This document shows, piece after piece, positions 1 to 38,680 of a stretch of 38,680 nucleotides of DNA. Source of the DNA: Bacteroidota bacterium (GTDB taxonomy: Bacteria; Bacteroidota; Bacteroidia; Palsa-948); NCBI GenBank assembly GCA_016213405.1, contig JACRAM010000051.1, positions 1 to 38,680 on the forward strand, in the 5' to 3' direction. A model generated the notes under the pieces. It searched no databases and was not told the origin of the DNA. It saw nothing but the letters and a program-made list of their open reading frames with translations. Position 1 is the stretch's first letter, and each line of letters begins with the position of its first letter. The position numbers and the translations under genes were made by a program.

Positions 1-1
1 T

Positions 2-187
2 GCGCTCGGAAAATTCGGCATCGCCAACATAAAACCCGGCAGCTACGATATAGAAGTTACCCTCGTGGGCTACAACACCCTCACCGAAACAAACATCCGC
101 TTCGCCCCCGGCAAAGAACTAAAACGCAAATACATCCTAATCGCAATCCTCCCGCCACCACCGCCACAGCCACCTCTCCCCCTTTGA
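2..187 (+). CDS. Carboxypeptidase regulatory-like domain protein, C-terminal end (5' partial)
   Basis: The reading frame is open from base 2 to a TGA at 185-187. The visible 61 residues include a run like IKPGSYDIEVTLVGY, which matches the end of the carboxypeptidase-D regulatory-like beta-sandwich found at the N-termini of many Bacteroidota outer-membrane and periplasmic proteins. A proline-rich tail (PPPPPQPPLPL) follows. The last codons and the stop lie inside a palindromic repeat at about 174-209, so the present C-terminus may have been created by that repeat. The rest of the protein lies left of the window, so its role cannot be given. Base use is more C-rich than in the following genes. 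Confidence 0.6.
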   Translation, partial: ALGKFGIANIKPGSYDIEVTLVGYNTLTETNIRFAPGKELKRKYILIAILPPPPPQPPLPL

Positions 188-209
188 AAGGGGGATTAAG
201 GGGGATGTC
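174..209. repeat. REP-like palindromic element (C-run/G-run)
   Basis: An 8-bp arm cccccttt (178-185) and its complement aaaggggg (187-194) flank a single central base. A further G-run follows at 200-204. Read on the minus strand, the order C-run, TAA, C-run, loop, G-run, AGA resembles the two arms of the element inside glyS (19579-19657), so I place both in one dispersed family. It overlaps the stop codon of the upstream partial gene. Confidence 0.65.
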
Positions 210-234
210 TGGTTGAGAATGGTTGATGTATTTC

Positions 235-269
235 CATTAAACATTACCCATTATACATTATCCATTACC
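235..269. repeat. Degenerate 7-bp-period repeat array (cattaNN), 5 units
   Basis: Five consecutive heptamers starting with catta: cattaaa, cattacc, cattata, cattatc, cattacc. The array lies in the region before metF and runs into a TAccTTTG box. It belongs to the set of 7-bp-period arrays seen at several places in this window. Confidence 0.75.
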
Positions 270-273
270 TTTG
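266..273 (+). promoter_or_regulatory. Candidate metF promoter, -7 box TACCTTTG
   Basis: A perfect match to the Bacteroidota -7 consensus TAnnTTTG, 53 bases before the metF start. No clear TTTG -33 element was found at the usual distance. If used, the leader of about 45 nt would contain both copies of the atcggtgtaatc motif. Confidence 0.4.
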
Positions 274-284
274 CCATCCTTAAC

Positions 285-317
285 ATCGGTGTAATCTTTT
301 TTCTAATCGGTGTAATC
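285..317 (+). repeat. Two copies of atcggtgtaatc with 21-bp spacing in the metF leader
   Basis: Exact copies lie at 285-296 and 306-317, a start-to-start distance of 21 bp, and the second ends 9 nt before the metF ATG. The same 12-mer, spacing and distance to the start codon recur before rplY (4394-4405 and 4415-4426). It may be a regulatory site or a mobile short repeat. Confidence 0.8.
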
Positions 318-326
318 ATTTTAAAA

Positions 327-1283
327 ATGAAAGTAGTTGACTGCATAAAGCAATCCAAGTCCACGCTCTTCTCCATTGAGATTCTTCCCCCGCTGAAAGG
401 AAAAAGCATTCAGTCCATTTTTAATATTATTGATCCGCTTCAGCAATTCAAGCCGGCATTCATTGATGTAACCTATCACCGCGAAGAATACGTTTACAAA
501 AAACGCGAAGGAGGTTTTCTTGAAAAAGTTTCTGTGAGAAAACGACCGGGCACGGTCGGCATCTGCGCGGCAATCATGAACCGCTATCACATTGATACCG
601 TGCCCCACATCATCTGCGGAGGATTCACAAAAGAAGAAACCGAAAGTGCCCTGATTGACTTGCATTTTCTCGGAATTGATAACGTGCTCGTGCTTCGCGG
701 AGATGCGGTGAAGAACGAACGCAGCTTTGTTGCCGAACCGGGCGGAAACGCATACGCAATTGATCTGGTGAAACAAGTTGGTAGCATGAACGCAGGAAAA
801 TATCTGCATGAAGAAGATGTGCTGGATGTTGCGCCCACCGATTTGTGCATTGGCGTGGCGGGCTATCCTGAAAAACATTTTGAAGCGCCCAATATGATTT
901 CCGATTTGCGCCACCTCAAAGCAAAGATAGATGCAGGCGCGCACTATGTGGTCACCCAGATGTTTTACGACAACCAGAAATATTTTGACTTCGTAAAAAA
1001 ATGCCGGGAGATGGAAATCAATGTGCCGATAATTCCCGGGCTCAAAGTGCTCACTTCAAAATCACAGGCATCTATTCTTCCCAAAACATTTTACTTGGAT
1101 ATTCCTCAGGATTTGATGGACGCTGTTGAAAACTGCAAGAGCGATGCGGACGCAAAAGAAGTCGGCATAGAATGGTGTACCAAACAGGCGAAAGAATTAA
1201 TTAAAGCAGGAGCGCCTGTTCTTCATTTTTATACGATGGGAAGCGCTGAACCTGTGAGAAGAGTCGCAAGTAAAGTATTTTAA
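327..1283 (+). CDS. metF: Methylenetetrahydrofolate reductase
   Basis: Reduces 5,10-methylene-THF to 5-methyl-THF with a flavin cofactor in the cytoplasm, supplying the methyl group for methionine synthesis. The 318-residue product has the usual MetF length and motifs: FSIEILPP near residues 15-21 with the family's active-site Glu, VLRGDA near 120, and VAGYPEKH near 175. The frame is open upstream to 213, but the ATG at 327 is chosen because the protein aligns from MKVVDCIK, whereas upstream codons are low-complexity and repeat-derived. It is followed after 36 bp by the dCMP deaminase gene and may be co-transcribed with it. The leader holds a heptamer array, a TAccTTTG box and the doubled 12-mer. 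Confidence 0.96.
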   Translation: MKVVDCIKQSKSTLFSIEILPPLKGKSIQSIFNIIDPLQQFKPAFIDVTYHREEYVYKKREGGFLEKVSVRKRPGTVGICAAIMNRYHIDTVPHIICGGFTKEETESALIDLHFLGIDNVLVLRGDAVKNERSFVAEPGGNAYAIDLVKQVGSMNAGKYLHEEDVLDVAPTDLCIGVAGYPEKHFEAPNMISDLRHLKAKIDAGAHYVVTQMFYDNQKYFDFVKKCREMEINVPIIPGLKVLTSKSQASILPKTFYLDIPQDLMDAVENCKSDADAKEVGIEWCTKQAKELIKAGAPVLHFYTMGSAEPVRRVASKVF

Positions 1284-1291
1284 TCCCGATT

Positions 1292-1319
1292 AACTGGTAA
1301 CGATTAACAATTAACTTTT
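1292..1319. repeat. Degenerate 7-bp-period repeat array (aacNNtt), about 4 units
   Basis: Consecutive heptamers aactggt, aacgatt, aacaatt, aactttt fill most of the gap between metF and the dCMP deaminase gene and reach its GTG start. Sixteen bases from the second unit onward are identical to the array at 26502-26517 inside a secreted-protein gene. Confidence 0.7.
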
Positions 1320-1781
1320 GTGCGCCCAAGTTTTGACGACATCTACATGGATTTAGCAAGCAATCTTGCCCAGCGTTCACATTGCGTGAAAATAAAAGTG
1401 GGAGCCGTTCTTACAAAAGATACGCGCATTGTTTCTCTCGGATACAACGGACCTCCTGCGGGAACACACAACTGCGATATTGAATGGCCCAAAGACGGTT
1501 GTCCGCGTGATAGCAAAGGCGGATGCTCCCTGGCGCTTCATGCCGAGCAGAACGCCATCATCTACGCATCAAAAAATAATGTTCCGCTTGAAAACTGTTC
1601 AGTATATGTAACGCTTTCACCCTGTCTCGCCTGCGCACGCATCATTTACGCTTCAGGAATCAGAAAAGTAATTTACCTGAACAGCTATGCGGAATACAAA
1701 GGATTGCCAAGCGATGAAGGAGTGGATTTTCTTCAGCGGTTTGGTGTGGAAGTTATCCGCTATAAGAAACAGACTGCATGA
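1320..1781 (+). CDS. dCMP deaminase (ComEB-like cytidine/deoxycytidylate deaminase family)
   Basis: Deaminates dCMP to dUMP for thymidylate synthesis; zinc-dependent and cytoplasmic. The 153-residue product carries the deaminase signature: HAE at residues 74-76 (zinc ligand His74 and proton-shuttle Glu76) and PCxxC at 101-105 (zinc ligands Cys102 and Cys105). The early NGPPAGTHNC stretch and extra Cys/His residues are typical of dCMP deaminases rather than tRNA or guanine deaminases. The start is a GTG; no in-frame ATG precedes it. The TGA stop overlaps the ATG of the S41 protease gene (ATGA), so the two are probably translationally coupled. Confidence 0.92.
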   Translation: MRPSFDDIYMDLASNLAQRSHCVKIKVGAVLTKDTRIVSLGYNGPPAGTHNCDIEWPKDGCPRDSKGGCSLALHAEQNAIIYASKNNVPLENCSVYVTLSPCLACARIIYASGIRKVIYLNSYAEYKGLPSDEGVDFLQRFGVEVIRYKKQTA

Positions 1782-3370
1782 ATCGCGCTAAAATTTATCT
1801 CCCGATAATCTTTTCTTTGCTTCTTGCTATCGGAATTTTCATCGGCTCCAAACTTAATTTCTCCAATCAGATTCCGATTCGGTTTCTGCAATCGGAAAAA
1901 AAATCTTCCGATAAAATAAACAGCGTCCTGAATTTCATCGAAGAAGAATATGTGGACACAGTGAACAAAACTATCCTGGAAGAAAAAGCAATTGCTGATT
2001 TGCTCCAGAACCTTGATCCTCATTCTGTTTACATTACGGCAAAAGAAGTTCAGGAAATGCGAGAACCGCTGGAAGGAAACTTTGAAGGCATCGGCATTGA
2101 GTTCAACATTATCAAGGATACAATTCGTGTTATTTCAGTAGTTGCCGGAGGACCTTCCGAACAATTGGGTATTCAGGCGGGAGATAAAATTGTGAAGATT
2201 GAAGGGAAGCTGGCAGCCGGAGTGAAAATAAAAAACAAAGATGTTCTCGGAAAACTTCGCGGCAAAGGCGGCACGGAAGTTACGGTTAGTATTATGCGCG
2301 GATATGCAAAAAAATTAATTGACTACACCATCACCCGAGGAACGATTCCTATATACAGCGTAGAGGTCGCCTACATGCTGGATAAAAAAACAGGATATAT
2401 AAAAGTGAGCCGTTTCGCAGAAACTACCTATGATGAATTTCTGGAACACACTTCCACACTTCGTTCAAAAGGAATGCAGAATCTTATTCTTGATTTGCGA
2501 GGCAACGGAGGAGGGCTTCTTTCCACTGCTGTAAAAATCTGTGATGAGTTTCTGGAGAAAGGACAAGTGATTGTTTACACCGAAGGAAAATCTCATCCGA
2601 AAGAAACTATCAAAGCAACCAGCAAAGGAATTCTCACCGAAACAAAACTCATTGTGCTGATTGATGAATCATCGGCATCAGCAAGTGAAATTGTTGCTGG
2701 AGCAATTCAGGATAACGACAGAGGTGTAATTGTTGGCAGACGTTCTTTCGGAAAAGGACTGGTGCAGCGAGAAACTATGTTTTCGGATAGTTCTTCCATC
2801 CGCCTGACAGTTGCAAGATATTATACTCCAACCGGCAGGTGTATTCAGAAACCCTACGGAAAAGATCTGGAAGATTATTACAGTGAAGAATACAACCGCT
2901 ATCAGAACGGAGAACTCATGCATAAAGACAGCATTCATCAGAAAGATACTTTGAAATACAAAACACCGAAAGGAAAAATTGTTTATGGAGGAGGAGGAAT
3001 CACGCCTGATATTTTTATTCCGCTCGACACAGTCGGCAGAACACCATTTCTCACGGAACTTTTTGTGAAAGGAGTCATCAACCAGTTCTGTTTTGATTAT
3101 GCCGACAAAAACCGAACTAAACTTTCAAAAATGGAATTGGAAAATTTCAGAAAGACCTTTGTGGTTGACGGAAATATCCTCAACGACTTCTATGCACTTT
3201 CAAATAAAATGGGGATTAAATCAAATCAGGATGCCGAAACCTCACAGGAACTCATCAAAAATCTTCTCAAAGCAAGTATTGCCCGCCAGATATGGAGGAA
3301 CGATGGGTTCTATCCAATCCTTAATGAAGATGATAAAGTGATAAAGAAGGCAGAGGAGATTTTCAAATAA
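1778..3370 (+). CDS. S41-family C-terminal processing peptidase with PDZ domain
   Basis: A 530-residue CtpA/Tsp-type serine protease of the cell envelope. Residues 6-28 form an N-terminal membrane anchor or signal (LPIIFSLLLAIGIFIG). A PDZ domain spans roughly residues 90-170. The S41 core holds the Ser-Lys dyad, read from motifs as Ser301 in ESSASASE and Lys326 in SFGKG, and the conserved LRGNGGG. The C-terminal 100 residues are helical and charged. The family trims C-termini of envelope proteins; no substrate can be inferred here. It overlaps the dCMP deaminase stop by 4 bp and is followed by a hairpin terminator. Confidence 0.94.
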   Translation: MNRAKIYLPIIFSLLLAIGIFIGSKLNFSNQIPIRFLQSEKKSSDKINSVLNFIEEEYVDTVNKTILEEKAIADLLQNLDPHSVYITAKEVQEMREPLEGNFEGIGIEFNIIKDTIRVISVVAGGPSEQLGIQAGDKIVKIEGKLAAGVKIKNKDVLGKLRGKGGTEVTVSIMRGYAKKLIDYTITRGTIPIYSVEVAYMLDKKTGYIKVSRFAETTYDEFLEHTSTLRSKGMQNLILDLRGNGGGLLSTAVKICDEFLEKGQVIVYTEGKSHPKETIKATSKGILTETKLIVLIDESSASASEIVAGAIQDNDRGVIVGRRSFGKGLVQRETMFSDSSSIRLTVARYYTPTGRCIQKPYGKDLEDYYSEEYNRYQNGELMHKDSIHQKDTLKYKTPKGKIVYGGGGITPDIFIPLDTVGRTPFLTELFVKGVINQFCFDYADKNRTKLSKMELENFRKTFVVDGNILNDFYALSNKMGIKSNQDAETSQELIKNLLKASIARQIWRNDGFYPILNEDDKVIKKAEEIFK

Positions 3371-3385
3371 AAATGAAATATAAAA

Positions 3386-3411
3386 GCCCCGCCTCCTTTC
3401 GGAAACGGGGT
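3386..3411. terminator. Hairpin between convergent genes (terminator)
   Basis: An outer stem gccccg/cggggt encloses an inner tcc-tttc-gga hairpin. It lies between the stops of the S41 protease gene (+) and the small lipoprotein gene (-), so it may serve both strands. The following T-run is weak on the plus strand. Confidence 0.6.
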
Positions 3412-3434
3412 GTTATCACATATTAAAAAGCAAA

Positions 3435-3638
3435 TTACTTCTTAGTAGTGTCTGCAGGAGCAGGAGCGGCTGTTGTATCAGCAGCAGCAGTTGAAGCTTG
3501 TTGGAGGAGAGCGTTAGCAGCAGAATCAGCAGCTGCTTTCAATGCATCTTCCATTTTTTTCTGATCTTCAGCTGAAGGTCCGCAGGCAACTAAGCCAACG
3601 AATACAACACCCATAACGATTGCGAGTACTTTTTTCAT
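3435..3638 (-). CDS. Small Ala-rich lipoprotein
   Basis: A 67-residue product with a lipoprotein signal: MKKVLAIVMGVVFVGLVAC, a lysine pair, a hydrophobic core and a lipobox LVAC with the lipidated Cys at residue 19. The mature part has a charged segment (SAEDQKKMEDALK) and then an Ala/Thr/Asp-rich, probably disordered or helical tail. The open frame extends 12 codons upstream, but the ATG at 3636-3638 gives a proper signal peptide and lies downstream of a consensus -7 box. It is probably anchored in the envelope. No specific function is recognised. It is divergent from the superoxide dismutase gene. Confidence 0.8.
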   Translation of the reverse strand: MKKVLAIVMGVVFVGLVACGPSAEDQKKMEDALKAAADSAANALLQQASTAAADTTAAPAPADTTKK

Positions 3639-3671
3639 TTGTTTTGTTTGGTTTTTAATGAGAATAAGCCG

Positions 3672-3679
3672 CAAATGTA
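3672..3679 (-). promoter_or_regulatory. Candidate promoter of the small lipoprotein gene, -7 box
   Basis: Plus-strand CAAATGTA reads TACATTTG on the minus strand, a perfect TAnnTTTG match 34 bases before the ATG of the lipoprotein gene. Confidence 0.5.
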
Positions 3680-3724
3680 TAGAAATTTATTTTCGATATG
3701 CAAGTGTCCGAAAAAAGATTTTTT

Positions 3725-3732
3725 TACCTTTG
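3725..3732 (+). promoter_or_regulatory. Candidate sodA promoter, -7 box TACCTTTG
   Basis: A perfect TAnnTTTG match 28 bases before the superoxide dismutase ATG, in the divergent gap shared with the lipoprotein gene. Confidence 0.5.
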
Positions 3733-3760
3733 CTCCCCTTTTACAAAACCTATAAAATAA

Positions 3761-4366
3761 ATGGCATTTGAATTACCCAAATTACCCTACGCTTACAACG
3801 CGCTGGAACCCCATATTGATGCACGCACCATGGAGATTCACTATAGCAAGCACCACAATGCCTATGTGACCAATCTGAATAATGCCGTAGCTGGAAAGCC
3901 GGAAGAAAATCTGAGCATTGAAGATATATGCAAGAATGTTTCCAGGTATGCACCTGCCGTTCGTAACAACGGAGGCGGTCATTATAACCACTCCATGTTC
4001 TGGACTATCATGAAACAGGGAGGGGGAGGAGAACCAACCGGAGCGCTGGCGGATGCTATCAAATCAACTTTCGGTTCATTTAATGATTTCAAAACTCAGT
4101 TCAATACTGTGGCAACCACCCGATTTGGTTCAGGATGGGCTTGGCTTTGCTTGAGCTCAGGCAAACTGTCTGTCTGTTCTACTCCTAACCAGGACAATCC
4201 TCTTATGGATGTTTCCGAATGCAAAGGATTTCCTGTAATAGGTTTGGATGTATGGGAACATGCGTACTACCTGAATTATCAAAACAGACGACCTGATTAT
4301 ATCAACGCATTCTGGAATGTGGTAAACTGGAACGAAGCATCAAAACGATTTGCTTCCGCAAAATAA
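3761..4366 (+). CDS. sodA: Superoxide dismutase, predicted Mn type
   Basis: Converts superoxide to hydrogen peroxide and oxygen. The 201-residue length is normal for the Fe/Mn family. Metal ligands are visible: His27 (EIHYSKHH), His77 ([10 protein letters not shown]), and the Asp and His of [11 protein letters not shown]. Gly at the GGHYNH position and Gln in [10 protein letters not shown] are residues associated with the Mn-type subfamily, so Mn or cambialistic use is more likely than strict Fe use; this is inferred from motifs. No signal peptide is present, so the enzyme is cytoplasmic. The rplY gene follows 69 bp downstream without a visible terminator. Confidence 0.96.
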
Positions 4367-4369
4367 AAT

Positions 4370-4390
4370 CAATAAACAATAGACAATAAT
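4370..4390. repeat. Degenerate 7-bp-period repeat array (caataNN), 3 units
   Basis: Heptamers caataaa, caataga, caataat follow each other directly after the sodA stop and lead into the doubled 12-mer of the rplY leader, the same order of elements as before metF. Confidence 0.7.
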
Positions 4391-4393
4391 ATC

Positions 4394-4426
4394 ATCGGTG
4401 TAATCTCATATTAAATCGGTGTAATC
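4394..4426 (+). repeat. Two copies of atcggtgtaatc with 21-bp spacing in the rplY leader
   Basis: Exact copies lie at 4394-4405 and 4415-4426; the second ends 9 nt before the rplY ATG. Motif, spacing and distance to the start are identical to those in the metF leader. Confidence 0.8.
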
Positions 4427-4435
4427 AAAAAGAAA

Positions 4436-5137
4436 ATGAAAACGTTCACACTCACAGGTTCTAAAAGAACTGCAGTCGGAAAAAAAGAATCCCATGCTCT
4501 TCGCAGAGAAGGAAAAGTTCCCTGCATTCTTTATGGTGGAAAAGATGTTGTTCACTTTGAAGCCATAGAAAAAGATTTCAAGCATCTTGTTTATACTCCC
4601 GATGTTCACATTATAAAACTGGATGTTGGAGGAAAACAAACGGATGCCATCCTGAAAGACATTCAGTTCCATCCCGTAACAGACAGAATCCAGCATGTAG
4701 ATTTTCTGGAAGTGCTTTTCGATAAACCAGTGGTGATGGATATTCCGGTCAGGTTCAACGGTACGGCTGCAGGTGTGAAGGAAGGCGGGCAGATGTTGAA
4801 GAAGCTTCCAAAAATTCGAGTGAAAGGACTCATCTCAAAAATTCCTGCAACTATTGAAATAAATGTTGAGCCGTTAAAGATTGGAGATTACATCAGAATC
4901 AAAGATATTAAGTACGATGGAATTACATTCCTTCACGAGCCGGTAGTGACTATTGTTGCTGTGAAAACAACCCGTGCCGTAGTGGAAGAAATTACTCCTG
5001 CAGCAGCAGCGGCAGCAGCGGTAGCAGGAGCGCCCGCGGCAGGAGCAGCGGCACCAGCAGCAGGTGGAGCAGTAACGCCAGCAGCAGGAACAGCAGCGCC
5101 AGTGAAAGAAGAAAAGAAAGCAGAGAAGAAAAAATAA
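4436..5137 (+). CDS. rplY: 50S ribosomal protein L25/general stress protein Ctc
   Basis: Binds 5S rRNA in the large ribosomal subunit. The 233-residue protein has the L25 domain at residues 1-95 (start MKTFTLTGSKRTAVGKKE, with RREGKVPCILYGG) followed by the TL5/CTC beta domain to about 185. The remaining 48 residues are an Ala/Pro/Gly-rich low-complexity tail, coded largely by GCA/GCG runs, and a Lys/Glu-rich end. Such tails are common in the Bacteroidota CTC form and are probably disordered. The start ATG lies 9 nt after the doubled 12-mer. A strong terminator follows, separating it from pth. Confidence 0.95.
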   Translation: MKTFTLTGSKRTAVGKKESHALRREGKVPCILYGGKDVVHFEAIEKDFKHLVYTPDVHIIKLDVGGKQTDAILKDIQFHPVTDRIQHVDFLEVLFDKPVVMDIPVRFNGTAAGVKEGGQMLKKLPKIRVKGLISKIPATIEINVEPLKIGDYIRIKDIKYDGITFLHEPVVTIVAVKTTRAVVEEITPAAAAAAAVAGAPAAGAAAPAAGGAVTPAAGTAAPVKEEKKAEKKK

Positions 5138-5155
5138 TTTTTTCTCAAAACATAT

Positions 5156-5190
5156 AAAATCCTCTCCGACTTGCCGGAGGGGATTTTTTT
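5156..5190 (+). terminator. Rho-independent terminator after rplY
   Basis: An 11-bp stem with one G-U pair (aatcctctccg against ccggaggggatt) and a short acttg loop, followed directly by a run of seven T. It ends just before the pth start region. Confidence 0.9.
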
Positions 5191-5196
5191 TATCCT

Positions 5197-5204
5197 TACT
5201 TTTA
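5197..5204 (+). promoter_or_regulatory. Candidate pth promoter, near-consensus -7 box TACTTTTA
   Basis: Seven of eight bases match TAnnTTTG, and the box ends 5 bases before the pth ATG. If used, the transcript would be leaderless or nearly so. The terminator immediately upstream makes a separate promoter necessary. Confidence 0.4.
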
Positions 5205-5209
5205 CCCCG

Positions 5210-5776
5210 ATGAATAAGTTTCTGATTGTCGGTTTAGGAAATCCTGGCGAAGAATACGGCAATACCCGCCACAACATCGGTTTCAAGATACTTGATGCGT
5301 TTGCTGATTCACTCAAAGTAAAGTTGGAGTCATCGCGCCTTGCTTTTACTGCCGATGGAAAAGTAAAGAATAAAATATTTTTTCTCATCAAGCCAACCAC
5401 ATTCATGAACCTGAGCGGAAAAGCGGTGAATTATTATCTGCAAAAAGAAAAAATTCCTTTTACAAATCTTCTCGTGATAGCAGATGATGTAGCTCTTCCA
5501 CTCGGACAACTCCGTTTGCGTCCAAAAGGAAGCGATGGCGGACATAATGGTTTGAAAAGTATCAATGAAGTTTTAGGTTCAGGAAATTATTCCCGTCTTC
5601 GATTTGGCATAGGGAATGAATATCCCAAAGGAGCACAGATAAATTTTGTTTTAGGAAAATGGAATAATGTTGAACTGAAAATCATTTTACCAAGAATTGA
5701 ACTCGCGGTGGAAGCCATAAAAGATTTTGCTCTGATGGGTGTGGAGAAAACCATGAATGCATATAACAGCAAGTAG
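5210..5776 (+). CDS. pth: Peptidyl-tRNA hydrolase
   Basis: Cleaves the ester bond of peptidyl-tRNA released from stalled ribosomes, recycling tRNA in the cytoplasm. The 188-residue product has the normal length and the family motifs: VGLGNPGEEYGNTRHNIGF with Asn11 and the catalytic His21, ADDVALPLG, and GSDGGHNGLKS. The start is the ATG at 5210; upstream in-frame codons run through the terminator hairpin and are not credible. Neighbouring rplY and pth are a common pair in bacteria, here separated by a terminator. Confidence 0.97.
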   Translation: MNKFLIVGLGNPGEEYGNTRHNIGFKILDAFADSLKVKLESSRLAFTADGKVKNKIFFLIKPTTFMNLSGKAVNYYLQKEKIPFTNLLVIADDVALPLGQLRLRPKGSDGGHNGLKSINEVLGSGNYSRLRFGIGNEYPKGAQINFVLGKWNNVELKIILPRIELAVEAIKDFALMGVEKTMNAYNSK

Positions 5777-5809
5777 CATTTTTTCAGGAACTTTCCTTTT
5801 AGATTTTAT

Positions 5810-5817
5810 TATCTTTG
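5810..5817 (+). promoter_or_regulatory. Candidate promoter of the first PKD protein, -7 box TATCTTTG
   Basis: A perfect TAnnTTTG match 41 bases before the chosen ATG at 5859. A TTTC at 5792-5795 is a weak -33 candidate with short spacing. Confidence 0.45.
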
Positions 5818-5858
5818 AAAAGAAAAATATCATTCATAATTTCATCAAAATAAATCCA

Positions 5859-7097
5859 ATGAAAAAAATTTACACATTCATCCTCTTCATCGCCATTTCT
5901 GTTTCAGCATTTTCACAATTAGTTGTTGTGGGAACCGGCTTTAATAATTATGCCGGCACTTCTGCCACTACCCCTTCCGGATGGTATATTTCATGGCACT
6001 CAACATCTTCGCCTTCGTATTACGTTAGTGCAGGAAATTTTGGAGCTACCGCACCTTCGTATAAATTAGGACAAGATTCTGTAGTAATAATTTCTCCCAA
6101 CTATCAGAATGCAGATTCACTTTCATTCTGGTGTAAAGGAAATGGAGCGCCTTTTGCAAAAACAAATGAATTGCATATTTATCATAGTGCAGATAGCTCA
6201 GCATGGAATATATTTTATAATGCAGATTCACTTCCTATTGCCGGAACAACAATCAAATGCGGACTTCCTGCCGCAAGCGGATGGTTAATGTTTGTTTACA
6301 GGAAAATAAGCGGCAACCTTGCTTTTGATGATGTAAACATAATTGCGTATCCGAATATTTATGCTCAGTTTTCTGCTCCTGGCAGCATTTGCCTCGGTGA
6401 TTCAATTTGTTTTACCGATTTATCCATCAGCAACAATGGAAATATAAACTCATGGAATTGGACATTTGGAGATGGTAATAGTTCTACTCAACAAAATCCT
6501 TGTCATAATTATTTAGTAGCGGGTCCATATACTGTAACATTAATTGTGGCGAACACAGGATCTGATACAGATACAACCGTTGTTCCTGTAACAGTTTATC
6601 CCACTCCCGTTGCCGGTTTTTCTTCCACGCTTACAGGAAATGTTGTTGCATTCACCAACATTTCCGCAGGAGGAACATCTTACCTCTGGAATTTTGGAGA
6701 TGGCAACTTCAGCAACTTGCAAAACCCCAATCCATACTCTTACTGGACAGCAGGCACATATACGATTTGTCTCACTGTGACCAATACCGACAGTTGCTTA
6801 GATGTTTTCTGTCAGTCGGTAACAATTACCACAGTTGGAATTAATGAAATAGAAAATTTTTCACCCATTATTATTTCCCCGACAATTTCCGAAAACGGAA
6901 TATTCACAATTCATAATTCATTATCTGTAATAGAGGCAGTAGAAGTGTACAATACTGTTGGAGAAAAGATGAAAAGAATCCCGCAATCAAGTGGGATAAA
7001 ATTCCTGAACCTTTCTGATTTTCCTTCCGGAATTTATTTTGTTAAGATTTTATCTGAAAATGAAGAAGTGACGAAAAAAATTATAATCAGCAGATAA
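5859..7097 (+). CDS. Secreted PKD-domain protein with T9SS type A sorting domain
   Basis: A 412-residue predicted cell-surface or secreted protein. A Sec signal peptide (MKKIYTFILFIAISVSAFSQ) is followed by a choice-of-anchor-J/cleaved-adhesin-like beta-sandwich at about 21-166 (DSLSFWCKGNG, LAFDDVNII). Two PKD domains follow at about 168-250 (WNWTFGDGNSS) and 251-327 (YLWNFGDGNFS). The last 75 residues are a type A T9SS C-terminal domain ending VTKKIIISR, although the usual PNP motif has become SPTISENG. The ATG at 5859 is chosen for the signal peptide; the frame is open upstream into pth. The ligand or substrate is unknown. It is related in its PKD and sorting regions to the next gene. Confidence 0.88.
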   Translation: MKKIYTFILFIAISVSAFSQLVVVGTGFNNYAGTSATTPSGWYISWHSTSSPSYYVSAGNFGATAPSYKLGQDSVVIISPNYQNADSLSFWCKGNGAPFAKTNELHIYHSADSSAWNIFYNADSLPIAGTTIKCGLPAASGWLMFVYRKISGNLAFDDVNIIAYPNIYAQFSAPGSICLGDSICFTDLSISNNGNINSWNWTFGDGNSSTQQNPCHNYLVAGPYTVTLIVANTGSDTDTTVVPVTVYPTPVAGFSSTLTGNVVAFTNISAGGTSYLWNFGDGNFSNLQNPNPYSYWTAGTYTICLTVTNTDSCLDVFCQSVTITTVGINEIENFSPIIISPTISENGIFTIHNSLSVIEAVEVYNTVGEKMKRIPQSSGIKFLNLSDFPSGIYFVKILSENEEVTKKIIISR

Positions 7098-7165
7098 ATT
7101 CAGGATTCCGGCTGAATAATAAAGACCGGACTAAGCAACCTTTCTGCAAAAAACTCGTCTTAATG

Positions 7166-7192
7166 ATACAATCACTTCATTAATACAATCAC
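7166..7192 (+). repeat. Direct repeat of atacaatcac abutting a start codon
   Basis: The 10-mer occurs at 7166-7175 and 7183-7192 with 17-bp spacing; the second copy ends one base before the ATG of the next gene. It could be a regulatory site or chance in AT-rich DNA. Confidence 0.5.
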
Positions 7193-7193
7193 C

Positions 7194-8795
7194 ATGAGAG
7201 TTTCATTACTCCTTTTCGCGATTTGCTTTTCTTTCTCTTCATTCGCGCAAAATAATATTTCCGTTACCAAAGACAAAACCAACGGCTTTGATGAGAAATT
7301 ACTGAGAGAGAAAATGAAAAATGACGGTTTGCCTCAACCGGTAATTGACAAACTCATCGCCCAGCGGAAAGAATTGTTTGCAAAAGGAAAAAATGTGGAA
7401 TGGACTAAGGTGAAAAAAAATTCTGTTACCAATGCCGCTTGTTCTGATATGGGAGCAGAAAACGGATGGGGGACGTGGCTTGGAGATGTGGGAAATGCAA
7501 ACTCCGGTGCACCGCCAACATGGACTCCGCCTGCAGCACTTCCTGCAACTCCAAATTTCAGCATCACAACAGGAAGCGGTTTTGATGCAAACACACCCGG
7601 CCCGAATGCGGGTGATCCTACTATTCCTTTTGTATGCCCGGGTTTTGGAAACGCCTCCATACAATTAGGCGAAACCTGCGTGGCGGGTTGTGTAGCAGAG
7701 CAGCTAACCTATCCTTTAACCATTACCCTTGCTGATACAAATTTTCTTTACGCTTATGCAATTGTTATAGAAGATGCAGGTCATGCTCCTTCCGACCAGC
7801 CCTTTGTAAATTTTTCTCTTTATGATCAAAGTGGTAATCTGGTTCCACAGTGTGCAAATTTTACTTACACAGGAGGTCCCTCCATTCCTGGTTTTTATTC
7901 TGTGAGCGGAACCGGCTGTGGTTGGGCGGGAGCAGATCAGTACAAACCATGGACAATCGTAGGAGTAAATCTTACTCCATATATTGGAACAACAGTTACA
8001 GCTGTAATTACAAATGTTGATTGTGCACAGTGCGGACACTGGGCATATTCTTACTGGGATTTTTTATGCGGCAGCATTCCCCTGTCAAGTTGTTCGGGCA
8101 GCCAGTCCACCATCTGCGGACCCATTGACCCCAACATATCGTATACCTATCAATGGTATCAGAATGGAAATGCCATGCCTCCTCCCACCGGAACTCAGCA
8201 ATGCATTTCTATTGTGCCCAATTCAGGAGACTCTTTTTTGGTGGAAGTGCAGCAGCCATCCGGTTGCAATTTTCATATGAGCTATGTGGCATCAGGTTCT
8301 CCCATGCAGGCGTTGTTTACTTATATTGCAAATGGCAATACCATTACGTTTACAAATCTTTCGAACGGAGCAAGCAGTTACGTATGGAATTTTGGAGACG
8401 GCAACACCAGCACTGCACAGAATCCGGTTTATACTTATTCCGCGATAGGAACTTATACCGTTTGCCTTGTCGCCAGCACATTTGGGTGTTCCGACACTGT
8501 TTGTAAAGTTATAAGTCTGACACCCATTGCCGTCAATGAATACGATTTATTTTCTTCCGTTTCAATTTTTCCAAACCCTGTTTCAGGAAATTTATTTCTT
8601 GATTTCGGTAATATAAATTTCGGCAAGGCAGAAGTTTCATTCAGCGATATAATCGGACAAACTCTTTTTGAAACAACTATTCCCGCAAGCGGAAAACAAG
8701 CGCTGGATGTTTCCGGATTTTTAAAAGGACTGTATTTTCTCAAACTCAAAACCGATTCAGGAAGTGTAACGAAGAAAATTGTTATTGCCCGATAG
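7194..8795 (+). CDS. Secreted PKD-domain protein with T9SS type A sorting domain
   Basis: A 533-residue predicted exported protein. The signal peptide is MRVSLLLFAICFSFSSFAQ. A charged helical segment at about 30-75 precedes a large Cys- and Gly-rich beta domain at about 80-290, of the kind seen in Bacteroidota gliding or adhesin proteins (SIQLGETCVAGC, CGHWAYSYWDFLCG). An Ig-like segment lies at about 295-370, a PKD domain at about 372-445 (YVWNFGDGNTS), and a type A T9SS sorting domain from about 455 (IFPNPVSGNLFLDFG, ending VTKKIVIAR). It lies 96 bp after the other PKD gene and may be co-transcribed. The ligand is unknown. Confidence 0.88.
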   Translation: MRVSLLLFAICFSFSSFAQNNISVTKDKTNGFDEKLLREKMKNDGLPQPVIDKLIAQRKELFAKGKNVEWTKVKKNSVTNAACSDMGAENGWGTWLGDVGNANSGAPPTWTPPAALPATPNFSITTGSGFDANTPGPNAGDPTIPFVCPGFGNASIQLGETCVAGCVAEQLTYPLTITLADTNFLYAYAIVIEDAGHAPSDQPFVNFSLYDQSGNLVPQCANFTYTGGPSIPGFYSVSGTGCGWAGADQYKPWTIVGVNLTPYIGTTVTAVITNVDCAQCGHWAYSYWDFLCGSIPLSSCSGSQSTICGPIDPNISYTYQWYQNGNAMPPPTGTQQCISIVPNSGDSFLVEVQQPSGCNFHMSYVASGSPMQALFTYIANGNTITFTNLSNGASSYVWNFGDGNTSTAQNPVYTYSAIGTYTVCLVASTFGCSDTVCKVISLTPIAVNEYDLFSSVSIFPNPVSGNLFLDFGNINFGKAEVSFSDIIGQTLFETTIPASGKQALDVSGFLKGLYFLKLKTDSGSVTKKIVIAR

Positions 8796-8841
8796 CAAGT
8801 CCTCTTCAACGGGGACGGAGGATTTAGGTGGGGCTTGGCTT

Positions 8842-10032
8842 TTATTTTTTTATCGCCCCCAACTCCTTCCCCACCTTTTCAAAAGCCGCAATCGCTTTAT
8901 CCAAATGCTCTTTTTCATGCGCGGCAGAAAGCTGCACGCGAATTCTTGCCTGCCCTTTCGGAACAACCGGAAAGAAAAATCCAATCACATAAATTCCTTC
9001 CTGCAAAAGTTTGTCGGCAAAGGTTTGAGAAAGTTTTGCATCATATAACATCACAGGGACAATAGCGGAATCTCCGTCTTTGATTTCTAATCCAATTTTT
9101 TTTATTCCTTCTTTGAAATAGTTAACATTCCATTCAAGTTTATCGCGTAGGGCTGTGGTTTCGTTCAGCATGTCAAGTACGGCAATGGAGGCACCCACAA
9201 TACTTGGAGCAAGCGAGTTAGAAAATAAATACGGACGCGAACGCTGCCGTAGCATATCAATAATTTCTTTTTTGCTGCTTGTGAATCCACCCATCGCACC
9301 GCCCAATGCTTTTCCTAAAGTTCCTGTTACAATATCCACGCGGTGCATTACATTTTTCAGTTCAATGGTTCCTCTTCCTGTTTTGCCGATGAAACCACTG
9401 GCATGACTTTCATCTACCATCACCATTGCATTATATTTTTCCGCGAGGTCACAGATTTTATCAAGAGGTGCTACAAACCCATCCATCGAGAAAACTCCAT
9501 CGGTAACAATCAAACGAAACCGTTGCTTCTGTGCCTGCTTCAATTGCTCTTCTAAATCATTCATGTCAGAATTCTTATAGCGGTAACGCTGCGCTTTGCA
9601 CAAACGCACTCCGTCTATAATCGAAGCATGATTCAGTTCATCAGAAATAATGGCATCTTCTTCTCCCAGCAAACATTCAAACACGCCACCGTTCGCATCA
9701 AAACAGGCGGCATATAAAATGGTGTCTTCCTGCCCAACAAACTTGGAGATTTTTTCTTCCAGCGTTTTGTGAATGTCCTGCGTGCCGCATATGAAACGCA
9801 CGGAACTCATTCCGTATCCGTGTTCATCCAGCGTTTTTTTTGCTGACGTCACCACTTTCGGATGAGAGGAAAGACCAAGATAATTATTCGCACAAAAAAT
9901 AATTACTTCTTTGCCGTTCACCTTCACCACAGCGCCTTGCTTGGTTGTGATGACGCGCTCACGTTTGAAAAGTCCGTTTTCTTCGATGGACTTTAATTCT
10001 TTCTGGAGATGCTGTTTGAAATTTCCTAACAT
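8842..10032 (-). CDS. kbl: Glycine C-acetyltransferase (2-amino-3-ketobutyrate CoA ligase)
   Basis: A PLP enzyme that cleaves 2-amino-3-oxobutanoate with CoA into glycine and acetyl-CoA, the second step of threonine degradation. The 396 residues match Kbl length. Visible motifs are [12 protein letters not shown] near 49-60, VDESHASGF, and [10 protein letters not shown] carrying the Schiff-base lysine. The chosen ATG at 10030-10032 aligns with the family N-terminus (MLGNFKQHL); upstream in-frame codons overlap the promoter region. The alpha-oxoamine synthase family also includes BioF and serine palmitoyltransferase; the KRERVI and FCANNYLG context favours Kbl. No threonine dehydrogenase gene is adjacent. 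Confidence 0.92.
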
Positions 10033-10232
10033 AGATTTGAGTATAAATGAAAACAAATGTAAAAAAAACGAAGATGTCTTGTAGTGCATATTGCGTCTAT
10101 GATATACATCAGTTCCTTTATTGCAATAGGATAAAGCAACCATCTTATACTTTTATACATTTGCTCTGTATAATTTTTATTTAATGAATTTCTTCTCCAA
10201 AGCTTGAAATTAATATTGCAAGGAAAATTACT
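10033..10232. promoter_or_regulatory. Divergent promoter region, kbl and CoA-transferase-family gene
   Basis: This 200-bp gap holds two perfect -7 boxes. TACATTTG on the minus strand at 10054-10061 lies 22 bases before the kbl ATG. TACATTTG on the plus strand at 10156-10163 lies 70 bases before the ATG of the plus-strand gene. No clear -33 TTTG elements or operators were found. Confidence 0.5.
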
Positions 10233-11501
10233 ATGAAACAATCATCAGACGAAGCGGTGCAAGCGGTGAAATCAAAACACAACGTATTTATCCATAGCGT
10301 TGCCGGTGCGCCACAGGAACTCATCAGGGCATTAATTAGAAGAGCCGGTGAATTAAAAAATGTACATCTGTTTCATCTTCACACCGAAGGGAAAGCGGAT
10401 TATGCGAAAAAGGAGTACGAGAAAAATTTTATTGTAAATGCATTATTCATCGGACCTAATGTGAGAGAAGCCGTGCAGGAAGGCCGTGGAAATTTTATTC
10501 CGGTTTTTCTCAGCGAAATACCCATTTTATTCAGAAAAAAAATTATCCCGATAGACATTGCTCTTGTTACCGTTTCTCCTCCCGACAGACATGGCTATTG
10601 TTCCCTTGGTGTTTCTGTTGATGCTTCATTAGCTGCTGTGGAAGCAGCGATAACTGTGATCGCCCAGGTTAATAAATTTATGCCCCGAACGCATGGAGAC
10701 GGATTGATTCATATCAGCAGAATAGATCATGTGGTGGAATTTGACGAGCCGATTCCGGAAACACCGGTACATATTTTAACTCCTGAAGAAATAGCAATAG
10801 GACGTAACGTTGCAGAACTGATTGAAGACAGGTCTACGTTGCAGATGGGTATTGGAGCTATTCCCAACGCGGTGCTGGCGAGTTTGAATACCCACATGGA
10901 TTTGGGAATACATACTGAAATGTTTTCTGATGGAGTGATCCCGTTGGTTGAAAAAGGGGTGATAACAGGGAAATTCAAAAAACATTTTACCGGTGAAATA
11001 GTTTCTTCGCTGGTGATGGGAAGCCGGAAACTTTATGATTTTGTGGATGATAATCCTCTGGTGGTTATGATGGACAGCGCTTTTGTGAACGATACGCATA
11101 TCATCCGGAAAAATCCCAAAGTGGTTGCTATCAACAGCGCCCTCGAAATTGACCTTACCGGGCAAGTGTGTGCCGATTCCATCGGAAGCAGTTTGTATTC
11201 AGGAGTGGGCGGGCAAATGGATTTTATGAGAGGAGCATCCTTGTCGGATGGAGGCAAACCAGTTATTGCACTTCCTTCACAAACAAGTAACGGGCATTCT
11301 AAAATAGTTCCTTTTTTAAAACAAGGTGCTGGTGTTGTTACAACGAGATCGCATGTGCATTATATTGTTACTGAATATGGCGTTGCTAATTTATACGGAC
11401 AGGATTTGAAAAAAAGAGCAAGAGCATTAATCAATATTGCTCACCCTTCTCACAGGGAAGAGTTAGAAAAAAAAGCATTTGATTTATTTAAAATGCACTA
11501 A
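10233..11501 (+). CDS. Acetyl-CoA hydrolase/transferase family protein (4-hydroxybutyrate CoA-transferase-like)
   Basis: A 422-residue family I CoA-transferase of the acetyl-CoA hydrolase/4-hydroxybutyrate CoA-transferase group, moving CoA between acetyl-CoA and a carboxylic acid or hydrolysing acetyl-CoA. Features are the N-terminal VFIHSVAGAPQEL, DRHGYCSLGVSVD, LQMGIGAIPNAV, and HTEMFSDG with the expected CoA-ester-forming Glu. The C-terminal half has GQVCADSIG, GVGGQMDF and TEYGVANLYG. No signal peptide, so cytoplasmic. The ATG at 10233 is preceded by an aagga-like ribosome-binding sequence. The acceptor acid cannot be named; nearby acs and kbl also handle acetyl-CoA. Confidence 0.9.
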   Translation: MKQSSDEAVQAVKSKHNVFIHSVAGAPQELIRALIRRAGELKNVHLFHLHTEGKADYAKKEYEKNFIVNALFIGPNVREAVQEGRGNFIPVFLSEIPILFRKKIIPIDIALVTVSPPDRHGYCSLGVSVDASLAAVEAAITVIAQVNKFMPRTHGDGLIHISRIDHVVEFDEPIPETPVHILTPEEIAIGRNVAELIEDRSTLQMGIGAIPNAVLASLNTHMDLGIHTEMFSDGVIPLVEKGVITGKFKKHFTGEIVSSLVMGSRKLYDFVDDNPLVVMMDSAFVNDTHIIRKNPKVVAINSALEIDLTGQVCADSIGSSLYSGVGGQMDFMRGASLSDGGKPVIALPSQTSNGHSKIVPFLKQGAGVVTTRSHVHYIVTEYGVANLYGQDLKKRARALINIAHPSHREELEKKAFDLFKMH

Positions 11502-11548
11502 CGGGTTTAGTGTATTTCTTTTCATTCAATAGATTAGAGGAGAATTTT

Positions 11549-11992
11549 TTATGATAGCATCCTGCGGAAATAATTTATCTGCCCGAGGTGATAATTCAAA
11601 TGCCCGTAAAGAATAAAAAGTATTTCAATTGTAGGGCGAATTTTTTCCAGAAATGGAATCGGAAAATCTTTTTTCAAATCTTCCTCTGATAATTTTGGAA
11701 GAGTAATTTTTACTATTTCAAGCGCTTCGTTCAATCCTTTAATTAGATTTTCTTTAGAAACATTTCTTTCAGAAAATTCTTTATCACGCTCGCGAACGTA
11801 ATTTGTTTTGCCCAGCTGTGCTCCGATGAAGTGTTTCAGATTTCCTGCAATGTGAAGCGCCAACGTGCCGGAAGAATTTTTTACATCGCCTTTCAGCAGC
11901 CACAAATCATTTCCATTTTTGTAGAGAGATATTTCCTCTATGAGTTTCTTAATATCTTTTTCGAAATGAGAAAGTAAAAGTTGTGATGTCAT
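11549..11992 (-). CDS. DinB-like (DUF1572-type) putative metal-binding protein
   Basis: A 147-residue protein with the DinB four-helix-bundle pattern: an N-terminal helix (LLLSHFEKDIKKLIEEI), a central His (LALHIAGNLKHFIG) and a C-terminal GHLNYHLGQINYFRRML. Together these supply the three histidines usually found at the metal site of this superfamily. Members include bacillithiol-dependent transferases and many proteins of unknown function; the substrate cannot be inferred. Its ATG overlaps the acs stop by 4 bp (ATGA), so it is translated from the acs message and probably coupled to it. Confidence 0.8.
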   Translation of the reverse strand: MTSQLLLSHFEKDIKKLIEEISLYKNGNDLWLLKGDVKNSSGTLALHIAGNLKHFIGAQLGKTNYVRERDKEFSERNVSKENLIKGLNEALEIVKITLPKLSEEDLKKDFPIPFLEKIRPTIEILFILYGHLNYHLGQINYFRRMLS

Positions 11993-13884
11993 TTTATGGC
12001 GTTTTGTTTTATTTCTTCAACTACAGTCGGGTCAAGAAGAGTAGACGTGTCCCCGATATGTTCTAAATCATTTTCAGCAATCTTACGCAAAATTCTTCGC
12101 ATGATTTTTCCGCTGCGGGTTTTCGGTAATCCTTTCACAATTTGAATTTTGTCAGGTCTGGCGATATGTCCAATAAGATTATTTACTGTTTCCGCAATTT
12201 CTTTTTTAAGCTTGTCTGTGTCTGTTCTTTCATGTTCGGGAATAACATATGCATAAATCGCCCATCCTTTTATCTCGTGCGGAAATCCTACCACTGCCGA
12301 TTCAACAATATCAGGATGCTGGTTGATGGCGTTTTCAATTTCGGCAGTACCAAGCAAATGCCCTGAAACTTTTATCACATCATCCACTCGTCCTGTAATT
12401 CGGTAATATCCGTTTTCATCTCTTCTGCATCCATCGCCTGTAAAATAATAACCTTTGTAATGAGAAAAGTAAGTATCGAAACAGCGTTGATGGTTTTTGT
12501 AAGTGGTACGAATCATTGCGGGCCATGGAAATTTCATGCATAATCTTCCTTCGACATTATTTCCTGAAAGTTCTTTCCCTTTTTCATCCACAATCGAGGG
12601 CTGAATTCCGGGAAGCGGAAGTGTGGCATAACCTGGTTTTGTATTTGTGATTCCAGCCAGAGGAGAAATCATAATTCCTCCTGTTTCAGTTTGCCACCAG
12701 GTGTCAACAATAGGACATTTTTTCTTCCCGATAGTTGAGTTGTACCAGTTCCATGCTTCTTCGTTGATGGGTTCGCCAACTGTTCCGAGTACACGAAGCG
12801 AACTTAATTTATACGGCTTCACAAAATCTTCCCCCATTGCCTGAAGTGAGCGAATCGCAGTGGGCGCGGTGTAAAAAATATTCACTTTATGCTTGTCTAT
12901 CACATTCCAGAATCTGCCCGCATCCGGAAAAGTTGGAATTCCTTCGAACATCAACGTGGTTGCGCCAGCGAGAAGAGGACCGTAAACTAAATAAGAATGC
13001 CCGGTAATCCATCCCACATCAGCTGTGCACCAGTAAACTTCTCCATCGTTGTATTGAAAAACATTTCTGAAAGTATAATCCACATAAACCATGTAGCCCG
13101 CTGTTGTATGCACCACTCCTTTTGGTTTTCCGGTGGAGCCTGAAGTGTAGAGAATGAAAAGCATATCCTCAGCATCCATTTCTTCGGCAGGACAATCAGC
13201 CGAAACTTTTTTCAATTCATCGTTCCACCACACATCTCTTCCGCTTAACATTTTTATTTCTGTGTTCGTGCGCTTGAGAACAATTATTTTTTTTACTGCC
13301 GGACAGGTTTGTAATGCTTCATCAATTACAGTTTTCAGCGGAATATCTTTTGCTCCGCGAAAAGCGCCATCGGCAGTGATGACAATATTGCAATCTGCAT
13401 CGTGAATTCTGTCAGCAAGCGACTGAAAAGAAAATCCTCCGAAGACAACGGAATGAATGGCGCCAATCCTCGCGCAAGCCAGAACTGCAATCGCGAGTTC
13501 GGGAACCATCGGCATGTAAATGCAAATGCGGTCACCTTTTTTTGCTCCGTTATTTTTCAGCACGTTTGCAAAACGACAAACCTCTTCGTGCAATTCTTTG
13601 TAAGAAATTTTTCTGACTGCTTCATTCGGGTTGTTCGGTTCCCAGATGATAGCGGTTTGAGTTCCTTTTTCTTTTAGGTGGCGGTCTAAACAATTTTCTG
13701 TGATGTTTAATTTTCCACCAATGAACCATTTCACATTTGGTTCGGAGAAATTCCATTCGAGAACTTTATCCCATTTTTTCTTCCACAAAAAACTTTCTGC
13801 TTTTTCCGCCCAGAACTGTTCGGGATTTTCTACACTTTTTTTGTATTCGGAAAGATATTGCTCGAAAGAGGTAATGCGGTTCAT
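11989..13884 (-). CDS. acs: Acetyl-CoA synthetase (acetate--CoA ligase)
   Basis: Makes acetyl-CoA from acetate, ATP and CoA through an acetyl-adenylate; cytoplasmic. The 631 residues are near the family's usual 640-650. Motifs in order are the N-terminal WFIGGKLNITENCLDRH, the P-loop-like YTSGSTGKPKG, DTWWQTETGG, YYFTGDGC, GRVDDVIKVSGH and the C-terminal RSGKIMRR, whose lysine is essential and a known acetylation site in the family. A TAGATTTG box lies just upstream. The downstream DinB-like gene overlaps the stop. Confidence 0.97.
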   Translation of the reverse strand: MNRITSFEQYLSEYKKSVENPEQFWAEKAESFLWKKKWDKVLEWNFSEPNVKWFIGGKLNITENCLDRHLKEKGTQTAIIWEPNNPNEAVRKISYKELHEEVCRFANVLKNNGAKKGDRICIYMPMVPELAIAVLACARIGAIHSVVFGGFSFQSLADRIHDADCNIVITADGAFRGAKDIPLKTVIDEALQTCPAVKKIIVLKRTNTEIKMLSGRDVWWNDELKKVSADCPAEEMDAEDMLFILYTSGSTGKPKGVVHTTAGYMVYVDYTFRNVFQYNDGEVYWCTADVGWITGHSYLVYGPLLAGATTLMFEGIPTFPDAGRFWNVIDKHKVNIFYTAPTAIRSLQAMGEDFVKPYKLSSLRVLGTVGEPINEEAWNWYNSTIGKKKCPIVDTWWQTETGGIMISPLAGITNTKPGYATLPLPGIQPSIVDEKGKELSGNNVEGRLCMKFPWPAMIRTTYKNHQRCFDTYFSHYKGYYFTGDGCRRDENGYYRITGRVDDVIKVSGHLLGTAEIENAINQHPDIVESAVVGFPHEIKGWAIYAYVIPEHERTDTDKLKKEIAETVNNLIGHIARPDKIQIVKGLPKTRSGKIMRRILRKIAENDLEHIGDTSTLLDPTVVEEIKQNAIK

Positions 13885-13904
13885 GGCAAATGTTTTTGCT
13901 GCTT

Positions 13905-13912
13905 CAAATCTA
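13905..13912 (-). promoter_or_regulatory. Candidate acs promoter, -7 box TAGATTTG
   Basis: Plus-strand CAAATCTA reads as a perfect TAnnTTTG on the minus strand, 21 bases before the acs ATG. Confidence 0.5.
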
Positions 13913-13933
13913 AAATAAATTTCAGGAATGAAA

Positions 13934-14911
13934 CTAACTAATCGCGCTAAGCGGAACCATTTGTTGTTTGTCGGGGTCCCAGATTTTCAGGCGAAGACAT
14001 TTAATAATATCAGAAGGCCAGAGCGTAGTGATTTTTGCCTGCTGTAATTCGGGAATCGCCTTCATTACTTCCGGCAAGCGGTAAAACGGAATTTTAGAAT
14101 TCATGTGATGAATGTGATGGAAGCCGATATTGGCGGTAACCCATTGCCAGAAAAAATTCATTTTCATATAGCTGGAAGATTCCAAAGCGGCATGCTCGTA
14201 ACTCCATTCAATATTATTTTTGAAAGTAACGCCCGGAAAATTATGCTGTGCATAAAAAAGATACGCGCCAAATCCGCAAGCAATTGAAAAAGGCATCAGG
14301 ATGGCAAGCACCCATGTTATCCAACCGAAAAAATAAACTACACAGACAATAAAAATTATATGAAGAATAAGAGCGATGAGCGAATCATAATGCCTGCGCG
14401 GGCTGGCGAGAAACGAAAGAATACACATTCCAAAACTAAAAAGGGTAAAATATCCAAAAATCATATTTAGTGGATGTCTCACCGCAAGATATTCTCTGCG
14501 CTCGCTTTTAGAGGCAGTAAGATATTTTTGTTTTGAGAAAATAGGATAGGAGCCGATGCTCGCGCTGAAAAGTTTTGAATTGTTGTTGTGATGATAATCG
14601 TGCGAACGTTTCCAGATGCTTCTGGGCGCAAGTATATACAATCCGAAAACAGAAAAAATTATTTTTGCAGGGATGGATTTATACAGAATAGAATGATGCG
14701 CGTAGTCGTGATAAATCACAAACATTCTCGACAGCAAAAGCCCTGTCATAATACTGCAAACAATCTTCATAGCTAAAGGAAGATTCTGGAATGTCCCCGC
14801 ATTAAATAAAATAAGAAGAAGCAAAGTGGAAAGAGTGCAGTACCAACTCTTCCACCTGATTTCCTGCGCGAAAGGGCGCGTAGCAAGTATGAGGTCTTTC
14901 CCTGTTCTCAC
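13934..14911 (-). CDS. Fatty acid desaturase family membrane protein
   Basis: A 325-residue integral membrane di-iron enzyme. Three histidine clusters match the desaturase/hydroxylase pattern: HDYAHHS, HDYHHN and HHIHH. Hydrophobic segments near residues 25-65, 160-215 and around 85-100 would form the membrane hairpins. It probably inserts a double bond or hydroxyl into an acyl chain; carotenoid-type hydroxylases and ketolases share the fold, so the substrate is unsure. Translation appears to start at a GTG (14909-14911), since the next in-frame ATG is 46 codons in. It lies 46 bp after the LpxL-type acyltransferase gene, which suggests a lipid role. Confidence 0.85.
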   Translation of the reverse strand: MRTGKDLILATRPFAQEIRWKSWYCTLSTLLLLILFNAGTFQNLPLAMKIVCSIMTGLLLSRMFVIYHDYAHHSILYKSIPAKIIFSVFGLYILAPRSIWKRSHDYHHNNNSKLFSASIGSYPIFSKQKYLTASKSERREYLAVRHPLNMIFGYFTLFSFGMCILSFLASPRRHYDSLIALILHIIFIVCVVYFFGWITWVLAILMPFSIACGFGAYLFYAQHNFPGVTFKNNIEWSYEHAALESSSYMKMNFFWQWVTANIGFHHIHHMNSKIPFYRLPEVMKAIPELQQAKITTLWPSDIIKCLRLKIWDPDKQQMVPLSAIS

Positions 14912-14934
14912 AAATTTTTGAGTACAAATATAAT

Positions 14935-14942
14935 CATTCTTC
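14935..14942 (-). promoter_or_regulatory. Candidate desaturase promoter, -7 box TATATTTG
   Basis: Plus-strand CAAATATA reads as a perfect TAnnTTTG on the minus strand, 23 bases before the GTG start, in the short gap after the acyltransferase gene. Confidence 0.4.
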
Positions 14943-14957
14943 CGAAAAACAAAATTT

Positions 14958-15833
14958 TTAGTGAACTCGTTTATGCTTCCATCTCCTATGAGACCAAAGC
15001 CATGTTTCAGGATTTTTTTGGATCTCCTCTTCTAGTTTTTTGGTATGCAGTTCCGAAATTTCCCCATTTGAAGTGGAGGAAGGATTTCCGCAAAGCATTT
15101 CTGCTGACATAGTATAATATCCGCGTTTTATTTTTTTTACATTGATAAACACAATCGGGTAATTTAATTTTTTCGCGATGACTTCTGTTCCTTTGAAAAC
15201 GGGCGTATCCTGATTCAGGAATTTTGTCCAATGTGCATTTTCTGGAGAAGGAGTCTGATCTGCAATGAAAGCAGTAGCATTAATTTCATTTTTCATTTTC
15301 AGCATGTCACGGAATGTATCTTTCATTTTAATCAGTTTTGTACCAAAACGGGTTCGCATTCCGATAATTAATTTATTGAAGTATTTATTTTCCAGCGGGT
15401 GATAAATTACATAGAGTTGTTGTTTGCATTGCATGCTGAAGGCGTTTCCTCCCCATTCCCAGTTTCCCAGATGACCGAGCACGAGGATGATGTTTTTTTT
15501 CTCTTCGTATAATTTTTTTATCAACGCAAGCGAGTGTTCATCAAACCGACAACGCTTCAGCATGGAGGCATGGCTTATGGAAAGAGTTTTGAAAGTTTCA
15601 AGAAACAAGTCGCAGAGATACCGGAAGAATTTTCTTCTTAGTGCAAAAATTTCTTTTTCTGATTTTTCGGGGAAGGAGTTGCGTAGGTTTTCCGTTACAA
15701 CTTTTTTTCGATATCCGATTATATAATACATCGGAACGAAAACAAAATCAGAAAATAAGTAGAGAAGAGGAAAAGGAAGGATAGAAATTAAATAAAGAAA
15801 TGGAAGTGCGAGATAAAATCCGATTGCCTGCAT
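14958..15833 (-). CDS. LpxL/HtrB-type lysophospholipid (lipid A) acyltransferase
   Basis: A 291-residue inner-membrane acyltransferase that would add a secondary acyl chain to lipid A or a related lipid. It has an N-terminal membrane segment (LALPFLYLISILPFPLLYLF), the catalytic HxxxxE motif as GHLGNWEWGG, a conserved region FIADQTPSP that corresponds to the family's D-Q motif, and a C-terminal WLWSHRRWKH typical of Bacteroidota members. Length is slightly below the enterobacterial enzymes (about 305). It follows pyrC after 21 bp, but a perfect -7 box lies in that gap. The exact lipid acceptor is inferred only from the family. Confidence 0.9.
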   Translation of the reverse strand: MQAIGFYLALPFLYLISILPFPLLYLFSDFVFVPMYYIIGYRKKVVTENLRNSFPEKSEKEIFALRRKFFRYLCDLFLETFKTLSISHASMLKRCRFDEHSLALIKKLYEEKKNIILVLGHLGNWEWGGNAFSMQCKQQLYVIYHPLENKYFNKLIIGMRTRFGTKLIKMKDTFRDMLKMKNEINATAFIADQTPSPENAHWTKFLNQDTPVFKGTEVIAKKLNYPIVFINVKKIKRGYYTMSAEMLCGNPSSTSNGEISELHTKKLEEEIQKNPETWLWSHRRWKHKRVH

Positions 15834-15838
15834 AATGG

Positions 15839-15846
15839 CAAAGATA
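15839..15846 (-). promoter_or_regulatory. Candidate promoter of the acyltransferase gene, -7 box TATCTTTG
   Basis: Plus-strand CAAAGATA is a perfect TAnnTTTG on the minus strand and ends only 5 bases before the ATG, implying a leaderless or near-leaderless transcript if used. Confidence 0.45.
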
Positions 15847-15854
15847 GAAGCAAA

Positions 15855-17195
15855 TCAATTCCTGTTGAAAAGAAGCCGTTGTCCCTTTTTTGATTCGTTA
15901 AATTTTCCTTCATCATATAAAAGATGTCCGTTCACAAAAGTATGAGTGACTTTGGAATTAAAAGTTTGTCCTTCGAAAGGAGACCATCCGCATTTCGCCA
16001 GAATATTTGACTTTTCAACTTTCCAGGGAGAATTTAAATCTACAACTACCAAATCCGCAAAATATCCCTCGCGTATGTATCCGCGTTTTTCAATTTGAAA
16101 ACAATCTGCAAGCGCATGAGACATTTTCTCAACTACTTTTTCTATCGTTATTTTTTTCTGATAAACAAATTCCAGCATAGCGCCAAGGGAATGCTGAATC
16201 AGTGGTCCGCCTGAAGGGGCTTTGAAGTAGGATTGTTTTTTTTCTTCCAGTGTATGGGGAGCATGATCGGTACAGATGACATCAATTTTATTTTCCAGCA
16301 CTCCCCGCAGAATTGCATCGCGGTCATTTTTTGTTTTCACGGCAGGATTCCACTTGATAAAATTCCCTTTCGTTGCGTAATCACCATCCGAAAAACAAAG
16401 ATGATGTATACATGCTTCGGCTGTAATTCTTTTTTCTTTCAAAGGAGTTTTGCTGTCAAACAATTCTAATTCTTTTGCTGTAGAAATATGAAGTATGTGC
16501 AAACGTGTATTATATTTTTTTGCCAGTTCGACCGCAAGCGATGAAGATTTGTAACACGCTTCTTCACTTCGTATCTCCGGATGATATGCAACCGGAATAT
16601 TTTCTCCATACTTCGCTTTAAATTTTTCCATGTTCGCACGGATGGTTGCTTCATCTTCGCAGTGCGTGGCAATCAGCATTTTGCATTTGGAGAAAATATT
16701 TTCAAGTGTTGTTTTATTATCTACCAACATATTTCCAGTAGAAGAACCCATAAAAACTTTTACACCACACACATTTCTTGGATTTGTTTTCAGAACTTCG
16801 TCAATATTATCATTCGAAGCACCCATGAAGAAAGAATAATTCGCCAGCGAAACTTCTGAAGCGCGCTTATATTTTTCTTCGAGTAAATTTTGCGTGAGCG
16901 CATTCGGAACCGTGTTGGGCATTTCCATGTAGGAAGTAACACCGCCAGCAATTCCTGCTTTTGCTTCTGTATAAATTTCTCCTTTGTGAGTTAATCCCGG
17001 TTCGCGAAAATGAACCTGGTCGTCAATGATGCCCGGGAGAAGAAATTTACCTTTGGCATCAATAATTTTATCTGCGGAAGATTTAATTTCACTTTTAGAA
17101 ATTTTCTTAATGATTTCATCTTCAATTAGAATGCTTCCCTGGAAAATTTTTCCTTCGTTAACTATGTTTGCATTGGTTATGAGAATTTTTCCCAT
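15855..17195 (-). CDS. pyrC: Dihydroorotase
   Basis: Cyclises carbamoyl-aspartate to dihydroorotate in pyrimidine synthesis; zinc amidohydrolase fold, cytoplasmic. The 446 residues contain GIIDDQVHFREPG near 55-67, GVKVFMGSSTGNM (candidate metal-bridging lysine), IATHCEDE, LHILHIST and TDHAPHT. In the first motif the usual HxH reads QVH, so one expected zinc-binding His is Gln; I recall this variant from Bacteroidota enzymes but could not check. Hydantoinase or allantoinase activity is less likely given HFREPG. The ATG shares one base with the stop of the upstream M28 peptidase gene, suggesting coupling. Confidence 0.92.
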   Translation of the reverse strand: MGKILITNANIVNEGKIFQGSILIEDEIIKKISKSEIKSSADKIIDAKGKFLLPGIIDDQVHFREPGLTHKGEIYTEAKAGIAGGVTSYMEMPNTVPNALTQNLLEEKYKRASEVSLANYSFFMGASNDNIDEVLKTNPRNVCGVKVFMGSSTGNMLVDNKTTLENIFSKCKMLIATHCEDEATIRANMEKFKAKYGENIPVAYHPEIRSEEACYKSSSLAVELAKKYNTRLHILHISTAKELELFDSKTPLKEKRITAEACIHHLCFSDGDYATKGNFIKWNPAVKTKNDRDAILRGVLENKIDVICTDHAPHTLEEKKQSYFKAPSGGPLIQHSLGAMLEFVYQKKITIEKVVEKMSHALADCFQIEKRGYIREGYFADLVVVDLNSPWKVEKSNILAKCGWSPFEGQTFNSKVTHTFVNGHLLYDEGKFNESKKGQRLLFNRN

Positions 17196-18421
17196 CAGAA
17201 TGTAACGTTCACTTTTACTTCTTTTCCATCACGGATTACTGTCACAGGAACTGTGTCGCCTTTTTTATTTGCTGAAAGAGCTTTCATGTAATCCATCATG
17301 TTTCCCACTTTTATTTCTCCCATTTGCACCACTACATCTCCCTTTTTCAGTCCTGCTTTTGCAGCGGGTTTTTCATCCGTCACTCCGTCAATCCGCATTC
17401 CTTTTCCCTCGAATGTGTAATCAGGCATCACACCCATCGTCACCTTAAAAGAAGATTTTCCCTCTTCAGGATTTTTTGTTTTCTGAAATATAAGTCTCGG
17501 AAGTTTTTCTGTTTCTTCTTCCACTTTTATGATGTAATCAAGCACCATTTTTTCTCCATCGAAATTTATTTTCTGCCAGTCATCACTCGGTTTATGGTAA
17601 TCAGGATGCTGACCAGTAAAAAAATGAAGAACCGGAATGTCTTTCAGATAAAACGATGTCTGGTCACTCGGACCGATTCCGGCACTATCTTTTTTGATGG
17701 AAAATTCAGAGGGAATTTTAGTAATCATCGGAACCCAGTCGGGTGCTGTTCCCACTCCGTAAATAATTAATTTTTTTGTCGAATCAGCCAGACGACCGAT
17801 CATGTCCATGTTAATCATGTAATTCACCTTTGAAAAATCAATGGTCGGATTATCACAGAATTTTTTTGAACCGTACAACCCTAATTCTTCTCCGGAAAAA
17901 CAAATAAACAGGAAATTGAATTTTTCCTTTCGTTCGTTCTGTGAAAAATATCTTGCCAATTCAATCACACCGGCAGTGCCGGATGCGTTGTCATCTGCAC
18001 CGTTGTGAATTTTTCCTTCAGGATTTGCATCCAGCGAGTTGTGGTCCTTTCCCATTCCCAAGTGATCAAAGTGTCCGCCAATAATAACTGTGTATTCCGC
18101 TCCGTTATCGAGATACCCTGCCACATCAACTGCCTGAACAACTTCACCGCCCACTGTATCGTGTGGGGTTTTCGGCCGTTTAAAACTATAAGAATAAAGA
18201 TAACTATTATTGTTTCCTTTTTGAGTGAGTTTAAATTTTTGAAAATTGTTTGCAATATAATTTGCTGCTGTTAGTTCTTCCTTCGAACCGGTGGCTCTTC
18301 CTTTCAATTTATCGCTTGCAAGATATTTAATATGTTTTTGAAGATTGGAAACATTTATCTGCTGGGAGAAAAGAAAAGAAGCAAACAGTATACAGTAAGC
18401 AGCGAGTAGAATTTTTTTCAT
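17195..18421 (-). CDS. Secreted M28-family zinc aminopeptidase with C-terminal PDZ domain
   Basis: A 408-residue exported metallopeptidase. The signal peptide is MKKILLAAYCILFASFLFSQ. The M28 catalytic domain spans about 25-300, with visible zinc and catalytic residues: His117 (GGHFDHLGMG), Asp143 (GADDNASGT), the Glu178-Glu179 pair (FSGEELGLYGS), Asp of NMDMIG and His of DYHKPSDD. A PDZ domain occupies about 335-408 (GLKKGDVVVQMGE). The ATG overlaps the stop of the upstream glycosyltransferase gene (ATGA), and the TGA stop shares a base with the pyrC ATG. It is probably periplasmic; the substrate is unknown. Confidence 0.93.
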   Translation of the reverse strand: MKKILLAAYCILFASFLFSQQINVSNLQKHIKYLASDKLKGRATGSKEELTAANYIANNFQKFKLTQKGNNNSYLYSYSFKRPKTPHDTVGGEVVQAVDVAGYLDNGAEYTVIIGGHFDHLGMGKDHNSLDANPEGKIHNGADDNASGTAGVIELARYFSQNERKEKFNFLFICFSGEELGLYGSKKFCDNPTIDFSKVNYMINMDMIGRLADSTKKLIIYGVGTAPDWVPMITKIPSEFSIKKDSAGIGPSDQTSFYLKDIPVLHFFTGQHPDYHKPSDDWQKINFDGEKMVLDYIIKVEEETEKLPRLIFQKTKNPEEGKSSFKVTMGVMPDYTFEGKGMRIDGVTDEKPAAKAGLKKGDVVVQMGEIKVGNMMDYMKALSANKKGDTVPVTVIRDGKEVKVNVTF

Positions 18422-19146
18422 GTTATTTTCTTTTTTTCGATTTTTTTGAATTTCATCTGCAGGACTCCCCAGAAAGCTTCTTTGAAAATTCCCATACTCA
18501 TTTTTGAAACGCCTTCCACTCTGTCGCGGAAGGTGATGGGAACTTCCACCACTTTAAAACCGAGCTGAGAAGCGGTGTATTTCATTTCTATCTGGAAAGC
18601 ATAGCCCATGAATTTTATTTTATCAAAGTCGATTGTTTCCAAAACTTTTCTTCTGTAGCATTTGAAACCTGCGGTGGTATCCTTAATATTTATCCACAGA
18701 ATCCAGCGCACATACACTGAAGCGAAGTATGACATCATGATTCTGTTCATAGGCCAGTTCTCCACTTTTCCACCGTTCACATAGCGAGAACCGACTGCTA
18801 CATCCGCTCCTTTAACACATGCTTCGCGAAGGCGGATTAAATCTTCCGGTTTGTGGGAGAAGTCAGCATCCATTTCAAAAATGTATTCATATTTTCTTTT
18901 CAGCGCCCAGTTGAATCCGTGAATGTAAGCAGTTCCAAGCCCTTGCTTGCCTTTTCTTTCTTCGATGAAAAGAGTATCTGAAAATTCTTTCTGAAGATTT
19001 TTTACAATATCCGCAGTTCCGTCAGGAGAGCCGTCATCCACAATCAGCACATGAAAAGGAACGGAAAGAGAAAATACCTTCCGAATCATCTTCTCGATGT
19101 TTTCTTTTTCGTTGTAGGTAGGAATTATGACGAGCGAATCTGACAT
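18418..19146 (-). CDS. Polyprenol monophosphomannose synthase (GT2 family)
   Basis: A 242-residue GT-A glycosyltransferase, DPM1-like, predicted to move mannose (or another hexose) from a nucleotide sugar to a polyprenyl phosphate at the cytoplasmic face of the membrane. Motifs are VIIPTYNEKENI at the N-terminus, IVDDGSPDGT with a nucleotide-binding Asp pair, the metal-binding DAD in FEMDADFSH, and RDRVEGVSKMS near the end. There is no C-terminal transmembrane region, as in single-domain DPM1 forms. The start is taken at the ATG of MSDSLVIIP rather than six codons upstream. It leads the run of overlapping genes to the M28 peptidase and pyrC. The sugar is inferred from the family. Confidence 0.9.
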   Translation of the reverse strand: MSDSLVIIPTYNEKENIEKMIRKVFSLSVPFHVLIVDDGSPDGTADIVKNLQKEFSDTLFIEERKGKQGLGTAYIHGFNWALKRKYEYIFEMDADFSHKPEDLIRLREACVKGADVAVGSRYVNGGKVENWPMNRIMMSYFASVYVRWILWINIKDTTAGFKCYRRKVLETIDFDKIKFMGYAFQIEMKYTASQLGFKVVEVPITFRDRVEGVSKMSMGIFKEAFWGVLQMKFKKIEKKKIT

Positions 19147-19223
19147 AGCGATTACTAAATGCAATAATAACGAATAAATAGTGAAATGATTTTAGGAGGT
19201 TGTTAAAAAATGTGAAGAGAAGT

Positions 19224-20831
19224 TTAGAGGGCAGAAAGCAACTTCCTCAAACTCACTTTCTCCTCCACAATCTGCGCGACTTTATCAATCGGAATTCTTT
19301 CCTGTTTCATTGAATCGCGGTGGCGGAGAGTTACGCAGTTGTCTTTCAGAGAATCGTGATCAACTGTAATGCAGAACGGAGTGCCAATGGCATCTTGTCT
19401 TCTGTATCTTTTTCCGATGGTATCTTTCTCTTCGTAATAGCAACGGCAGATGTTTTTCAGATTATTAAAAATCTCCATTGCTTTTTCAGGAAGACCATCT
19501 TTTTTAATTAAGGGAAACACAGCTACTTTAACCGGAGCAAGGGCGGGAGGGATGTGCAGAACAATGCGCTCAGTTTCAAGCCCCCCTCCATCTCCCCCCG
19601 AAGGGTGGAGGGCTGCATGTCCCTGTTCTCCCCCTTCGGGGGAGTTAGAGGGGGCTATTTTCTCCACTTCAAATGCTGAAGCCAGTACGGCAAGAAACAT
19701 TCTGTCCAGCCCGATACTCGTTTCAATAACATACGGCACATAACTTTTGTTCTGCTCGGCATCAAAGTACTGGAGTTTCTTTCCTGAAAGTTTTTCATGC
19801 GCGCTAAGATCAAAATCGGTGCGGGAGTGAATGCCTTCAATCTCTTTGAAGCCGAACGGAAACGCAAATTCTATATCACACGCGGCATTTGCATAGTGAG
19901 CCAGTTTTATATGGTCGTGGAAGCGGTATTTATTTTCTCCAAACCCCATAGCGTAATGCCACTTGATTCTTTTTTCTTTCCAGGCATTGTACCACTGCAT
20001 TTCTTCTCCCGGGCGGACGAAGAATTGCATTTCCATTTGCTCAAACTCTCTCATCCTAAAAAGAAACTGGCGTGCTACAATTTCATTGCGGAACGCTTTT
20101 CCGGTTTGTGCAATGCCGAAAGGAATTTTCATCCGTGCCGAGCGCTGCACATTTAAAAAGTTTACAAAAATTCCCTGTGCGGTTTCAGGTCGCAGATAAA
20201 TTTTATCCGAATCATCCGCCACCGAACCCATCTGCGTGGAGAACATCAGATTGAACTGGCGCACATCCGTCCAGTTGCGCGAGCCGGAAACCGGGCAGAC
20301 AATTTCGCAGTCAATGATTATCTGTTTCACTTCCGCCAAATCATTTTTCTCCAGTGCTGATTTGAAGCGCGCATTTATCTCATCAATCTTTTTCTGATAC
20401 TCAACAACCCGCGGATTGGTGGAACGATACATCGCTTCATCAAAATTCTCGAAACGCTTTTTCGCTTTCTCCACTTCCTTGTCAATCTTCGTTTCAATTT
20501 TTGCAACGTGCTCTTCAATCAAAACGTCCGCGCGGTAACGCTTCTTGGAATCTTTGTTGTCAATGAGCGGGTCGCTGAAAGCATCCACATGCCCGCTGGC
20601 TTTCCATACCGAAGGGTGCATGAAAATAGAAGCGTCAAGCCCCACAATGTTATCGTTCATCTGCACCATCGCCTTCCACCAGTATTCGCGGATGTTGTTT
20701 TTCAGCTCCACTCCATAGGGACCGTAATCATACACGGCACCCAGCCCGTCATAAATTTCTGAGGAAGGAAAAACAAATCCGTATTCCTTGCAATGCGAAA
20801 TAATGTTCTTGAAAAGTTCTTCTTGTGTCAT
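19224..20831 (-). CDS. glyS: Glycine--tRNA ligase (homodimeric type) carrying a repeat-derived insertion
   Basis: Charges tRNA-Gly; class II synthetase of the alpha2 type. The 535 residues include the N-terminal CKEYGFVFPSSEIYDGLGAVYDYGP, RPETAQGIF, FRMREFEQMEMQFF (motif 2 region), a motif 3 GLDRMFLAVL near 380 and an anticodon-binding domain from about 427 (PPALAPVKVAVFPL). Between motif 3 and that domain, residues of about 392-418 are coded by a palindromic repeat and read Pro/Gly/Glu-rich, in a spot where the family has a short linker. The frame is kept, so the enzyme is probably functional. The start is the ATG of MTQEELFKN; a TAACTTTG box lies just upstream. Confidence 0.95.
   Translation of the reverse strand: MTQEELFKNIISHCKEYGFVFPSSEIYDGLGAVYDYGPYGVELKNNIREYWWKAMVQMNDNIVGLDASIFMHPSVWKASGHVDAFSDPLIDNKDSKKRYRADVLIEEHVAKIETKIDKEVEKAKKRFENFDEAMYRSTNPRVVEYQKKIDEINARFKSALEKNDLAEVKQIIIDCEIVCPVSGSRNWTDVRQFNLMFSTQMGSVADDSDKIYLRPETAQGIFVNFLNVQRSARMKIPFGIAQTGKAFRNEIVARQFLFRMREFEQMEMQFFVRPGEEMQWYNAWKEKRIKWHYAMGFGENKYRFHDHIKLAHYANAACDIEFAFPFGFKEIEGIHSRTDFDLSAHEKLSGKKLQYFDAEQNKSYVPYVIETSIGLDRMFLAVLASAFEVEKIAPSNSPEGGEQGHAALHPSGGDGGGLETERIVLHIPPALAPVKVAVFPLIKKDGLPEKAMEIFNNLKNICRCYYEEKDTIGKRYRRQDAIGTPFCITVDHDSLKDNCVTLRHRDSMKQERIPIDKVAQIVEEKVSLRKLLSAL
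19579..19657. repeat. REP-like inverted-repeat element inserted in frame in glyS
   Basis: Two related arms face each other. The left arm is agcccccctcca-tctcccccc-gaagg. The right arm, read on the opposite strand, is agccccctctaactccccc-gaagg. Each arm has its own small hairpin, including a perfect 7-bp ctccccc/gggggag stem at 19629-19645 with a ttc loop. The two-arm layout resembles REPIN elements. Related to the single palindrome at 174-209. Confidence 0.85.
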
Positions 20832-20840
20832 AACAGAAAG

Positions 20841-20848
20841 CAAAGTTA
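20841..20848 (-). promoter_or_regulatory. Candidate glyS promoter, -7 box TAACTTTG
   Basis: Plus-strand CAAAGTTA is a perfect TAnnTTTG on the minus strand, 9 bases before the chosen ATG, implying a very short leader. Confidence 0.45.
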
Positions 20849-20857
20849 AAAAAGTAC

Positions 20858-20896
20858 GTCATTACGAGTGAAGCGAAGCAATCGCACGATGAGAAA
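20858..20896. repeat. Dispersed-repeat-like sequence (cgtcattacgag...gcgaagcaatcg)
   Basis: This intergenic stretch upstream of glyS resembles the CGTCATTGCGAG...GCGAAGCAATC sequences that recur in many bacterial genomes. Only one copy is visible here, so repeat status rests on recognition of the pattern. Confidence 0.45.
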
Positions 20897-20917
20897 CCAC
20901 AACCCGCACAAAGAAGT

Positions 20918-20950
20918 GAAAAAAAAAGTCCTCCGATTTGCCGAAGGACT
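20918..20950 (-). terminator. Rho-independent terminator after the Kelch T9SS gene
   Basis: On the minus strand, agtccttcg pairs with cggaggact (one G-U) around a gcaaat loop at 20928-20950 and is followed by a T-run. It lies about 27 bases after the stop of the Kelch protein gene. Confidence 0.88.
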
Positions 20951-20976
20951 TTTCTTTTTACAGAAAAAGAAGCAAA

Positions 20977-23199
20977 TTAATTTTTCACTAATTTTTTGTT
21001 TATCACAGTAGCATCAATCAGTATGCGGGCAATGTAAATTCCCTTTGGAGCATTTTCTGCATTCCAGGTGAAACGATGGTCGCCAGCGCTTAATTTTTTA
21101 TTGCTGAGTTCAGTTATGATTTTTCCCTGCACATCCATGATAGTGATAAGCACCTGTGAACCTTGTACAAGGTTCAGACCGATAGATGTTTTATCTGAAA
21201 AAGGATTAGGGAAAACATTCACATTATAGGAAAGACCATTCACCTGATTGATGCCGGTTTCGTTTGGAGCAGGACCCAGGTTCAGCCATTCGTGCTGGTC
21301 AGATACTACCGTGCCGTTGTATCCTCCAACCGACATCATATATATGCTGTCGTTAGCCACACCTCCCAAGAGATTGCATAGGTTGCTGACGCCTGTAATT
21401 TTTTGAGGACCAATTTTCCAGGTTCCTGCAGTTACATCATAGCCCCATGTTTCGTTCAATACCGAAGTTCCGGCACCTGTTGGATCTCCTCCTGTAAAAA
21501 TAATAAGTGATTGAGCATCTTTATAAACCGATCCACCTGCAAGACGCCCAACCGTTCCTCCGGGATAATCCGGGAGAGCAGTCCATGTAATAGTTGTGGG
21601 GTTGGCAGGATTTATTATTCCTAATGCTGCCTGGTTTTGCTGAGTTCCTAAAGTTTGGCTGTAACCGCCTACCACCACAATTTTGTTTCCTGAAATACCA
21701 CCCCGCAAACCTGATGTAGCAGTGCCTATGATGGGTGTGCCCAGGCTCCATAAGTTCGTGTAGGTATTATAAATTTTTACCGTGTTCACATCTGCAGCGC
21801 CATCGTATCCGCCAATGTAATAGATAAGAGAATCTTTATAAACTCCGCAGGCATAATCGCCAACGGGCGGTTGCATATTAGCACCGTTGGTCCATGTGTC
21901 GGTAGCTATCGTATAAATATCATTATCATTGGTTGGAGTAAAACCCGTTAAATAACCGCCCATCACATATATTTTTCCATTGACTGACTGAGCAGAAAAC
22001 TGTGATCGTGCTACGGGAAGGGAAGAAAGAGGTCCCCATGAATTACTGCCGGTAGAATATTCATTGTGTGCCGTACTCATCGCAAATGATGCATCAAAAC
22101 CTCCAATCTCATAAACGAAGCTTGTATCGGCAGGATATAATCCTTCATGAGAAAAAGCGCTTGCCATTCCAAAAGCAGGAGCGGGCATCGGGGGTTTGCT
22201 GCTCCATCCGTAATTGGTGAACTCAGGAAAAACATTAACGGTTGTCATGATAGTATCATTCGCTGTAAATGCATCTCCGGCAAGCTGCGTATAAACTGTG
22301 ACCGTAAAAGTGCCGGTAGTTGGAGGAGTCCAGTTCGCAAAAGTAATTTGCTGAACAGCATTTTGTGCAAGTGCAGTAACAGGCATGGTAGACGAATATC
22401 CTCCGTTGATATCCATGGTTACATTAAATGTTTGTGTATTCAACCCGGTATTAGTTACAGTTGCTTTTGGATTTTGAAGCGACTGACCAATATTTAATGC
22501 CATATCAATAGACTGAGAGGAAACATCGTTTGTAAAAGGAGTTCCAAGTGCAATGCCATCAATATAAATTCCGTCACCGTTTGTGTTAATGTTGTAAAAG
22601 GAAACATAAACTTGTTGTCCTGCAAAAGCAGATAAAGACACTGCATGGCGCTCAAAAGTATTTGTGGTAGTTGGATAACCGCCCCCGACACCTTCATACA
22701 ATTTAAGAATGTTGTTATTGAAACTTGTAAGAGCGGAATCAGTTGTAGAAATCCGGATTAATAATGAATCAGGAGGAAAGTTTACGTATTCAACAGCCAG
22801 CCAGAAAATTAGAGAGTCAGTTGCCACCACTGAAAATTTTGGCATGATAAGCCAGTCTTCGCCTGTCAAACCTTCCCATTGCATATACGCGCTGGCAACT
22901 CCGCTTTTTTTCTGAACAGTAGATCGTGCCCATACCAAAGGACCCTGCACACTCATGCTTTGCCATCCTACAGGAGGGAAAGTTATATTTTCAAATCCTT
23001 CTTTGAGGATGCCTGAAAGAACATTTGTGTTTGGGTTGCCGGCACGCTTCGCGTTTTGATTAGTTGCTTGCCCGGCATTTATTATAGCAGATGTTGACGG
23101 AAAACTAGTTGCATTGCGTTTTCTGGATTGCGCTGAAACAGTAAAAATTGTTGCAGTAAAAAAGACAATCAGTGTAAATGGGAGTAAAAATTTTCTCAT
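20977..23199 (-). CDS. Secreted Kelch-repeat protein with T9SS type A sorting domain
   Basis: A 740-residue predicted surface protein. The signal peptide is MRKFLLPFTLIVFFTATIFT followed by VSAQ. A choice-of-anchor-J/cleaved-adhesin domain lies at about 55-215 (EGFENITFPPVGWQS, YIDGIALG), a beta-rich spacer at about 225-315, and a Kelch-type beta-propeller at about 330-640 with repeats such as KIYVMGGYLTG, LIYYIGGYDGA, KIVVVGGYSQ and LIIFTGGDPTG. The type A sorting domain starts near 660 (NVFPNPFSDKTSIGLN) and ends VINKKLVKN. The ATG at 23197-23199 is chosen for the signal peptide. The function is unknown, probably adhesion or carbohydrate binding. Confidence 0.9.
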   Translation of the reverse strand: MRKFLLPFTLIVFFTATIFTVSAQSRKRNATSFPSTSAIINAGQATNQNAKRAGNPNTNVLSGILKEGFENITFPPVGWQSMSVQGPLVWARSTVQKKSGVASAYMQWEGLTGEDWLIMPKFSVVATDSLIFWLAVEYVNFPPDSLLIRISTTDSALTSFNNNILKLYEGVGGGYPTTTNTFERHAVSLSAFAGQQVYVSFYNINTNGDGIYIDGIALGTPFTNDVSSQSIDMALNIGQSLQNPKATVTNTGLNTQTFNVTMDINGGYSSTMPVTALAQNAVQQITFANWTPPTTGTFTVTVYTQLAGDAFTANDTIMTTVNVFPEFTNYGWSSKPPMPAPAFGMASAFSHEGLYPADTSFVYEIGGFDASFAMSTAHNEYSTGSNSWGPLSSLPVARSQFSAQSVNGKIYVMGGYLTGFTPTNDNDIYTIATDTWTNGANMQPPVGDYACGVYKDSLIYYIGGYDGAADVNTVKIYNTYTNLWSLGTPIIGTATSGLRGGISGNKIVVVGGYSQTLGTQQNQAALGIINPANPTTITWTALPDYPGGTVGRLAGGSVYKDAQSLIIFTGGDPTGAGTSVLNETWGYDVTAGTWKIGPQKITGVSNLCNLLGGVANDSIYMMSVGGYNGTVVSDQHEWLNLGPAPNETGINQVNGLSYNVNVFPNPFSDKTSIGLNLVQGSQVLITIMDVQGKIITELSNKKLSAGDHRFTWNAENAPKGIYIARILIDATVINKKLVKN

Positions 23200-23242
23200 A
23201 ATTTTTTTAATTAAATTAATTGATGAATACTGAAAAAGATGA

Positions 23243-23250
23243 CAAAGATA
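23243..23250 (-). promoter_or_regulatory. Candidate promoter of the Kelch T9SS gene, -7 box TATCTTTG
   Basis: Plus-strand CAAAGATA is a perfect TAnnTTTG on the minus strand, 43 bases before the chosen ATG. It argues for an own promoter and against an upstream start in the same frame. Confidence 0.5.
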
Positions 23251-23317
23251 CTTTTTTCTAATATAATCCTGAAAATACTTCATGTTTGAATCTTGCCGCA
23301 CAGTCCTTCTTTAATTT

Positions 23318-24832
23318 TCAGTTCATTTCAGCCATTGTCTTGTTTTCAATTTTTGCGTTGCACCATCGCACATAATCAAAAATGCGGATAGCAGTTGCTT
23401 CGTTTTTATCTTTCACAAGCCGAAGCATTTTCTTTTTCAACTCAGAAAATTTTTCTTTTCCGTACTTATCGCTGTGGAATTCCTCCTTACGGATATACGC
23501 TGAAATGAAACTAAGAATAGCTTCTTCAATTTTGTATTTCTGGTTTTTCTTTCTCAAAAATTTTCTTGTGGCAGGAATTAAATTTTCTATCTGCTCAAAT
23601 TCCTTTAGCTCCAGAAGAACAAGCAACTGCATGAGTCGTGCAAAACGGAAGCGGGCAGGGTTTTCTTTGGGGGCGTCTTCGTCCTGCAAAAGTTTGTTCA
23701 GCCATAAAAGAGCTTGTTTAAAATCTCCACGCCAAAACCAAAATACAGTTTGTTGATAATAAATATCCGTTCTCAGAGAAGTGTTTATAGAAGAAACATG
23801 TAACTCCACTTGTTTTTTTAATTCGTTGATGAGGGGCAGGGCATTGTTGGATTTGCCTGTGTCCATTAAAATAAATCCTTCCAGCAGCAAAACGTTAAAA
23901 TAAAGTTCCTGAATATTTTTTTTGTTTTTAGTATCGGAAAGCGATGCAAAAACATCGCGGATAATTTTCAGGTTGCCAAGCGCTTCATGATACTTTTTCA
24001 GGTAATAATAACTGATTCCTTGCGTGTAAAGTGAGAGCAGGTACTGGCGCAATTCATCGCTGAGCAGGAAATTTTTTTTCTTAGAAATAAGCGCAGCTTT
24101 TTTGTGATAAACATTGCTTTGAATATTATTTCCGATAGTGGAGAAATAGGTTCCGGCTCCATTATATAATTCCCATTGCGCCTTGCCGGAAAGATTTTTT
24201 TTAGATAGTTTTTTTATTTCTTCCGGAAATCTTTTTTGTTCTTCAGCCTCTTTTGATTTGCGAATGATGATTTCCTTGTTGTGCAAAGCGCTCACATCCA
24301 GACGGAATCGTAAACAATCCTGAAAATTCCTGTAAAGTTCCCGTTGCTGAGCAGATTCTTCAAAAGCGTTTGTTATTTTTTTTTGCCCGCGCACCAATTG
24401 ATGAGAAGCGGATAAAAGCTTGACCTCCCATTCCAGCAGTTGCATCGTTGCAAGATGTTGTTCGTGATGCAGGGCAAGTTTTTTTGCATGATGCAATAGT
24501 TTCAGCGCTGCTTTAAGCAACCCTTTTTTGTAAAGAACTTCCACTTCTGTAATGAGGGTATGCAATTGAATGGTAACCGATGAAGCCGTATGAAATGTCC
24601 GCAGCGATTTCATGACAGACTTCTGCAGATGTCGTTTAAGCAGAAACAGGTGCTGAGTCCGAAACAAATTTCGGATAGCAGGTTCATTAAATTTTTTTTG
24701 ACGATTGAGGGTTTCAAAAAGTTTCAAGTAAGAATTTTTTTCACCTATCGTATGTAAAGATGCAAAGCCGCGGAAATAACGTTTTTCAGCCTTTGTCAGA
24801 GAGTGAACAAGATGATAGATATCTGAAAGCAT
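23318..24832 (-). CDS. Alpha-helical repeat protein of unknown function
   Basis: A 504-residue protein without a signal peptide. It begins MLSDIYHLVHSLTKAEKRYFRGF, a start I associate with a Bacteroidota family of uncharacterised proteins that contain TPR-like helices. The body is almost entirely amphipathic helix pairs, Leu/Lys/Glu-rich, with TPR-like stretches such as GISYYYLKKYHEALGNLKII. No catalytic motif is visible. It is rich in lysine and probably cytoplasmic. It lies upstream of, and on the same strand as, the Kelch T9SS gene (118 bp gap) and is divergent from the adhesin cluster. A protein-interaction or regulatory role is possible but not shown. Confidence 0.75.
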   Translation of the reverse strand: MLSDIYHLVHSLTKAEKRYFRGFASLHTIGEKNSYLKLFETLNRQKKFNEPAIRNLFRTQHLFLLKRHLQKSVMKSLRTFHTASSVTIQLHTLITEVEVLYKKGLLKAALKLLHHAKKLALHHEQHLATMQLLEWEVKLLSASHQLVRGQKKITNAFEESAQQRELYRNFQDCLRFRLDVSALHNKEIIIRKSKEAEEQKRFPEEIKKLSKKNLSGKAQWELYNGAGTYFSTIGNNIQSNVYHKKAALISKKKNFLLSDELRQYLLSLYTQGISYYYLKKYHEALGNLKIIRDVFASLSDTKNKKNIQELYFNVLLLEGFILMDTGKSNNALPLINELKKQVELHVSSINTSLRTDIYYQQTVFWFWRGDFKQALLWLNKLLQDEDAPKENPARFRFARLMQLLVLLELKEFEQIENLIPATRKFLRKKNQKYKIEEAILSFISAYIRKEEFHSDKYGKEKFSELKKKMLRLVKDKNEATAIRIFDYVRWCNAKIENKTMAEMN

Positions 24833-24858
24833 TATTTTAGACCTAATAAAATACTAAG

Positions 24859-24866
24859 CAAAAGTA
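24859..24866 (-). promoter_or_regulatory. Candidate promoter of the helical repeat protein gene, -7 box TACTTTTG
   Basis: Plus-strand CAAAAGTA is a perfect TAnnTTTG on the minus strand, 26 bases before the ATG. The rest of the divergent gap to 24993 is very AT-rich with ATATA runs; no clear plus-strand box was found for the adhesin cluster. Confidence 0.45.
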
Positions 24867-24993
24867 TATAAATATAGATATATAGATATAATGAAATTTA
24901 TATTTCAGACATAATAAAAACACTACGAATAGTATTTGAAAAATACAGATTGAAGAGTTAAATTTACTTCATAAATCAAATGAGAAAAAACCA

Positions 24994-25320
24994 GTGAAGT
25001 TTATTAATCATACAACTATCTTTCAAATGATTTTTTTTCTCTTTCTCCACGGCACTTATCCTGACGAACGCAAACAGTTTGGAGTTGTATCTCATGAAGT
25101 TCAAGATGTTCTTCCTGAAATTACTTCTACTGATTCAGATGGATTTATTTCGGTTGATTATTCAAAGCTAACTCCTCTGCTGATTAACGCAATCAAAGAG
25201 CAGCAAGCAATGATTGAAAGTTTAAAACTGGATAAAGCATCCTCAGTGGCAAGAATTTCGAAGTTGGAAACGGATGTCCAGACACTAATTCAAACATCAA
25301 AAGAAGAAGCAAAGAAGTAA
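24994..25320 (+). pseudogene. C-terminal fragment of a tail-fibre/peptidase S74 chaperone-domain protein
   Basis: The 108-codon frame (GTG start) has about 20 unrelated hydrophobic residues and then a clear end of an S74 intramolecular chaperone domain: DERKQFGVVSHEVQDVLPEI, then ISVDYSKLTPLLINAIKEQQ and a coiled-coil tail (residues about 66-105). A full protein would have a long fibre or collar region and the upstream part of the S74 domain that carries the self-cleaving serine; all of that is missing. It is therefore read as a 5'-truncated remnant. It ends 4 bp before the next gene and may have been the first gene of that operon. A functional short coiled-coil protein cannot be excluded. 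Confidence 0.7.
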
Positions 25321-25324
25321 GCAG

Positions 25325-26605
25325 ATGAAATCCAAAAAAGAAGCTTACGGTTTACTGTCTACTGTTTACGGTTTTTTAAACTATAAACTTGTTGTGTTGT
25401 TATTTGTATTAACTGTAAACTGTAAACTAGAGACTGTAAATTGTTTTGCCCAGGAACTTGTTCAGGACCGGGATTTTCAGCAGGGATTTTATGTGAGAGA
25501 CAGGTTCTCCGGATTATTTGCAGGACCAATAACTTGCGACAGCACACTTGCCTCTCCTGTGTGGAATACTGCTGAATGGGGAAGCCAAACCACTTTTCTT
25601 GCTATGACACCTTCCACTTTGCCTGATAGCATGTGCCAGTGGGCAGATAACAACAAAGATTTTCGTTTCGGTACATTGGGCGCAGAAGAATATGAGTTGT
25701 ACTTTGGCGTAAACTCTCAAAGTGAATTCAACAACATTTACCGCGCAAACGGAGAGCCATGGCCACATCTTTTGATTGAGCAGCGATTCAGCCCTCCCTA
25801 TGATTTTCCGGGTCAGGGTCCGGGCTGCCCGTCTATTTCAACTCTTGATTCTTTAATCTTTCAGATTGACTCGAAACTTTTATACAACCAGACCATCATG
25901 ACTACCGGATACGATCCTAGTTTGCATGCAGCAGAATTTTTGGTGTATTTTACTGTGCAAAACTTAAACGTGTCTTCGTCTGGTTACGGTAAGTATGTAT
26001 GGTTAGGAATGCAATTGTATGACGATAGATTTGCAATTCCCTACGCTGGTGTTTCTTATGATACCGCCACCGCTACTTTAATAAACCAAATACCCTATTA
26101 TGATTATTCAAGTGAAACCACTCACAACGGAACTTGGGTGCATGCTCAAGTCAATTTAATTCCTTACGTGATTGCCGCTCTTGATACCGCTTGGGCAAAT
26201 GGGTTTTTAAACGAGTCCACCGATCTTGCAGATTACAAAATAGGCGGAATGAATATGGGTTGGGAACTTCCGGGAATGAATATCTCTACTGTTGGAGTGA
26301 AAGGAATAAGTCTGGTTGCTTATCAGGCAGTAACAGGAGTAAACCAACTAGAAAATGAAAATGCTCATTCGGTGAACATTTACCCAAATCCTTCCAACGG
26401 AACATTTCAAATACAAGTGGCAGGAGGCAGCAGCAATGAATACAAAATAGAAATCTATAATGTTTTTGGAGAGAAAATACATTCCTCAGCGATGAATAAT
26501 GAACGATTAACAATTAATATGAGCGGAGCGAATAGCGAAATTTATTTTCTGAATATAAAAGCTGGCGACATGCCCATCACTCGAAAACTAATTATTCAAA
26601 AATAA
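25325..26605 (+). CDS. Secreted protein with T9SS type A sorting domain
   Basis: A 426-residue protein starting MKSKKEAYGLLSTVYGFL; the hydrophobic stretch LVVLLFVLTVN followed by FAQ serves as the signal peptide. Both flanks of that segment are coded by 7-bp-period repeats (25343-25377 and 25411-25445), which makes the leader unusually long (about 43 residues). The middle (about 44-340) is a beta-rich domain of no recognised family. The type A sorting domain runs from about 345 (VNIYPNPSNGTFQIQV to LIIQK), with another heptamer array coding NNERLTIN. The next gene starts 1 bp after the stop, so this is the front of the adhesin operon. Confidence 0.82.
   Translation: MKSKKEAYGLLSTVYGFLNYKLVVLLFVLTVNCKLETVNCFAQELVQDRDFQQGFYVRDRFSGLFAGPITCDSTLASPVWNTAEWGSQTTFLAMTPSTLPDSMCQWADNNKDFRFGTLGAEEYELYFGVNSQSEFNNIYRANGEPWPHLLIEQRFSPPYDFPGQGPGCPSISTLDSLIFQIDSKLLYNQTIMTTGYDPSLHAAEFLVYFTVQNLNVSSSGYGKYVWLGMQLYDDRFAIPYAGVSYDTATATLINQIPYYDYSSETTHNGTWVHAQVNLIPYVIAALDTAWANGFLNESTDLADYKIGGMNMGWELPGMNISTVGVKGISLVAYQAVTGVNQLENENAHSVNIYPNPSNGTFQIQVAGGSSNEYKIEIYNVFGEKIHSSAMNNERLTINMSGANSEIYFLNIKAGDMPITRKLIIQK
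25343..25377. repeat. Degenerate 7-bp-period repeat array (gtttact type), 5 units
   Basis: Heptamers gcttacg, gtttact, gtctact, gtttacg, gtttttt run without a break inside the signal-peptide coding region. The array at 25411-25445 carries roughly the complementary heptamer, so the two could pair across about 33 bases. Confidence 0.8.
25411..25445. repeat. Degenerate 7-bp-period repeat array (aactgta type), 5 units
   Basis: Heptamers aactgta, aactgta, aactaga, gactgta, aattgtt code the residues around TVNCKLETVNCF at the signal-peptide end. Two units are identical. Confidence 0.8.
26495..26522. repeat. Degenerate 7-bp-period repeat array (aacNatt), about 4 units
   Basis: Heptamers aataatg, aacgatt, aacaatt, aatatga lie inside the sorting domain of the secreted protein and code NNERLTIN. 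They share a 16-base identical stretch with the intergenic array at 1292-1319. Confidence 0.7.
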
Positions 26606-26606
26606 A

Positions 26607-29600
26607 ATGAAAACAAAAATAATTCTCCTTTCAGTAATTCTTTTTGTTATTGCTGATTGCTTTTTCCCGAACATTTCTTTTTCGCAAATCAAATGGCAGC
26701 AAAATCCTTTTGAGCAAAAGGTATTTGTCGAAAATAAGGGACAGTTTGATAGCTGGGTTAAAACACCTGCTCCTGTAAAGTATGCTGTAAATAATAGCGA
26801 TAAGATTTTCTTTACACAGCAAGGATTGACTTTTAAATTAGTAAAGACAGAAATAATCAGCGGAGAAGAACAAGAACTTGAAGAAATGGAAAGGAAAAAA
26901 GATAAGGAAGCAGCTGATGCTTATTATGTAAATATGCAATGGGAAGGATGCAATGAAAATCCTGTTTTAGAAGTAAGTGAAGAAACAGAAGGATATTACA
27001 CATTTGGAGAAAAAGGATTTGAAAACATAAAAGCAAAAGGATATAGAAAATTAGTATACAAAGAACTTTATAACGGAATAGATGCGGAATATATTGTATC
27101 TGAAAAAGGTGGAATAAAATATTCATTAATCATTCATCCTAGAGCAGATGTCAGCAAAATAAAAATGAAATACACCGGAGATGTTGAAAAAATGGAAATC
27201 TCCAAAGATGGAAACATCCTGATAAAAACTCATGTGGGTGAAATAACAGACCACGCCCCTCTGAGTTTTTACAAAGAAACTTCTGAAAAAATAAATTCAG
27301 CTTTTGAATTAAAAGGAAACACCGTTTCTTTTGCTTTAAATCGCAAATCGCAAATCGCAAATCTCAAATCTACTGTCATAGACCCCTGGACAACCACCCC
27401 TACAAGTTTGACCACAAACAATGCCGCCTTTGATATAGATTATGATTATTATGGAAATGTATATGTTTCAGGTGGAAATTACCCGTATAAACTTGCTAAA
27501 TATTCTTCGGGCGGAAGTTTGCTTTGGACTTTTACCGTTCCTGCAGGGTGGGGACCAATGTACACTCGGTTTTGCCTTTTGCGTCAGAGCGGAACTTCTT
27601 TTATTGGCGAAGCTTCTACTAATCCCGGTACGAGAGTAATGAAAATAAGTTCGGGTGGAACCCTTCAACTTACTTCAGCATCTTTTTCAGGCACAAACGA
27701 AATCTGGAAAATGGTTTATAACGGCTGCACTAAGCAGTTAATCGGATTTGGTGGCGGAATATTTGGACCTAAGAATATACAGCTGATTGCCGATACGAAT
27801 TTAACAAGCAGTACCGCTCAAAATTTCAATGGTTACGGAACACCCACTGATTGTTGTAATGATATTGCTTCAGTTGTAATGGATAATAATGGAGATTTTT
27901 TTGCTATGACAACATCCTATACTGGTCTTGTAAGCGTGGATGACAGAATACAAAAAAGTTTGAATTCTTCAGGGTATAATCCTCCTTGTGCATTTGATGT
28001 GATTTCATCTTATGATTATGAAGAGTGCCGCAATTTTGGTATTCCGGGTTTTGCAGGTTTATGTTCCAGTGGAACTGTGAGAGCAAATGCGTTGGATGTA
28101 AACACAAGTTACCTGTATAGTTACGATGGAAAAACTTTAATTGCATGGAACAAAACTACAGGAGTTGTGCTGGGTTCTGTAACAGTTAATTTTGGATATT
28201 CTGCCGGAAAAAACAGAACTCACGAAGGAATAGCTGTGGATGAATGTAATAATGTATATGTTGGCGGCACAAATCAAGTGCATGTTTATTCTTTTAACGG
28301 AACAACATTTACTGTCGGAACTCCCTTAACATCAAATATTCCAAATGAAGTTTATGATGTATGTTTGGGACAGATGAATAAATTGTATGTGTGTGGAGAT
28401 GGGTTTGTTACCGAACTTCAGATAACTTCCACCCTATGCAATCAGATGAACTTAACAACTGCTTCCACTAATTCATCCTGCAGCACTCCGACAGGTTCTG
28501 CAACCGTAACCGCAACGGGAGGAAATCCACCTTATACTTATTTGTGGAATCCCACAGGACAAACTACACAAACAGCAACAGGACTGCCGCCCGGAACATA
28601 CACAGTAACTGTATTTGATAATTCCTGTAAGCCAAAGATACAAATAGACACTGTGGTTATTTCCAGCATCGGAGGTTTTACAGTTGCAAGCACACAATCA
28701 AATATAAGCTGCAACGGTGGAAGCAACGGAAGCAGCACAGCAACTGTTACCGGAGGCACATCTCCTTTCACCTATAGTTGGTCTCCAAGTGGCGGCACAA
28801 ATGCAACTGCAACGGGTTTGAGTCAGGGAACTTATACTGCAACCGTTACCGATGCTGCGGGTTGTGTTCAGCAACTAACAGTAACCATTACTCAACCCAC
28901 ACTGCTCACTTCCAGTGTTACTGCCATATCCACTACATGCGGAAGCAATACCGGCAGCGCGACTGTAACAGCATCGGGCGGCACAGGCGGATATAGTTAT
29001 AACTGGAATCCTTCCGGACAAACAACAACAACTGCTACCGGATTATCAGCAGGAAATTATTCGATTACAGTATCTGATGCAAATGGGTGTACTACAATTA
29101 ATACTATTTCGGTTACATCTACCGGAAGTATTACAGCCACAGCGGGACCAAATAGCACAATTTGTTCCGGGCAAACAGCAACACTTACTTCATCAGGCGG
29201 AACAAATTATTCATGGAGTAACGGAAATACAAATTCAACTATCAATGTTTCACCTACAACAAATACAACTTACGCGGTTATTGTTTCAAATGGTTCGTGT
29301 GCTGACACTGCATATGCAACAGTGACCGTAAATTCATCACCGGTAATTTCTGTTTCGGGAAATACAGTGCTTTGTGTTGGAGATATTTCAACACTTACAG
29401 CAACAGGCGGAACAAATTATTCCTGGAGCAACGGAAGTACTTCCTCAATAATTAATGTTTCTCCAAGCACAACTACAACGTATACAATTTTTTCTTCGAA
29501 TAGCACATGCACGAGCGCAGTTTCTGTAATCGTTACCGTTTCTCCTCCACCAATCGCTTCAGCAAATAACGCAACCATCTGCGAAGGACAAAGCGCTTTG

Positions 29601-30269
29601 CTTACAGCAACAGGCGGAAGTAATTATTCATGGAGCACCGGAGCAACCACATCATCCATAACGGCTGCTGCTGCTACTGCCACTGCTACTTATACAGTAA
29701 TTGTTTCCGCAGGAAGTTGTACAGACACCACCACAGCAACAGTTGTTGTGAATCCCAATCCCACAGCAACCGCATGGAGCAATGTTACCATCACGCAGGG
29801 ACAAAGCGCAACTCTGTCTGCAAGCGGAGGAGGAACATATGTATGGAGCAATGGAGCAACCGGCTCAAACATTTCTGTTTTACCTTTGACGACAACATTA
29901 TATTGTGTAACAGTTTCAAATAGCGACTGCAATGATACCGCCTGTGTAATGGTATATGTTGAGCCGATAGATTGCGGCTATGCCGATGACCAGTTATTTA
30001 TACCTGATGCATTTTCACCCAATGGCGATACGAAGAATGATGTGCTGGGAATTTATTATCCGAACATAAGCTGCATAAAAGAATTCAATCTCATCATTTA
30101 TGACCGATGGGGAGAAAAAATATTTGAAGCGAACAAAATAGCAGATACATGGGATGGAACCTACAATGGAAAGTTGATGAATACAGCCGTGTTTGTGTAT
30201 TACATGAAAGTAAATTTTATAAACGGAAACGAAACTGTCAGGAAAGGAACTGTAAGTTTAATACGTTAA
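26607..30269 (+). CDS. Giant SprB-repeat adhesin with CHU_C (T9SS type B) domain, copy 1
   Basis: A 1220-residue predicted surface adhesin. The signal peptide (MKTKIILLSVILFVIADCFF then FSQ) is followed by an ENKGQ-type N-terminal domain at about 35-258 (KVFVENKGQFD to VIDPW), and a beta-propeller-like region to about 610. Three SprB-type repeats follow at about 612-840 (ATGGNPPYTYLWNPTGQT), then four Ig-like CHU_C-associated repeats at about 842-1115 (SWSNGNTNSTINVSP type), and a gliding-motility-associated C-terminal sorting domain from about 1118 (DAFSPNGDTKNDVLG to SLIR). A heptamer array replaces residues just before VIDPW. It starts 1 bp after the preceding gene; copy 2 begins 12 bp after its stop. 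Repeats are Thr/Ser/Gly-rich. Confidence 0.9.
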   Translation: MKTKIILLSVILFVIADCFFPNISFSQIKWQQNPFEQKVFVENKGQFDSWVKTPAPVKYAVNNSDKIFFTQQGLTFKLVKTEIISGEEQELEEMERKKDKEAADAYYVNMQWEGCNENPVLEVSEETEGYYTFGEKGFENIKAKGYRKLVYKELYNGIDAEYIVSEKGGIKYSLIIHPRADVSKIKMKYTGDVEKMEISKDGNILIKTHVGEITDHAPLSFYKETSEKINSAFELKGNTVSFALNRKSQIANLKSTVIDPWTTTPTSLTTNNAAFDIDYDYYGNVYVSGGNYPYKLAKYSSGGSLLWTFTVPAGWGPMYTRFCLLRQSGTSFIGEASTNPGTRVMKISSGGTLQLTSASFSGTNEIWKMVYNGCTKQLIGFGGGIFGPKNIQLIADTNLTSSTAQNFNGYGTPTDCCNDIASVVMDNNGDFFAMTTSYTGLVSVDDRIQKSLNSSGYNPPCAFDVISSYDYEECRNFGIPGFAGLCSSGTVRANALDVNTSYLYSYDGKTLIAWNKTTGVVLGSVTVNFGYSAGKNRTHEGIAVDECNNVYVGGTNQVHVYSFNGTTFTVGTPLTSNIPNEVYDVCLGQMNKLYVCGDGFVTELQITSTLCNQMNLTTASTNSSCSTPTGSATVTATGGNPPYTYLWNPTGQTTQTATGLPPGTYTVTVFDNSCKPKIQIDTVVISSIGGFTVASTQSNISCNGGSNGSSTATVTGGTSPFTYSWSPSGGTNATATGLSQGTYTATVTDAAGCVQQLTVTITQPTLLTSSVTAISTTCGSNTGSATVTASGGTGGYSYNWNPSGQTTTTATGLSAGNYSITVSDANGCTTINTISVTSTGSITATAGPNSTICSGQTATLTSSGGTNYSWSNGNTNSTINVSPTTNTTYAVIVSNGSCADTAYATVTVNSSPVISVSGNTVLCVGDISTLTATGGTNYSWSNGSTSSIINVSPSTTTTYTIFSSNSTCTSAVSVIVTVSPPPIASANNATICEGQSALLTATGGSNYSWSTGATTSSITAAAATATATYTVIVSAGSCTDTTTATVVVNPNPTATAWSNVTITQGQSATLSASGGGTYVWSNGATGSNISVLPLTTTLYCVTVSNSDCNDTACVMVYVEPIDCGYADDQLFIPDAFSPNGDTKNDVLGIYYPNISCIKEFNLIIYDRWGEKIFEANKIADTWDGTYNGKLMNTAVFVYYMKVNFINGNETVRKGTVSLIR
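27338..27372. repeat. 7-bp-period repeat array (aaatcgc), 5 units, inside adhesin copy 1
   Basis: Three identical aaatcgc units are followed by aaatctc and aaatcta. They code RKSQIANLKS directly before VIDPW. The two paralogues have YDKSK before IIDPW at this point, which marks the segment as foreign to the domain. Confidence 0.88.
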
Positions 30270-30281
30270 ACTGAATTATTA

Positions 30282-33200
30282 ATGAAAACAAAAAACATTT
30301 TGCCGTTGCTTATATTCTCAGGAATATTTTTAAGCCCGGCATGGTCCGCTGGCTGGATAGACAGCACGTTGTTCTCTCCCAAATTATTCATCGAGAACAG
30401 AGGGCAGTTTGATAAGGCGCCTTATCTGAAAGAATTTCCTGAAATATTATTTGCAGTTAATCACATCAACACAAAAATATTTTTCTCGAGCAATAAAATT
30501 GCTTACACGCTCCATCAAAACGAAAGGGATGAAAAAGCATTTAAAGAATTCCGGAAAGAAGAATCCAAGAAACATTCTTCCGGATTTGAAAATGAAGAAG
30601 AACTGAAATATGAACAGGAATTAAAAAGCAAAGTATTTAAATCACATATGGCGGTGGTTGATATGGAATGGTTGAACGCAAATGCAAACTGCAAAATCAT
30701 AGCAGAAGATGTTGCAAAAGAATATTTCAATTACGGAATGGATAAAGATATCAGGCAGGATATAAATTTTGTTCATGGCTACAAAAAAATCATTTATAAA
30801 AATTTATACAATGGAATAGATGTGGAATATTCTTTCCATCCGACAACAGGAATCAAATACAATATCATCGTTCATCCTGGCGCAGACGTCAGTAAAATAA
30901 AATTGAAATATTCAGGCGCTCAAAGTGTTTCGTTCGACAATGAAAATAATATCGTCATCAAAACTTCTCTGGGAAATATTATTGATCACGCACCCATCAG
31001 CTTTCAGGATAAGAACGGAGAAAAAATAAAATCAAAATTTATTTTAAAGAATAATATACTGAGTTTTCAAATTGATGAATACGATAAATCTAAAACGCTT
31101 ATTATAGATCCATGGGTAAGCAGTACGCTGCCCACACTTGACACGGCTTATGAAATTGCTGTTGATCCTGCCGGAAATGTTTTTGTTTATGGTGATTTCA
31201 ATTCTCAGGTTGTAAAATACAACAGCACCGGCACTCAGGCATGGACTTTTCTTTCATGACCAGGGTATGCATACAACGCGACATTAATAGGTGGCGATCT
31301 GGCTGTAGATCCATCCGGTAACAGTTATTGCAGCGGTTCAGAAAGTATTCGAAAAATATCTCCTGCGGGAACAAGTGTCTGGCTCTATGCTCCCACCAGG
31401 GATATCACCAACATTGCCTGCTGCGAAACGGGCTGGAGAATGGTTTTTGACCCTGCCAATAACAGATTGTATGGAGGAGGTTCGAACGCACAAACAAAAG
31501 CTACCTGGTATGATCCTGCTACCGGACTTCCCATGTGGCTGCCAAATGGATGGAACGCCTGCAATATTATTCAGGGACCCTGTCCCAGCGGTTGCCCGAA
31601 TGCGAATGGTGAAATCCGTCATATCACTCTCGCTCCGAATGGAAATTTTTATGCGTACACCGCTGTAGGAGATGGTTCAACTTCAAATAATGTTTCTACC
31701 ATTACGGGTTTTGACCCAAATTTTGTTGGCATATATCGTTCCTGCAATGTACCACCCTCTCAATATTGGACCATACCTTATCAGCCTACCATGCCTACTT
31801 ATTATGTAGGATGTTATTACATGGGGAACGGAATAGCAGCCAGCAACTGTTACATTTATATCTACACGGGAAGTGAGGTTCAGAAATTCGATATTTATGC
31901 TCCCACTTTTTTAGGCAGCACAAATATTACGAATGGAACATTGGTGATGAATTCGGGCATACTTGCCGATCTGATGAATAATTTTTATGTAGGAACTCAA
32001 ACCGGAATTTCTGCTTACGATCCTAATTTTAATTTAATCACTTCTGTTCCAACTTCCAAACCGGTCTATGATATGGCGTTTGCTCCCGGAAATAATATTG
32101 CCGCCTGCGGAATTGGTTTCGTAGGAGTTTTTGCAAATGTTGTTCAAACAGGCGCACCCATCACGTGCAATCCTTCTCCGAATTTACCTATGAGCGCTGC
32201 TGCCGATTCACTGCCCGGAACCGGATGCAGTAGCAATAACGCAATGGCTTGGGTGGATACAATTATGAACGGAACAGGACCTTATCAATATTCATGGAAC
32301 AATGGAGCCACAACAGATACAATCATTAATCTCGCTCCCGGAACTTATTCATGCACCATCATTGATGCTTCTTGTCCTGCGGAAACAACTACAGTATTCA
32401 TTACCATTCCACCTTCTTCCGGGTTTACAGTAACCCCAACATCAACTGCTAACTTATGTTTCGGAGGAACAAATGGAAGCGCGAGTGTAACTATAACCGG
32501 AGGAAGTTCGCCCTACACATATCTTTGGTCTCCTTCGGGAGGAAATAGCTCGGCTGCAACAGGACTTTCGGCAGGAAATTATACTGTTACAATAACCGAT
32601 GCGGGCGGATGCACGGGAACTCAAACCGTTTCAGTCTCACAGCCGACTGCACTTTCTGCAATTGTTAGTTCCACCGCGGAGAGTTGTGGAGGCAGTAACG
32701 GAACTGCCACTGCAACAGCATCTGGCGGAACGGGAAGTTATACTTACAGCTGGAACCCAACTTCACAGATAACGCAGACTGCTTCTAATCTTCCTGCGGG
32801 AAATTATTCAATAACTATTACCGATGCCAATGGATGCACAACAAGCAATACAGTCGTTGTAGCTGCAACAGGAAGTTTAACTGCCAATGCATCAAACAGC
32901 ACCATCTGCGCAGGACAAAACGCCTCACTTACTGCATCTGGCGGAACAAGTTATTCATGGAGCAATGGAAACACAACCGCCTTGATAAATGTTTCTCCCA
33001 CAGTAACAACCACGTATTCTGTTATTGTTTCATCCGGAACTTGCAGCGATACAGCAAGCGCAACTGTAGTTGTTAATTCTTCGCCCAATATTTCAGCGTG
33101 GAGCAACACAACCATCACAGCGGGAAGCAGCACAACACTTTCTGCTTCCGGAGGCAGTTTTTATTCATGGAGCAATGGGCAAACGTCAACTGTTATTATT

Positions 33201-33596
33201 GTTTCGCCACCCGTTACAACTATGTATTGCGTTTCTTCAAGTAACGGAACTTGTACAGATACTGCATGCGTAACTGTTTTTATTGAACCGCCTGACGATT
33301 GCAACTATGCCGATGATCAGCTTTTCATTCCCGATGCATTTTCACCCAATGGAGACACGAAGAATGATGTGCTGGGAGTTTACTATCCGAACATAAGCTG
33401 CATAAAAGAATTCATGTTCATTATTTATGACCGATGGGGAGAAAAAGTATTTGAAGCAGACAATATGAGCGTGCTGTGGGATGGAACATATAACGGGAAG
33501 ATAATGAACACTGCTGTGTTTGTCTATTATATGAAAGTAAATTTTACAAATGGAAATGAAACGGTGAGAAAGGGTAATGTGAGTTTGATTCGATAA
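30282..33596 (+). pseudogene. Giant SprB-repeat adhesin, copy 2, interrupted by an in-frame TGA
   Basis: Reading frame 30282-33596 is continuous apart from one TGA at 31257-31259 (codon 326 of 1105), with protein-like sequence on both sides in the same frame (TQAWTFLS, stop, PGYAYNATLIGGDLAVDPSGNSY). The product up to the stop has a signal peptide and the ENKGQ-type N-terminal domain (FIENRGQFD to IIDPW). After it come the propeller-like region, three SprB repeats, two Ig-like repeats (the others have four) and a CHU_C type B sorting domain (DAFSPNGDTKNDVLG to SLIR). As read, the first part would lack the sorting domain and the second a signal peptide. Explanations are a nonsense mutation, a sequencing error or stop-codon readthrough. 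It lies 12 bp after copy 1 and 8 bp before copy 3. Confidence 0.85.
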
Positions 33597-33604
33597 TTAG
33601 CGCA

Positions 33605-36600
33605 ATGATGAAAACAAAAATTATCATACTCTTTATTTTATTGTCAGGAATATTCTTTAAACCTGCCATTGGCAAAGGGTGGATGGGCACTACAGTATTC
33701 TCTCAAAAAGTTTTTATCGAAAACAAAGGACAATTTGTCGGACAAGGAGAAAATTCTTCTGCAAAAATTCTATACAGCGCTGAATTCGGACCGCAGGTTT
33801 ATTTTACAAAAAGCGGATACATTTGCCGCATGACCAAAGCCGAGCCAATTACTGAAAAAGAAAAAGAAAAGTTTTTCAAAGGGGGCGAATCGCCCTCAGA
33901 GCAAAGGCGTGAAGAAGAAGAAAATGACAAGCCAAAAACAATTATACGCACGTACGATGTGAATATGGAATGGATTGGAGCAAATCCGAATGTTGAGCTG
34001 GTTTCTGAAAATATAGTTGATGAATACTGGAACTATCTTGACCCAAATAACTCCAAGAAAAGTATTGATCGCATTTCAGGATACAAAAAAATAATTTATA
34101 GGAATCTTTACCCCAACATTGATGCTGAATATGTATTTCATAAGCAAGACGGAATAAAGTACACGTTAATTCTACATCCGGGGGCAGATGCTTCTCTGAT
34201 TAAAATGAAATATACAGGAGTCGAAAAAATTTTCAAAGATAATTTTGGAAATATCTTTTTTTCTTCCGCTGCAGGAAGTATTACCGATCATGCACCTCAA
34301 ACTTTTTACGAATCAGGGAGAGGTCAGATTTCTTCTTGCTTCAATTTAGAAAACAACATCGTTACTTTTAATCTTGGCAACTATGATAAATCCAAAACGG
34401 TAATTATTGATCCATGGATGAACAGCAGTTTAGTGCCGGCAACAACTGTAGCAGAAACTGCGGTTGATGGTGCCAATAATGTTTACATATACGGATTCAC
34501 AGGGGTACAAGCCTATACAAACACTCTTGGACAATATGTGCAGAAATACAATGCGGCCGGTGTACTTCAATGGACATTCAATTTTACACAAGCAATGCGC
34601 TACGACCAACAGACGGGCGATATTGCTGTAGACCCTGCAGGAAATTCGTATGTAACCTGCGGATTTTTTATGGTAGGATACTTTATCGCTGATTGCATGC
34701 AATCGAAATTAGATCCTTCCGGAACACTGATGTGGAATATTCAAAGTCCGAACCTGTATGAAAACTGGCGCAATGCTTTCAATTGTGATTTCACACAAGT
34801 GATACAGCTTGGATGCGGACCCGGATGTTGCGATTGGGGAAAGGGAACGATTATTAATTCAACCAATGGAGCGGAAACAGGTATGTTCAATCCTGCCGCT
34901 ACCGGGGATATAGTTGCTGCTTCTTACGGTAAGAATGGTTATTTGTATATGCTCTCTGTGAAAGATGATTACGCTGTTAATCCTCCTCCTAACGGACCTC
35001 ATCTTGCCTGCCTTGATCCTGCGACAGGATTCTCTGTAGTATTTAATAATATTTATACGGTAAATCCTGCTTTTATAGATGGATTCAATACCAATTACGG
35101 TACTTTTGGTTTTAATGGCATTGCTGCCGGATGCAGTTATCTTTATGTAAACCTCGGAGCTACACTTGAAAAAAGAGATTTGAATACGGGTGCATTGATT
35201 GGAAGCGTTGCAATTCCTGGTGGTGTTCAGTTTAGCAATTCCGGTACTGCCGTAGATAAATGCGGAAATGTTTATGTAGGATCACAGCAGGGAGTTTATG
35301 TGTATGATTCCAATTTAAGTTTGCTGACATCTTTCGCAACTCCGAGTCCGGTATTGGATATTGCTATTGGAACAGGTGGATTGTTTTATGCTGTTGGGGG
35401 AGTAAATTCAACTCCGAATGTTGGTTTTGTCGCTCAGTTCAGCATGACTTCGGTTTGCAATCCAATTACTGTTACTACCACACCAAATTCCTGTGGCGCA
35501 TCGAACATCGGCAGTGCAACAGCAACTCCTGTATTTTGTTCTGCACCTTATACCTATTTGTGGAGTACCAATCCGGCACAAACTACTCAAACTGCTACCG
35601 GGCTGGGGGGAGGAACGTATACTGTTATTGTAACAGGTGCCGGCACCTGCAATGAAATTGATACGGCAGTTGCAATTATTCCTGCCGGATTATTAATTAC
35701 ATCAGTGCCGCCTCCGACAAATGTTTCTTGCTTCGGAGGAAACAATGGTTCTGCAAATGCAACCGCAACCGGAGGAACTGCTCCCTATACATATAACTGG
35801 AATCCATCCGGACAAACAACACAAACAGTTACCGGACTTAGCGCAGGAACCTATACAGTTCTGGTAACCGATGCCGGTGGATGCACGGGTTCACAAACGG
35901 TAACTATTACTCAACCGCCTGCACTTACGGCAACAGCCAGTGCAACATCATCCTCCAGTTGCGGAAGCAACAACGGAAGCGCAACAGTAACAGCAAGCGG
36001 TGGAACAGGCGTTTATACTTATTTATGGAATCCTATTGGTGCTTCCACAGTAACTGCAACAGGATTAACCGCAGGAAATTATTCTGTGACAGTCACGGAT
36101 GCAAACGGATGTTCAATTGTTAATACGGTAACAGTTGCTTCAACCGGAAGTATTGCAGCTACTGCCGGACCAAACAGTACAATATGCACAGGACAAACTG
36201 TTATTATTAATTCTTCTGGCGGAACAAATTATTCATGGAGCAACGGACAAACAACTACCTCCATTTCTATCACACCAACAACAAATACATCTTATTCAGT
36301 TATTGTTTCAAGCGGTAGTTGTGTAGATACTGCATATGTAACAGTAACAGTCAATCCATCGCCAATAATTTCTGTTTCCGGAAACACCGTACTTTGCATA
36401 GGAGATATTTCCACGATTACAGCATCCGGAGGAACAAATTATTTCTGGAATACAGGAGACACAACTGCTGTTATAAATGTTTCTCCAAGTACAACTACTA
36501 CTTATACTGTTGTTACTTCGAATGCAAATAACTGCACAGCCACAACTACTGTCACTGTTACAGTTTCTCCTCCACCAGTTGCTGCGTCAAATAATGCAAC

Positions 36601-37294
36601 CATTTGCACAGGACAAAGCGCAACACTTACTGCATCAGGGGGAGCAATTTATTCCTGGAATACCGGAGCAATCACATCTTCTATAACGCCCTCTCCAACT
36701 TCCAACACAACGTATACTGTAATAGTATCCATCGGAAGTTGTGCAGACACTACGAGTGCCACTGTAGTTGTGAATCCGAATCCAACTGCAAGTGTAAGTT
36801 CCAATGTAACCATTACCACAGGAACCTCCACAACTCTTACCGCATCTGGCGGAGGAACTTATTCGTGGACGAACGGCTCAACAAATTCTTCTATTATTGT
36901 TGCACCTCCTCTTACAACTCTCTATTGTGTAACAGTAACAAATGCTGGAGGATGTAAAGACACTACCTGCGTTACAGTGTATGTAGAACCGATAGATTGT
37001 GACTATGCTGATGAGCAGCTATTCGTTCCAGATGCATTTTCACCCAATGGAGACACGAAGAATGATGTGCTGGGAGTTTACTATCCGAACATAAACTGTA
37101 TAAAAGAATTCATGTTCATTATTTATGACCGATGGGGAGAAAAAGTATTTGAAGCAGACAATATGAGCGTGCTGTGGGATGGAACATATAACGGGAAGAT
37201 AATGAACACTGCTGTGTTTGTCTATTACATGAAAGTAACATTTATAAACGGAAACGAAACTGTCAGAAAAGGCAATATTAGTTTAATTCAATAA
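33605..37294 (+). CDS. Giant SprB-repeat adhesin with CHU_C (T9SS type B) domain, copy 3
   Basis: A 1229-residue paralogue of copy 1. The signal peptide starts MMKTKIIILFILLSGIFFKP (the second ATG at 33608 is an equally good start). An ENKGQ-type domain occupies about 35-268 (KVFIENKGQF to IIDPW), then a propeller-like region to about 615, three SprB-type repeats (TGGTAPYTYNWNPSGQT), four Ig-like repeats in the same order as copy 1, and a CHU_C sorting domain (DAFSPNGDTKNDVLG to SLIQ). The 3' 260 bases are a mosaic, nearly identical to copy 2 and then to copy 1. It is predicted to be exported by the T9SS and attached to or assembled at the surface. A PorP/SprF-like gene follows after 52 bp. 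Confidence 0.9.
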   Translation: MMKTKIIILFILLSGIFFKPAIGKGWMGTTVFSQKVFIENKGQFVGQGENSSAKILYSAEFGPQVYFTKSGYICRMTKAEPITEKEKEKFFKGGESPSEQRREEEENDKPKTIIRTYDVNMEWIGANPNVELVSENIVDEYWNYLDPNNSKKSIDRISGYKKIIYRNLYPNIDAEYVFHKQDGIKYTLILHPGADASLIKMKYTGVEKIFKDNFGNIFFSSAAGSITDHAPQTFYESGRGQISSCFNLENNIVTFNLGNYDKSKTVIIDPWMNSSLVPATTVAETAVDGANNVYIYGFTGVQAYTNTLGQYVQKYNAAGVLQWTFNFTQAMRYDQQTGDIAVDPAGNSYVTCGFFMVGYFIADCMQSKLDPSGTLMWNIQSPNLYENWRNAFNCDFTQVIQLGCGPGCCDWGKGTIINSTNGAETGMFNPAATGDIVAASYGKNGYLYMLSVKDDYAVNPPPNGPHLACLDPATGFSVVFNNIYTVNPAFIDGFNTNYGTFGFNGIAAGCSYLYVNLGATLEKRDLNTGALIGSVAIPGGVQFSNSGTAVDKCGNVYVGSQQGVYVYDSNLSLLTSFATPSPVLDIAIGTGGLFYAVGGVNSTPNVGFVAQFSMTSVCNPITVTTTPNSCGASNIGSATATPVFCSAPYTYLWSTNPAQTTQTATGLGGGTYTVIVTGAGTCNEIDTAVAIIPAGLLITSVPPPTNVSCFGGNNGSANATATGGTAPYTYNWNPSGQTTQTVTGLSAGTYTVLVTDAGGCTGSQTVTITQPPALTATASATSSSSCGSNNGSATVTASGGTGVYTYLWNPIGASTVTATGLTAGNYSVTVTDANGCSIVNTVTVASTGSIAATAGPNSTICTGQTVIINSSGGTNYSWSNGQTTTSISITPTTNTSYSVIVSSGSCVDTAYVTVTVNPSPIISVSGNTVLCIGDISTITASGGTNYFWNTGDTTAVINVSPSTTTTYTVVTSNANNCTATTTVTVTVSPPPVAASNNATICTGQSATLTASGGAIYSWNTGAITSSITPSPTSNTTYTVIVSIGSCADTTSATVVVNPNPTASVSSNVTITTGTSTTLTASGGGTYSWTNGSTNSSIIVAPPLTTLYCVTVTNAGGCKDTTCVTVYVEPIDCDYADEQLFVPDAFSPNGDTKNDVLGVYYPNINCIKEFMFIIYDRWGEKVFEADNMSVLWDGTYNGKIMNTAVFVYYMKVTFINGNETVRKGNISLIQ

Positions 37295-37346
37295 AAAAAA
37301 TCCCCTATTAAGTGGGAGAAATAAAAAACAAATAAAACTATATACT

Positions 37347-38456
37347 ATGAAAAAACATTCACAATTTTTTGGAGCACACACAATTATTATCTGTGCAATC
37401 TTTTTTATTATCGGCAAAATAGGTGTTGCTCAGGACATCCACTTTTCACAGTTCACCTTAATGCCTCTGGTGATAAACCCTGCACAGGCGGGAACAACCG
37501 TATGGATGCGCGCTGCAACGGATTATCGCCAGCAATGGAAAAGCATTTCAGATCCCTACAAGACAATAGCCTTTTCATTTGATCAGAAATTAAAAAAGAG
37601 ATGGGCGAGGCAGGTAGAAACAGTTTTCAGCAAAAGAAAAACATTGTTCTTTCAGAAAGTTTCTGAAACCGGATTAGGCTGGGGTGTTTTAGTTTTCAGC
37701 GACAAGGCAGGTACATCTAATATGGGAACTACTCTGGCAAATTTCTCGCTCGCATATCAGTTGAAAACCGGACAGAACACCATGTTTGCTGCAGGAATGC
37801 AGGGCGGTGTTACCCAGCGCAGCATCAACTATAGCCAGCTGAAGTGGGGCAGTCAGTGGAACGGAAGCAATTATGACCAGAATTTATCAAGCCAGGAAGA
37901 TTTTTCAAACTCTAATATTGTTTATCCGGATTTTGCTTCCGGAGTAATGTGGACTTACAAAAAGAACGAGCGATACATGAGAGGAAATGATCAAAAGGAT
38001 ATTTACATCGGGGCTTCACTTTCTCATCTTTTACAGCCCTCTTATTCTTTTTTCGGAACCGATGAAAAATTATATCGAAAACTTATTGTACATGGGTATG
38101 CATTGATCGGCATCAAAAATACCAACTACTCTTTAACGCCAGCGTTTATGTACGCCAGACAGGGAACAGCAAAGGAATTTTTATTTGGTTCACTTATAAG
38201 ATATATGCTTAAAGAGGATTCCCGCTACACGGGTTATGTAAAAGGAGCTGCCATTTCAGTAGGTGGATATTACCGCAATAAAGACGCTGCCGTAATTGCC
38301 GGCATGTATGAAATGTCAAGTTATTCTATCGGGATTAGTTATGACCTTAATGTTTCAAAACTAAAAACGGTAAGTTACGGAAGAGGTGGCTTTGAAATCA
38401 CATTGCGTTTCCTTAATCCAAGCCCATTCCTTTATTCACAGGCAAGTTTTAAATAG
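37347..38456 (+). CDS. PorP/SprF family type IX secretion-associated outer-membrane protein
   Basis: A 369-residue outer-membrane beta-barrel protein. The signal region (FGAHTIIICAIFFIIGKIGVAQ) is followed by the family opening QDIHFSQFTLMPLVINPAQAG, then NYRQQW-like YRQQWKSISDPYKT, and alternating beta-strands with aromatic ends to a terminal RFLNPSPFLYSQASFK. In known systems such members are encoded next to CHU_C-bearing proteins and help secrete or attach them, as SprF does for SprB. Its place as last gene of the adhesin operon supports a dedicated partner role for the three paralogues; that is inference from context. A strong terminator follows at 38510-38539. Confidence 0.92.
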   Translation: MKKHSQFFGAHTIIICAIFFIIGKIGVAQDIHFSQFTLMPLVINPAQAGTTVWMRAATDYRQQWKSISDPYKTIAFSFDQKLKKRWARQVETVFSKRKTLFFQKVSETGLGWGVLVFSDKAGTSNMGTTLANFSLAYQLKTGQNTMFAAGMQGGVTQRSINYSQLKWGSQWNGSNYDQNLSSQEDFSNSNIVYPDFASGVMWTYKKNERYMRGNDQKDIYIGASLSHLLQPSYSFFGTDEKLYRKLIVHGYALIGIKNTNYSLTPAFMYARQGTAKEFLFGSLIRYMLKEDSRYTGYVKGAAISVGGYYRNKDAAVIAGMYEMSSYSIGISYDLNVSKLKTVSYGRGGFEITLRFLNPSPFLYSQASFK

Positions 38457-38509
38457 CAGTTTCTTGTCATTGCACTAGCTGCCGGAATTTTACATAATGA
38501 TGACTTAAG

Positions 38510-38539
38510 AAAAACGCAGAGAATTTTCTCTGCGTTTTT
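38510..38539 (+). terminator. Rho-independent terminator after the adhesin/PorP operon
   Basis: Stem of about 14 bp (aaaaacgcagaga against tctctgcgttttt) with a tiny T-rich loop and a closing T-run. It ends the adhesin operon 54 bases after the PorP/SprF stop. Confidence 0.93.
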
Positions 38540-38542
38540 GTT

Positions 38543-38680
38543 GTGCGCCATCCATGTTCTTTTACTATAGGGTGCAAGTCCCGAACACACGTTGATAACG
38601 CGAAGTGTTAGCTGAAAGCAAGTGCAATGTTGCGAGGCATTGTGCGGAGGAAGCCGAAGGCAAAAGCAAGTGATAACGAA
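38543..38680 (+). mobile_element. Group II intron, 5' end (domain I), continuing beyond the window
   Basis: The sequence begins GTGCGCC, the usual bacterial group II 5' start, 3 bases after the terminator T-run. It then shows typical domain I segments in order: gggtgcaagtccc, gtgttagctgaaagcaagtgc, ttgcgaggc and ggaggaagccgaaggcaaaa. These resemble the chloroplast-like/mitochondrial-like bacterial lineages. The reverse transcriptase gene and 3' end would lie to the right. The exact 5' boundary is inferred from the consensus only. Confidence 0.8.

Follow-up and report, generated by a model that had tools for sequence, protein, structure and literature searches.

Repeated replacement of small protein loops by heptanucleotide repeat arrays in an uncultured bacterium of the Bacteroidota and in its relatives

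In an uncultured member of the Bacteroidota and its relatives, runs of seven-base repeats have repeatedly replaced small loops in proteins, including essential enzymes, and the repeat DNA is read as protein. The array in the window (the whole stretch of 38,680 nucleotides analysed here, from contig JACRAM010000051.1) is one instance of a recurring loop turnover in an array-rich genome, not a single in-window insertion. The pattern is a natural experiment in turning repeat DNA into protein, with one loop in several core proteins carrying different repeats across close relatives. It makes two questions testable: why the unit has seven bases, and whether copying or local slippage spreads the arrays. 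It is also a warning, as Bacteroidota peptides such as NSQLPTPNSQL and AYCLLPTAYC may stem from repeat DNA and not from shared ancestry or function.

The window array lies in the first of three related genes, copies 1 to 3. The features are as follows.

26607..30269, + strand: copy 1, the host gene, 1220 aa, with DUF7948 (aa 40-260), SprB repeats and a CHU_C type IX secretion signal
27338..27371, + strand: heptamer array, 3x AAATCGC + AAATCTC + AAATCT, encoding N245-S255 (NRKSQIANLKS) of copy 1
27372..27389, + strand: conserved TVIDPW codons, directly 3' of the array, at the end of the DUF7948 domain
30282..31259, + strand: N-terminal part of copy 2 (DUF7948), closing at an in-frame TGA (31257-31259)
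31080..31097, + strand: native loop YDKSKT of copy 2, equivalent of the array site
31440..33596, + strand: remainder of copy 2 beyond the stop (SprB repeats, CHU_C)
33605..37294, + strand: copy 3, 1229 aa, with DUF7948, SprB and CHU_C
34382..34399, + strand: native loop YDKSKT of copy 3

Copy 1 matches DUF7948 with 146.3 bits and CHU_C with 56.9 bits, both above the curated Pfam cut-off of 27. The combination of DUF7948, SprB and CHU_C makes export to the surface probable, and the product is therefore probably a T9SS surface or secreted protein. One in-frame TGA breaks copy 2, and the frame resumes beyond it to 33596 with SprB and CHU_C; this copy is either a decaying gene or the product of a sequencing or assembly error.

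The array sequence, AAATCGCAAATCGCAAATCGCAAATCTCAAATCT, begins at the third base of Leu244 and spans 34 bases or about 4.9 units, with length and identity taken from assemblies, mostly metagenome assemblies. The first-pass annotation had described a five-unit AAATCGC array; the array is real, but only three units are exact, one is a variant and one is partial. Likewise, the string RKSQIANLKST that it gave for copy 1 captures the array-coded peptide before VIDPW but omits N245 and includes the first native T. The full peptide sits directly 5' of the TVIDPW codons, where the DUF7948 domain closes. Tandem Repeats Finder reports period 7, 4.7 copies, 96% matches and a score of 59, the top heptamer row in the window, and the lag-7 score at the DNA level is 24. 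The 14-mer AAATCGCAAATCGC, a pair of units, occurs twice in the window against 0.01 expected from dinucleotide shuffles, and Markov-2 copies of the window hold a mean of 0.0 arrays of this kind. The array has no palindromic structure and, as a tandem 7-nt unit longer than chance, belongs with the heptanucleotide simple sequence repeats (LSSR/STRR-like; the STRR of cyanobacteria are heptanucleotide repeats).

In copies 2 and 3, which share 39% identity with copy 1 over the aligned region, the equivalent loop YDKSKT precedes L/V-IIDPW. The spacing from '[ST]F' to 'IDPW' is 15 residues in copy 1 versus 12 in copies 2 and 3, so the array displaced native residues with a net gain of three, in frame. 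It had been proposed that the array occupies a real coding region, at the place of native residues and with the frame kept, and this agrees with what we found, the native motif being Y[DN]xSKT. The three copies had also been read as a before/after comparison. Copies 2 and 3 do show the native YDKSKT of the family, but at only 39% identity they are paralogues and do not represent the earlier state of copy 1. A closer comparison comes from orthologues. The relatives are the same seven genomes from genus-, family- and order-level searches, plus L060 as the sole relative from a contig scan. A tree groups copy 1 with orthologues from G005, CAINEZ and G004, apart from copies 2 and 3. At the array site, L016 (G005, 65% identity to copy 1) has LEHKNNFGQTIILDPW without a repeat, a palindromic CCTGCCTCG[CT]CGGCAGGCAGG element is present twice in L060 (uncultured Bacteroidetes AlinenLipids_bin-7249, 64%), and L017 (G004, 59%) has the 14-mer AACTCCCAACGGAG twice; counting the window, one loop in four orthologues has four different contents.

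We compared this loop at 142 DUF7948 sites drawn from genus and class. When a lag-7 score of 8 or more is required, these DUF7948 genes contain 17 period-7 arrays, of which 11 fall within -60 to +5 nt of the xxIDP codons, a region covering 5.4% of the sequence. The binomial probability is 1.1e-10 with the window copy and 1.3e-9 without it, and this focus, although its statistic was defined after the window case had been seen, therefore holds without that case. Periods other than 7 show no focus on the loop at the 142 sites. The repeats occupying it are diverse.

Window: AAATCGC units
L018: AAATCTC units
L025: CCAACAT units
L027: CAAACTC units
L023: AACTCCC units
L029: AACCTGA units
L146, from a different family within the class: AGATCAA units
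L017, L022: arrays of 14-mers
L006, L007, L011, L060, L137: palindromic or hairpin-type elements

Many repeat-free homologues with SQIANLKS-like residues, which the first-pass annotation had named as the observation that would speak against it, were sought and did not appear among the 142 sites. The sole near-identical peptide, SQISNLKS in L018, is itself encoded by the AAATCTC array, and heptamer runs, now decayed, underlie the weakly similar peptides of L147 and L148. Ordinary loop divergence, with the DNA repeat as a coincidence of codons, could appeal to the 35 of 108 homologues whose loops resemble neither array nor native forms, but a lag-7 score of 24, absent from shuffles, and the concentration of period-7 arrays at the loop make it scarcely credible.

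A quick maximum-likelihood tree, inferred with the loop left out and weak at many branches, requires about 10 state changes to explain the 11 array rows; starred branches force no fewer than 7 of these. This argues for repeated colonisation of the loop. All major branches contain the native Y[DN]xxKT form, which is likely the ancestral state. A single ancestral array, inherited family-wide with its unit turned over by homogenisation, would place all arrays at the same codons, as is seen; the wide distribution of native YD.SKT, the forced changes, the interleaving of arrays, palindromes and native loops within starred clades and the like behaviour of unrelated MetH and RnpA loops make it very improbable, and on the DUF7948 tree we rejected it. 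The site colonised in this way would be a structurally tolerant surface turn before the strand xxIDPW, a reading kept conditional because the AlphaFold2 model of the domain is poor (pLDDT 45.7) and a search for a solved DUF7948 structure found none.

All DUF7948 arrays found keep the reading frame open, and the units are near-perfect in copy 1, L018 and L025. Such units in a putative surface protein would suit a phase-variation switch, whereby the protein would be turned on or off by frameshifts as single 7-base units are gained or lost. We consider this most unlikely, given that the arrays are short, that many are degenerate and that every one of them in DUF7948 leaves the frame open; as the main function it was rejected because housekeeping genes (PurD, MetH, RnpA, Mfd) bear like arrays, although the surface proteins might be an exception.

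Genes with heptamer arrays, identified by Pfam, include PurD, MetH, LysA, Mfd and RnpA. Compared with solved structures, the array is a four-residue insertion in PurD (3mjf) and a five-residue insertion in MetH (4ccz), with the rest well aligned in both, and an insertion in the otherwise alignable diaminopimelate decarboxylase LysA (2p3e) and Mfd (6x26); the RnpA match to solved structures covers the conserved core only. Single-copy orthologues from the genus allow clear comparisons for PurD, MetH and RnpA. PurD of the window genome reads HAGTSELPTPNSQPQIVTNGG, encoded by an AACTCCC array, versus HAGTTEKGEQVVTNGG in an orthologue with 88% identity, and none of six orthologues from genus relatives (81-88% identity) has the array. 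In MetH, HQQNPKSKILNPKF (AAATCCT array) stands before VAGALGPTN in the window genome, and the same loop is LADCRLPTANCF (GACTGCC array) in G003, IANCLLPTAAFF (CTGCCTA/TTGCCTA array) in G006 and GGNIPKW, without array, in G001, whose MetH is 92% identical to that of the window genome. For RnpA, the window genome carries TTGGAAT-type arrays and G004 a palindromic element; the loops of G005, G006 and G001 are short and array-free. In-frame arrays missing from orthologues are thus found in three unrelated conserved genes, PurD, MetH and RnpA. MetH and RnpA replay the DUF7948 case, with one loop holding different repeats in sister genomes. Separately, two heptamer arrays occur in one UvrD/PcrA-like helicase (L040, 17792 and 18274), one of them with the unit AAATCAC, near that of the window.

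The genome of the window was sampled as stretches totalling 428 kb, about 12% of the genome. Period 7 accounts for 48 arrays (11 per 100 kb), compared with 0-8 at every other period in the range 4-15 (8 at period 14) and with none at period 7 in Markov-1 sequence. For comparison, 240 kb contains 2 heptamer arrays in one single-contig genome of the class and 7 in another. The arrays are dispersed and enriched at period 7, as expected of LSSR/STRR-like repeats. They do not form an intergenic, single-unit population of the TAACTGA or GGGAATC type, since units are many and 37 of the 48 lie in long ORFs, an upper estimate because the ORF calls are crude and some arrays are upstream of the likely start. 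Pairs of arrays with an identical unit number 17, against 1.8 expected for random heptamers, a value reached in 0 of 2000 draws; part of the sharing comes from gene duplicates (L049 13750 and 15679), and base-composition bias could add to it.

The explanation that we favour, and regard as likely, is that dispersed heptamer DNA spreads or expands and persists where a loop or a signal-peptide core tolerates the peptide and the frame is kept. Arrays would arise at, or be copied into, many genomic places, and an array inside a gene would survive only if its peptide falls in a surface loop or signal-peptide core that tolerates it and if the net change in length preserves the frame. The tolerant turn before xxIDPW of DUF7948 would then be filled independently, in different members, by differing units and by palindromic repeats. 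Copying could proceed by microhomology-guided template switching or ectopic conversion, after which slippage would lengthen or shorten the arrays; we infer such copying plus slippage, not slippage alone. The main rival, in which slippage with a seven-base preference grows each array de novo out of a few native codons that chanced to repeat every seven bases and nothing is copied in, differs from this explanation only in the origin of each array, and our confidence in the two overlaps. Some array ends are native codons (CAGTTTACAGTTTA for QFTVY, CCTAAATT for PKF), so that expansion in place from a local seed also fits; native residues can often be read at array edges (sorting-domain FTVYS and MetH NPKF are examples), and a general bias of heptamer slippage towards 7 nt was put forward by Mrazek (2007), as relayed in PMC4679880. 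We nevertheless hold it to be doubtful: identical units recur in unrelated genes above the random level, the RnpA insert has matches at several non-coding or short-frame places of the same genome, and the YDKSKT codons (GATAAATCTAAAACG) offer little from which CCAACAT, AACCTGA or the palindromes found at that site could have grown. A bolder version, in which a dedicated and still active process makes or copies strict seven-base arrays, prefers sites before conserved beta-strand codons and remodels loops genome-wide, seems to us improbable.

Since 7 and 3 share no factor, a stop-free heptamer array gives the identical seven-residue cycle from every frame, and the frame of entry is irrelevant to the peptide. 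The C-rich strand yields polar peptides (NSQLPTP, KSQIANR), located in loops, and in several arrays the TTGCCTA-, ACTTGGA- or TATTCTG-type reading yields hydrophobic ones (AYCLLPIAYCLL, LGTWNLEL). Hydrophobic array-coded peptides make up the core of likely signal peptides at L056 7350, L051 2538, L043 15738, L047 2331, L040 9718 and L058 336, AYCLLPVAYCFSQ being one example. This sorting, polar in loops and hydrophobic in likely signal peptides, looks like selection on the product. The window has a similar case next to copy 1.

25345..25444, + strand: two degenerate heptamer runs (TTACGGT; AACTGTA) in the likely signal peptide (LLSTVYGFL...LTVNCKLETVNCFAQ) of the gene at 25325-26605

Among the longer simple repeats of many bacteria, heptamers have been reported as the commonest class (PMC4679880). 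TAACTGA arrays are intergenic in Beggiatoaceae, cyanobacteria and a few Bacteroidetes, with in-gene copies mainly at protein ends (MacGregor 2015, PMC4679880), and GGGAATC heptamer repeats are known from Xanthomonas and Nostoc (PMC4692102). Our search for papers on heptamer repeats in Bacteroidetes coding regions found only these mainly intergenic TAACTGA and GGGAATC studies. The arrays described here resemble bacterial heptanucleotide repeats, among them the LSSR of Mrazek (2007), in their strict 7-base unit, few to many copies, dispersal and scattering over taxa. They differ from TAACTGA and GGGAATC repeats, which are mainly intergenic, with a single dominant unit per genome and in-gene copies mostly at protein ends, in having many coexisting units, in lying inside conserved enzymes and in recurrently replacing the loop at one site. 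They share with contingency-locus microsatellites a tandem array in the frame of a putative surface protein, but are short, often degenerate, without sign of switching and also present in housekeeping genes.

A second parallel is offered by Rickettsia palindromic elements (RPE), reportedly described in protein-coding genes by Ogata in 2000 and 2002. They are repeat DNA lying in frame within unrelated protein-coding genes (PMC10969869), and the likeness extends to conserved genes in which the DNA is translated and tolerated. RPE are, however, palindromes of about 150 bp with conserved sequence, unlike the short window array, which has no inverted structure; RPE-like palindromes form a second class at the same loops here. 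Heptamer repeats and repeats within ORFs are known, but in the literature searched we found no description of their combination, heptamer arrays recurrently replacing one loop in orthologous core proteins.

Further candidate sites were noted. CAGTTTA-type arrays in T9SS C-terminal sorting domains (L055 19297, L056 963, L049 5778) encode QFTVYSLQFTVYSL; the QFTV of the native strand already forms a heptamer dimer, which may have seeded them. AATACTC arrays (L045 13193, L049 13750, L049 15679) encode SQYSxLNTQYY directly before the RLKQTDF that precedes sorting domains, a further candidate recurrent site. Another repeat class, a CTCCCC..GGGGAGGATTTAGGTGGGGCTT hairpin, occurs in reading frames (L052 6129 on the - strand, L049 16351, L056 9710), once directly 5' of a conserved YFIEVNPRIQVE motif in a 1197-aa frame, and in the window at 8790-8850, apparently between genes.
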